42,531 nt of DNA from a virus, in IMG/VR virus record IMGVR_UViG_3300009098_000005, positions 1 through 42,531 of that record; one strand, written 5' to 3'. The notes beneath the pieces were generated by a model. The model did no database searches. It had not been told where the DNA came from and worked only from the letters and a program-made list of their open reading frames with translations. Position 1 is the first letter of the stretch; every line of letters begins with the position of its first letter. Made by a program: the position numbers and the translations under genes. Positions 1 through 42,531 of this stretch are shown here, in pieces.

Positions 1-29
1 CCCCAAAAAAGGGAAGCCGTCCTCGCCGG
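1..29. repeat. 29-bp terminal direct repeat, left copy
   Basis: Bases 1-29 are identical to 42503-42531 (right copy). This could be the overlap left when a circular or circularly permuted genome is assembled, or a short true terminal repeat. The right copy contains half of a terminator hairpin, and the small terminase frame runs through the joined ends without a stop, which supports real continuity of the two ends. Confidence 0.85.
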
Positions 30-73
30 ATGGGCTGTCTGGCGCGAATCATACGCGCTGGCGCGGTTGCGTG

Positions 74-319
74 CTACGCGGTCTGCTCGGTGCGGAAGCG
101 CCAGGGCACGCCGGTCTCCGAGAGGCGGCAGAGGATCTTGGCCTGGGTGACGTGCAGCTCGAGCGACCAGACCTCAAGGGCTTCGAGGCGGTCGCGGGCG
201 ACCAGCTCGGCCGCCAGGTAGGCCAGGATCTCGGCGCGCCGGCCGCTCAGGACCACCCGCTCGCCCGTGTCGGTGACCAGCGTCAGCGAGGAGGCGCGCG
301 GGGTGCGGCGCTCCGTCAC
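74..319 (-). CDS. Small HTH-like protein, last gene of the early operon
   Basis: An 81-residue protein starting at GTG. Residues about 28-75 read as a compact all-helical domain (SGRRAEILAYLAAELVAR followed by LHVTQAKILCRLSETG) that resembles a small winged-helix or helix-turn-helix fold. I do not recognise a named family. It is the last gene of the leftward run beginning at 4523 and ends about 20 bases before the ATG proposed for the small terminase across the circular join. A role in DNA binding is inferred only from the helix pattern. Confidence 0.55.
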   Translation of the reverse strand: MTERRTPRASSLTLVTDTGERVVLSGRRAEILAYLAAELVARDRLEALEVWSLELHVTQAKILCRLSETGVPWRFRTEQTA

Positions 320-344
320 CCGCGCACAGTCCCACGCGACCGGG

Positions 345-563
345 TCAGCGTGGAGGTCGCCGTCGCAGCACCGACACGGACCCCCGGCGCTCGGTCGGGT
401 CGAAGACGTGGTCGAAGTCGGCCTGGAGTGCGGTGGTGTCGATGACCTGCCGTTCCCCGCAGGCGCGGCACTCGAGCATGTAGCGACCCGGATCGTTGGT
501 CAGTCCCCAGCCCAGGTTGCGCCAGTCCGGGTGGGCGCACGGCACAGCGCCGGTGTTGGGCAT
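345..563 (-). CDS. Small zinc-binding protein
   Basis: A 72-residue protein with an excellent ribosome binding site (AGGAGGTGA, 8 bases before the ATG), which fixes the start. Candidate metal ligands are C9 and H11 near the N-terminus and the pair in ECRACGE at about 32-35, a treble-clef or zinc-ribbon arrangement like the many small zinc proteins of this genome. The C-terminal tail is Arg-rich. No family is recognised. Gaps of 25 bases on either side make it less tightly coupled than most genes in this operon. Confidence 0.65.
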   Translation of the reverse strand: MPNTGAVPCAHPDWRNLGWGLTNDPGRYMLECRACGERQVIDTTALQADFDHVFDPTERRGSVSVLRRRPPR

Positions 564-588
564 CGCGGGTCACCTCCTAGCCGTCACC

Positions 589-774
589 TTAGCCGTCCGC
601 CGTCAGCCACGCCTGCTCGCCGTGGATCTCCACTCTGAGGACGCCCCTGTCCTTGCCGGCCCGCAGGGTGACGGGTCGGGCTAACTGGAAGCGGACGAGC
701 TGGCCCCCCTCGAGCTCGATCAGGACGGCGATGGCCCGCGCGGGCTTCGGGGTGCGCGGGGTGAGGCCGATCAC
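589..774 (-). CDS. Small hypothetical protein
   Basis: A 61-residue frame starting at GTG (complement of 772-774). The protein alternates hydrophobic and charged residues (IAVLIELEGGQLVRFQLA, then GVLRVEIHGEQAWL), a pattern expected for a small beta-sheet domain. No strong ribosome binding site is visible, and it directly follows the low-complexity stretch 775-1150, so the start is uncertain. It lies in the same orientation as its neighbours. Function unknown. Confidence 0.45.
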   Translation of the reverse strand: MIGLTPRTPKPARAIAVLIELEGGQLVRFQLARPVTLRAGKDRGVLRVEIHGEQAWLTADG

Positions 775-1150
775 CGGAGCACGTCGCGCACGAGCATCCG
801 CTGCGCCGGCCTCACCACGCCTGGACGTGCCTGACCCAGACTCACCCCACCACGCCTAGCCAGCCCTGACCCGCCTAACCGACCCTCGCCGTGCCCCGCC
901 TTGCCGGCCACACCGGGACTGACCCCGCCATACCCCACCCAGCCCAACCGGGCCACGCCAGCCATCCGAGCCTCACCGATCCATGACCAGACCATCCACG
1001 CCTAGCCAGCCACGCCACGACGCACGGAACCGTGCCTAGCCATGTCGGCCGTACCACGCGACGCCACCCGAGCCAAGACGAGCCTGACCATGCCGGCCCT
1101 ACCTAACCATGACAAGACGCGCCCCGCGCAGCCATGCCAGCCAGTCCAAC
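775..1150. repeat. Low-complexity, C/A-biased non-coding stretch with degenerate repeats
   Basis: About 375 bases without a convincing gene. The plus strand is very poor in G runs and made of variations on CCACGCC, CCAGCC and CCTAGCCA. GCCTAGCCA occurs exactly at 854-862, 1000-1008 and 1034-1042, and the 16-mer CCACGCCTAGCCAGCC occurs at 850-865 and 996-1011. The minus-strand frames are Gly/Trp/Arg-rich low-complexity shadows. As RNA from the leftward operon it would be a G-rich untranslated spacer between the genes at 1151 and 774. Confidence 0.6.
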
Positions 1151-1735
1151 CTAGACAGCCAGGCTCCCGCGCCCGAGGTGTTCCTCGACCTCCTCGATGG
1201 CGCGGAAGACCCGCGCGAGCTCCTCCACGTCGCGGTAGCGGGCGCGCCAGCGCATCAGGTCGGCGAAGGCCTGCGCCACGTAGCGCCGCCGGACCTGCTC
1301 GTCCCCCATCACCTGGGCGATCGGCAGGTAGGTGTTCCGGGGCTGATCCTCGTCGTCCTCGAGCCGCTCGTCGGCGGGTGATCGACGCAGGTTGATCACG
1401 TACCGGACCGGGTGCGTCAGGGTCTGGTCGCTCTTGCGGTAGACGACGACGAGGTGGCGCAAGAGGTAGCGGGCCTGATCAGCCCGGTGGGCGCGGGCGG
1501 CCTCGTCGTCGTCCCACTCGAAGCAGTCGTGCAGCACCGCGTCCGGCTCGGCCGAGGCGCTCACGATCAGGTCGGGGGTGAGGCTACCCGTCTCGCGGTA
1601 GATGCGCTGGAGCTCCTGCGCGGCCACCTCGGCCGAGACGGGCAGGTTGGTGAACGGCTTCCACCGCACCCCCTCGACCCCGGTCGGCCCCCGCCGCGCC
1701 AGAAACGTCGGAACCGTCGCCCTGAACGTCGCCAC
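1151..1735 (-). CDS. Conserved phage protein of unknown function
   Basis: A 194-residue protein starting at GTG with GGAGG seven bases upstream; its first base overlaps the TAG stop of the gene before it. It resembles a family I recall from many phages, with an N-terminal 'WKPF..LPVSAEVAAQELQRIYRETG' type region, a middle FEWDDDEAARAHRADQARYL stretch, a short beta segment and a C-terminal helical region ending in FRAIEEVEEHLG. The name and function of the family are unknown to me. It is usually paired with a homologue of the upstream gene, and here sits next to a VRR-NUC nuclease, which suggests a DNA-transaction role by inference. Confidence 0.8.
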   Translation of the reverse strand: MATFRATVPTFLARRGPTGVEGVRWKPFTNLPVSAEVAAQELQRIYRETGSLTPDLIVSASAEPDAVLHDCFEWDDDEAARAHRADQARYLLRHLVVVYRKSDQTLTHPVRYVINLRRSPADERLEDDEDQPRNTYLPIAQVMGDEQVRRRYVAQAFADLMRWRARYRDVEELARVFRAIEEVEEHLGRGSLAV

Positions 1736-2349
1736 TAGGACACCTCCTCCGCTGACTCGACGTGGAACATGCCGTAACTGCCGTCCTTCTCGGGGCGCCA
1801 CTCCCCCACGCCGACCGAGAAGCCGGCCTGGTTGAACAGGTGGATGATCTGCTCGAGGGTGACCGAGCGCGTGCTGTAGCGCAGCGGGAGGGTGACCGCC
1901 CAGGACGCGAAGGCCGGCCGGTAGCGGATATCGGCCGTGCCCATGGCGATGCGGACCATGTCCTCGCGCATCCGGGGCTCGCCCTCGATCGCGACCAGCT
2001 CGCCCATGACATGGAAAGCCCCGCGCAGGAAGGTCTTGGTCAGGCCGCTGACCTGGGTGGCGGCGTTGACGGCCGCGGCCTTGAACGCGATGGTCGGCAG
2101 GGCCGGCGCGCCGTCGGCGGTGCCGTCGGCGGTCCGGTAGAAGGCGGCCTGGTACTCCTCCTCGGGGTTCTTCGGTTCCTTCTTCTGCTGGGCCTTGCCC
2201 ATCTGCTTGTCGCGCATCTGGGCGCGGGCCTTCTCGGACCAGGCGTGGGTGATCAGTTCGGAGTCGCCGACGATGCGGAGGTGGACCGTGCGGAGCTCGA
2301 GCGCCGGCACCTCCAGGGTCTGGACGCCGGTCGGGGGTCTGGACGCCAC
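1735..2349 (-). CDS. Conserved phage protein of unknown function (partner of the next gene)
   Basis: A 204-residue protein from a GTG start with AAGGAGA nine bases upstream. Recognisable features are HAWSEKARAQM near residue 35-45, a Lys-rich KKEPKNPEEEYQAA segment, FKAAAVNAA, and the C-terminal block with GEPRMREDMVRIAMGTADI and GFSVGVGEWRPEKDG. I recall this combination from many tailed phages as an uncharacterised early protein. Together with the gene at 1151 it forms a conserved pair next to a nuclease, so a role in recombination or host takeover is a guess. No catalytic motif is obvious. Confidence 0.82.
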   Translation of the reverse strand: MASRPPTGVQTLEVPALELRTVHLRIVGDSELITHAWSEKARAQMRDKQMGKAQQKKEPKNPEEEYQAAFYRTADGTADGAPALPTIAFKAAAVNAATQVSGLTKTFLRGAFHVMGELVAIEGEPRMREDMVRIAMGTADIRYRPAFASWAVTLPLRYSTRSVTLEQIIHLFNQAGFSVGVGEWRPEKDGSYGMFHVESAEEVS

Positions 2350-2375
2350 GGGGTCTTTCTCCTTGTGCTGTGAGG

Positions 2376-2660
2376 TTACTGCTGGGTGACGGTGATCCCG
2401 ATGGCCCGCAGGGCGTCCTCGACCGTCTCGACCACCCGGACGGGCCGGCCGGCCCAGTCACGGTGCCAGCGCGCCTGGCCGGACGTGGGGCGCTTGCCGG
2501 GCCGCTTGACCTCCAGGGTGCAGTCCACGCCGTGGAAGCCGACCAGGAGGTCGGGGCAGTCGTCGCCGACGCGCGCCAGCGACTGGACGGTCGCGCCGAC
2601 CGCGACCAGGGCGGCGACGATCGGTTGGTGGTTGTTGTCGATCTTGGCGGCGCGGCGCAT
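2376..2660 (-). CDS. VRR-NUC family nuclease
   Basis: A 94-residue PD-(D/E)XK enzyme of the VRR-NUC type. The catalytic pattern is visible: PDLLV with the Asp at residue 37, then E50-V-K52 (TLEVKRPGKRPTSGQ), followed by Q62 and the WHRDW helix. Length and order match the stand-alone virus-type VRR-NUC proteins, some of which cleave Holliday junctions or branched DNA. The ATG overlaps the TGA of the upstream gene, so translation is coupled. Likely acts in resolving replication or recombination intermediates; substrate not shown by sequence. Confidence 0.88.
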   Translation of the reverse strand: MRRAAKIDNNHQPIVAALVAVGATVQSLARVGDDCPDLLVGFHGVDCTLEVKRPGKRPTSGQARWHRDWAGRPVRVVETVEDALRAIGITVTQQ

Positions 2661-3202
2661 CAGGTGTCGGGCTCCCGGCCGAGCAGCGCGTCGCGGCGCA
2701 GGACGGGGCAGGCGGGCGCGTGCTCACCGACCTGCTCTACTCGCCTCATGCCTCCACCCATCGAGTCGGGCATGGAGACGACGTACGACTCGCGGATGTC
2801 TGCCCCGCAGAACTGGCAGGCGTCGGCCTTCAACGGGTCGGCGAGCACCGGCGCCAGCACGGCGCGGAGCTCGTCGCGCTGGGCGAGGGCGGCGTTGCGT
2901 TCGGCCTCCATCTCGTCGGCGTCGGCGTTGAACACGTGCATCCGGTGCAGTGCCTCGTCCCGCTCGGCGAGGAGGCGGGCGGCGACCAGCGCCTCGGCGT
3001 TCCGCTCGGCCGTCAGCATGTACGTCCGCGCCTCGAGCCGTTGGCGCAGGGCGCGCAGCCGGCCGGCCGTCCTGGCCCGGCCGGCGCGGAGGCGACGCAC
3101 CTCGGCCAGAAGCAACAGCACGTCCGCACTGGCGACCGGGGCCGAGCCGAAGTAGTTGCACCGGGCGAAGCGGTCGATCTTGGCCAGTTCCTGCTCGCTC
3201 AC
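2660..3202 (-). CDS. Coiled-coil protein with C-terminal CPVLRRD zinc module
   Basis: A 180-residue protein starting at GTG inside the previous stop (GTGA). Residues about 25-120 form a long Arg/Glu/Ala-rich coiled coil. The C-terminal 55 residues hold a putative zinc site: C129 and C132 (CQFCG), then H161 and C165 in HAPACPVLRRDALLGR. The same closing motif occurs in the plus-strand gene at 30381, so the two proteins share a module. Function unknown; DNA or protein binding by the zinc module is inferred. Confidence 0.8.
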   Translation of the reverse strand: MSEQELAKIDRFARCNYFGSAPVASADVLLLLAEVRRLRAGRARTAGRLRALRQRLEARTYMLTAERNAEALVAARLLAERDEALHRMHVFNADADEMEAERNAALAQRDELRAVLAPVLADPLKADACQFCGADIRESYVVSMPDSMGGGMRRVEQVGEHAPACPVLRRDALLGREPDT

Positions 3203-3471
3203 GGGCCGAACCACCAGGAGCGGGGCTTGCCCAGGATGGTGGCGACGTCGGTCGCCGCGTGGAGCGACCGAACCGCCGCGCGCAGCACCTCGACCTCGCC
3301 ACTCAACCGATCGGCCCGCGACTTCTCCCACAGCCAGGCGGCGAGGAGCACGCGCGCGTCGGCGACGGACAAGCCGCTGTCGTACCGCTCGTCGGGGATG
3401 CCGACCTCGGCCGCCTCGGCGTGCGCGGCGGCCAGGGTCGCGTTGAAGGCGGCGAGCTGCTGCTCGGTCAC
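3199..3471 (-). CDS. Small helical hypothetical protein
   Basis: A 90-residue protein from a GTG overlapping the previous stop codon by four bases (GTGA). It is almost entirely helical: an Ala-rich first third, an ERYDSGLSVADARVLLAAWLWEKSRADRL middle and a final stretch ending RSWWFGP. No cysteine pairs, membrane segments or known motifs. It sits in an unbroken chain of translationally coupled small genes from 4523 to 2376. I do not recognise it. Confidence 0.7.
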   Translation of the reverse strand: MTEQQLAAFNATLAAAHAEAAEVGIPDERYDSGLSVADARVLLAAWLWEKSRADRLSGEVEVLRAAVRSLHAATDVATILGKPRSWWFGP

Positions 3472-3656
3472 TGAGGCATCTCGACGGCGGTGCCGGGGTG
3501 GCGCGGCAGGTAGTGGTCGAGCACGTCGGCCACCTCGTCCAGGGTCGAGACCCAGGCGACGATGGGGAAGACGGGGCTGCCCGGCGTGATCAGGTCGGCC
3601 ACGAAGCCGGCGCGGCCACTGCGCGTGGTCGCGCGGCGGATCACGATGCGGTTCAT
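3468..3656 (-). CDS. Small hypothetical protein
   Basis: A 62-residue protein whose ATG overlaps the stop of the gene upstream (ATGA), chosen over a GTG-type start four codons earlier because of this coupling. The sequence has a beta-rich first half (RIVIRRATT, GFVADLITPGSPVFPIVAWV) followed by an amphipathic helix TLDEVADVLDHYL. It has the look of a small toxin-like or inhibitor-like phage early protein, but no family is recognised. Confidence 0.68.
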   Translation of the reverse strand: MNRIVIRRATTRSGRAGFVADLITPGSPVFPIVAWVSTLDEVADVLDHYLPRHPGTAVEMPQ

Positions 3657-3886
3657 CCGATTTCCCACCCGACGCCCGCCAGTCCCCGCAGGGCCGCTTC
3701 GTCACTCGCGTCGGTCGGCAGGGCCAGTGTGGCGCGCAGGGTGCGGCGGGCGCGGTCGTGCTCGAGCAGCTCCAGGCGACAGGAAATCTTCTCGAGCAGG
3801 CGGTGAAGCTGGGTGCGCTCGGCGGCGACGCGGACGGCTTCGGCCTCCAGGGCGACGAGGCGGGCGGTTAGCTCGGTGGGGGTCAC
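3653..3886 (-). CDS. Small coiled-coil protein
   Basis: A 77-residue protein starting at GTG (GTGA overlap with the gene upstream). Residues 5-60 have a clear heptad pattern (LTARLVALEAEAVRVAAERTQLHRLLEKI), predicting a coiled coil, followed by a short C-terminal tail. One cysteine only. No recognised family. Position in the middle of the early chain of coupled genes suggests it is made early after infection. Confidence 0.68.
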   Translation of the reverse strand: MTPTELTARLVALEAEAVRVAAERTQLHRLLEKISCRLELLEHDRARRTLRATLALPTDASDEAALRGLAGVGWEIG

Positions 3887-4179
3887 GACGATTCTCCACG
3901 GGCTTTGGCAACGGCGGCGCGCAGTTGCTGGCGGTAGAGGTCGCGGGCGACGTCGGTCATCGGCGGGTAGCCCTCGTCGGTCCACTCGGCGATGCGGTCG
4001 AGTTGCCACAGCGCCGCCGCGCAGGCGGCGAGCAGGTCGGGGGCGGCGGCGATGAGGCGGGCGTCGCTCTCATCCAAACCGACGACGAGCACGGCGCGGC
4101 CCGCATCGAAGAAGACGCCCCACTCGTCGTCGCTGACCTCTTGGGCGTCCCAGGGGCCAGCGGTGTGCTGCCCGCTCAT
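3883..4179 (-). CDS. HTAGPW-type conserved phage protein
   Basis: A 98-residue protein. The N-terminus MSGQHTAGPW followed later by ARLIAAAPDLLAAC is a signature I recognise from a very widespread uncharacterised family of phage and prophage proteins. The ATG overlaps the upstream TGA (ATGA). The middle contains a short beta sheet (WGVFFDAGRAVLVVG) and the C-terminus is helical. No catalytic residues are known for the family. It is a reliable phage marker but not informative on function. Confidence 0.85.
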   Translation of the reverse strand: MSGQHTAGPWDAQEVSDDEWGVFFDAGRAVLVVGLDESDARLIAAAPDLLAACAAALWQLDRIAEWTDEGYPPMTDVARDLYRQQLRAAVAKARGESS

Positions 4180-4523
4180 CGGTCGATCCGCGTCGGGTGA
4201 ATATCCTCGGCCTCGGCGACGGTCAGCGGCCCCGCCTCGCGCGCCGTGGCCATCGCGTCGAGGACGGGCTGGGGCAGGGTCGTGAACGCGCGGCACTGGA
4301 TCAGCAGATCCCAGTCGAGGTGGCCCGAGACGATCAACTCGCCGTTGCCACCGATGTTGCCGCGCAGGACGTTGGCCTCGAAGTCGGTGCCGACGCCCGA
4401 CGCGATCAGGCGCAGGGCCTCGGCCACGTTCTCGAACTCGTCGGCTAGATCGCGTGCCTCGTCGCGCTCGTGGGCGAGGTCGGCCAGCTCGCCCGGGTCC
4501 ATCTCTCGGTCGTGATTGGTCAT
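4176..4523 (-). CDS. Hypothetical protein, first gene of the early operon
   Basis: A 115-residue acidic protein with an ATG at 4523 preceded by GAGGAGAA. It begins with an Asp/Glu-rich coiled-coil stretch (residues 5-45) and then a segment rich in Gly/Asn (VLRGNIGGNGELIVSGHLDWDLLIQC) that may be a small beta domain. No family recognised. It is the first gene downstream of the strong leftward promoter at 4550-4579, so it should be among the earliest proteins made. Confidence 0.72.
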   Translation of the reverse strand: MTNHDREMDPGELADLAHERDEARDLADEFENVAEALRLIASGVGTDFEANVLRGNIGGNGELIVSGHLDWDLLIQCRAFTTLPQPVLDAMATAREAGPLTVAEAEDIHPTRIDR

Positions 4524-4544
4524 CGCTGTTCTCCTCAGTGCGTA

Positions 4545-4579
4545 GTGCTATAATAGCACCAGTACCAGTATAGTGTCAA
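4545..4579 (-). promoter_or_regulatory. Strong leftward early promoter with palindromic operator on its -10
   Basis: On the minus strand TTGACA (complement of 4574-4579) and TATTAT (complement of 4550-4555) are separated by 18 bases, a near-consensus sigma-70 promoter for the operon starting at 4523. The -10 is embedded in the perfect palindrome GTGCTAT-A-ATAGCAC at 4545-4559, an evident operator. A second partial dyad AGTGT...ACACT (4573-4577 and 4587-4591) overlaps both the -35 and the -10 of the divergent Arc gene. Confidence 0.85.
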
Positions 4580-4585
4580 TATAGC

Positions 4586-4591
4586 TACACT
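4586..4591 (+). promoter_or_regulatory. -10 box of the leaderless Arc-type gene
   Basis: TACACT lies six bases before the GTG at 4598, so transcription should begin at or next to the start codon. No good -35 hexamer is visible. The box is part of the dyad that also covers the leftward promoter, so repressor binding would affect both. Confidence 0.6.
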
Positions 4592-4597
4592 GATGGA

Positions 4598-4759
4598 GTG
4601 GAACCGACCGTGAACCTGAACCTGCGCCTGCCGCCCGATGTGCATGCCCGCGTCAAGGAGGCGGCCGCCAAGGAGACGCGCAGCCTCAACGGCCAGATCG
4701 TCCAGATGCTCCGCGACGCCCTGAAGCTGCGCGACCAGGGCACGCCGACGACGGACTAA
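4598..4759 (+). CDS. Arc/MetJ-type ribbon-helix-helix repressor
   Basis: A 53-residue protein on the plus strand. The N-terminal strand TVNLNLRLPPDVHARVKEAA followed by SLNGQIVQMLRDALKL is the classic ribbon-helix-helix fold of Arc-like repressors: alternating residues of the strand contact the DNA major groove and two helices dimerise. No ribosome binding site is present; the GTG start lies six bases after TACACT, indicating a leaderless message. An ATG five bases upstream (4593-4595) is out of frame. It diverges from the early operon and likely represses the adjacent leftward promoter and itself. Confidence 0.85.
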   Translation: MEPTVNLNLRLPPDVHARVKEAAAKETRSLNGQIVQMLRDALKLRDQGTPTTD

Positions 4760-4800
4760 CCCACCCCACGCGCGCCACCCGCGCCGCGCGCCTAGCCGGG

Positions 4801-5025
4801 TCATCGCGCCGACCCCCTCGGCAGCACGCAGCCCGTGTCGGCCATCTGGACGCCGTCGGGCAGGAACTCCCCCGGATGGACGATGACCGTGTGCCCCGTC
4901 GGCCAGAAGACCTGGACCGTGCCCGGCTCGCCGCACTTGGGGCAGATCACGGCCGCGCCGAGGAGGAGGTCACCCGGCGGCGCGGGATCGCCGCGCAGCC
5001 ACGCCCGGTAGTTCTTCTCAGACAC
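4801..5025 (-). CDS. Small zinc-ribbon protein
   Basis: A 74-residue protein starting at GTG and overlapping the end of the transglycosylase gene by eight bases. CPKCGEPG (around residues 29-32) provides one cysteine pair; a later H45 or H50 and C66 may complete a metal site. A hydrophobic strand pattern (TVQVFWPTGHTVIV) suits a zinc ribbon. Last gene of the replication/accessory operon, convergent with the Arc gene. Function unknown. Confidence 0.7.
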   Translation of the reverse strand: MSEKNYRAWLRGDPAPPGDLLLGAAVICPKCGEPGTVQVFWPTGHTVIVHPGEFLPDGVQMADTGCVLPRGSAR

Positions 5026-5518
5026 CCCAACACGACCGACTAGCTGCCCAGTGGAACCCGAAGCGCCCGCCCGAGTCCTCCCACAGCGCGAAGGCCACGC
5101 CGATGTTCACCCACGGGATCAGCACGTTCCGCGTCCCGAACATCCGCGCCGCCAGCCACCCCCACGAGTAGAGCTGGAACAGCCCCGCCGCACCACTCGA
5201 CGGGTTGATCGCGCCCGGATCTCCTTGACTCTCACAACTGATCACGAGAAGCGCCGTGTCGGTCGGCCAGGGGTAGGCGTCCACCGCCTCGCGCCACTGC
5301 TGAACCTGCTCGGTGCCGTAGCTGGCTCGAGGACCGCGCACGGCCGGGACGTACCGAGGCGCCTCCTCCACCGCCTGGGCCGCCGCGCTCCCCCACACGG
5401 TCAGCACGGCGCACACCGCCAGGGCGGCCGTCGCCGCCAGGCGCTGTGGGTTGAACGTCAACGTCCGTCCGCTGCGCGAAACAGCCCAGATTTTGCGTAC
5501 CAGCAGGCCAGCATTCAT
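5018..5518 (-). CDS. Exported lytic transglycosylase-like protein
   Basis: A 166-residue protein. Residues about 26-49 form a signal peptide or membrane anchor (LAATAALAVCAVLTVWGSAAAQA, AxA-type cleavage site). Residues 85-160 show the SLT/goose-lysozyme-like core: catalytic Glu at E96 in ISCESQGDPGAINP, then SGAAGLFQLYSWGW. It should cleave the glycan strands of peptidoglycan outside the membrane. The start ATG was chosen because it precedes the signal peptide directly. Its position in the early/accessory operon, far from the lysis genes, is unusual; roles could be signal-arrest-type lysis, superinfection effects or wall remodelling. Confidence 0.8.
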   Translation of the reverse strand: MNAGLLVRKIWAVSRSGRTLTFNPQRLAATAALAVCAVLTVWGSAAAQAVEEAPRYVPAVRGPRASYGTEQVQQWREAVDAYPWPTDTALLVISCESQGDPGAINPSSGAAGLFQLYSWGWLAARMFGTRNVLIPWVNIGVAFALWEDSGGRFGFHWAASRSCWGV

Positions 5519-5595
5519 ACGCACGCTCCATTGGATGTTTTCGTGGTTGGCCCCATTTCTCGGGCAACGTGGACCGCCGGCACGAGTGGCGTGCC

Positions 5596-5796
5596 TCACG
5601 CGAGCAGTCCGCGTAGTTGACCCCGCAGCTTCTCGGCCTCGAGTCCCAGGCGCACCGCCCGCTGGAGGAGCGCGATGGCCTGCTCGGGCGTCGGCGGCAT
5701 CCGGTCCACGAAGCACCCGTCGCAGTCGGGTGTCGTGATCCAGCGCGTGCAGGTCGGGCACGCGCGCAGTCTCTCGATGGCTTCCTCGCGGGTCAT
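5596..5796 (-). CDS. Small zinc-finger protein
   Basis: A 66-residue protein with GGAGG six to seven bases before the ATG. Two cysteine pairs, CPTC at residues 13-16 and C25/C28 in CDGC, make a four-Cys zinc knuckle; the rest is a helical tail PEQAIALLQRAVRLGLEAEKLRGQL. No named family. It is one of at least six small four-Cys proteins in this operon. Confidence 0.75.
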   Translation of the reverse strand: MTREEAIERLRACPTCTRWITTPDCDGCFVDRMPPTPEQAIALLQRAVRLGLEAEKLRGQLRGLLA

Positions 5797-5806
5797 CGGT
5801 TCCTCC

Positions 5807-6013
5807 TCATCGGACCCACGCCGCGAGCCAACCGCAGACGCCGGCCCCCACGATCACCACACCCCACCTCGCCACCGGGCCGCGCCACCACCGCGCCCGT
5901 CGCCGCTCGGCCATGCGCGCCCGCCTGTATCCGGCCAGGTCGTCGGGGAGGTTGCGGCGGGACTGGGCGCGGACGAGCGTCGCGTGGCGATCGCGGTCGA
6001 TGGGCAGGGTCAC
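5807..6013 (-). CDS. Small single-span membrane protein
   Basis: A 68-residue protein starting at GTG, overlapping the methyltransferase stop (GTGA). The first 48 residues are very basic (many Arg), followed by one hydrophobic span at about 49-67 (WGVVIVGAGVCGWLAAW) at the extreme C-terminus. This predicts a tail-anchored membrane protein with a positive cytoplasmic domain. No family recognised. Confidence 0.68.
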   Translation of the reverse strand: MTLPIDRDRHATLVRAQSRRNLPDDLAGYRRARMAERRRARWWRGPVARWGVVIVGAGVCGWLAAWVR

Positions 6014-7230
6014 GCCGGCACCTCCCGGTTGAACATCGGACAGTCCCCCTCCACGCGGGCTCGAGCCAGATCGCAGTACGCCGAGCTCAGGTCGAAGCCG
6101 ATCGCGCGCCGGCCGTGCCGCAGTGCCTCGAGGATCACCGTGCCCGAGCCGACGAACGGGTCGAGCACGACGCCCCCGACCGGGCAGCCCGCCAGGATGC
6201 ACGGCTCGACCAGGGCGGTCGGCATCGTGGCGAAGTGGGCGGCGGCGTAGGGCTCGGTGGCGATCGTCCAGACGGTGCGCTTGTTGCGACGACCGTCGCC
6301 GGCGATCCGACTGTCGATGCCGGCGTCTTGCCGCTTCTGGATCGACGGCGCATGCCACGTGACGAACTCCCCGTCGGTGCGTACCCGCGATCGAAGCACT
6401 CCCATATCGAGCCCACTGATCGCGTCCTCCGCGATGGCATCGGCGTCGTAGGCGTACCTCGCGCTCTTGGTCAGGAGGAACAGGTACTCGTGCGCCCTGG
6501 TCGGGCGGTCGGTCACGCTCTCGGGCATCGGGTTGGGCTTGGCCCAGATCACGTCGGAGCGCAGCCACCAGCCGTCGGCCTGGAGCGCGAAGGCGACCCG
6601 CCAGGGGATGCCGACCAGATCCTTGTTCTTGAGCCCCGGCGTGTTCTTGAGGCTCCCGGTCCCAGTCTGTCCCTTCGGGTGCGCGGCGATCTGCCGGGCC
6701 GACAGCATCGACCCACCCTCGAGCTGGCCCACCTCGGCGTAGCCCTCCCGGCTTTGAGCCCCCCAGGAGCCGGCGTAGGAGTCGCCGAGGTTGATCCAGC
6801 AGCAGCCGTCCGACCGGAGCACGCGCCGGACCCCCGCGAACACCTCGACCATCCGCGCGACGTACGCGGCCGGCGTCAGTTCCAGGCCGAGTTGCTGGTC
6901 GAGGCTGGTGGCGCCACACTTGCCGCAGGCGTCGCGGAACTGCTGCCGGTACTCCTTCGCCGGCTGGGTGCCCCGCGAGCCGACCGCGAAGTGCCCGCCC
7001 GTGTTGCCGTTGGTCGTGTCGTTGCGCGGCCGGTTGACGGCCAGGTGATCGCACGCCGGGTCGCCGCCCGTCCAGGTGGCCGTGCCGTAATCCCTCAGCC
7101 CCCAGTACGGCGGCGACGTGACCACGCAGTTGACCGACTCGCTCGGCATCGCGGCGAGCCGCTCGAGCACGTCCCCCTGCTCGACCACCCACGCGGCCCG
7201 CCCGGCCACGACGTCCAGCGCCGTCGTCAC
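6010..7230 (-). CDS. DNA methyltransferase (N6-adenine or N4-cytosine)
   Basis: A 406-residue amino-methyltransferase. Motif IV TSPPYWGLRDYG is at residues 38-49 near the N-terminus and the AdoMet-binding motif I DPFVGSGT is at 357-364 near the C-terminus, the circularly permuted order of the beta class. The long middle part contains a four-Cys/His insertion and HEYLFLLTK, which places it with site-specific phage and type II/III modification enzymes. TSPPY is compatible with either N4-cytosine or N6-adenine. No partner restriction nuclease is nearby, so it is an orphan, probably protecting phage DNA from host restriction. GTG start overlaps the upstream stop. Confidence 0.93.
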   Translation of the reverse strand: MTTALDVVAGRAAWVVEQGDVLERLAAMPSESVNCVVTSPPYWGLRDYGTATWTGGDPACDHLAVNRPRNDTTNGNTGGHFAVGSRGTQPAKEYRQQFRDACGKCGATSLDQQLGLELTPAAYVARMVEVFAGVRRVLRSDGCCWINLGDSYAGSWGAQSREGYAEVGQLEGGSMLSARQIAAHPKGQTGTGSLKNTPGLKNKDLVGIPWRVAFALQADGWWLRSDVIWAKPNPMPESVTDRPTRAHEYLFLLTKSARYAYDADAIAEDAISGLDMGVLRSRVRTDGEFVTWHAPSIQKRQDAGIDSRIAGDGRRNKRTVWTIATEPYAAAHFATMPTALVEPCILAGCPVGGVVLDPFVGSGTVILEALRHGRRAIGFDLSSAYCDLARARVEGDCPMFNREVPA

Positions 7231-7469
7231 GCCGCCACCCGCGCCCGCCCGGCCGCTCGCCGACGCGCGGCGTACCAGTAGCGCAGCCGGCACGCCTCCC
7301 CGCAGTACCGCTGGCACCCGCCGTAGGCGCCCCCCACCCGCACCCAGAACGGCATCGCGCACCCCAGGCAGTCGGCCAGGTACTCGCGTGGGTCGCCCGA
7401 GTGCCCGGTCTCCTCGAGGAGCGCGATCGTGGCGACGTCGCGGCAGTTGGCCCACTGCTGGGGGCTCAC
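7227..7469 (-). CDS. Small zinc-finger protein
   Basis: An 80-residue protein from a GTG overlapping the preceding stop (GTGA). CLGC near residue 43-46 and C59/C63/C67 (YGGCQRYCGEACRLRYW) form a cysteine-rich motif reminiscent of plasmid/phage treble-clef fingers. The C-terminus is Arg-rich. DNA or RNA binding is inferred from the basic tail. No named family. Confidence 0.75.
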   Translation of the reverse strand: MSPQQWANCRDVATIALLEETGHSGDPREYLADCLGCAMPFWVRVGGAYGGCQRYCGEACRLRYWYAARRRAAGRARVAA

Positions 7470-7726
7470 GAGGCGGCCTCGACGCGCAGGCCGCGCTGGC
7501 GCTCGGGCGGCGGCCGGCGGTGCCGGCGCCACCAGTTCCGCCCCACCTCCCGGTGCATCGTCCGCTGCTCGGCGCTCAGGACATACGATCGGTTGACCAG
7601 GGCGTGGCAGGGACGGCAGTAGCCCGTCACACGTCCCGCGTAGTCGAAGTAGAAGAAATCCGAGGTGCGTGGCTTCAGCACGCCGCATTTGCTGCAGCGT
7701 TTCTCGGTGGTGGTGGGGCTGGTCAC
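7466..7726 (-). CDS. Small four-Cys zinc protein, HNH-like
   Basis: An 86-residue protein starting at GTG. KRCSKCGVLKPRTSDFF followed by GYCRPCHALVNRSY is the recognisable N-terminal half of small recombination-endonuclease-VII/HNH-like phage proteins, with two CxxC pairs at about residues 11-14 and 37-40. The C-terminal part is basic (NWWRRHRR). The catalytic His-Asn residues of an active HNH nuclease are not obvious, so it may be a degenerate or purely DNA-binding version. Coupled to both neighbours by GTGA overlaps. Confidence 0.72.
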   Translation of the reverse strand: MTSPTTTEKRCSKCGVLKPRTSDFFYFDYAGRVTGYCRPCHALVNRSYVLSAEQRTMHREVGRNWWRRHRRPPPERQRGLRVEAAS

Positions 7727-8403
7727 GACGCGACCAACTCGGGCCGCAGCCGGTAGACGCCCTTGCCGACCTTCTCGAAGAGGTGGGACGCGCGGCCGAC
7801 CGCGACGTCCACCGCCGACTCGGCCGACCGCTGCGAGCCGTAGGTCCCCGCCTCCACCAACGCCGCCGCCGCCATCCCCCGCGTCACTTGCCCACCACTT
7901 CCCGCCGCTAGCCCTCTCAGCACCGGCACCACCCGCTCGTGCGCCGGCACCCGGCTACTCGGCCGACCACTCGTCGTGGTGGTGGTGCCCACCCCGTCCC
8001 GGACCCGGTGGTAGGCGGCCGTCGCCGCCTCGAGGGCGCGGCGCTCCCGGCCCAGCACCTCGCGCTGGGCCTGGAGGCCGCGCTGCTGCTCGGCCAGGGC
8101 GGCGTCCTGGCTGGCGAGCTGGTCGAGTCGCGCCTGCACGGCGCTGGTGAAGTCCGGCATCGTCGGCCCCTCCGTGGTGGGCTGCGCTGGTGGTTGGACG
8201 GGCTCCCACTCACCGGGGGCGAGGACGAGCACGTCGCAGTCGCCGAAGGTCTCCCCGAACTGCACCTCGAGGACCGGGTGGCCGTCGCGGCGCGTGACCC
8301 GCCGCACCAGGCCGACCTGGCCCAGCCGGGCCTTCATCGCCGGCGCCGCCACCCCGCGCAGGGTGGTGAGCCTGACCCGGTCACCGGTGGTGGGGCTGGT
8401 CAC
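7723..8403 (-). CDS. Hypothetical protein with coiled coil and winged-helix-like C-terminus
   Basis: A 226-residue protein from a GTG overlapping the stop upstream. Residues 1-65 form a small SH3-like beta domain (GDRVRLTTLRGVAAPAMKA then VLEVQFGETFGDCDVLVL), 80-130 a coiled coil (QARLDQLASQDAALAEQQRGL) and 150-226 a compact helical region ending in FEKVGKGVYRLRPE, which looks like a winged helix. Its first codons are nearly identical in DNA to those of the next gene (GTGACCAGCCCCACCACC). Function unknown. Confidence 0.7.
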   Translation of the reverse strand: MTSPTTGDRVRLTTLRGVAAPAMKARLGQVGLVRRVTRRDGHPVLEVQFGETFGDCDVLVLAPGEWEPVQPPAQPTTEGPTMPDFTSAVQARLDQLASQDAALAEQQRGLQAQREVLGRERRALEAATAAYHRVRDGVGTTTTTSGRPSSRVPAHERVVPVLRGLAAGSGGQVTRGMAAAALVEAGTYGSQRSAESAVDVAVGRASHLFEKVGKGVYRLRPELVAS

Positions 8404-9044
8404 GGGCGCACCTCCTGGGTCGCGGGGGCGGCGGGCGCGACGGGGGGACGCGCCGTCCTGGCGATCTCGAGCAGCAGGTCGCGGAAGGGGATCGGGGTGG
8501 CCTGGCGCTGTCGGCTCGAGAGCCGCTGGCACACCCCCGTCTTGATCGCTCGTCGTCGTTCCTCGAGCGACAGCGCGCCCTCGAGTTCGCGCTCAGCCCC
8601 CGGTCCCCACCGGAGCTCGGGCAAGGTCACCCCGTGGGCGTAGAGCCAGGTCATCTTGCGCGAGCGGTGGCCGTAGTGCCCCTGCGCCACGCAGCAGGTC
8701 CACCCACCTTCCCAGTCGGCCGCAACCCAGCCGCCCGACCAGGGTGGGTCGTTGAGGTTGAACATCGGCCAGGCGTGGCTCGCCTCCGGGTGCTCGAGGA
8801 CGCCACCCCACCGCCGAACGGCGGCGAGTGCCGCCGCGAAGCAGCCCCCGTCGTCGCCCTTGACGCGCCGCACCCGCGCCGACGGCCCACCGCTCCAGTA
8901 CCGCCCGTACCGCTGGCAGGGGGGGTGCGCCACGGCCGGCCACGGCCCCGCGTACAGCCGCGCGTCGCGCCGGCTATCCCACGGGTCGACGCCGGGCAGG
9001 TCGAAGTAGCAGCCACCCGTCTCGACGTAGAGGGCGGCGATCAC
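8400..9044 (-). CDS. Conserved phage protein with HPPCQRYGRYW motif
   Basis: A 214-residue protein. I recognise the block AHPPCQRYGRYWSGGPSARV, then GGVLEHPEASHAWPMFNL, WTCCVAQGHYGHRSRKMTWL and CQRLSSRQRQATPIPFRDLL from a widespread uncharacterised phage family. The PPC and EHP elements are reminiscent of a DNA cytosine methyltransferase active-site loop but no AdoMet-binding motif is visible. It may be a nucleic-acid-modifying enzyme; that is speculation. GTG start overlaps the tiny frame upstream. Confidence 0.78.
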   Translation of the reverse strand: MIAALYVETGGCYFDLPGVDPWDSRRDARLYAGPWPAVAHPPCQRYGRYWSGGPSARVRRVKGDDGGCFAAALAAVRRWGGVLEHPEASHAWPMFNLNDPPWSGGWVAADWEGGWTCCVAQGHYGHRSRKMTWLYAHGVTLPELRWGPGAERELEGALSLEERRRAIKTGVCQRLSSRQRQATPIPFRDLLLEIARTARPPVAPAAPATQEVRP

Positions 9045-9103
9045 GACGTCCCCCGCCAGGGCGCCGGCACCCCACCGGCCACAACCACCGCGTCGTCCCT
9101 CAC
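9041..9103 (-). CDS. Possible 20-residue micro-ORF joining two genes
   Basis: A 21-codon frame from GTG to TGA. Its start overlaps the stop of the upstream gene and its stop overlaps the GTG of the downstream gene, in both cases in the same GTGA arrangement used throughout this operon. The peptide (ending PAPWRGTS) has no recognisable feature. It may simply carry ribosomes across the gap between two genes rather than make a useful peptide. Confidence 0.4.
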   Translation of the reverse strand: MRDDAVVVAGGVPAPWRGTS

Positions 9104-9378
9104 GTCGTCGTCTCCTCGAGCGCGACCCGTTCCCGCCGGCGCCGCTCGGCGCTGGCCCGCTGCTCGGCGTTGAGCGCCGCGACCTTGGCGCGCACGTCGG
9201 CCAGGCACCCGTCCGACCAGATCGTGCCGAGGATTGGCTCGAAGACGTACTGCCGCCAGGGGCCATACCAGCCGATCACGCCGAGGAGGTGACCGGCGCG
9301 CTCGCTCGTCACCAGGACGCGCTTGGTGGTCGCGCCGACGCGGCCGGGCTGCTCCTCGAAGCGGACAAAGCTGCTCAC
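9100..9378 (-). CDS. Conserved small phage protein with GWYGPWRQYVF motif
   Basis: A 92-residue protein starting at GTG in a GTGA overlap. The central block HLLGVIGWYGPWRQYVFEP followed by TIWSDGCLADVRAKVAALN is a pattern I recognise from many small uncharacterised phage and mobile-element proteins. It is predicted as a small alpha/beta domain with a helical, charged C-terminal tail. No known activity. Confidence 0.75.
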   Translation of the reverse strand: MSSFVRFEEQPGRVGATTKRVLVTSERAGHLLGVIGWYGPWRQYVFEPILGTIWSDGCLADVRAKVAALNAEQRASAERRRRERVALEETTT

Positions 9379-9623
9379 CGCTCCACCCCGCGCCGCTCGG
9401 CCCCACCGCGCCGACGCATCACGACGACGGTGTGGCACCCCTTCCACCTGTTCACCGCCGTCTCCAGCGCCTGGTAGTGCTCGGAGCAACTCTGCTGCTG
9501 GTCGTCCCAGAACTCGGAGCAGCAGTCGGTGTAGGCGTCGGCGGCCAAGCAGACCGCCTCGGCCAGGATCGGCAGGTCGTGCTCGACGTCCCCCGTCAGC
9601 CGCGTGGTCGCGTGCTCGCTCAC
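9375..9623 (-). CDS. Small cysteine-rich hypothetical protein
   Basis: An 82-residue protein from GTG with AGGAGA eight bases upstream, which decides this start. It has six cysteines (C25, C34, C35, C46, C63 among them) in a mainly helical sequence, YTDCCSEFWDDQQQSCSEHYQAL in the middle and an Arg-rich tail. Metal binding is possible. No recognised family. Coupled to both neighbours by 4-base overlaps. Confidence 0.66.
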   Translation of the reverse strand: MSEHATTRLTGDVEHDLPILAEAVCLAADAYTDCCSEFWDDQQQSCSEHYQALETAVNRWKGCHTVVVMRRRGGAERRGVER

Positions 9624-10252
9624 GTCGTCTCTCCTCCGTAATGCGCGGCGACCACCCAACGCAGGGCAGCCCTGGCGTTGTTGGTGACGGTCTCGACCGT
9701 CGCCTCGTCCGGGGTCAGCGCCACGTCCATCGCCACCCACTCGTCGTACAGCGCGTCCGGCAGCTCCATCCCCGCCACCTGCTGGAGGAGACGGGCCAGG
9801 ATGCGGCTGACCCGTACCCAGCTCCGTTCCTCGGCCGGGACGGCCCGGTCGGTTGGTGCCACCTCCACCCACGCCGGGCAGACCGACGCGGCCGCGGCCG
9901 CGTCATCCAGGGCGATCAGCGCCTCGAGCTCGGCCACCTCCAGGTCGGCCAGCCGGGCGATCCACGCCGCCGGGACGGGTTCCCCAGCACGCCGGCGGTC
10001 ACCGATGTGCCGGAGGGCGTTGGCGGTCGCGGCGGTGGCAACGTCGACCCGTTCCGCCGTGACGCTGAGCCGAGTGGCGAGCCACGCTCCGTTGGTGGGA
10101 AGCCGATCCGTCAATCCGATCCATGCCGCTTCTCCGGCCGGAAGCATCCAGACCAACCTCGCGCAACCGAGCGAGTCGAGGACCACGGGCGCAGCCGTCG
10201 GGCTGGACGGCTTCTCGACGCGGGGGCGCGGCTGGGCGGCGGCGATCTTCAT
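9620..10252 (-). CDS. Hypothetical protein
   Basis: A 210-residue protein starting at the ATG that overlaps the stop of the HNH gene (ATGA). After a proline-rich N-terminus it is mostly helical, with RIGDRRRAGEPVPAAW-like and LADLEVAELEALIALDDAAAAA segments and a C-terminal ATVETVTNNARAALRWVVAAHYGG. No motif recognised. Its first codons and the bases just upstream (GCACGTATGAAGATC) nearly repeat the junction at 11082, see the HNH entry. Confidence 0.7.
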   Translation of the reverse strand: MKIAAAQPRPRVEKPSSPTAAPVVLDSLGCARLVWMLPAGEAAWIGLTDRLPTNGAWLATRLSVTAERVDVATAATANALRHIGDRRRAGEPVPAAWIARLADLEVAELEALIALDDAAAAASVCPAWVEVAPTDRAVPAEERSWVRVSRILARLLQQVAGMELPDALYDEWVAMDVALTPDEATVETVTNNARAALRWVVAAHYGGETT

Positions 10253-10893
10253 ACGTGCGCCCACTTCCGCCGGGTCACGATGTGATTGATCGTCGCCTGG
10301 CTTACCTCGTACCGTGTCGCGATGGCGCGCTGTGGTTCCCCGTCGGCCGACGCCGCGCGGATCGCCAGAACCTGCGCGACGGTCAGCTTCGCGTTACCAC
10401 CCCGCTCCCCGCGCGCGAGCCGTTCCGGGTGCAGGCGAGCGAAGCTCCGGTCACCGCGCGGGTAGCGTTCCGGATGCTGCCGAGGAAACGATTCGTCGCC
10501 CGTCGCCATCGTCCCGTGCAGGAATCGGTGCTGCTGGTTCTCGCTGGAGGTGATCCACGCCAGGTTGACGAGACGGTTGTCGGCCGGTTGCCCGTTGAGG
10601 TGGCCCGTCACGTAGCCGAACGGGCGAGGCCCGACGAATGCCTCGAGCACCAACTGATGCACCGGCCGGGTTCCGTCGCCGATCGCGACGACGACGTACC
10701 CACGCCGGTTCCGCTTTGGCCGCCTCACCAGAGGCTCCGGTCGGAGACGGTCCCACGCGCCGAACGTTCCGTTGCCCCGCGATCGGAGCGACCGCACCCG
10801 TCCTAGGTCGCTGACCTCGTACAGCCCCTCGTAGCCAGCAATGGCGCGCCACTCTTCGGGCGCAGGGGACGACGAACTAGACTGCTCGAGCAT
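10249..10893 (-). CDS. HNH endonuclease with NUMOD4 motif
   Basis: A 214-residue homing-type endonuclease. Residues about 13-40 are a NUMOD4 motif (EEWRAIAGYEGLYEVSDLGR), followed by the HNH core with HQLVLEAF, VTGHLNGQPADNRLVNLAW (residues about 85-120), and a C-terminal HTH (AKLTVAQVLAIRAAS ... ATRYEVSQATINHIV) that binds target DNA. The ATG at 10893 has GGAGG five bases upstream; another ATG 12 bases earlier and the long in-frame extension to 11082 are alternatives. Such genes spread by cutting uninserted relatives. Confidence 0.92.
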   Translation of the reverse strand: MLEQSSSSSPAPEEWRAIAGYEGLYEVSDLGRVRSLRSRGNGTFGAWDRLRPEPLVRRPKRNRRGYVVVAIGDGTRPVHQLVLEAFVGPRPFGYVTGHLNGQPADNRLVNLAWITSSENQQHRFLHGTMATGDESFPRQHPERYPRGDRSFARLHPERLARGERGGNAKLTVAQVLAIRAASADGEPQRAIATRYEVSQATINHIVTRRKWAHV

Positions 10894-11082
10894 TCGGACC
10901 TCCATCCGGGTGCCACGCCGGCGGCCCCTGCAAGGGCGCGCCGGCACTTTGCTGCTGTCCACATTATAGCAAGTAAACGGGCCGCCGGCTGTACGTTCTG
11001 CTGTTTTGAGGTAGGCGCGGTACTCGTCGGTCAGGTGGGGCTTGGGCGGGCGCGCGGGGCGGGCGGCGGGCCGGATCTTCAT
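10894..11082 (-). other. In-frame extension upstream of the HNH gene (possible gene remnant)
   Basis: The ATG at 11082 overlaps the primase stop (ATGA) and opens a frame that runs without a stop into the HNH gene. Its first 32 residues, MKIRPAARPARPPKP then LTDEYRAYLKTAERTA, look like real protein; the next 30 are low-quality Arg/Gly sequence covering the HNH promoter. Either a short gene was interrupted by the HNH insertion, or the HNH protein has a long form of 277 residues. Confidence 0.45.
10963..10971 (-). promoter_or_regulatory. Extended -10 promoter of the HNH gene
   Basis: On the minus strand TGCTATAAT (complement of 10963-10971) is a perfect extended -10 in an otherwise GC-rich stretch, 70 bases before the HNH start at 10893. 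No clear -35 is seen, as expected for TGn-TATAAT promoters. This would let the homing gene be expressed on its own. Confidence 0.65.
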
Positions 11083-13421
11083 GCGTGCTCCAATTCCTCT
11101 TCCTCGGCGAGGCGGTCCTCGACCCAGTCGGGGGCGAGGTCGGCGGTCCATGCGCTCTGGACGTCGTCGACCGACGGCAGCGCCGAGTCGGCGGCCGGCA
11201 GCGGCACCCCCACCGTGAGCCGCTGCGGCTGCCCGCGGCGCGTCTCCTTGTTGACCAGCCATCCCCCCTCGATCGCCCGCGCGATCCGCCACGACACCGT
11301 CGACCGCGACAGGCCCAGCCGCTCGGCGATCTGCGCGCCGGTGACTTCTTCGTCGTGCTTGACCTTGCCGACCGTCTCGCGGACGGCGGGGGTGCAGCCC
11401 TCGGCGGCGATCGTCTCGAAGATGGGGGCGAGCAGCTCGCGCGCGACCGCGTAGTCCTCGATCGTGGCGACGATCCAGCCCTCGTCGATCGCGTCCCGGT
11501 GCCGCACGCGCAGCAGCGCGACCGCCTGCACGAAGGTCAGGAGCTGGCGGAAGTCGCGGCGCATGCGGACCGCTTTGGCCGGCACGCGCGCGGCCAGGGC
11601 GCCGCCGAACGGCACCTCGACCCGCGTCACCCCGCTGGCGGCCAGGAAACGTTGCAGCGCCAGCCACGGCGCGATGTCCGCGAGCGGCCCCTCGGCTCGT
11701 CGCACCGCGGCGGCATGGGCGTGCAGGACGGCCCGCGTCTGCCGTTCGTCGTCGGGCACCGGCATCTCGAGCATGCGCGTGCCGAGCTGGTGCTGCACGC
11801 TCTTGGTGCTGGTGGTCACCAGCGCCGTCGGCCCCGCCTTGACGATCCGCCGGACGACGAACCGGCTCGTCCCCTCGTCGCGCTCCACCACGTCGTAGCG
11901 CATCTCGTTGTCCTCCGCGATCGACCGCACCGCCGACGCGGCTGGCCCCTCGTCCGGGATCGAGTCGGCCTCGGCCACGATGACCACCCGGTGCTCGAAG
12001 GAGTCCTCGGTGTAGACCAGCGCCCGTGCCGATCCAGCCTTCTCGACGTACAGGGCTTCTGGCGGGATCAGCTCGGCCGCCGCGTCGACCGTGCGGTTCT
12101 TCCCGGACGCCGACGCGGCGACCACCGCGACGTTGACGGGGCGCTCGAGCAGCCGGCTCGTCATCGCCACGTAAACGCGCACCACCGGCGCGGGGTCGCC
12201 GGCGTAGCCGCGCCCGGCGATCAGGGTGCCGAGCCGGTCGAACAGGTCCGGGGCGTCGAGCAGGGCCGATGCTGATCGCTCGAGCGCACGCGCCGCGGCG
12301 GCCTGCGCCTCCTTCTCCCGCTCGAACCAGACCACCGCCCCCGCCGCCGCGCGCTCCCACGCGACCAGGAACCCCACCGGATCGGCCAGGTGCAGGCCCG
12401 ACAAGTCCTTCAGCGCGCCCAGGTTGACGAGGCGCAAGCGCCGGCGAATGTCGGAGACGGCGAGCTTCTTCTCGAGCGCCTCACCCCCACCGTCTGGCTC
12501 GATCACGGCGTAGATCACCGGCACGTCGTCGAGGTGGTGGGCGTCGCGCCGCTCGTTCCAGTTGTTGGCGCCCGCCACGCCGATCGCCGGCAGCCCGTGG
12601 TGCCAGGCGGTGTGGCAGTCGCTCTCGCCCTCGACCAGGATGACGAAGCCGGCCCTGCGCGCCTCCTCGAGCCGCTCGAGGCCGTAGAGCCGCACCTTCG
12701 TCCCGCTCTTCCAGGCGAACCGCTGGTCGCCGTGCTCGCCCTTCGCCAGCGCCCGGCGGAAGCGCACGGCCCCCTCGGTCCCGTCGGGGTCGCGGTAGGG
12801 AATCCGCACCGCCGGCGACCCCACGTAGTTGATCGTCCGCAGCCCGAGCCCCTGCACGAACCCGAGCGGCAACTTCTTCGCCTCGGCGTAGGCCTCGAGC
12901 GTCAATCCACCCGGTTCGACTGTTCGATTCGAATCGGGGGCGGTAGATACCCCCCCCTCCCCCGCCGACGACCGATTCGAGTGTTCGAATCGGTCGTCGA
13001 CCTCCTCTCGTACCCCGTTCGCATCGTGACTCGCACCGGACTCGACCTCGTCCGCATCTGGATTCGAGTGTTCGATTCGAATCGGGGGGGGTATATGTCC
13101 CCCCCCCTCCACCCCTACCTCGGTTCGTGTGGGGGAGGGGGTGGGTATCTCTCGCCGGTAAATCGTTCGAACAGTCGAACCGCTCCGACCGTTCCGGCTC
13201 ACGAACAGGTCGCGCATCTCCAGATCCAGCGCCGCCACGATCGCCTCGACGGTGCAGCCCGTGAAGCACATGAGAAGGAGGCGCCCATCATCGCCCTCGT
13301 GCAGCGACAGACTCTGGCTCGTGTCGTCGTGCGCCGGACACCGGGCGAGGTAGCCGTCGCCGTTGCGCTTCAGCCCCGCGAGCCGGGGCAGCACCAGCTC
13401 GAGCGGGGTTCGAACCGTCAT
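11079..13421 (-). CDS. Primase-helicase-like replication protein (CHC2 zinc, TOPRIM, P-loop, winged helix)
   Basis: A 780-residue protein. Residues 28-56 are a CHC2-type zinc motif (C28, H31, C52, C56); 75-170 is a low-complexity linker; 175-320 is a TOPRIM domain with catalytic E264 (ILVEGESDCHTAW) and IEPDGGG; 430-445 holds a P-loop (AASASGKNRT) followed by a AAA/DUF3987-like ATPase region with AEADSIPDEGP; about 690-730 is a winged helix (TGAQIAERLGLSRSTVSWRI). This architecture primes and probably unwinds DNA at the phage or plasmid origin. The DNA coding for the linker carries iteron-like repeats. No DNA polymerase is encoded, so the host enzyme must extend the primers. Confidence 0.9.
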   Translation of the reverse strand: MTVRTPLELVLPRLAGLKRNGDGYLARCPAHDDTSQSLSLHEGDDGRLLLMCFTGCTVEAIVAALDLEMRDLFVSRNGRSGSTVRTIYRREIPTPSPTRTEVGVEGGGHIPPPIRIEHSNPDADEVESGASHDANGVREEVDDRFEHSNRSSAGEGGVSTAPDSNRTVEPGGLTLEAYAEAKKLPLGFVQGLGLRTINYVGSPAVRIPYRDPDGTEGAVRFRRALAKGEHGDQRFAWKSGTKVRLYGLERLEEARRAGFVILVEGESDCHTAWHHGLPAIGVAGANNWNERRDAHHLDDVPVIYAVIEPDGGGEALEKKLAVSDIRRRLRLVNLGALKDLSGLHLADPVGFLVAWERAAAGAVVWFEREKEAQAAAARALERSASALLDAPDLFDRLGTLIAGRGYAGDPAPVVRVYVAMTSRLLERPVNVAVVAASASGKNRTVDAAAELIPPEALYVEKAGSARALVYTEDSFEHRVVIVAEADSIPDEGPAASAVRSIAEDNEMRYDVVERDEGTSRFVVRRIVKAGPTALVTTSTKSVQHQLGTRMLEMPVPDDERQTRAVLHAHAAAVRRAEGPLADIAPWLALQRFLAASGVTRVEVPFGGALAARVPAKAVRMRRDFRQLLTFVQAVALLRVRHRDAIDEGWIVATIEDYAVARELLAPIFETIAAEGCTPAVRETVGKVKHDEEVTGAQIAERLGLSRSTVSWRIARAIEGGWLVNKETRRGQPQRLTVGVPLPAADSALPSVDDVQSAWTADLAPDWVEDRLAEEEELEHA

Positions 13422-13475
13422 TCGGATCGACCCGTCGATTCGAACCGCTCGTCGGACCCCGTTCGAACATTCGAA
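12915..13475. repeat. Five-copy 13-bp iteron cluster, candidate replication origin
   Basis: TCGAACANTCGAA occurs five times: minus orientation at 12915-12927, 12976-12988 and 13063-13075, plus orientation at 13167-13179 and 13463-13475. The copies at 12915 and 13167 are extended perfect matches (TCGAACAGTCGAACCG). Four lie inside the linker-coding part of the primase gene, the fifth in the gap upstream of it. Two copies are followed by a G-run/AT-core/C-run element (around 12936-12957 and 13084-13107, the latter G8-TATATGT-C9). Layout fits an origin with initiator sites and an unwinding element. Confidence 0.7.
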
Positions 13476-13539
13476 CCGCTCGTGGGATAGATTGCCATCG
13501 CCGTTTCCCCATGTGCTCGGGACGCGCGTACGGACCTGG
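13422..13539. other. Gap upstream of the primase gene
   Basis: 118 bases without a gene, rich in TTCGAA. It holds the outermost iteron (13463-13475) and related partial copies (TTCGAACCG around 13438 and 13471). No ribosome binding site of note precedes the primase ATG at 13421; the start was kept because the zinc motif begins 27 residues later. Confidence 0.5.
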
Positions 13540-13911
13540 CTAGACGTCGACCAGGTCGGGGTGATGAACCGCGGTGTGGTGCGTCACGCAGAGCCAGCGC
13601 ACCTCGAGCGGTTTCGCGTAGTCATCGTGGTGGGCCTGGGTCTTCGCCTCGCCGCACACCTCACAAGGCTGAGGGATGACCTTCCCTCGGCACTTGGCCT
13701 GCATCAGGATGCGGCGCGCGACCACCTTCACGGGGTCGCGCGCCATCCGGTACTCGAGCGAATCGACGAGGTGCAGGCGCTCCGGGTCGCGCCCGGCGCA
13801 GAAGATCCGATGCCGATCCGCCGGCGACTTGCTCTGGTAGTAACGGCGCATGTAGATGCGCCGCTTGCAGAGTCGGCACGTCCCGCAGAGGCAGCTCGGT
13901 TGACGTGCCAT
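13540..13911 (-). CDS. Zinc-binding HNH-like protein
   Basis: A 123-residue protein; its ATG overlaps the stop of the SSB-like gene. The N-terminus has CLCGTCRLCKRRIYMRRYY, a cysteine-rich finger, and residues about 88-118 have PCEVCGEAKTQAHHDDYAKP then WLCVTHHTAVH, a Cys4/His arrangement seen in small phage HNH or zinc-finger proteins (CxxC, HHDDY, CxxHH). It is placed between SSB and primase genes, so it probably acts in DNA replication or recombination. Catalytic activity is not certain. Confidence 0.8.
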   Translation of the reverse strand: MARQPSCLCGTCRLCKRRIYMRRYYQSKSPADRHRIFCAGRDPERLHLVDSLEYRMARDPVKVVARRILMQAKCRGKVIPQPCEVCGEAKTQAHHDDYAKPLEVRWLCVTHHTAVHHPDLVDV

Positions 13912-14615
13912 CAAAATGGCGGGGTTTCGTCGAGCGTCGGCTCGGTGGTTGACCGGCGTTGCGCGACCGTCGGCACCGCGCCCGCCCCGACCGGCTGCCG
14001 CGCCGGCTCCACCACCACCGCCGGCACCCCGACCGCCTGCCCCCGTCGCCGCGTCTCCAGCGGCAGCACCTCGGTCACCCGGTTGCGCTGCTTCCCGTCC
14101 TCCCCGGCCTTGATCGACACCACGATCCGGCAGGGCTTCTCGACCAGGTCGTCGGTGTCCAGCTCGTCCCGGTCCGGGTTGAACCCGGGGAGGAGGACGC
14201 TGAGCCACGGCCGCAGCTTCGACTTCGACCCGAAGGTCTGCCCGGTCCAGGCGAACACCTTGCTTGCCTGGTAGTCCCCCTCGGTGATCTCGAAGATGAA
14301 CTTCAACTGGGGGCGTGAGTCCTCGAACCGGGGGTTGGGATCCTCGGCGGTGACCGAGTCCACCACGGCGAGGTAGACACCGGCCTCGATCACTTCGAAC
14401 TCAGAGGGCTGCAACTTCACCACGTCTTCGTCTCCGTCGCGCGCCTCTTCGGCGGCGAATCCCGGCGGCCGGCCGGTGTCGGTGAGCGCGCGTTCCACCA
14501 GGCCACGCTCGCGCTCGCTCAGCGCGTGGCCGTACCGCACGAGATCCCGTAGCGCGCACATCGCGCGGTCCCGGCCGGCCCAGCGCAGCAGCCGACGGTG
14601 TAGGTCGTCCATCAC
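13911..14615 (-). CDS. Single-stranded-DNA-binding-like protein
   Basis: A 234-residue protein. Residues about 66-200 form a beta-rich OB-fold-like domain (VYLAVVDSVTAEDP, PQLKFIFEITEGDYQ, KVFAWTGQTFG, RIVVSIKAG) similar to phage ssDNA-binding proteins of the DUF669/gp2.5 type. The last six residues, DETPPF, follow a disordered Pro/Arg-rich tail and mimic the acidic -DDDIPF tip by which SSBs recruit partner proteins. The first 60 residues are an extra helical domain. It starts at GTG in a GTGA overlap. Likely coats ssDNA for the primase-helicase encoded two genes on. Confidence 0.75.
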   Translation of the reverse strand: MMDDLHRRLLRWAGRDRAMCALRDLVRYGHALSERERGLVERALTDTGRPPGFAAEEARDGDEDVVKLQPSEFEVIEAGVYLAVVDSVTAEDPNPRFEDSRPQLKFIFEITEGDYQASKVFAWTGQTFGSKSKLRPWLSVLLPGFNPDRDELDTDDLVEKPCRIVVSIKAGEDGKQRNRVTEVLPLETRRRGQAVGVPAVVVEPARQPVGAGAVPTVAQRRSTTEPTLDETPPF

Positions 14616-14839
14616 GGGCGCCCTGGCCCGCGGGCCAGCTCCCGCCGCAGCCGGGTGACCCGCCAGGCATCGATGAACGGGGTGTGCTTGCCGAAGGGCG
14701 GGCCGGGCCGGTAGGCCGCGAAGGCGCGCAGCTCCTCGGCGTCGGTCATGCGCGCCGTCGTGGCGCGCGAACCTTTACCGGGCTCTAAGCCCGCGGCGGC
14801 CACCGCTGGTTGACCGCTCGTCCGCTGGTCAGGTAGCAT
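14612..14839 (-). CDS. Small hypothetical protein, first gene of the replication operon
   Basis: A 75-residue protein with a strong AGGAGG site seven bases before the ATG. An Ala/Gly-rich first 30 residues precede TDAEELRAFAAYRPGPPFGKHTPFIDAWRVTRLRRELA; an internal ATG at residue 31 (MTDAEE) lacks a ribosome site, so the upstream ATG is preferred. No family recognised. It heads the chain of overlapping genes that runs to 4801. Confidence 0.68.
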   Translation of the reverse strand: MLPDQRTSGQPAVAAAGLEPGKGSRATTARMTDAEELRAFAAYRPGPPFGKHTPFIDAWRVTRLRRELARGPGRP

Positions 14840-14881
14840 GAAATCCTCCTGTCACGGGGAGTGCGCGCGGTCGGTGGAGGC

Positions 14882-14910
14882 TCCTAACCATCCCGGCCGC
14901 GCGCGAACAA
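14882..14910 (-). promoter_or_regulatory. Candidate promoter of the replication operon
   Basis: On the minus strand TTGTTC (complement of 14905-14910) and TTAGGA (complement of 14882-14887) are 17 bases apart, about 45 bases before the first gene. Both boxes are only partial matches. A 9-bp inverted repeat, GTCGGTGGA at 14870-14878 and TCCACCGAC at 14925-14933, brackets the promoter. Confidence 0.4.
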
Positions 14911-15113
14911 TCCAGGGGCGTCAGTCCACCGACGCTCCATCAGCAGGCGGGGCCGACCGATCCGCGGTCGGCCCGGTGACGACGAGCGGCGCGACGCGCG
15001 TGGGCGCGCTCACCCGCCGGCCCCGTTTTGCAACCGAATCCGCCCGACTGGCCGGTTTCCGGTTGCGGCGTGGGCCGCGACAGCCCGCGTCGGGCCGGTC
15101 GCATCTGCGGCGG

Positions 15114-15143
15114 TACTACCGTTAAGTCCGATTAACGGTAGTA
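15114..15143. repeat. 12-bp perfect inverted repeat
   Basis: TACTACCGTTAA at 15114-15125 and TTAACGGTAGTA at 15132-15143 are exact reverse complements separated by GTCCGA. It is markedly more AT-rich than its surroundings and lacks a following T-run. It lies just downstream of the small HTH gene and is best read as a protein-binding site (operator) or recombination site. Confidence 0.75.
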
Positions 15144-15206
15144 GCCCCCCGTCGGGGGTACTTTCGGGTGGTGCGCCCCGGCGGGCCAACTGGTAGGGTG
15201 CCCGGG

Positions 15207-15428
15207 TCACGCGACGGAGGCCGGCAGCTCGGCCACGGTGCGGATCCGGATCCCGAGGCGCAGGATCCAGAAGTAGAGGGTGTCGGCGCTCATCTCGAGC
15301 CCGCGCGCCGCCCCGTTGATCGACCCGTGCTCGTTGAGCGCCTCGATGATCAGTTGCTCGACGGGACGGCCCTCGTGGGCGGCCTCGAACCGCCGCATGC
15401 CGGGAGTCTTGCGCACCGTGACCCTCAC
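15207..15428 (-). CDS. Small helix-turn-helix regulator
   Basis: A 73-residue protein from GTG. Residues about 24-60 (EQLIIEALNEHGSINGAARGLEMSADTLYFWILRLGI) match a helix-turn-helix of the FIS or homeodomain-like type: an N-terminal helix, the turn GSINGAARGL and a recognition helix. It is divergent from the XRE repressor across a 156-base control region, the arrangement of a lysis-lysogeny or early-late switch. Its promoter TTGATT-17-TAGGCT is at 15486-15514. Likely a DNA-binding regulator; its targets are unknown. Confidence 0.72.
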   Translation of the reverse strand: MRVTVRKTPGMRRFEAAHEGRPVEQLIIEALNEHGSINGAARGLEMSADTLYFWILRLGIRIRTVAELPASVA

Positions 15429-15457
15429 CTCACTGTCCGTGGATGTGGCTCCCGCGC

Positions 15458-15514
15458 GGATCGCCGATCCACCTAGAGCGGAGTCAGCCTAACCCATAGC
15501 GGACCAGAAATCAA
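15458..15514 (-). promoter_or_regulatory. Promoter and operator of the small HTH gene
   Basis: On the minus strand TTGATT (complement of 15509-15514) and TAGGCT (complement of 15486-15491) have a 17-base spacer. The same TAGGCT box is used at 30333. Between the expected start of transcription and the gene lies the dyad GGATCG-C-CGATCC at 15458-15470, a good candidate operator for one of the two divergent regulators. Confidence 0.65.
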
Positions 15515-15584
15515 GCGTCGCGTGGAACAATCCTTACTAAGAGTGAGGGCACCACCACGTCCGCGCGCCCCCAGGAGCCGCCGC

Positions 15585-16034
15585 ATGACGCGCACCGAGC
15601 CGATCTACCAGGAGATCGGGCAGCGCCTCCGCGACGCCCTCGCCGCGGCGCGGCTGAACCAGGAGGAGTTGGCCGACCGGCTCGACGTGTCGGGCTCCCT
15701 GGTCAACCAGTGGGTCATGGGCGCGCGGCGGATCCAGGTCGAGGACCTGCGCCGCGTCGCCGTCGAGCTCGACAAGCCCATGGCCTGGTTCCTGGGGCAG
15801 GACGCCCCGACCGAGACCCCGCCCGAGGCACTCCCCGCCGGGGTGGTCGCCCAGCTCTCCGACCACCTCGCGCGGGTCGTCCGCGCCGTCCTGGCCGAGG
15901 AACGCGCCCAGGCCGACACCCCCGCCACGAGCAGGGAAGCGGGCAAGCTACTTGGCAGTACGGATTATAGAAAGCTTAAAGGCCTCCCACGCCCCATCAC
16001 GGCGCTGGCGCCGGCCGCCCTCATGGTCGGCTAA
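15585..16034 (+). CDS. XRE-family repressor
   Basis: A 149-residue cI/XRE-type regulator. The helix-turn-helix spans about residues 10-65: IGQRLRDALAAARLNQEELADRL, then VSGSLVNQWVMGARRI and DLRRVAVELDKP. The C-terminal part is a linker and a short helical region and lacks the Ser-Lys protease domain of LexA-like repressors, so RecA-type self-cleavage is not expected. The start is set by AGGAG seven bases upstream of ATG. The last 30 codons pass through an AT-richer patch (15945-15985). It probably maintains repression of the divergent or leftward promoters. Confidence 0.85.
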   Translation: MTRTEPIYQEIGQRLRDALAAARLNQEELADRLDVSGSLVNQWVMGARRIQVEDLRRVAVELDKPMAWFLGQDAPTETPPEALPAGVVAQLSDHLARVVRAVLAEERAQADTPATSREAGKLLGSTDYRKLKGLPRPITALAPAALMVG

Positions 16035-16344
16035 CCGCGCGATTAAACACAGCTCGCGCCAAGGGTGCGACCTGCGGTCCGGCGCGGACGCCGGGGGGAC
16101 AACGCCCCGGCGACCTGACCACTCTACGCCCGGGCGCGGCGACACCACCCGGTTATGTCGCCGGGGCGCCCGGTGGGACGTGGGCACCGGGCCACGGGGC
16201 CGACCGAGCGGGAGGCTCCTGGGGACCAGCACGGCCGGCCCGTGCCCTTGCCGCCAGCCTAGTACAGAACTGCACTGGCGGCATGTCGAAAATTTCATAT
16301 GTCACGTCCGCGCACACCCGCCCCGCCCCCGCGGCCGGGTGGCG
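16035..16344. other. Hairpin-rich non-coding region
   Basis: About 310 bases without a convincing gene. Dyads include GCCGGGG/CCCCGGC (16090-16096, 16105-16111), GGCGACA/TGTCGCC (16138-16144, 16156-16162) and TGCCGCCAG/CTGGCGGCA (16249-16257, 16275-16283), the last enclosing a less GC-rich segment with CTAGTACAGAACTG. Immediately to the right is an AT-rich tract AAAATTTCATATGT (16289-16302). It may hold an attachment site, a small RNA or operators; nothing distinguishes these from sequence alone. Confidence 0.5.
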
Positions 16345-16350
16345 TAGACT
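16345..16350 (+). promoter_or_regulatory. -10 box of a leaderless gene
   Basis: TAGACT is seven bases before the ATG at 16358. It is the same hexamer and spacing as at 17087, 17298 and 30369. No recognisable -35 is present. Confidence 0.6.
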
Positions 16351-16357
16351 GACGCGC

Positions 16358-16702
16358 ATGCCCGAGCCGATCACCGACGTCTACCTGGACGCCGTGCGCG
16401 ACGTGCTGACCCGCCTCCAGGCCGCCCTGACCCCGCCGCGCCGGATGCTCGACGCCGCGCTCATCAAGGACGAGATCGACCCGTGGGACGCGCTCGAGGC
16501 GATGCAGGACGAGAACAACCAGCAGCGCCAGCACATCGCGGTGCTCGAGGCAGCCGCGCGGGCGGCCCTGGCCTACGACGCCGAGATCCAGCGCGTCGCC
16601 GCCCTCGGCAAATCCTGGGTCACCTCGGGGCGCCTGGACGAGCTGTACGCCGACTGGCTCGCCAAGACCCGCGCTGCCCTCGGGGTGGCCGACACAGACT
16701 GA
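16358..16702 (+). CDS. Small coiled-coil protein expressed from a leaderless promoter
   Basis: A 114-residue acidic, helical protein (DVYLDAVRDVLTRLQAALTPP, then NQQRQHIAVLEAAARAALAYDAEI as a coiled coil). The ATG at 16358 is preferred over an in-frame start 75 bases earlier because TAGACT sits seven bases upstream, implying that the message begins at the start codon. No family is recognised. Like the other leaderless units it stands alone with its own promoter and terminator, as expected for a gene expressed independently of the phage operons. Confidence 0.7.
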   Translation: MPEPITDVYLDAVRDVLTRLQAALTPPRRMLDAALIKDEIDPWDALEAMQDENNQQRQHIAVLEAAARAALAYDAEIQRVAALGKSWVTSGRLDELYADWLAKTRAALGVADTD

Positions 16703-16750
16703 CGCCCCGTCCACCGCGCCGAGTGCTGTCGGGACGCGGTGACCGGGGCG
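16703..16750 (+). terminator. Long hairpin after the plus-strand gene
   Basis: CGCCCCG (16703-16709) pairs with CGGGGCG (16744-16750), and CACCGCG (16712-16718) with CGCGGTG (16735-16741), forming a strong stem starting directly at the stop codon. No U-tract follows, so termination would be factor-assisted or bidirectional between the convergent genes. Confidence 0.45.
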
Positions 16751-16896
16751 CCGTGCCCAGTCTACGTCCGGCACGCCCCGAGCGCGGTCGGCCGCGCATC
16801 CGACGCGCGCGCCCGGAGGGCCGGCCCCGTCTGGTTCCGGGGTGTCAGCCACGTCGTCGCGCTCGTGGGCCGGTGCACGACGGGGGCCTACCGATC

Positions 16897-17079
16897 TTAG
16901 CCGACGCGCTCGTCCACGCCAGCCAGGCCGAGGCGCACGACCTCGTCGAGGTTGATCTGGATGGCGCGCAGCACCCGCTCGCGCCGGTCGATCACGCCCA
17001 GCTCGAACGCGATGTGCGCCTGCATCGCCCGGATGGCCTCGATGGAGCGGCGGTGGTCGGCCGCCGTCTGGTCGCGCAT
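16897..17079 (-). CDS. Small helical protein expressed from a leaderless promoter
   Basis: A 60-residue protein, MRDQTAADHRRSIEAIRA onward, almost wholly helical with Arg/Glu periodicity (FELGVIDRRERVLRAIQINLDEVVRLGLA). A longer frame exists upstream, but the ATG at 17079 lies seven bases after TAGACT on the same strand, which fixes the start as leaderless. Function unknown. It is convergent with the gene at 16358 and separated from the late operon by a terminator. Confidence 0.68.
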   Translation of the reverse strand: MRDQTAADHRRSIEAIRAMQAHIAFELGVIDRRERVLRAIQINLDEVVRLGLAGVDERVG

Positions 17080-17086
17080 CGTGCGT

Positions 17087-17092
17087 AGTCTA
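17087..17092 (-). promoter_or_regulatory. -10 box of the leaderless gene at 17079
   Basis: TAGACT on the minus strand (complement of 17087-17092), seven bases before the ATG. Upstream lies a 9-bp dyad CGTTGGGTC/GACCCAACG (17109-17117 and 17149-17157) covering the expected -35 position, a possible operator. Confidence 0.6.
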
Positions 17093-17153
17093 CGCCGCCC
17101 GACGACGCCGTTGGGTCGGCGTCGCGCCGGTCCCACAACTGCATGGGTGACCC

Positions 17154-17199
17154 AACGAGAAACGCCCCGTCGCCGCTCCTGGCGAAGCGACGACGGGGC
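17154..17199 (-). terminator. Terminator of the late operon and tRNA
   Basis: On the minus strand a 14-bp stem (17186-17199 with 17164-17177, one G-U pair) and an 8-base loop are followed by GTTTCTCGTT. It begins six bases after the tRNA 3' end and closes the long leftward structural and lysis operon. Confidence 0.7.
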
Positions 17200-17205
17200 T
17201 GGTGA

Positions 17206-17291
17206 TGGCCAGGACGAGATTCGAACTCGCACGGGTGGCCCCACCGCGTTTTAAGCGCGGCGCGTCTGCCTCAGGGTTCCGCCACCTGGCC
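17206..17291 (-). tRNA. tRNA-Leu (anticodon UAA)
   Basis: An 86-base class II tRNA. Acceptor stem GGCCAGG pairs with CCTGGCC; discriminator A73; the D-arm holds GGCAGACGC; the anticodon stem-loop is CCGCG-CTTAAAA-CGCGG, giving anticodon UAA; a long variable arm and the T-arm GCGAG-TTCGAAT-CTCGT follow. The 3' CCA is not encoded. It reads UUA (and UUG by wobble), a codon expected to be rare in so GC-rich a genome, and lies at the end of the lysis genes. Confidence 0.93.
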
Positions 17292-17297
17292 AGGCTA

Positions 17298-17303
17298 AGT
17301 CTA
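17298..17303 (-). promoter_or_regulatory. -10 box abutting the tRNA gene
   Basis: TAGACT (complement of 17298-17303) ends six bases before G1 of the tRNA, the same spacing as to start codons at the leaderless genes. TCGATC lies 17 bases further upstream as a weak -35. The TAG of the box is also the stop codon of the preceding gene. Confidence 0.6.
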
Positions 17304-17606
17304 CTCCGGCCCGATCCTTCGATCGACCTGACCGCGTCTCCTCTCACCCTGCGCCATCCGCGCGACCTTGCGCTCGAGCAGCACCACGGCGTCCCGCAGC
17401 TCGGCCTTGTCGGCGGCGTGGATGCCGGCCACCATCAACGCCACCGTCGCGGCGCCGTGCGCGTGGATCAGCCGCTCGGCGTAGTGCTGGACGGAGTGGT
17501 ACGCAAGATGCAACTCGACCGCGATGTCCGATTGCCGGTGGCCAGCGAGCAGGCGCTCGAGGATGGCCGGGGCGTAGGGACCGAGCGGCGCAGGGTGGCG
17601 ACCCAC
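17301..17606 (-). CDS. LuxR/GerE-like helix-turn-helix protein
   Basis: A 101-residue protein starting at GTG two bases after the holin stop. Residues about 10-60 (YAPAILERLLAGHRQSDIAVELHLAYHSVQHYAERLIHAHGAATV) are a LuxR-C-terminal type HTH: ERLLAG-xxSDIAVEL-xxAYHSVQHYAERL. The C-terminus is a short coiled coil with an Arg-rich end. Located after the lysis genes, it may regulate late genes or package regulation with the tRNA; targets unknown. Confidence 0.72.
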   Translation of the reverse strand: MGRHPAPLGPYAPAILERLLAGHRQSDIAVELHLAYHSVQHYAERLIHAHGAATVALMVAGIHAADKAELRDAVVLLERKVARMAQGERRRGQVDRRIGPE

Positions 17607-17607
17607 C

Positions 17608-17931
17608 TCACCCCCGGAGTTCTGGAGCCGTGGTGTCCAGCTTGGCCAGCAGTTCGATCGTGTTCTGCAGGGCGGCCACGATGGCCGGCGCCGTCCCCGC
17701 GACGGCCGCGAGCTCGAGCGCACCCAGGATGCCGCCGGCCACGACGACCGGATTCGACGACTGCGCGATGGCCGCCGCGATGAACAGCCCGACCACTGAT
17801 TGCAGGTACGTCCGCACCGTGCGGATCAGGACGACCTGCAGGCCGCCCAGCAGGACGGGCCGGACGCGGGGGTGCGGCCCGTCGCCGCGATCCACGACGA
17901 CGGCGGCGACGGGGGTCGGGGGGGCGCTCAC
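17608..17931 (-). CDS. Holin-like membrane protein
   Basis: A 107-residue protein starting at ATG in an ATGA overlap with the gene upstream. A basic N-terminal 25 residues are followed by hydrophobic spans at about 43-57 (LQSVVGLFIAAAIA) and 62-88 (VVVAGGILGALELAAVAGTAPAIVAAL) and a charged tail, the build of a phage holin. With the 59-residue membrane protein and the endolysin it makes the lysis cassette. It should form membrane lesions that release or activate the endolysin. Confidence 0.75.
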   Translation of the reverse strand: MSAPPTPVAAVVVDRGDGPHPRVRPVLLGGLQVVLIRTVRTYLQSVVGLFIAAAIAQSSNPVVVAGGILGALELAAVAGTAPAIVAALQNTIELLAKLDTTAPELRG

Positions 17932-18107
17932 TTGAGGTTGGGCGTCGGCACACCGAAGGCGTTGGCGACCACCACGACGGCGATGATCAGGACGATGACG
18001 ATCACGACCTGGAGCAGCCAGGCCGGCGCCCCCAGCGCGGCCAGGACCACGCGCGCCCCCCAGGCGATCAGGGCCAGGATGATCAACAGGACCAGCAGGG
18101 TCAACAT
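17928..18107 (-). CDS. Small two-span membrane protein, holin-like
   Basis: A 59-residue protein, nearly all membrane: spans at about 2-22 (LTLLVLLIILALIAWGARVVL) and 31-50 (LLQVVIVIVLIIAVVVVANA) with a short loop between. The ATG overlaps the endolysin TGA (ATGA). Such a two-span mini-protein next to endolysin and a second membrane protein is a probable holin, antiholin or pinholin. Confidence 0.78.
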   Translation of the reverse strand: MLTLLVLLIILALIAWGARVVLAALGAPAWLLQVVIVIVLIIAVVVVANAFGVPTPNLK

Positions 18108-19849
18108 CAGGCGTTCCCCTTCACGAGCTTGTGGAGCACGACGGCGTTGTGGACGGTCAGGGCGAGGCCCGCGTCGGCCTGGTCGCCGGTCGCTTGCAGC
18201 GCCGCGTGGGCGCGGTAGATCGGCCCCCACGCCGACGCCTCGTAGTCGAAGGCAGGCGGCTTGGGCACGGGCTTGGGTGGCGTGACCACGGGCGTCCCGC
18301 CGATCCTCGTCTGCCACGCCAGCGCGCTGGCCAGCAGCCTGGCCCGGTCGAATGATCCCGTCGGGTCGCGCCGCCCGTCCCGCTTCCCCGCCGCTGAGTC
18401 CTTGTGCGTGATCAGTCCCGGCTGGGTCTGGTCCGTCACCCACCGCAGCGGGAACTTGTACTTCTGCGCCCACCTGGCCAGCAGCTCGCCCCCCGCCTCG
18501 TAGTAGACGTCGGGGTAGATGGCCGTCGTCCAGGCGGCGCCGTCGGGCATCGCGAACTCGACGCCGAGATGATCCGCGTTGTTCTCCCGCGCGTGGTAGG
18601 CGGTGAGATCATCCGGCACGCAGGTCACCACCTCGGTCGGGCCGACGACCCGGTGGGCCGACACGCCCGCCTCGCGCGATCCGAACCAGTTGGCGGTGGC
18701 CGCAGTCTCGGCCGCCAGGCTCGAGCTGCCCCCTGCCGTGCTGTGAATCACGCAGCCGACCGTCTTGGCGCGCTTCTGCTTGGAGTAGTTGCCCTCCTGC
18801 TCGGACTGGTAGAAGGCGGGGGCCTCGCGGTGGGGACAGCTCAGCACCACGTCGGTCATACTCGAATCCTTCCCTGGTGACGCTGGAATCGGCTTTGTTG
18901 GCGCTGGCGTGGGGGCGGGCGCTGGCGGCGTGCTGGGCGTCGTCGGCAGCCAGGTGATCTGTGGGCCGGGCACGTCCTCGGTGAACACGCCGCGCAGATC
19001 GAGTTCGTCACCTATGTCGAACGAGTCCCACGACGGCTTCGACGCCGGGTCCGCGCCGCAGAGGAAGATGGCCGAGCCGACGCACAACGGGTCGGCCGCG
19101 ATGGCGTGCGACTTGGCCCTGTACCAGGTCGCGTAGTCGCCGGCGGGACCGAAGTAGTCGCGCCACCCACGGCCGGGCCGACGATCGGTCTGCTGCGTCC
19201 CGCCGTCGCAGCCGTCCTCACCGTAGAGGTAGTTAAGCCGCGCCGGCTCGGGCAACTGGGCCAGGATCTGGGCCGGTCTGGTCGAGTGCCACTCGTCTTC
19301 CGAGCCCGACGGCGGATGGCTGTAGCCGTGCGGACACCAGACCGCGCCCAGCGCCCTGAACGTTAGCAGGCACGCCAGCACGCGTGGCTGAAGGAAGTAG
19401 GGCGCGCCGTAGCTCTCGCCGGGTGGGTTGCCCTCGCTGGTCACCAGCACGCCGGGGGTGAAGCCGCTGTGCTTGATCGCGGCGGCGGCGACGGTGCTGA
19501 CCTCGGCCAGGGCGGCGAAGTCGGCGGGGTCGGTGTGGAAGCGCTCGTTGACCGGCACCTCGAGCACGACCGCGATCCCCGCCCCCGCGAGCGTCTGGAA
19601 GCCCTCGAATGCACGTAGCGCCGTGGCGGTCAGCGCGGGCACCTCGGACAGCGGCTCCTTGTCGCTGGTCACGTAGCGCAGGACGAGCACGCCGGGCAGG
19701 CCGCGCGCGAGGCGGGCGATCTTCCATTCGATCGCGAGTTCGAGCGACTTCCCGCCCTGCAGCATCTTGAGCGTGTGCGGGTAAGTCGCTCGAAGCATCT
19801 GCCGCTGCGCGTCGCCGATGGTCTGGAACTGGTAGCCGCATTTGTTCAC
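18107..19849 (-). CDS. Bifunctional endolysin: glycosidase-like domain plus N-acetylmuramoyl-L-alanine amidase
   Basis: A 580-residue lysin starting at GTG in a GTGA overlap. Residues 1-295 look like a TIM-barrel hydrolase (strands around VLVLRYVTSD, GIAVVLEVPVNE and GVLVTSEGNPPGE give candidate Glu residues). A Pro/Thr linker (301-330) leads to an Amidase_2/PGRP domain at 335-500 with candidate zinc ligands H369, H482 and D495. A Pro-rich linker (519-533) precedes a C-terminal helical, possibly wall-binding, region. ATG331 has AAGGA seven bases upstream, so a free amidase may also be made. It degrades host peptidoglycan at lysis. Confidence 0.85.
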   Translation of the reverse strand: MNKCGYQFQTIGDAQRQMLRATYPHTLKMLQGGKSLELAIEWKIARLARGLPGVLVLRYVTSDKEPLSEVPALTATALRAFEGFQTLAGAGIAVVLEVPVNERFHTDPADFAALAEVSTVAAAAIKHSGFTPGVLVTSEGNPPGESYGAPYFLQPRVLACLLTFRALGAVWCPHGYSHPPSGSEDEWHSTRPAQILAQLPEPARLNYLYGEDGCDGGTQQTDRRPGRGWRDYFGPAGDYATWYRAKSHAIAADPLCVGSAIFLCGADPASKPSWDSFDIGDELDLRGVFTEDVPGPQITWLPTTPSTPPAPAPTPAPTKPIPASPGKDSSMTDVVLSCPHREAPAFYQSEQEGNYSKQKRAKTVGCVIHSTAGGSSSLAAETAATANWFGSREAGVSAHRVVGPTEVVTCVPDDLTAYHARENNADHLGVEFAMPDGAAWTTAIYPDVYYEAGGELLARWAQKYKFPLRWVTDQTQPGLITHKDSAAGKRDGRRDPTGSFDRARLLASALAWQTRIGGTPVVTPPKPVPKPPAFDYEASAWGPIYRAHAALQATGDQADAGLALTVHNAVVLHKLVKGNA

Positions 19850-20028
19850 GGCGCCACCGGCTCGAGTCCCGCGACGATCGCCTCGACCAGGCCAACGCAC
19901 CGGGGACACGCGCGCCACCCCATCGCCCAGACCGCCGCGGTCGCGAAGCCGTAGACCGGGTAGCGCCGCAGCGGCCAGTCCCGCAGGACCGCCACTCGGC
20001 CGCAGCGCAGGCAGCGCTCGGCTAGCAC
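19846..20028 (-). CDS. Small zinc-binding protein with hydrophobic middle
   Basis: A 60-residue protein from GTG, overlapping the stop of the gene upstream. CLRCG at residues 6-9 and CPRC at 41-44 form a four-Cys site on either side of a hydrophobic segment (VYGFATAAVWAMGW). The hydrophobic piece may be a membrane span, so it could belong to the lysis cassette. No family recognised. Confidence 0.62.
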   Translation of the reverse strand: MLAERCLRCGRVAVLRDWPLRRYPVYGFATAAVWAMGWRACPRCVGLVEAIVAGLEPVAP

Positions 20029-20216
20029 GGAACGCCCTCACACCGCCCACCCCGGCCACCCCGGCGCAGCTCCTCCTTCAGGAGCTCGAGCGCCAGGTGG
20101 GTGCTCCACTCCGAGGTGCGCGGTACCCTGGTGCGCGGCAGGGCGTTGACCCAGGCGGCGACGACCTCGCGTGGCAGGTCGTCGATGCCCTGGTCCCGGT
20201 CGGACACGGTGCTCAT
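20022..20216 (-). CDS. Small hypothetical protein
   Basis: A 64-residue protein whose ATG overlaps the stop of the coiled-coil membrane protein gene (ATGA). DLPREVVAAWVNALPRTRVPRTSEWSTHLALELLKEELRRG suggests a compact helical domain. No cysteine pairs or membrane spans. No family recognised; position in the lysis cassette is the only clue. Confidence 0.62.
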   Translation of the reverse strand: MSTVSDRDQGIDDLPREVVAAWVNALPRTRVPRTSEWSTHLALELLKEELRRGGRGGRCEGVPC

Positions 20217-21070
20217 CCCCCACCCCGGGACAGCACGAAGCTGATGACGCCGAAGAGGGCCACACCCGCCGATATGGCCAGGGCGATGGTGCCGCGGTTG
20301 TCGGTGGCGACGGCGCGGTGCTCGCCGGCCTCGGCCACGCGCCCAACCGCCAGCGACTCGATGCGGGTCACCCGGTCCTTGATGTCGCCCAGTTGCCCGT
20401 CGAAGCCCTGCTTCATCGCGTCCAGCAGGCTCCGCTGCTGGTTGATCTGCTCCAGGGTCGTTCTCTCGGACTTGTCCACCGAGAGACTGAACGACTTGGC
20501 GCTCTCACCGGCCGCTTCTTTTTGGCTTTGCAGGGCGGCGTTGATGGCGGTGGTGGCGGCCTGCGCGGACTCGCGGACGCGGACGTCGCGCTCGGAGAAC
20601 TGGGTCTGGACGCCGACGAACTGCTCGTTGACGGTCCGGAACTTCTCGGCGAACAGATCCTCGAGGTGCTTGATCCGCGCGTCGATCTCGGCGGGGCGGT
20701 TGTCGATCTGGGTCTGCAGCGTGTTGTGGACCTGGACCGCGTTGGCGCGCACCAGCGTGATCGCGGTGTCGGCCGAGTCCAGCCGCTGCTCGATCGTCTT
20801 GAGCAGCAGGGCGACGTGCTCGCGCAGGTTGCTGACGGCCTTATCCGTCGCCGTGGGGACGCGCACGAGGTCTTCGCGGAAGAGATCCTGCGCGCGGTCC
20901 ATCGCGTCCAGGCGCGTGAACACCACCTCCTTGAGGCCGGCGATCTCGCGCGCTAAAGCTTCCACCGTTCGCGCGGTCGGGTCGGGGACCGGGGTCGAGC
21001 TGCGCCCGCTGTAGAAGGGCTCGCTGTCCCCGCTCCGGCGCTCGGGGTGGTTGCCCACGTGCTCGCTCAC
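20213..21070 (-). CDS. Coiled-coil protein with C-terminal membrane anchor, lysis-associated
   Basis: A 285-residue protein from GTG. Residues 30-245 are a long coiled coil with heptads (ALAREIAGLKEVVFTRLDAM, LLKTIEQRLDSADTAI, QSQKEAAGESAKSF). A single membrane span is at about 262-280 (TIALAISAGVALFGVISFVL). Proteins of this build are common next to endolysin genes in phages of high-GC hosts and may act as spanin-, pinholin- or tether-like factors. Function inferred from context. Confidence 0.72.
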   Translation of the reverse strand: MSEHVGNHPERRSGDSEPFYSGRSSTPVPDPTARTVEALAREIAGLKEVVFTRLDAMDRAQDLFREDLVRVPTATDKAVSNLREHVALLLKTIEQRLDSADTAITLVRANAVQVHNTLQTQIDNRPAEIDARIKHLEDLFAEKFRTVNEQFVGVQTQFSERDVRVRESAQAATTAINAALQSQKEAAGESAKSFSLSVDKSERTTLEQINQQRSLLDAMKQGFDGQLGDIKDRVTRIESLAVGRVAEAGEHRAVATDNRGTIALAISAGVALFGVISFVLSRGGG

Positions 21071-21104
21071 GGCGGCGCCGCGGTGGCGGCCGCGGCGGTC
21101 CTGG

Positions 21105-21383
21105 TCACGGCGAGAGGCCCGCCTCCACGGGGCGCGGGGTCAGGCTGTACGCCCCCGTCGTCACGTCGAGGCTGGTCAGGACCAGCCGCGTCGGGTCGTG
21201 CCCGCCGCCGGCCAGGTGGACCGCCAGGACGTCGTTGCGCTGCTGCGTCAAGGCCGCGATCTGCGCCTGGATCTGCTTGATCCGCTCCAGCGTGTAGGCC
21301 GGCAGGATGCCCGCGACGACCTGGTCTCCCTGCTGCTCGGCCTCCTGGTGGGCGACGCCGTTGGCGCGCTGGGTCGTCGTCAT
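21105..21383 (-). CDS. Small hypothetical protein
   Basis: A 92-residue protein with AGGAG seven bases before the ATG. A helical middle (LERIKQIQAQIAALTQQRNDVLAVHLAGG) and a beta-like C-terminus (RLVLTSLDVTTGAYSLTPRP). It sits between the fibre genes and the lysis cassette and may be a fibre assembly or accessory tail protein. No family recognised. Confidence 0.65.
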   Translation of the reverse strand: MTTTQRANGVAHQEAEQQGDQVVAGILPAYTLERIKQIQAQIAALTQQRNDVLAVHLAGGGHDPTRLVLTSLDVTTGAYSLTPRPVEAGLSP

Positions 21384-21393
21384 CGTCGTTCTC

Positions 21394-22398
21394 CTAGCTG
21401 GCCGTCGTGATCGCCGTCCAGGCGCCGGCGGAATTCGTGGCGATGTAGGCCCGGGTGGAGGTGCTTGAGCCCTCCGACCGGAGGTACATCGACCCCTGAG
21501 CCGCGACGACCGTGGGCGCCCCGCTCCCGACGTAGATGCCGAACCCGGCGGTGGTGCCGAACACGAGCCGGCACCCGGTGGAGCCACCCGCCGGCGTCGC
21601 GACCGTGTTGGCGACACCCAGCGTGGCGCGCACCCCGACGCTCCCGTCGTTGGCGATCGTCATGTTGTTGTTGGCGCCATCGACCGACTGGAACGCCAGG
21701 CTGGTCGACCCGCCCCGGATCGTCCCGTTGACCTGGGACGCGAAGTCCAACCGCGCCCCAGCCCCGGTCAGGAAGAGGCCGCCCTTGGCGGTCACGATCC
21801 CGAACTCGTCCACGTCGAACAGGGTCGAGTTGTCCGCCGCGTAGTAGATGATCCCGCGGCTCCAGCCCGGATCCCCCGCGATCAGGAGCGCCGCGTCGGC
21901 CTTGACCGCCCCGGTCAGGATCCCCCAGTCGGAGGAGTACATGTAGATGCCGTTGTTGATGGTGTAGCCGTTGCCGGGCTGGGTCGTGTGCAGCCCCACC
22001 TCCATGCACCACGTCGAGCGCGTCCCCCCCACCGACCGCATCGTGTGCACCTCGAAGGCCCGCAGGTCGTCGTCGCCGGCCACGCGCTGGCTCGCGATCG
22101 CCCGCAGGGCCGCCGACCCAGGCTGGGCCGAGACGTTGGTGAAGAGGGTGAAATCCGCCATCACCCCACCCCCACCCCCACCCGCGCTGATGTCGTGCTT
22201 GGTCTGGTAGACGCTGAACAGGTTCGCCGGCGGCGTCGGGCTGTCCAGGTCGGAGGACGCCATCAGGAAGCCGTGGTGCGCGAACGGCTCCAGCACCCCG
22301 TCCAACAGACTGAAGTTCGCGGCGAGGGTCCGCTCGTCCGCCGCGCCGTCGAAGTCGGGCAAGGTCATCGCGAGATTGGCGGTTATCACGTCGGCCAT
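21394..22398 (-). CDS. Tail fibre or receptor-binding protein
   Basis: A 334-residue protein with AGGAGG eight bases before the ATG. It is rich in Gly, Ala, Ser and Thr with repeated short beta strands (GIVTAKGGLFLTGAGARLDF, LVFGTTAGFGIYVGSG) and ends in AQGSMYLRSEGSSTSTRAYIATNSAGAWTAI, a C-terminal domain I recognise from phage fibres and tailspike-like proteins. A Gly6 stretch (about residues 75-80) separates the N-terminal part. Likely binds the host surface. Confidence 0.8.
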   Translation of the reverse strand: MADVITANLAMTLPDFDGAADERTLAANFSLLDGVLEPFAHHGFLMASSDLDSPTPPANLFSVYQTKHDISAGGGGGGVMADFTLFTNVSAQPGSAALRAIASQRVAGDDDLRAFEVHTMRSVGGTRSTWCMEVGLHTTQPGNGYTINNGIYMYSSDWGILTGAVKADAALLIAGDPGWSRGIIYYAADNSTLFDVDEFGIVTAKGGLFLTGAGARLDFASQVNGTIRGGSTSLAFQSVDGANNNMTIANDGSVGVRATLGVANTVATPAGGSTGCRLVFGTTAGFGIYVGSGAPTVVAAQGSMYLRSEGSSTSTRAYIATNSAGAWTAITTAS

Positions 22399-22408
22399 GG
22401 GGCGCCTC

Positions 22409-23824
22409 CTAGGTGAGCGTCACGGTCTTCGTGACGCCGTTGATGCGGATGAACAGACCAGCGGTGGTCGACCAGATGTCGCCGTTGACGGGGCTCGTGG
22501 GCGCGGCGCCGTGGGGCAGGTTCAGGCCGGCGCCCCCGGTCGCCGAGGCGAGGGTGATGAGCGCGCCCGAGAGGGTCGCCACCCGCGTGGCGGTGGCCAG
22601 CGACAGGAAGGCCCCGGCCGCGGTGCGGATCTCGAGGGTGGCCGGCTCGGTGCCCGTCCCGATCTTGCCCGTCACCAGGCGCGCGACGGTGTTGTTGTTG
22701 GTGAGCCCCACCGAGCCGGCGTTGTCCGGGTCGGCCGCGTTGTAGGCCGAGAACGACGCCGTCGTCCCCGTCCCGTTGGGGATCGCCGGCACCGCGGTCG
22801 TCCCGTTGACCGTCGAGGACTGGAACCCCACCCGGTTCGCCACGGTGGCGTTGGAGAAGTCGCCCGTGATGCGCTGGCCGGTCGCCGAGAAGGCGAGGTT
22901 GCCGGCGGTGAGGGTCAGGCCCCCCGAATCCACCACCGGGCTCGTCATGTGCGGCGCCGCCAGAATCCCCACGCTCGTCAGGCTCGAGGCGAGCACGGTC
23001 GCGGCGAGGGTGGCGCCCGTGAGTGTCCCCGCCGGCGCCACCAGGGTGGCCGAGGTGAGCGCCGTCACCCGCCCCTTGGCGTCGATGGTGACGACCGGCA
23101 CCACCGTCGCCGACCCAGTCGGGCCCGTCGCCGCCCCGATGGCGGCGAGGGTCGGCCCCGGGTAGGTGCCGGTCAGATCCCCCGAGGCGCTCCCGGTGGG
23201 CCCAGCACCCCCCGAGGTGGTGGCGAAGGTGGCGGTGTCGGCGTTGCCGACCAGGTGCCCCGTGAAGGTCGGCGCGGTGACGCTGGTCGTGACCACGAGC
23301 GCCCCCGCGGCCGAGAGGCTCATTCGGGACGCGCCACCCACCAGACCGTAAAAGGAGAGGATGCCACTCGCCACCCCCACCCCGTCGCCGATCCGCCAGG
23401 TCTCGGTCGCACCCGAGCGCAGCGACAGGTAGGCGTTGTCGGCCAGGAGCTGGAGGTTCCCGGTGGTGCTGCGCAGGCCAGCGCGGGCCGTGAGGACCCC
23501 GGCGTCGGAGAGGAAGAGGTTGTCGTCGGTGTCGCCGTGGTTGCGCAGGGCGAGGCTCGTCGCCCCCGGGACGATCTTGCTGGCCGCCGCGCCGAAGACG
23601 AGCCGCCCCACCGTGATGGTCAGATCCCCCGTCAACACCGACGGGCTGGTCAGGACGGGGCTCGTCAGGGTCTTGTTGGTGAGGGTCTGCACCCCCGTCA
23701 GGGTCACGCTCTGGTCGAGGATGTCCAGATCCAGGCCCAGGACGTGGGCGAGCCCCCGCGGGTCCTGCACCTCCCGCTGCCCGACCTTGGTCAGGGCCAG
23801 GAGCGGGGTGACGGTGTTGGTCAC
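22409..23824 (-). CDS. Tail fibre protein
   Basis: A 471-residue protein starting at GTG (GTGA overlap with the tail protein gene). Features are a repetitive N-terminal stalk (LTGVQTLTNKTLTSPVLTSP), a middle with SGDLTGTYPGPTLAAIG and VVTIDAKGRVTALTS, which recur in fibre-type proteins of many phages, and the C-terminal HGAAPTSPVNGDIWSTTAGLFIRING, a common fibre end. The composition is beta-prism/trimeric-fibre like. Recognition of receptor by the C-terminus is inferred. Confidence 0.85.
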   Translation of the reverse strand: MTNTVTPLLALTKVGQREVQDPRGLAHVLGLDLDILDQSVTLTGVQTLTNKTLTSPVLTSPSVLTGDLTITVGRLVFGAAASKIVPGATSLALRNHGDTDDNLFLSDAGVLTARAGLRSTTGNLQLLADNAYLSLRSGATETWRIGDGVGVASGILSFYGLVGGASRMSLSAAGALVVTTSVTAPTFTGHLVGNADTATFATTSGGAGPTGSASGDLTGTYPGPTLAAIGAATGPTGSATVVPVVTIDAKGRVTALTSATLVAPAGTLTGATLAATVLASSLTSVGILAAPHMTSPVVDSGGLTLTAGNLAFSATGQRITGDFSNATVANRVGFQSSTVNGTTAVPAIPNGTGTTASFSAYNAADPDNAGSVGLTNNNTVARLVTGKIGTGTEPATLEIRTAAGAFLSLATATRVATLSGALITLASATGGAGLNLPHGAAPTSPVNGDIWSTTAGLFIRINGVTKTVTLT

Positions 23825-25812
23825 CGGTAGGCCACAGCCACAATCGGCACGTCCCAGGCCAGACCCCAGCGCCGCTCGGCCGGGGCGAGCACCTCGGTGT
23901 ACTGGATGAGGGCGATCGACGAGAGCGTCTCGTCGGAGAGGCGAATCCGCACCATCCCGGGATTCGCCGCCGCCGCCTTGACGAGCGCGCGGATCGCCGA
24001 CGCGGAGCGGCGCGAGACCACCCCGTCCCGCCGGACCAGCCGGTTCGCCGCCTTGACCGTGCACTGCCACTCGAGCCGCAGCGTCGGCCGGACCGCCCAG
24101 TGCAGGGCGACGCCCTCGAGGACGGGGGTCGCGGTCGGGTCGGTGGTGAACAGGTCGGTGTAGGCGTCGAGCACGAGCGAGGTCGCGTCGTCGGGGAGCG
24201 CGACCCGCAGCCCCGCCGCCGCCAGCGCCGGCGTCCAGTCGGTGCCGATGGTCGTGTAGGCCCCCGCCTGGCTGAGCCGGTACGCCTGCCGCGCCCAGGT
24301 GCCGGTCGGGAAGACGGACGGGAGCAGCGACAGCGCGTGCCAGCTCTTGGTCGTGACCGGGTACCCTCCCACCTGCGACGGCCAGTAGAGGCGTCCGGTC
24401 GCGACGTACCGGCACAACGGGTCCGAGGTCGGGTCGGGGGACGCGCTCGGCAGCCGCGCGTACTGGACGGTGCCGTCCGAGAAGCCCACCCAGAGGGCCG
24501 GGCTGGGCTCACCGCCGGCGACCGGGGTGCCGGTGGTGTGGACGACGTCGATCCTGGTGACTTCCTTCCCCGCCCAGGAGGCGATCGCGCCGTGCCAGAC
24601 GTCGGTCAGGTCGTACCCCGCGCGCGCGTCGTTCACCCAGGTGCCGTACTTGAGGAGGTGGCTCGCCCCGGTCGTCGCGTTGTAGGTGGCCAGGAACAGG
24701 TGCCAGTCCGCCCACCCCGCCGCCGCGATCGGCGCACCCGAGATCGGGCTCCCCCCCAGCTCGAGCAGCCGCTCGGGGCCCACCGGGTCGAGCTCGGCGG
24801 TGGCCCCAGCCGTCACCCGGTAGAAGGCGTCCCCGTAGGCCAGCCAGACCGCGTCCCGCCAGACGGCGGCGTTGCGGCCGTTGGTCGTGCGCGGGTCGTT
24901 CTTGAGCTCGGGGAACAGGTCCACGTCGAGGACGCCGGTGCCGGTGGTGGTCGTGCCGTAGAGGCCGTTGGTCTTGGGGACGAGCATCTGGTCGCCCACC
25001 GCGACCAGCCCCGTGATCGACCCCACGCCGGGGCCGAACTGGTCGCCGAGCGCGATCTCCCCGCCCCACGAGGCCGCCAGCATCGGGTCGTTCGAGGCCT
25101 TGCGCACCACCCCGTTCCCGCCGATCCAGAGCTCGTGCCCGACCGCCGCCACGTACTGGCACTGCGCTGATGCCGGCAGCACCGCCTGCGTCCACCCCCC
25201 GTTCGCGTCCATCTTCCAGAGCTCGTTGAGCTGGGTCGACACGAACAGGCCGCCGGTGCCGGTGAGGCCGGCGAAGTTGACGGCCGCGAGCGGCTCGTTG
25301 CCGACGCCGAAGTCGTGGCCGAGCGACCAGACCCCGGCCCGCCGGCGGTAGGCGTAGCGGCCGACCAGGCAGATGAGCGTCGGGGTCGCGGTGAGGAGCG
25401 GCGCCAGCCCGACGACCTGGTCGAGCGCCACGATGAACTGGTGGACCGTCTGGGTCCCGGCCGGCAATCCCGGCAGCGCCTCGGTGACGAAGAGCGGGCC
25501 CAGCATCGGCCGACCGGCGATGGAGGTATCCACCCCGTCGGCGTAGTAGTACCTGGGTCGCTGTGCGTCCTCGTCGGGCTGCCTGGCCCCCATCCCGCCA
25601 ATCAGTCGGCTGAACGTCGTGGTCGTCTCGCGGGAGGGATCCTGGTCGGCGTAGGACCAGCTCTGGGGGGACACGTTGGCGAGGGAGTCGGACTTCTTGC
25701 CGACGAGGAGGCCGGCGTCGCCGGGCTTGAGCATGACACCCACCCAGCCGGCGCCGTCTTGGAGATCGACCTCGGCGTCCCACGGGTGCGGGCGGTGGCG
25801 CGACCAGGCCAT
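23821..25812 (-). CDS. Large tail protein, beta-propeller-like
   Basis: A 663-residue protein beginning MAWSRHRPHPWDAEV at an ATG just after the stop of the gene upstream; a frame extension beyond it is a shadow. Repeated motifs such as LICLVGRYAYRRRAGVWSLG, HELWIGGNGVVRKASN, and WADWHLFLATYNATTG suggest blades of a beta-propeller, as in podovirus tail nozzle/tail tube B proteins. A C-terminal domain follows (VLEGVALHWAVRPTLRLEWQC). Likely part of the short tail. Confidence 0.75.
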   Translation of the reverse strand: MAWSRHRPHPWDAEVDLQDGAGWVGVMLKPGDAGLLVGKKSDSLANVSPQSWSYADQDPSRETTTTFSRLIGGMGARQPDEDAQRPRYYYADGVDTSIAGRPMLGPLFVTEALPGLPAGTQTVHQFIVALDQVVGLAPLLTATPTLICLVGRYAYRRRAGVWSLGHDFGVGNEPLAAVNFAGLTGTGGLFVSTQLNELWKMDANGGWTQAVLPASAQCQYVAAVGHELWIGGNGVVRKASNDPMLAASWGGEIALGDQFGPGVGSITGLVAVGDQMLVPKTNGLYGTTTTGTGVLDVDLFPELKNDPRTTNGRNAAVWRDAVWLAYGDAFYRVTAGATAELDPVGPERLLELGGSPISGAPIAAAGWADWHLFLATYNATTGASHLLKYGTWVNDARAGYDLTDVWHGAIASWAGKEVTRIDVVHTTGTPVAGGEPSPALWVGFSDGTVQYARLPSASPDPTSDPLCRYVATGRLYWPSQVGGYPVTTKSWHALSLLPSVFPTGTWARQAYRLSQAGAYTTIGTDWTPALAAAGLRVALPDDATSLVLDAYTDLFTTDPTATPVLEGVALHWAVRPTLRLEWQCTVKAANRLVRRDGVVSRRSASAIRALVKAAAANPGMVRIRLSDETLSSIALIQYTEVLAPAERRWGLAWDVPIVAVAYR

Positions 25813-25814
25813 GC

Positions 25815-26771
25815 TCACAGGCCGAGCACCTGGCGCCAACTGATGGCCGAGAGCGCGCGCCACGTCCCCTGCTGCGCGACGTGCGCCCACGTTCCCGTGT
25901 CCTGCACCGCGTCCCAGAGGCCCGTCGCCCGCCCGCCGAGCGGGTAGCGGAAGGAGAGACGGTCGGGCCGCACGGGGACGTGGCGGTTGACCTGCGCCTC
26001 GAACTCGTCCTTGGCGGCCTGGCGCGTGATCGCCATCCCCTCGCGCGCGACCGGGGCGAGCGTCGCCACGCACCGCCGCCACGCCTCGATGTGCCCCGCC
26101 GCCGCCGCGTAGTCCAGGTCCACCGCCAGCACGTCCGTGTCCAGGGTCGGTCCGGTGGTGGAGTCGGCGCCGTTGACCCAGGAGGCGTGCGGGCGCAGCG
26201 CCTCCACCACCAGCACCCCGCTGGTGCGCGCCGCGACGGCGGTCTGGACCCCGGCCGAGGTGGAGAAGGTGCGGTGCCAGCCGAGGCTGCCGGGGCGCAG
26301 GACGCCGACGGCCCCGGTGCGGTAGGCCACGTCGCGGACCTGGCCGACGTCGGTGACCCAGACGAGGGCCGCCGAGAGGTCGTGCTCGAGCGCCCCGCCG
26401 GTCGGGGTCACGTCGACCCGGTCGACGAAGTAGCAGCGCCGCAGCCCCGCCAGGGCCGCCACCCGGAGCTGCTGGGTGGGGTCGAGGACGAGCAGCTCGA
26501 GCGCCTCGCCGGCGGCGACGGCGGTCGCGTAGGCCCGGTCGACGGTGAGGGTGCCGGTCATGGGGGCGTAGGCGGCCACGCGCCGCTGGCGGTCACCGAC
26601 GTCGGCCGAGCGACGGAGCAGCCACAGGTCGACGGCGTCCCCCGCGTCGATCGAGGAGGTGAGCGCCGTCACCACCGCCGTCGTGGTCGTCCCCGACGCC
26701 GCCACGTGCGCCTCGAAGGGTCCGCACCGCCGCGCGATCTCGACCTCGACCTCGGCCAGGGTGCAGCTCAT
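25815..26771 (-). CDS. Probable head-tail adaptor or tail tube protein
   Basis: A 318-residue protein with an ATG after a short gap. The first 100 residues alternate beta strands (TTAVVTALTSSIDAGDAVDLWLLRR) with charged turns; a block LRRCYFVDRVDVTPTGG and a final helical region KDEFEAQVNRHVPVRPDRLSF follow. The order capsid, decoration, this gene, large tail protein matches the adaptor/tail tube A slot of podoviruses. The function comes from context only. Confidence 0.62.
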   Translation of the reverse strand: MSCTLAEVEVEIARRCGPFEAHVAASGTTTTAVVTALTSSIDAGDAVDLWLLRRSADVGDRQRRVAAYAPMTGTLTVDRAYATAVAAGEALELLVLDPTQQLRVAALAGLRRCYFVDRVDVTPTGGALEHDLSAALVWVTDVGQVRDVAYRTGAVGVLRPGSLGWHRTFSTSAGVQTAVAARTSGVLVVEALRPHASWVNGADSTTGPTLDTDVLAVDLDYAAAAGHIEAWRRCVATLAPVAREGMAITRQAAKDEFEAQVNRHVPVRPDRLSFRYPLGGRATGLWDAVQDTGTWAHVAQQGTWRALSAISWRQVLGL

Positions 26772-26780
26772 CGTCCGGGC

Positions 26781-27107
26781 CTAGCCCTTGCCGTCTTTGG
26801 GCTGGGACGGGGCGTTGATGACCAGGCCCACGCCGGGCTTACGCGTCGAGCCGGGGTGGGCCGTGCGGGGTGGCGGGCGCGGCCGGGGCTGCTGATCGGG
26901 CAGGAGGCCCGCCGCGTCGGCCCGCGTCATCACCACGGGATCGGGTGCTGGTGGCGCGGGTGCCTCAGGTGGTGGCGCCGGGGTCGGCGTGCCACCGGGG
27001 GTGGCGAGCTTTTGGGCGACGAGGTGCGCGCCGGTCGCGTCGTCGAGGTCGTAGGACTGCCCCGCCAGGAGCGCGCCGTGGCGGGCCTGGCGGGTGGTGG
27101 CGGTCAT
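26781..27107 (-). CDS. Small proline-rich structural-operon protein
   Basis: A 108-residue protein. The first 35 residues (RQARHGALLAGQSYDLDDATGAHLVAQKLATP) resemble small head proteins of phages, followed by a Pro/Ala-rich linker and a basic tail (STRKPGVGLVINAPSQPKDGKG). A GTG four codons upstream (27119) is an alternative start. Position between decoration and adaptor genes suggests a head completion role, unproven. Confidence 0.6.
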   Translation of the reverse strand: MTATTRQARHGALLAGQSYDLDDATGAHLVAQKLATPGGTPTPAPPPEAPAPPAPDPVVMTRADAAGLLPDQQPRPRPPPRTAHPGSTRKPGVGLVINAPSQPKDGKG

Positions 27108-27124
27108 GGTGATCCGCACGGCGG

Positions 27125-27532
27125 CTACTCGGTGGCCACGATCGAGACCTTGACGAGCAAATCGGGGACGGTCAGGCCGTTGCCGACCTTGATCTGCGAG
27201 AGCGCCAGCACGTCGCCGGCGACGCAGGCCACGGTCGCGGCGGTGCCGGAGACCGTCAGCGCGAACTCGTCGAAGGCGGTGGCCACGTTGGTGGTCAGCG
27301 CGAAGGTCTGGGTGGCGGCGACCCTGGTGTCGCCACCGGTCAGCCCCTTGTTGATGAGGCTGAGGGTCTTGTTGTCGGTCGCGGCGCCGGTCAGGGTCGA
27401 CGAGGGCACGATCGAGACGGCCGTGACGGCGCCGGCGATCGGGACGATGAGCACCGCGTCGTCGCGCGTCGCGGTCGCCGCCGCCGTGCCGGTCACCCGG
27501 ACGCTGAAGGTGCGCGTGAAGGGGGAGGCCAT
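27125..27532 (-). CDS. Capsid decoration or minor head protein
   Basis: A 135-residue Thr/Ala/Val-rich protein with AGGAG nine bases before the ATG. It is almost all beta strand (RDDAVLIVPIAGAVTAVSIVPS, TRVAATQTFALTTNVATAF, DVLALSQIKVGNGLTV). The size, composition and place just after the capsid and glycosyltransferase genes fit a head decoration or fibre protein. No named family recognised. Confidence 0.62.
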   Translation of the reverse strand: MASPFTRTFSVRVTGTAAATATRDDAVLIVPIAGAVTAVSIVPSSTLTGAATDNKTLSLINKGLTGGDTRVAATQTFALTTNVATAFDEFALTVSGTAATVACVAGDVLALSQIKVGNGLTVPDLLVKVSIVATE

Positions 27533-27580
27533 GGTGTCGTTCTCCTGTTAGTCCATTCCAGGGGCGCCCGGCCGGCCTGC

Positions 27581-28423
27581 TTACAGGCCGACGAGGCTGG
27601 GGTGCGGCTGCGCGGTGCGGAGGGGGCCGGGATCGACGGGGGCGATGCGCCCGTCGATCCCGACCAGGGCCAGGTGGTGCCCACCGGCCGGCGTGCGCGC
27701 CGGCCAGACCACCGTCGGGGTGATGTGCCCGACGGGCGCGTCGAGGTCCACGCAGACGCGGAAGCCGGCCGCCCGGACCCGTCGGCAGAACTCGACGTCT
27801 TCGTGCAGGTGATCCGGCGCGACCTGGCCGACCCGGAAGTACGGCCGCTCGAGCGCATCGAAGACCCGCTTGTGGATCAGCACGCCCCCGAGGCCGGCCG
27901 CCGCGATCTCCATCACGCCGCCGCGGCCGTCGGGGATCCACGGCTCCGGGTGGGGCGGGACGGTGGGGTCGTCCAGGTAGACCAGGCTGTCGTGCGGGGG
28001 CTGGCGGCGCAGGCTGTAGGCGCAGACGACGTCGTAGACGCCCTCGGCGAGGACGGCGAGCAGGCGCGTCAGGGTGTCGGGGAGGAGGACGAGGTCGTCG
28101 TCGAGGGTGAAGAGCCAGTCGCCGCGCATCGCGGCGGCGGCCTGGTTGCGGTTGGTGGCGATGTCCATCCCCGCCGACTGCACCAGCGCGGTGCCCGGCG
28201 GGGAGGCGAGCCCCGTCAGGCTGCGCCAGAAGGCGGCGTAGCGGAGCAGCTCCCCCGTCACGATCCCGATCGTGCCGGGGGGGTGCGTGGTCTGGTCGAC
28301 GGGGGTGAAGGGGTGCGCGTCCATGGCCGCCGCGAGGTCGAAGCCCCCCGACCCGGTCGCGACCGGGTCGGGGGTGGTGGTGAGGAGGGTGCGCTGGCCG
28401 AACGGCGCGCGCGTGGTCGGCAT
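27581..28423 (-). CDS. GT-A family glycosyltransferase in the head operon
   Basis: A 280-residue protein. Residues 50-130 form a GT2-like nucleotide-binding region with the metal-binding DDD at 108-110 (WLFTLDDDLVLLPDTL); 170-190 has GGVMEIAAAGLGGVLIHKRVF and 208-209 ED in HLHEDVEFCRRVRAAG matches the catalytic base region. It is a transferase of sugars from nucleotide-sugars. It lies six bases after the capsid gene, so a virion protein (capsid, decoration or fibre) may be the acceptor. No membrane span. Confidence 0.87.
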   Translation of the reverse strand: MPTTRAPFGQRTLLTTTPDPVATGSGGFDLAAAMDAHPFTPVDQTTHPPGTIGIVTGELLRYAAFWRSLTGLASPPGTALVQSAGMDIATNRNQAAAAMRGDWLFTLDDDLVLLPDTLTRLLAVLAEGVYDVVCAYSLRRQPPHDSLVYLDDPTVPPHPEPWIPDGRGGVMEIAAAGLGGVLIHKRVFDALERPYFRVGQVAPDHLHEDVEFCRRVRAAGFRVCVDLDAPVGHITPTVVWPARTPAGGHHLALVGIDGRIAPVDPGPLRTAQPHPSLVGL

Positions 28424-28429
28424 CGGCGG

Positions 28430-29410
28430 CTACTCGCCGCCGGTCGAGGCGCGCTGCTGCAGAACCGCCGCCGGGTAGCGGGTGGCCGAGTTGGTGTTCA
28501 TGCGGTTGATGGGGTTGGGGACGGCGAAGCCGTACCGCGCGACCCAGCGGGTGGCGACCATGTCCTGCTGCATTAAATTGGTCACAATTGTGCCGTCCGA
28601 CGCCTGGATGACGCCCTCGCGGAAGAGCTCGGAGTCGATGTCCTCGCGGACGCCGAGGATGAACTGGTCCCAGTCGGCGGCGACGACGGAGTAGTTGCCG
28701 GCCGCGGTCGCGAAGCCGGCCAGGCCCGCCTGGCTGAAGGCCAGCTTCTCCCCGTAGAGGGTCGCCATGCGCTGGTTGGCGTCGGCCGCGCCCGTGTTGG
28801 CCGGCCCCGCCGGGTCGTACAGGAACCCCTTGTTGGCGTCGCGCATCCCGCGCAGGTACGCCTTGAACTGGCTGCGCGCCCAGAAGCCGTTGACCGCGTA
28901 GCCGTCGTTCTCGACGGCGAGCATCACCTGGTTGAGGTCCTCGAGCGTGTCGATGGCGCTCGTGCCGGCGATCACGACGTTGGAGGCCGCGACGGCGGCG
29001 GGGACGACGGCGGTCGGCCAGGAGGCCGGCTTGTTGGTGCCGAAGAGCACCGCGTCGTCGAGGGCGATGGCGAAGGCCTCCTCGACCAGCGGCTTGATCT
29101 CGTCCCAGAGGGGGTAGTCGACGTCCTTGAGGAGCGCGATGGGGATCGCGACGATGACGGCGAGCTCCTCGGCGTAGAGGTACACGTTGTCCCACGACAT
29201 GGTCGAGGTCGTCTTGAGGCCGGTCTCCGAGGTGAGCCAGCCCACGGTGGGGTAGCTCGCCATCACCGGGATGCGCTGCTGCTGGCGGCTCATGCGCCGC
29301 TGCTTCATGAGCTGCATGACCGCCGACTTGTTGCGCACCCCCTTGACGATGTCTTTCTGCACGTCCTCGGGGATGAGCGCGAGCGAGGTCGCCCGCGTGA
29401 TCGATGCCAT
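28430..29410 (-). CDS. Major capsid protein (HK97 fold)
   Basis: A 326-residue protein with AAGGA before the ATG. The N-terminal ITRATSLALIPEDVQKDIV, RIPVMASYPTVGWLTSETGLK, the E-loop region, then YAEELAVIVAIPIALLKDVDYPLWDEI and DDAVLFGTNKP and the C-terminal FAVPNPINRMNTNSATRYPAAV are typical of HK97-type capsid proteins of the Phage_capsid/T7-independent group. No N-terminal protease or long delta domain is present, so a separate scaffold is used (next gene upstream). Confidence 0.92.
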   Translation of the reverse strand: MASITRATSLALIPEDVQKDIVKGVRNKSAVMQLMKQRRMSRQQQRIPVMASYPTVGWLTSETGLKTTSTMSWDNVYLYAEELAVIVAIPIALLKDVDYPLWDEIKPLVEEAFAIALDDAVLFGTNKPASWPTAVVPAAVAASNVVIAGTSAIDTLEDLNQVMLAVENDGYAVNGFWARSQFKAYLRGMRDANKGFLYDPAGPANTGAADANQRMATLYGEKLAFSQAGLAGFATAAGNYSVVAADWDQFILGVREDIDSELFREGVIQASDGTIVTNLMQQDMVATRWVARYGFAVPNPINRMNTNSATRYPAAVLQQRASTGGE

Positions 29411-29460
29411 TGGGTGTCCTTATTCGGTGCGTGGGTGGGGCTCATGAGCCCCGTGCGCGG

Positions 29461-30255
29461 CTAGCGTCCGAAGACGGCGGCGCGGATGCGCGCGTCGGGG
29501 GAGTCGCGCCCGACGGCGCCCACCCCCACGACCTCGTCTGGTTCCTCGCGGCTGGCCCGCTCGCCGAGCACGACCTGCTTGAGGACGGCCGGGTTGCGGC
29601 GCAAGGCGGCCTCGGCGGCCTTGGCGCCCTCGGCCCGCCAGTGCTTCTCGAGCGCGGCGAGCACGGTCTGGGTCGTCTGCTGCCGCCCGTCGATCCCGAC
29701 GGTGGTCGCGCGCAGGCGCGCCGCCTCGGTCTGGTCGGGGAGCGCGGCGAGGAGCGGCTCGAGGTAGGCGGTGTCGAAGTGGGTGGCCAGGCCCGTGACC
29801 TCGGCGGCCATGCCCTCGTGCGCGCGGGCGGCGGCGATCTCGGCGGCCTTGATCTCGCCGAGCGCCCAGGTGTCGCCCTGCTCGGCGAGCTGGGCTTGGG
29901 CCCACCGATCGCCCTTCTCGGCCATCTGGCGGATGGGGGCGAGGTCGCCCTGGCTGGCCCGCTCGACGGCCCAGTCGCGGCGCTCCCTGGCGATCTCCCG
30001 GTCCTTGGCCGACTGGACGGCGCGCTGGTACTCCTCCCGCGTCAGCGTGACCCGATCGGGATCACTGGCCGGCTCGGCGGGTGTGCTCGCCTGCTCCTTC
30101 GGGGCGTCGGAAGACTCGTCGGAGGCGAACAGACCGCTGACCGTTCGGATCGCGCGGTCGAAGATGGACCCCCCGCCGGACTCCCTAGCCTCGCTCGAAG
30201 CAGCGGCCCCCTCGGCCGCGCCGTCCTGACCGACTGAACCGGGATCTGTCGCCAT
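29461..30255 (-). CDS. Scaffolding-type protein
   Basis: A 264-residue protein with GAGG four to five bases before the ATG. A Ser/Gly/Glu-rich disordered N-terminus (1-75) is followed by long charged helices (TREEYQRAVQSAKDREIARERR, DLAPIRQMAEKGDRWAQAQLAEQG, VLAALEKHWRAEGAKAAEAAL) and a short tail. Charged, helical and directly upstream of the capsid gene: the profile of a phage scaffold. No protease motif is seen. Confidence 0.8.
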   Translation of the reverse strand: MATDPGSVGQDGAAEGAAASSEARESGGGSIFDRAIRTVSGLFASDESSDAPKEQASTPAEPASDPDRVTLTREEYQRAVQSAKDREIARERRDWAVERASQGDLAPIRQMAEKGDRWAQAQLAEQGDTWALGEIKAAEIAAARAHEGMAAEVTGLATHFDTAYLEPLLAALPDQTEAARLRATTVGIDGRQQTTQTVLAALEKHWRAEGAKAAEAALRRNPAVLKQVVLGERASREEPDEVVGVGAVGRDSPDARIRAAVFGR

Positions 30256-30275
30256 GCCGCCTCGTTTCGGGCAAC

Positions 30276-30305
30276 AAAAAAACGGCCACCCCCGAAGGGA
30301 TGACC
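30276..30305 (-). terminator. Intrinsic terminator directly upstream of the scaffold gene
   Basis: On the minus strand the arms 30297-30305 and 30284-30292 form a perfect 9-bp stem (including two G-U pairs) with a TTCG loop, followed by T7 (30276-30282) and GTTGCCC. It lies only 21 bases before the scaffold ATG, leaving no room for a promoter in between. Confidence 0.85.
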
Positions 30306-30332
30306 GCTCTCACCGAGTTGGGTACTGCCGCA

Positions 30333-30361
30333 AGCCTAGCCTGTCGCCCGGTTCTCCGCAA
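30333..30361 (-). promoter_or_regulatory. Candidate promoter of the head-tail-lysis operon
   Basis: On the minus strand TTGCGG (complement of 30356-30361) and TAGGCT (complement of 30333-30338) have a 17-base spacer. Transcription would start near 30326 and then meet the terminator hairpin at 30305, so the terminator would be an attenuator in the leader. The same TAGGCT -10 is used for the small HTH gene. Confidence 0.55.
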
Positions 30362-30368
30362 CAGGGGC

Positions 30369-30374
30369 TAGACT
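30369..30374 (+). promoter_or_regulatory. -10 box of the leaderless gene at 30381
   Basis: TAGACT six bases before the GTG at 30381. It lies back to back with the leftward promoter at 30333-30361. Confidence 0.65.
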
Positions 30375-30380
30375 GGGGCG

Positions 30381-30692
30381 GTGAGCGACGACGTCGAGAC
30401 GGGTCGCGAGGACGTCGAGCGCGTGTCGATCCCGCGCACGGCGCTCGACGAGATGATCGCCACCGTCGCCACCCTGCGCGCCGTGCTCGAGCCGCTGCTG
30501 GACGACCCCTTCTACATCACCGCGTTCGACCGACCGCAACGCTTCGTGTGCGTGTTCTGCCGGGACATCCAGGGCCACAGCGCGACGCACCACCCCGACT
30601 GCCCGGTCCTGCGGCGCGACGTGCTGCTGGGCCGCACGCCACCGCGCGCCCTCGACGCCGGCGTCTCGACCGCGCTCGAGAACCTCGACTAG
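30381..30692 (+). CDS. Moron-like plus-strand gene with CPVLRRD zinc module
   Basis: A 103-residue protein on the plus strand inside the leftward late region. Residues 15-45 are helical; C57 and C60 (CVFC), H66/H70/H71 and C74 in HHPDCPVLRRDVLLGR form a zinc site shared with the C-terminus of the protein at 2660. The start GTG has no ribosome site but TAGACT lies six bases upstream, so it is leaderless. Opposite orientation, own promoter and an unlinked function mark it as a moron, probably expressed from host polymerase even when late genes are silent. Confidence 0.78.
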   Translation: MSDDVETGREDVERVSIPRTALDEMIATVATLRAVLEPLLDDPFYITAFDRPQRFVCVFCRDIQGHSATHHPDCPVLRRDVLLGRTPPRALDAGVSTALENLD

Positions 30693-30832
30693 TCGGCGGG
30701 GTAGCTCCCCGCCCACGTCGCCGGACACGCCCGGCACAAAAGGCGCCGGCCGAAGGACCAGTCGCACCGCTCCGACCGCCCGCAGACGCGGACCCGCCAG
30801 TACCGCGCCCGCGCCGAACGGGTCCAGGTCAC
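30689..30832 (-). CDS. Small four-Cys protein
   Basis: A 47-residue protein starting at GTG overlapping the stop of the coiled-coil gene (GTGA) and converging by four bases with the plus-strand gene. C17, C23, C36 and C39 (VCGRSERCDWSFGRRLLCRACP) make a zinc-finger-like pattern in a very basic, Trp-rich peptide. No family recognised. Confidence 0.6.
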   Translation of the reverse strand: MTWTRSARARYWRVRVCGRSERCDWSFGRRLLCRACPATWAGSYPAD

Positions 30833-31851
30833 CGTGCCCACTGGTCGCGCGTGGCTGGGGTGGCGGTCAGCCCGGGTGGTGGCGCGACGGGGAGGGTGGC
30901 GAGTGCCGGGGGCACCACCGGGGCCACGGGCGCGACCGGCGCCGGGGCGACCGGGGCGGCGACGGGGGTCTTGTAGAGGCTGAGGGCGCGGCTGACCTCG
31001 CGGTCGGCGATGGCGTTCACGTCGGGCATGTCGAAGGAGAAGGCACCCGGGCTGAAGTTGACGGGACCACCCCCGCTCGAGAGGGTGTTGAGGGCGGTAC
31101 TGAACTCGGCGCCGAAGGTGGGGCCGACGCGGTAGGGGAGGAGCTTGAGGGCGGTGGAGACGGCGTCCTGGCCGGCGTCGTAGCCGAACTTCCGGTCGGC
31201 CTCGGCGCGGCGGGTCTCCTCTTTCTCGCGGGCGCTGACCTGCTCCTGCTGGTACTGCTCGCGGTCGGTGCGGGCCTTCTCCTCGGCGCGTCTCGCGGCG
31301 TCCTGGGCGCGGGCCTCGGCGGCGCGCTTGAGGGGGGTCTCGACCTGGTCGCGGTAGTCGCGGTCGTACTTCCTGTCGGCCTCGTCGGCGCTGAGCTTGC
31401 CCTGGGCGATGTTGTTGGCGCGCTCCTCCCGCAGGGCCGCCACCTTGGCGGCGGCCTCGGCCGAGGTGATGGCGCGGGTCTCGGTCCGGTCGGCGCGGCT
31501 CTGGGCGCTGGTCTGGTTGGCGGCGGTCTGGGCGGCGGTCTTGCGGGCCTGGTCCTCGGTGGCGCGGTTGTGGCGCTCGGTGTCGGAGCCAGCGCCGGCA
31601 CCGGGTTTGATAGCGGTGCCGGCGTCGGTCGGCTCGATGTCCCCGTCGGGGCTGGTGACGGCGACCAGCTCGGTGCCGTCGTTGAAGACGTACTTGTACT
31701 TGGGCGTCGGGTTGGGCTGCTTGGACCTGATCGGCTGGCCGGTCGGGTCGATGTTGGGCGTCTCGACGTCGAGCTCGGGGTTGACGGCCTGGGGCGTGCC
31801 GGCCAGCCCGCCGTGCTGGCTGATGAGGCGCTGGAACTCGCCGGGCTTCAT
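30829..31851 (-). CDS. Coiled-coil virion-operon protein
   Basis: A 340-residue protein with AGGAG eight bases before the ATG. The N-terminal 60 residues hold KYKYVFNDGTELVAV, then residues 90-245 are a highly charged Ala/Arg/Glu coiled coil, then a Gly/Ser segment (LSSGGGPVNFSPGAFSFDMPD), and a Pro/Ala/Val-rich tail (about 290-330). Location after the giant internal protein suggests an ejection or internal virion protein. No named family. Confidence 0.7.
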   Translation of the reverse strand: MKPGEFQRLISQHGGLAGTPQAVNPELDVETPNIDPTGQPIRSKQPNPTPKYKYVFNDGTELVAVTSPDGDIEPTDAGTAIKPGAGAGSDTERHNRATEDQARKTAAQTAANQTSAQSRADRTETRAITSAEAAAKVAALREERANNIAQGKLSADEADRKYDRDYRDQVETPLKRAAEARAQDAARRAEEKARTDREQYQQEQVSAREKEETRRAEADRKFGYDAGQDAVSTALKLLPYRVGPTFGAEFSTALNTLSSGGGPVNFSPGAFSFDMPDVNAIADREVSRALSLYKTPVAAPVAPAPVAPVAPVVPPALATLPVAPPPGLTATPATRDQWAR

Positions 31852-31886
31852 CCGAATCTCCTATGGCGCCGGGGTGGGTGCTCGCG

Positions 31887-31892
31887 TAGGGT
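31887..31892 (+). promoter_or_regulatory. -10 box of the leaderless gene at 31899
   Basis: TAGGGT six bases before the GTG at 31899, the same spacing as the other leaderless units. No clear -35. Confidence 0.5.
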
Positions 31893-31898
31893 GCCGGG

Positions 31899-32117
31899 GT
31901 GCAACCGCACTCCGACCGCATCGGCTACGCCACCTCGGCGCTGTTCGTCCTGATCAGCGCCGGGTTCTGGCGGTTTCACGTCGTTTTCGCGCCGATCCCG
32001 CCGCCGGGCTACCCCATCCCCGATTGGTGGGTGATGCCGCTGATGGTGGTGTGGCTCGCGACGCTGTGCGCGGTCGCGGCCGGGGCGGACTGGCTGCGGC
32101 GCCGGCTCAGCGACTAG
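31899..32117 (+). CDS. Moron-like two-span membrane protein
   Basis: A 72-residue plus-strand protein. Spans at about 9-28 (IGYATSALFVLISAGFWRFHVV) and 43-64 (WWVMPLMVVWLATLCAVAAGAD) are linked by a Pro-rich loop and followed by an Arg-rich end. It starts at GTG, leaderless, and converges with the 1353-residue gene, overlapping its last 11 bases. An isolated membrane protein with its own promoter inside the virion operon is typical of superinfection-exclusion or conversion genes; that role is inferred. Confidence 0.65.
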   Translation: MQPHSDRIGYATSALFVLISAGFWRFHVVFAPIPPPGYPIPDWWVMPLMVVWLATLCAVAAGADWLRRRLSD

Positions 32118-35100
32118 CACCGGCCGTCGCCTTCTCGCGGTAGCGCCGACTCAGCTCGGCCGACCCGAGCTCGCCGAACAGGATGCCACCCGCCGCCGTC
32201 CGCGCCCGCTCGACCGCGCCCTGCAGGATCTTCTGGCGCGTCTCGCGGGGCAGGGCGGCGAAGCGGGGGTCGGCGGTGATCTTGCCGACCGTGTCGGCGA
32301 TGAGACCGCCCGCGATCTCCTGGTGGCGCTGCTGGTCGGCGGGGGAGAGCGGCACCGACTTGACCTCCTTGGGGGGTGCGCCGATGTCGGCGCCGTTGTC
32401 GAGCAGCACCTGGAGCACCTGGTCGGGTCGGCCCTCGCTCGAGCGGAGGGGGATCAGGGCGCCGAGCCCCTGCTGCTCGTTCGTGACGTCGCGGCCCAGC
32501 ACGTCCTGCTTCGCCGGTAGCCCCTCGCGCAGACCGGGGAAGCGCCCCGCCAGCGCCTGACCGATATCGCCCTTGCCCGGTTGACGGATGAGCGGGTCGG
32601 TCATCTGGCCGACGGTGTTGATCGCCGCGCCCATGGGGACGAGCGTCTGGACGTACTGGCTGAGCCACTGCTGGCCGAACCGCTCGGGGTCGTTGATCGC
32701 CTTGTAGACCGCGCCGATGCCCTGGAGGTAGTTCTGCTCGGTCAGCACCTTGGCCGAGCGGCCGAAGGCGTCGAGCACCTTGTCCCCCGTGGTGGCGCCC
32801 GGCTTGGCGTAGGTCTGCGCCTCGGCCGCGCCCGCCATCAACGAGAGCGGGATCGCGACCGGGCCCCAGTTCGTGTAGGAGACCCAGCGCCCGCCGACGT
32901 TGACCGAGTACCGTCCCCAGCCCTGCGCCTCGAGCATCTTGAGCTTCTCGGGGTCGTCGGGCCCGGCGCCCGAGATGTTGCCCTCCATCGCCTGGCCGTA
33001 CATCCACGCCGAGGCGGCCGTGCCCAGCACGTTGTCGGTCAGCCGCGGCCCGAGGGGGCGTACCCCTTTGGGCAGATCCTTGCCGCCGCGGTAGACGCCG
33101 CGCGCCACGTCGATGCCGGTGCCGACCAGGCCGAGCGGCGAGCGGTCGATGCCGCGCGCGGTGATGTGGTAGACGGTCCGGAGGAACGGGATGATCGCCG
33201 GCCCCACGATCTTGTACTGCTGGGCCTTGTTCAGCAGTTGGCCGAGATCGCCCATGTCGCCCTTGAAGGTCATGTCGTTCGCCGCGATCTCGGCCCGCTT
33301 CAGGGCCGACGGGGTCGGCGTCTCGATCAGGTCGGCGACCCGCTCCGTCCAGGCGGTGCCCCTGAGCCCCTCCTTGTTCGCCTGGATGGCGGCCTCGCGG
33401 GCGACGTGCATGGAGCGGCCGACAGAGAGCATCACCTCGTCGGTCGCCTGCGCGACGGTCATCGGCGCCTCGAGCGCGCGGGCCACGCCCTTCGCGAGCG
33501 GGTTCGACACCCGCGCCGAGACGGACCGGGGCACGTCGCCGGCCAGGGCCTGCTCCTCGGTGATGCCCTTGGGGATCGTCTCCATGGCCGGCTTGAGCCC
33601 GCGCTGCAGCCCCGCCCACATCGCCCGCGCCTCGGGGACGATCTCGCCGGGATGGCCCCGCACCGTGGACATCACCGCGTCGGTGGCGAGCTTCCACGGC
33701 ACCTCGGTCCCGCCCGAGAGGAGGTTGACCAGGATCGTGCGCGGCCCCGAGAGCATCGCGTTCTTGCGCAGCAGCTCCCACCAGTCGTTGAACCCGACCG
33801 GGGGCGCCTCCTTGCGCGCCCAGAAGGCCGCCTGCGCGAAGACGTCCCCTCCGTCCGCGAGCAGCTTCTGGTACTCGGCGACGGCCTTGTTGGCCTGCTC
33901 GGCCCCACCCACCGCCTTGTAGATCCGCTCGACCGCCCCGCCGGGGTTGGCGATCGAGTCGCGCGCGTGGGCCGAGTAGGCGCGCAGCGTGCGACCCGCC
34001 TCGGCTCGAGCACCTTCAGCGATGCGACTCAGGTCGTTGAGCTTCATCCCCTGCGCGATCGACTCGGCGATCATCGCGGGCGTTGCGTCGTGGGGCGCCT
34101 TCGCGATAGCAGCGGTCAGGTCGTTGAGCAGCATCGCCTGGCCGGTGACCGCGTTCCTGAGCGCCCGGGTCTCCTCGGTGTTGTGGGCCTTCCCGGCCTT
34201 GCCGCCCGCGATGAGCTGATCGACCGACCGGCCCAGGTCGTCGGCCATCCGCTCGGCCGCCGCGTCGGGGATCACGCCGCGGCGCTGCTTCATCCAGAAG
34301 GCGCCGTCGGTGGCGGCCTGCTGGATGACGTCGCGCACGCCCTCGGGGAACTTGTCGAGCCGGATGCGGGCCACCTCGGCGGCGGTGGCGGCGGCGGTCC
34401 TGATCGACGGGACGACCGCGCCGGCCACCTTCCCCGCGACCGTGGCGCCGGCGTTCGCGATTGGCTCGCCCGTCATCGCCAACGCGAACGGCAGCCCACG
34501 CTCGACCGACCGGTTCATCTCCTCCGCGGTGACCTGTGGCCCGCCCGCCGCGATGCGCGCATCCCGCGCCGCCTGCTCCTCGGGCGTGCCGTGGATGAAG
34601 GTGGACCGGTCCGTGTTCGCCTGCTCGATCGCCCCCACCAGCACGTCCCCGCCGGCGTCGAACGCTCCCACCGCCGCACGGCCCACGCTCTCCGCCGTCG
34701 GGAAGGGTGCCCCCGTGTCGTCGCTCGGGGCGCCGGGGTTGGGCACCGCCCAGGCCGGCACCAACGGCCCATCCGGGGACGCCCCCGCCTCGACACCACG
34801 CCGGTAGCGACCGGTCAGCTCGGCTGCTTGTGGCTCCTGATCGTTCAGCGGTGGCTCGGAGAGATCGGGCGTGGCACCCGCACCCACGCTCGGGGTGGGA
34901 CTCTGGGGGTTATCGACGAAGAGCGCCCCGTTGATGCCGCCGTCGAGGGTGGCGATCTGCTGCGCGCTCATCCACGAGCCGCCACCGCGCCGGGCCTCGC
35001 CGGTCTTGCCGACGTGGAGCTGCCCGGTCTGCTTGTCGTAGCCGTTGACGAAGTAGTAGTGGACGCCCGTGCTGATGATGACCGGGTTGCCGGCCGCGGC

Positions 35101-36168
35101 GTCGGCCGCGATCACCCCGAAGTCGGGGTTGGTGTCGAGCCGGGAGCTCACCCCCATCTGCGCGAGGAGCTTCTGCTCGTTGGCCACCCCGTTCATCCCG
35201 CCCTGGCTCGTCCAGCCGACCTGCTTGGCCAGCCGCCGTGCCTCACCGAGGTCGGGATTGCGCCCGTTGGCCTGGGCGAAGGCCAGCGCCGCGACCGGCC
35301 CGCACACGCTGTAGGCGTCCTCCGTCGGCAACCCCTGCTCGAATTGCCCGAGGGCCTCGACACCTGGCGACGCCTGCGGGCCACTTTTCGTGAATCCCGC
35401 CATGCTGGCGTCCTGACCGGCCTGATCCTCGCCCGCCCCGTAGCTGTACGCCTGGCGCCCCGCGCCGCTCGGCCGGGCGTTCCTGCCCTCGAGCAGTCCG
35501 AGCTGGTCGGAGGCGTTCTTCCACGCCCCGTACCCCTGAGCGTTGAAGATCTCGCGCGCAGCCCGCGCGTTCTGGACGGGATCGTTGAGGTCGTACCTCT
35601 GTGCGAGGTCGGGGTGGGCGCGGGCGTTGATCTGGAGGACGCCGTGCGAGTCCTCGACCTCGTCGGTCTTCTGGGCTGAGGCGCTCCCCCCGGACTCCCG
35701 CTCCATGATGGCGAGCATGTTCTCGACCGCCTCGGGGCCGAGGTCCCCGAAGGCCGCCTGCACCGCGCCCCGGTGCTGCTCCACCCCGGCACCGACGGGT
35801 CCGCGTGCTGTGGCCTGCGCGGCGCGCGACTGGGCCGTGAAGGACGCGCCGCTCGTCTGCTGCTCGTGCTGGGCGAACTGGGCGAACTGGGCGATCTGGG
35901 CGTCCTCGCGGGCGACGCGGGCCTGCCAGTCCTGCTCGGGCACGACGCGCTCGGCCTGCTCGGTCTGCGCCAGCGCCGCGATCTGGGCGTCTTCCTGCTG
36001 CGTGCGCGCCGTCCACGCCTGCTCGCGCTGCACGGGGGCGAGGGCGTCCTGCTGCTCGGCCGCCGCGAGGTCCGCGATCTGGGCGTCCTGGTCCGTGGTG
36101 AGCGCGGCGAACTGGGTGTCGGCGTGGGCGCGCCACTGCTCGACAGGGACCGGGGGAAGGCCCGGCAC
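32107..36168 (-). CDS. Giant internal virion/ejection protein with transglycosylase-like, papain-like and LPD38-like regions
   Basis: A 1353-residue protein from GTG. Residues 10-105 carry three repeats of the DAQIAxLAxxEQ type, a coiled-coil stalk. About 125-225 is a transglycosylase-like domain (LAIMERESGGSASAQ, SHGVLQINARAHPDLAQRYDL). About 275-415 is a papain/C39-like peptidase domain with Cys289 (YSVCGPVAALAFAQ), H370 and D378 (VHYYFVNGYD). From about 560 to 1200 are long helices and a block I recognise from LPD38-type polyvalent proteins (FLRTVYHITARGIDRSPLG, NVLGTAASAWMYGQ, WGRYSVNVGGRWVSYTNWGP). It is probably ejected with the DNA to cut peptidoglycan and pass the envelope. Confidence 0.85.
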   Translation of the reverse strand: MPGLPPVPVEQWRAHADTQFAALTTDQDAQIADLAAAEQQDALAPVQREQAWTARTQQEDAQIAALAQTEQAERVVPEQDWQARVAREDAQIAQFAQFAQHEQQTSGASFTAQSRAAQATARGPVGAGVEQHRGAVQAAFGDLGPEAVENMLAIMERESGGSASAQKTDEVEDSHGVLQINARAHPDLAQRYDLNDPVQNARAAREIFNAQGYGAWKNASDQLGLLEGRNARPSGAGRQAYSYGAGEDQAGQDASMAGFTKSGPQASPGVEALGQFEQGLPTEDAYSVCGPVAALAFAQANGRNPDLGEARRLAKQVGWTSQGGMNGVANEQKLLAQMGVSSRLDTNPDFGVIAADAAAGNPVIISTGVHYYFVNGYDKQTGQLHVGKTGEARRGGGSWMSAQQIATLDGGINGALFVDNPQSPTPSVGAGATPDLSEPPLNDQEPQAAELTGRYRRGVEAGASPDGPLVPAWAVPNPGAPSDDTGAPFPTAESVGRAAVGAFDAGGDVLVGAIEQANTDRSTFIHGTPEEQAARDARIAAGGPQVTAEEMNRSVERGLPFALAMTGEPIANAGATVAGKVAGAVVPSIRTAAATAAEVARIRLDKFPEGVRDVIQQAATDGAFWMKQRRGVIPDAAAERMADDLGRSVDQLIAGGKAGKAHNTEETRALRNAVTGQAMLLNDLTAAIAKAPHDATPAMIAESIAQGMKLNDLSRIAEGARAEAGRTLRAYSAHARDSIANPGGAVERIYKAVGGAEQANKAVAEYQKLLADGGDVFAQAAFWARKEAPPVGFNDWWELLRKNAMLSGPRTILVNLLSGGTEVPWKLATDAVMSTVRGHPGEIVPEARAMWAGLQRGLKPAMETIPKGITEEQALAGDVPRSVSARVSNPLAKGVARALEAPMTVAQATDEVMLSVGRSMHVAREAAIQANKEGLRGTAWTERVADLIETPTPSALKRAEIAANDMTFKGDMGDLGQLLNKAQQYKIVGPAIIPFLRTVYHITARGIDRSPLGLVGTGIDVARGVYRGGKDLPKGVRPLGPRLTDNVLGTAASAWMYGQAMEGNISGAGPDDPEKLKMLEAQGWGRYSVNVGGRWVSYTNWGPVAIPLSLMAGAAEAQTYAKPGATTGDKVLDAFGRSAKVLTEQNYLQGIGAVYKAINDPERFGQQWLSQYVQTLVPMGAAINTVGQMTDPLIRQPGKGDIGQALAGRFPGLREGLPAKQDVLGRDVTNEQQGLGALIPLRSSEGRPDQVLQVLLDNGADIGAPPKEVKSVPLSPADQQRHQEIAGGLIADTVGKITADPRFAALPRETRQKILQGAVERARTAAGGILFGELGSAELSRRYREKATAGASR

Positions 36169-38370
36169 CTAGGCCGCCCGCCGGCGCCCACGCGCGGGGC
36201 CACTCGCCACGGGCAGACTCTTCAGGTACTGCTCGGCCGCGTCCTTGCGGTCGTAGCCGCCGGCCTCGTACCCACTCCAGAGCATCTGCCGCCCGTACTC
36301 GCTGTTGCGCGCCATGTCGGTCGGGCTGAGTTGCCCCGGCGCGGTGATGGCCGGCGGCTTGTAGACCGGCAGGGTGTGCAGCACCGCCGGCACCTGGCCG
36401 GGCACGGGAAGTTGCCCGGCCGCCGGCGGGGGACCAGCCAGGGCACCCAGACTCCCCGGCACGGCTGGGCGGACCGGGGGTGGCGCGCCGAGGCCACCGG
36501 GGGCGCGGGTGCCGGCCGTGGCCGTCGGGTCGGGGGCAACCACCCCCACGGCGGGGGCGCGGCCGTCGGGGCCGAAGGGGCTGGCGACGGCGGCGGGGGT
36601 CGGTGCCCGGCCATCCGGCCCGAAGGGAGAGGCCGTCGGCGGGGCGGTCCGCATCGCGTCCGCGAGCGGCGAGGCGCCGGCGACCGGACTGGCCCCGGTG
36701 GCCTGGGCCGCGTTGGTCACCCCGCTGGCCACGGGCGCCGCGACCGGGAGGGTCGCGAGCGTCTGGGCCGCCGACCGCTGGGTGTTCATCGTGCCGGGGC
36801 CGAGCCCCGCCTCGGCGGTGAGCGGCGTCGTCATCTGCCCCGGCACGATGGGCGAGATTGCCGCCTGCCCGCCCGTCGCCGTCGGCCCCAGTGGCGCGAC
36901 TGGGGGTGTGGCTGGTGGCTGCCCCGGCTGGGGCACGCCCACGTCCCCGAGCACGCCGGCCTGCGCGGGGGACCTGGACGCGACCGGCAGGGTGCTCGTC
37001 ATCTGCTGGATGGTGGCGCGCACGCTGTCGGGCAGGTTGGCCAGGGTCTGCGCGTAGACGAAGGCGTTCTCGGGTCCCCGGAGCTGGGACAGGACGTTGA
37101 GCGCCGCGATGGCGTCCTGATTCTGGGTGTGCTGGGCGTCGGGGGTCAGGGTCTGGAAGGACCCGGCTGGCCGACCCGTCACCTCGGCCAGGGTGCGGGC
37201 CGCCACGTCCTCGGGCATGGTGGACCCGGTCGCGGCGTAGTAGGCGTTGGCCCGCGCCGCCATCTGGGCGCCCTGCTCCTGGGAGATCCCGGCCGTCTGC
37301 GCCCAGATGCCGGCCGCCTCGGGGCCGGACCCGGTGATCGCCGGGTTGGCGGCCTTCGCCTGGGCGAAGGCGGCGGCGGCGCGGCCGGCGGGGCCGCTGC
37401 CGGGGGCGCGGCCGGTGAGCTCGGCCTCGAGGCGCCGGCGGTCGTCCTCGAGCTTCTGGGCGTCGAGGGTCGGCGTGCCGTCGGGGGCCTTGCCGGTGAG
37501 CTGGGCGGTCTGGAAGGCCTGGAGCCAGACCTGCTTGGCCAGGTCCTGGCGCAGCTTCTCGCGCTCGACCTCGGTCTTGAGCGCCAGCTCGGGGAGGTCG
37601 ATCTCCTCGAGCCGCCGCTTGGCCAGCCAGGCCAGGACGGCGTTGTTGGCCACCTGCGCCGCCAGCTGCGCCGCCGGGATGTTCACCCCTTGCCCCGCCG
37701 GCCCCGTCCCCGGTGCGGTGGTGCCCGGATCACTGCCTCCGCCCGACGGCTGGGCACTCGGGGCGGATGGTGCGGACGGTGCGGACGGGGGCGCGTCACC
37801 GGTGCGGGTGTTGTAGTCGGCGGCGGCCTCGGCCTCGGTGGCGAACTGGTTGGGCACGCCGTCGACCACCGAGGTGAAGCCGCCCGCGTTGGGGGCGACG
37901 TGGTTGTTGGGGTCGAAGGCGCGGGCCTGGGCGGTCCGCGTCGGGGGACCCAAGGCGATCCCGGCCGAGGCGCTGCGGCCAGCCAGCCCCGGATGGGCCG
38001 CGTTCCAGGCCGGGTCCCACGACCCCCCGAACACGTTGCCCTGCGCGTCCACCTGCTGGAACCGCTGAACCTTGCCGACCTCGTTGGCGATCCGGTGGGA
38101 GAAGCCCGGATCGTTCTCGGCCTTGCCGGGGGTGACCCCCTGCATGATGGGCGTCCAGACCCCGTTGGCGGCGCGGCGGCGGACCCCGTACTCCTTGTCG
38201 GGCGTGTTGCCCCAGGCGTTGAGCTCGTCGAGGGTCTGGGGGAAATGCGCCTTGTCGTTGAAGAACTGGATAATGATCTCGGGCTGAATACCGATCTTGC
38301 GGGCGAGCTCGGTCGCCTGCTGCTCGACGCGGTAGACCCCCGCGTCCCCGAAGTCGTTGAGCGTCGGCAT
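36169..38370 (-). CDS. Large Pro/Ala-rich virion-operon protein
   Basis: A 733-residue protein; the ATG overlaps the stop of the gene upstream (ATGA). The N-terminal 130 residues (VEQQATELARKIGIQPEIII, FPQTLDELNAWGNTPDKEYG) look folded; the rest is Pro/Ala/Thr/Gly-rich with short tandem repeats such as PSAPSAPSA (around residue 190-200) and two copies of ASPFGPDGRAP (around 580-610), plus helices in 240-500. No family recognised. It stands between the portal-side genes and the giant internal protein, so it may be an internal or ejected protein. Confidence 0.7.
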   Translation of the reverse strand: MPTLNDFGDAGVYRVEQQATELARKIGIQPEIIIQFFNDKAHFPQTLDELNAWGNTPDKEYGVRRRAANGVWTPIMQGVTPGKAENDPGFSHRIANEVGKVQRFQQVDAQGNVFGGSWDPAWNAAHPGLAGRSASAGIALGPPTRTAQARAFDPNNHVAPNAGGFTSVVDGVPNQFATEAEAAADYNTRTGDAPPSAPSAPSAPSAQPSGGGSDPGTTAPGTGPAGQGVNIPAAQLAAQVANNAVLAWLAKRRLEEIDLPELALKTEVEREKLRQDLAKQVWLQAFQTAQLTGKAPDGTPTLDAQKLEDDRRRLEAELTGRAPGSGPAGRAAAAFAQAKAANPAITGSGPEAAGIWAQTAGISQEQGAQMAARANAYYAATGSTMPEDVAARTLAEVTGRPAGSFQTLTPDAQHTQNQDAIAALNVLSQLRGPENAFVYAQTLANLPDSVRATIQQMTSTLPVASRSPAQAGVLGDVGVPQPGQPPATPPVAPLGPTATGGQAAISPIVPGQMTTPLTAEAGLGPGTMNTQRSAAQTLATLPVAAPVASGVTNAAQATGASPVAGASPLADAMRTAPPTASPFGPDGRAPTPAAVASPFGPDGRAPAVGVVAPDPTATAGTRAPGGLGAPPPVRPAVPGSLGALAGPPPAAGQLPVPGQVPAVLHTLPVYKPPAITAPGQLSPTDMARNSEYGRQMLWSGYEAGGYDRKDAAEQYLKSLPVASGPARGRRRAA

Positions 38371-38708
38371 CAGTCCCCCTCCTCGGTCGGCGGTGGCTCA
38401 GGCGTGCGGGGTGGTGGGGTGGCGTCCATGTCGCGGCGGCGGTCCTTGGCGAGGGCGAGCTTGGCCGCGGCGTAGACCGTCGCCCCGCGCGTGGCGATGA
38501 GCTCCTGCGCCCCGGCCGCGTTCTCGGTCCCGTCGGGGTTCTCGAGCATCGCGCGGTAGACCTCGAGCTTCTGGCGCTCGGTCAGGGGCGCGGCGAAGGG
38601 GGCCTTGTCGCCGTCGTGCATCCCCGCCACGAGCGCCTCCTCGGTCGTCGCCATCCAGCTACCCAGCTCGTCCGCGACCTGCTCGAACAGGTGCTTCTTG
38701 GGAGGCAT
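38370..38708 (-). CDS. Small hypothetical protein after the portal
   Basis: A 112-residue protein with an ATG directly after the portal stop. The helical first 90 residues (FEQVADELGSWMATTEEALVAG, LTERQKLEVYRAMLENPDG, TVYAAAKLALAKDRR) end in a Pro/Glu tail. It has no cysteines or membrane spans. In many phages such a gene after the portal encodes a head-tail or scaffold-like helper, but no homology is recognised. Confidence 0.65.
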   Translation of the reverse strand: MPPKKHLFEQVADELGSWMATTEEALVAGMHDGDKAPFAAPLTERQKLEVYRAMLENPDGTENAAGAQELIATRGATVYAAAKLALAKDRRRDMDATPPPRTPEPPPTEEGD

Positions 38709-40763
38709 CTACATCTGCCCCGGCAGCGGCAGCGCGGCACCGGGCGCGTTCGGCACGCCACCCGGCATCCCGGCTGGGTTGGCCGGCAGGCCACTGCCCA
38801 CCCCACCACCGGTCACCGCGCCGGCCGGGGTGGGCACGAGCGGCATCCCCTCCTGACCCGGCTGGTAGACTTGGCCGGTCTGGCCGAGTGCCGCGCCGGG
38901 ATCGGCAGGAGGTGCCGGCGGGGCGGCCTCGGCGAGGCGCCGCTGGTCGGCCAGGGCGAGCTGCTGGAAGACCCCCTGCTTCATCCGGTCGAGGATGGCG
39001 GGGTCCTGCTTGAGCATCTCGAGCAAGAGCCCCCGCTCGACCTCGTCGGGGTTGCCGCCGAGTTCCTCGATGGCCATCGCCTTGGTCTCGAAGCCCTGCG
39101 CCACCATCTCGGCGTGCTGGCGCACATCGATCACCCGGTTCGAGGGCGTGTCCGGGTCGAGCCGGATCTTGTACCGGTGGACCCCGTTGAGCTCGTCGGG
39201 ACCAATCCCCAGCCAGCCCGCGTCCCCACCGCGCTTGTTCTTGCCCTTGGGCGGCTCGCCCCAGCAGTAGACGGTCTCCATAATTTTGTGCTCGATGAGC
39301 CACGACTCGAAGCCGACGCGCTTGGCCAGCGCCCGCTCGGCGTTGGCGACGATGGGGCTCCACGCGATCATCGCCAGATGCACCGCCTGGTTCAGCGCGT
39401 AGCCCGAGTCGGTGGTGTCCACCACCCCCTGCACCACCGACGGGAGGGCCAATTCGATGAGGCCCCGGACCTCGCCGAGCATCTTGTCGAGCTCGCGGCC
39501 CCCCTCGGGCATCTCGATGGGGCCGACGTCGTAGGGGTAGATCGTCCCCGGCTCGATCACCTCGGGGGAGCCGACCCGCTTCTCCGTCCCGTCCCGCCCG
39601 TAGTCCGAGTCGGGGAGCCCCGCGTTGGGTGGCTGCAGCCGCTTGAAGCTCGCGTAGGCGGTGAGTGTGGCGTTCGCACCCCGCGCCGTGAGGAGGCGAT
39701 CCAGCAGCGGGAAGAGGGGGAGGAAGCCGTAGATGACGCTGAGCCCAGTCCGGTCGGGCTGGCGGCTACTGGTCGTTACTCCCTGGGCCTGGAAGTAGGG
39801 ACCACGCAGACTCTTGGTCACCGGGTCGCCGTAGCCGTGCTTGAAGGACTTGACGAGCTGGCCGCGGCCGAGCTTGCCACTGCCGCTGGCGGTGTCGCCG
39901 GGGCCGAGGAGGAGGTAGGTGCACTCCTTGTAGGTCCAGAACTCGACCATCAGGAGGGTGCGCACCCGGCTCATCACGCGGTGCCAGTCGGCGACCGGCA
40001 TCCCCATCGCGGCGGGACAGACCCGGCCGCCCCCGTCCAGGCCCATCGCGTACTTGGCGAGGGTCTCGAGGTAGGGGACGCGCTTGACCTCGGCCACGCA
40101 GGTCACGCCGCCGGCGCCGCGCAGGTAGTAGTACGTCTCGGGCGGGACGTCCACCGTCGTGATCGGGTAGCCGGCCCGCCCGCGCTTGTAGTCCTCGGTG
40201 TCGTGGTGGTACTTGTCGTCCTTCTGCTTCTGGTCGAGGTGGCGGTACTCGTCGGAGTCGAGGGCTTCTTGGAGCGTGCGGGAGTAGGTGTCGTAGCCGG
40301 CGAAGGCACTCTTGCTGCGCTCGGTGGTCTTGAGGACGCCCTCGCCCTTGGTGATGAGCGCGTGCATGAACTTGCGGAAGAGCTGCGAGTCGGCCTCGTC
40401 TTCTTGGCGGCGCCAGGAGGCGTCGAAGAAGTGCTCGCGGAGGGTGGCGTTCTCCTGGTGGGTGTCGCCGAAGCCGACGGGGAGGAACTGGGTGGTCGGG
40501 GGGTTGACGGTCATGGCGGCGGTGATGGTGTTGGTGATGTGGATGGGGAGGGGGCTTCTGACCTCCTCGGCGTACTCCTGGTACGCCTCGGGGATCAGGA
40601 CCGGCACCTCGCCGTAGATCACCTTATCGATGTCGTCGTACAGGTGGTCGCGCGCCTTGAAGTCGGCCCGCAGGGAGTCGACGATCTCGCTGATCTCGCT
40701 GACCTTACCGGCGTCGTCGCGGTCGCGGGAGAGGGTGCCCTCGGCGGCGAGCAGGTCGGTCAC
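38709..40763 (-). CDS. Portal protein
   Basis: A 684-residue protein, the size of podovirus portals. ATG start in an ATGA overlap with the large terminase. It has the expected elements: an N-terminal wing (YDDIDKVIYGEVPVLIPEAYQ, SPLPIHITNTITAAMTVNPP), a stem/crown centre (YPYDVGPIEMPEGGRELDKML, LIELALPSVVQGVVDTTDSGYALNQ), and a Pro/Gly-rich tail after residue 600. It should form the ring at the packaging vertex and the docking site for terminase and adaptor. Confidence 0.85.
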   Translation of the reverse strand: MTDLLAAEGTLSRDRDDAGKVSEISEIVDSLRADFKARDHLYDDIDKVIYGEVPVLIPEAYQEYAEEVRSPLPIHITNTITAAMTVNPPTTQFLPVGFGDTHQENATLREHFFDASWRRQEDEADSQLFRKFMHALITKGEGVLKTTERSKSAFAGYDTYSRTLQEALDSDEYRHLDQKQKDDKYHHDTEDYKRGRAGYPITTVDVPPETYYYLRGAGGVTCVAEVKRVPYLETLAKYAMGLDGGGRVCPAAMGMPVADWHRVMSRVRTLLMVEFWTYKECTYLLLGPGDTASGSGKLGRGQLVKSFKHGYGDPVTKSLRGPYFQAQGVTTSSRQPDRTGLSVIYGFLPLFPLLDRLLTARGANATLTAYASFKRLQPPNAGLPDSDYGRDGTEKRVGSPEVIEPGTIYPYDVGPIEMPEGGRELDKMLGEVRGLIELALPSVVQGVVDTTDSGYALNQAVHLAMIAWSPIVANAERALAKRVGFESWLIEHKIMETVYCWGEPPKGKNKRGGDAGWLGIGPDELNGVHRYKIRLDPDTPSNRVIDVRQHAEMVAQGFETKAMAIEELGGNPDEVERGLLLEMLKQDPAILDRMKQGVFQQLALADQRRLAEAAPPAPPADPGAALGQTGQVYQPGQEGMPLVPTPAGAVTGGGVGSGLPANPAGMPGGVPNAPGAALPLPGQM

Positions 40764-42049
40764 CGGACGGCCCCGAAGCGCATCGGACGCGGCGGCGGGG
40801 CGGACGCGGTGGCCTCGAGCAGGGCGCCGTAGCGCAGGGCGTCGACCCCGTGGTCCTCGGTCTTGGCGTGCCCGACCTTGTCGGCCAGGTCCTCGTTGTC
40901 GAGCGGGTCATGCACCATCGCCGGCAGCGTCCTGATCAGGTTGGGGCACCGCTCCCGCATCACCCGCAGCCGCGGCGCGGTCTCGGCGTCGTGGGCGAGG
41001 AGGCGGCGCACCGCCTGCCAGCCGGGGACGCGGCTGTTCTGGGCGGGCTCGAGGGGCACGCCGGCGGCCTGGTAGACCGAGGCGATACTGGGCTTGTCCT
41101 GCTCGCTCCGGCGGTTGAACATCGACGGGTCACCCACCGCCTTACTGATGCGCTCGCCCTGGCAGCGGGCGGCGACCAGTTGTGCCTGCTGCTCGTCGCG
41201 GAGGCCGGTGGCGTAGAGCTCGCGGTAGACGTGGACGGTGCGGCGCGGATCGGGGGCACGGGCGAACCAGAGGGCGCAGAAGGGGTCGGCGAAGCCGTAG
41301 TCGACGCTGAGCCAGCGCGTCCAGTCGGGGGGCGGGTCGAAGGCGTCCTCGAGGTGGACGGTGGGGTCCCACTCGGTGAAGTACATCCCCTCGGCCGACA
41401 CGCGCTCGCCGTAGTAGAGGCGCCGGAGCCGGTGGCCGGTGAGGTTACGGAGGGGAGCGAGGCGCTCCTCGGTGATGGTGGGGTTGTCGGCGTGGCGGAC
41501 CTGGAAGAAGGTCACCTGGCCGGCGGCCTCGCGGGCGTAGAGGTGGAAGCCGGGGGATGTGGGGTTCATGTCGGCGATGAGGCGCGCGTAGGGCATCACG
41601 GCGCCGCGGCCGGTGACGCGGGTGGTGAGCATCTCCCAGTCGTCCTGGGTGAGCTCCTCGGCCTGCATCACGTAGACGCCGTCGAACTCGGAGGAGAGCA
41701 GGCGCGTCGGCTCGTCGAGGCCGGCGAGCACGATCACCGAGCCGTTGGGGTAGCGGTACTCGAGGTCGTGCCAGAGGCGGGAGCGGCCGGCGGGACGGAC
41801 CCACTTCTCGTAGGTCTTCTGGGCGGTCTCGGTGATGGACGAGCGGGTCTTGCGCACGATCGACCACTGGCAGCCGGGGTACTTCTCGCAGGCGGCGTGG
41901 ACGAGCTCGAGGCAGGCGCGGCTCTTGCCGGTGTCGGCTGGGCCCTCGAGCACCGACTCCGTGCCGCGGTGGCGGAAGAAGTCGAGGATGACGTCGCCGA
42001 ACGCGACGTAGGCGCGCGGGTCGGCGACGGGCGCGGCGGCGACGGGCAC
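40760..42049 (-). CDS. terL: Large terminase subunit
   Basis: A 429-residue packaging motor. Walker A GPADTGKS is at residues 36-43, Walker B-like VYVMQAEE at 125-132 and a coupling motif after it. The nuclease domain shows the acidic residues D250 (SVDYGFADP), D307 (AVGDPSMF) and D403 (DHGVDALRYG). It hydrolyses ATP to pump DNA into the head through the portal and cuts the concatemer. It starts at GTG one base after the small terminase stop. Confidence 0.95.
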   Translation of the reverse strand: MPVAAAPVADPRAYVAFGDVILDFFRHRGTESVLEGPADTGKSRACLELVHAACEKYPGCQWSIVRKTRSSITETAQKTYEKWVRPAGRSRLWHDLEYRYPNGSVIVLAGLDEPTRLLSSEFDGVYVMQAEELTQDDWEMLTTRVTGRGAVMPYARLIADMNPTSPGFHLYAREAAGQVTFFQVRHADNPTITEERLAPLRNLTGHRLRRLYYGERVSAEGMYFTEWDPTVHLEDAFDPPPDWTRWLSVDYGFADPFCALWFARAPDPRRTVHVYRELYATGLRDEQQAQLVAARCQGERISKAVGDPSMFNRRSEQDKPSIASVYQAAGVPLEPAQNSRVPGWQAVRRLLAHDAETAPRLRVMRERCPNLIRTLPAMVHDPLDNEDLADKVGHAKTEDHGVDALRYGALLEATASAPPPRPMRFGAVR

Positions 42050-42050
42050 G

Positions 42051-42531
42051 TCACAGCGCCTCGTACAGCTCGCGGGCGACGGTCTTGACGCCGACGCCGA
42101 TCTCGCCCGAGTGGTCGACGCGGACCTTGTACTTCTCGGGCTTGGCGCCGTTGAGCATCATCGCCAGCATCGTGTCGGAGACCTGGTGGCTCACCTCGCG
42201 GCGCACCAGCACGCCCATCTCGTAGATCTCCTTGACAACCTCGCGCCCGATGGTGGCGCGGCGCAGCGCCTCCTCCTCGATGTAGTCGCCGGCCTCGGCG
42301 TAGGCCAGCTTCGCCGCCGCCGCGAAGTCGTCGTCGTGCTCGGTCCAGTGGTAGTAGGTCCAGCGGGTGATCTCGGCGTGGCGCGCGGCGGTGGCGATGA
42401 TCCCGCACCTGGCGTAGGCGGCCAGGAAGGCGCGCTTTTTCGGATGTGTGATCCTGTCGGGCGTGTCGATCGCGGCGTCCTCGTGGGCAACAAAAAACGG
42501 CCCCCCAAAAAAGGGAAGCCGTCCTCGCCGG
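42051..42531 (-). CDS. terS: Small terminase subunit (runs off the right edge)
   Basis: At least 150 residues in frame. From the edge: PDRITHPKKRAFLAAYARCG, IIATAARHAEITRWTYYHWTEHDDDFAAAAKLA (a DNA-binding HTH typical of small terminases), YIEEEALRRAT and the C-terminal DTMLAMMLNGAKPEKYK, which recurs in such proteins. No ATG, GTG or TTG is present before residue 90 within the window. Joining the ends via the 29-base repeat gives an ATG at 52-50. An ATC eight bases after GAGG (42464-42462) is a non-standard alternative. It recognises the packaging site and recruits the large terminase. Confidence 0.85.
   Translation of the reverse strand, partial: RRGRLPFFGGPFFVAHEDAAIDTPDRITHPKKRAFLAAYARCGIIATAARHAEITRWTYYHWTEHDDDFAAAAKLAYAEAGDYIEEEALRRATIGREVVKEIYEMGVLVRREVSHQVSDTMLAMMLNGAKPEKYKVRVDHSGEIGVGVKTVARELYEAL
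42485..42521 (-). terminator. Terminator-like hairpin overlapping the 5' region of the small terminase
   Basis: On the minus strand CGGCTTCCC (complement 42513-42521) pairs with GGGGGGCCG (42498-42506) around a T6 loop, followed by T6 (42492-42497) and GTTGCCC (complement 42485-42491). It mirrors the module at 30276-30305, including the GTTGCCC tail, and would stop leftward transcripts arriving from the early operon across the circular join. Confidence 0.78.
42503..42531. repeat. 29-bp terminal direct repeat, right copy
   Basis: Identical to bases 1-29. The sequence to its left (two further C, then CGG and T-run complement) is not repeated at the left end. Confidence 0.85.

Follow-up and report, generated by a model that had tools for sequence, protein, structure and literature searches.

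Gene and genomic context

The window analyzed here, a viral DNA stretch of 42,531 nt, carries a gene for a 1,353-aa protein between its terminase and capsid genes (Table 1). A preliminary description of this locus had given the ends of the gene and omitted its strand; a single open reading frame spans positions 32107 to 36168 exactly, and it lies on the minus strand (read 36168→32107), the corresponding frame on the plus strand being interrupted by stops. The GC content by codon position, about 0.72/0.51/0.94, is steady along the whole length of this frame, which fits the coding sequence of a GC-rich phage. No family match was found for the 733-aa product of the gene immediately upstream, which from its position is a possible partner ejection protein.

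Several other genes in the window bear on the kind of phage that it represents. The major capsid protein is of the siphophage/actinophage type (it matches those of Mycobacterium phages FF47 and Muddy at 43.6%), and it occurs alongside a podovirus-type internal protein. Directly downstream of its gene and within the structural cluster is a gene for a family 2 glycosyltransferase (27581 to 28423, minus strand), which is also found in L001. A second protein with an SLT domain (5018 to 5761, minus strand; PF01464, 23.6 bits, above the cut-off) has a signal-like hydrophobic stretch and is probably secreted. The phage's own lysin has an N-terminal portion (residues 71 to 379) that had no Pfam match and yet is shared with a lysin-like protein of Chloroflexota (L034; E = 4e-25).

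Table 1. Features of the ejection-protein locus and of related genes in the window
Feature	Residues	Position	Strand	Basis or remark
Gene for the putative ejection protein		32107..36168	-	1,353 aa; GTG start right behind the TAG of the upstream gene
Upstream 733-aa gene		36169..38370	-	Possible partner ejection protein, by position
Gln/Ala-rich head with imperfect repeats (QDAQIA.LAQ.EQ type)	1-115	35824..36168	-	Reading of the translation
Lytic-transglycosylase/lysozyme-like domain	146-216	35521..35733	-	PF18896 and PF01464 above cut-off, isolated segment
Expected catalytic glutamate (ERESGG ... HGVLQIN)	E158	35695..35697	-	GH23 motif
C39-like papain-fold module, exchangeable cassette	271-428	34885..35358	-	L002 identity, fold matches, relatives
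Probable oxyanion-hole residue, invariant	Q275	35344..35346	-	Nine-sequence alignment
Putative nucleophile, sole cysteine of the protein	C289	35302..35304	-	ComA and nine-sequence alignments
Putative catalytic histidine	H370	35059..35061	-	ComA and nine-sequence alignments
Asp outside the C39 catalytic position, missing in one relative (L034)	D378	35035..35037	-	ComA and nine-sequence alignments
C39 catalytic-Asp position	K388	35005..35007	-	ComA and nine-sequence alignments
Internal-virion-protein (T7 gp16 class) region	about 565-1306	32251..34476	-	phrog_6651, tblastn
Terminase large subunit, same gene cluster		40760..42049	-	phrog_2, E = 1e-26
Major capsid protein		28430..29410	-	phrog_10, E = 2.9e-39
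Phage's own lysin		18107..20059	-	N-terminal domain common to L034, plus Amidase_2

Internal virion protein region

The C-terminal half of the protein is related to internal proteins of podoviruses. Residues 1049 to 1306 match phrog_6651 ("internal virion protein") with an E value of 3.3e-20, and in tblastn searches residues 565 to 1289 match podovirus internal proteins, including the "internal virion protein D" of ProddE (23.6% identity) and a protein of Podoviridae ctQWt234. By this family match, the protein belongs to the T7 gp16 class, and it would be expected in the virion and among the proteins ejected from it. Inspection by eye of the full sequences of the ProddE and ctQWt234 homologues revealed no transglycosylase motif. 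The part of the protein beyond the two enzymatic domains had been described as a large polyvalent, LPD38-like region. LPD38 itself was rejected for the window protein: PF18857 had no match there at E <= 1 and none in the whole 42,531-nt record, although the profile does match the counterpart protein of phage L002, described below.

Predicted glycan-cutting domain

Sequence comparison confirms residues 146 to 216 as a predicted lytic transglycosylase domain. When residues 120 to 250 were searched in isolation, both PF18896 (SLT_3; E = 8e-9, 36.3 bits against a cut-off of 27) and PF01464 (SLT; E = 5.4e-5, 23.2 bits against a cut-off of 21.3) scored above their cut-offs; with the full-length 1,353-aa protein, SLT scored below the Pfam threshold (18.6 bits). 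A fragment of a close relative (L003) likewise exceeds the cut-offs for SLT_3 and SLT, and both proteins contain E158-S159 and the downstream HGVLQIN, in agreement with a pattern of ES followed by G(V/L)xQI. We take ERESGG with HGVLQIN downstream to be the GH23 pattern and E158 to be the likely catalytic acid. The preliminary description had pointed to this site as E157/E159; the glutamates are there, but the numbers were one off, E156 and E158 being correct. The assignment rests on sequence, since the structural model of this domain, made from two sequences, has a pLDDT of 54 and no usable fold. Compared with nine chains, this low-pLDDT model had no structural match at Z >= 2, and PDB sequence searches with the segment gave chance matches only.

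Fold and active site of the C39-like module

Residues 271 to 428, which follow the transglycosylase domain, are confirmed by a predicted structure and by sequence relatives as a papain-fold, C39-like module. Its own match to PF13529 (C39_2) is weak (E = 0.026, 15.5 bits against a cut-off of 24), and the cut-off is exceeded by two of its relatives, L038 (29.8 bits; 48.6% identical to the window module) and L032 (24.5 bits; 45.6% identical). PDB sequence searches with the module gave chance matches only. An AlphaFold model of residues 112 to 440 was built from three input sequences, with a mean pLDDT of 48.6 and values of about 50 to 76 in the module, and the top Foldseek matches of this model were PCAT1 and 3zua (E = 7.5e-3, prob 1.00). 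VIA comparisons matched C39 domains with Z scores of 10 to 11 over 119 to 137 residues. The closest were the C39-like domain of HlyB (3zua; Z 11.4, rmsd 3.2 over 126), the wall-peptide cutter PeiR, a pseudomurein endoisopeptidase (8z4n; Z 10.6, rmsd 3.1 over 128), and the ComA peptidase (5xe8; Z 10.5, rmsd 3.1 over 124), all three matches being inside model positions 162 to 317. Among viral structure models, the best match was a Gordonia phage endolysin. Thus, the transglycosylase-like and papain-like regions named in the preliminary description both hold; the structure prediction that it proposed as a check returned a C39 fold for the module, at modest pLDDT, and nothing usable for the transglycosylase part.

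The active site was examined by alignment to ComA; the ComA query matched the entire length of PDB chain 8hf7_A, and the Streptococcus mutans sequence was taken from the PDB search output. C289 and H370 fall on the catalytic pair of ComA, and K388 falls on its catalytic Asp. A triad of Cys289, His370, and Asp378 had been proposed for this protein, of which the first two members stand. The column of D378 is Asp in ComA of S. pneumoniae and Gln in that of S. mutans, and D378 as the catalytic Asp is ruled out by the alignments to ComA and nine relatives. In the nine-sequence alignment, which includes relatives down to 31% identity, the invariant positions include Q275, C289, H370, Y371, and W399. 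At K388, the nine residues are, in order, K, K, Q, A, N, N, Q, N, Q; Asn occupies the third catalytic position in three of the nine sequences, and the window has Lys there, neither Asp nor Asn. With Lys at this position in the window and Ala in one of the relatives, the classical charge relay is not present, and lacking the Asp, the domain may be dead or may use a different catalytic arrangement. For this reason, we refer to a C39-like fold module and not to a canonical C39 peptidase. Furthermore, C289 is the only cysteine in 1,353 aa, where about 8.5 would be expected at the rate found in ten other proteins of the phage, and the 1,663-aa protein of L002 likewise has a single cysteine, at the matching position.

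Relatives of the module and their domain company

A profile built from the modules of the window and L002 detected strong relatives in 5 of 400 Chloroflexota genomes (E values of 1e-48 to 1e-18) and in none of 396 genomes from the phylum to which L021, a Propionibacteriaceae MAG, belongs. All five genomes belong to one Chloroflexota class, which was represented by 29 genomes (Fisher P = 1.4e-6). With a nine-row profile, strong matches again came from the same five genomes, and weak ones came from two further Chloroflexota genomes and from three in the phylum of L021. There was no match in 297 genomes from the phylum to which an Acidobacteria MAG belongs. A tblastn search of a phage collection with the module gave no match.

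The Chloroflexota relatives (L032 to L038; 31 to 48% identical) carry the module beside a glucosaminidase, SLT, or SH3 domain. It follows a glucosaminidase in L032 and L033 (E = 1.6e-24 and 3.9e-14) and an SLT domain in L034 (E = 1.1e-13), and it is accompanied in L035 and L036 by an SH3 domain that scores just under the cut-off. Most of these proteins are chromosomally encoded or secreted (both apply, apparently, to L035 and L037), and a phage context is seen only for L033 and L034. L034 is lysin-like, with a holin-like gene directly downstream, and is collinear with the window protein over the second half of SLT and the entire module (E = 3e-20). L033 lies at the end of a phage-like contig in which the order of genes is that of the window: the terminase large subunit (phrog_2), products of 724, 165, and 461 aa, and a wall-cutting domain with the module. 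Farther off in the same contig is a gene that by eye is integrase-like (L048). One Chloroflexota genome also has an extra copy of the module that seems to be broken and is spread over two overlapping frames (L049, G104:C34).

Module genes found also on chromosomes, with apparently secreted products, weigh against a firm wall-cutting assignment, so that a wall substrate is proposed from this domain company and the module is described as a putative peptidoglycan endopeptidase. The peptidase-like domain looks borrowed from bacterial cell wall enzymes. The distribution of the module ties unclassified viruses to one uncultured Chloroflexota class, and the host is probably an uncultured Chloroflexota bacterium. 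A capsid-based genome search returned prophages in Chloroflexi, Acidobacteria, and other MAGs, all of them without internal proteins, so that the host cannot be assigned from the capsid match by itself.

Exchange of the module as a cassette

L002 has the gene order of the window and is about 40% identical to it in the capsid, scaffold-like, and portal-like genes. Its module is part of a 1,663-aa protein (L002:4437-9428) that contains LPD38 (E = 1.9e-20). Similarity between the two proteins is confined to window residues 271 to 430, with 77% protein identity, and the module DNA is 78% identical, its similarity breaking off sharply at 35359 and at 34884; BLASTP found no similarity between the C-terminal halves (E = 0.088). 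This degree of identity within proteins that are otherwise unrelated shows that the module moves as a cassette. The dN/dS ratio of the module is 0.33 in comparison with L002 and 0.08 in a comparison with part of L003, which indicates that it is under purifying selection.

The N-terminal domain of the L002 protein was not recognized by Pfam, and by eye it has an E followed by GTFQL. Thus, three N-terminal domains precede one module: SLT in the window, the unrecognized domain in L002, and glucosaminidase in L033, these being the three phage or phage-like elements that carry it. It is quite possible, though somewhat less likely than not, that one Chloroflexota class has a family of C39-like wall peptidases that are relaxed at the third catalytic position (Lys/Asn/Gln/Ala), and that this family is passed as a cassette among wall enzymes of the hosts, lysins, and podovirus ejection proteins. 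In the latter, it would be paired with exchangeable glycan cutters (SLT, glucosaminidase, and the unrecognized domain) to suit the walls of uncultured monoderm hosts. The module is a candidate new wall-peptidase family, and its activity and active-site variation are directly testable.

Proposed function and alternatives

The reading that we favor, with some reserve, is that the gene encodes a gp16-class ejection protein and belongs to a podovirus-like phage whose host is probably a Chloroflexota bacterium. In this protein, a lytic transglycosylase (E158) and then a cysteine peptidase module of the C39-like type (Q275, C289, and H370) would cut glycan and peptide during opening of a monoderm wall. 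If it behaves like T7 gp16, the protein would exit the head ahead of the DNA. The transglycosylase would then cut glycan strands and the module peptide stems or cross-links, both cuts making way for the DNA tunnel, and the C-terminal remainder would enter the membrane or cytoplasm. A single protein carrying both domains may thus be able to cut both types of wall bond. The dual wall-opening head proposed in the preliminary description remains the best-supported reading of the sequence, without its D378 and LPD38 details, and is strengthened by the independent domain contexts in Chloroflexota genomes. A second, peptide-cutting enzyme, if true, would explain how a short-tailed phage crosses a monoderm wall.

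The domain company also bears on whether the module acts on the wall at all. ComA and PCAT1, which are C39 enzymes that cut double-glycine sites, are among its closest folds, and release of domains by peptidases is common in polyvalent proteins (PMC5512222), so that an ordinary protease that processes the ejection protein or its partners, or that cleaves a host protein once inside the cell, as is thought for polyvalent-protein peptidases, is an explanation to consider. We regard it as unlikely: papain-like enzymes are absent from the four polyvalent peptidase superfamilies reported (MPTase, assemblin-like, DD, and LonC), and the Chloroflexota modules adjoin glucosaminidase, SLT, and SH3 domains and occur in one lysin by a holin-like gene. 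A role in lysis, with the protein acting as a fusion of lysin and structural protein and not being ejected, would be in keeping with that same lysin-like protein (L034). It is nevertheless highly improbable, as the phage already has a separate Amidase_2 lysin, the gene has the terminase gene on one side and the capsid gene on the other, and internal virion proteins are matched by the C-terminal half.

The active site raises a different question, namely, whether the module is catalytically dead and kept for binding of a wall peptide or a tunnel partner, in the manner of HlyB. The C39-like domain of HlyB is inactive, and it gave the best Z score of the comparisons; Lys at the Asp position of the window module points the same way. 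HlyB-type domains lack the cysteine, though, and in the module family C289, H370, and Q275 are invariant in nine sequences while the third position drifts among N, Q, K, and A. The retention of just one cysteine in each of two very large proteins also argues against a dead domain, which we consider slightly less probable still than an ordinary protease.

Relation to known systems

A literature search did not find a transglycosylase and C39-like module described on an ejection protein of the T7 gp16 class. The preliminary description could not name a described system for such a protein; this holds for the exact combination, and precedents exist in phi29 gp13 and in a C39_2 and lysozyme protein of cyanophage S-RIM14. 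The novel points are the presence of the module in a gp16-class ejection protein, the existence of its family within a single Chloroflexota class, and the cassette exchange; dual wall-cutting virion proteins are already known from phi29 gp13. That protein is a tail-tip (tail-knob) protein with a peptidase domain different from that of the window protein, and it is not of the internal gp16 class, unlike the window protein. It is a described dual-activity virion wall hydrolase, and the two are alike in that one virion protein of a short-tailed phage with a monoderm host joins a lysozyme-like domain to an endopeptidase (PMC9863714). In Gram-positive phages, virion proteins that cut the wall often have two catalytic domains, a pattern that the two-enzyme head fits (PMC9863714).

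Ejection proteins of the T7 type with a single wall enzyme are known, and T7 gp16 (internal virion protein D) is likewise large and internal with an N-terminal transglycosylase, the likeness in the window extending to the C-terminal half through phrog_6651 and the ProddE protein (PMC8954989). However, T7 gp16 has the transglycosylase only, and the C39-like module stands where T7 has the "molecular tape." The siphophage/actinophage type of the capsid protein is a further difference from T7. The LPD38 polyvalent proteins are similar in being large, injected, and multidomain, and the L002 counterpart has this domain, but the window protein does not, and papain-like peptidases have not been reported in that class. 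C39-like domains are known in mycobacteriophage lysins, among which the N5 domain of Bxz2 gp11, likened here by its description, is a C39-like cysteine peptidase found with glycan- or amide-cutting domains (PMC3314691). Those N5-domain lysins are lysis proteins and not virion proteins.

A similar combination of domains is found in a 1,205-aa hypothetical protein of S-RIM14 (KX349301 9843-13460; L060:9344-12958), which adjoins baseplate hub genes and matches Peptidase_C39_2 (E = 9.8e-11) and Phage_lysozyme (E = 4.5e-9). It differs in that S-RIM14 is a T4-like myovirus, the peptidase precedes the lysozyme, and the gp16-type part is absent; the window-module profile did not match it. A second large hypothetical protein by the same baseplate hub genes (L060:6093-9341) contains Phage_lysozyme2.
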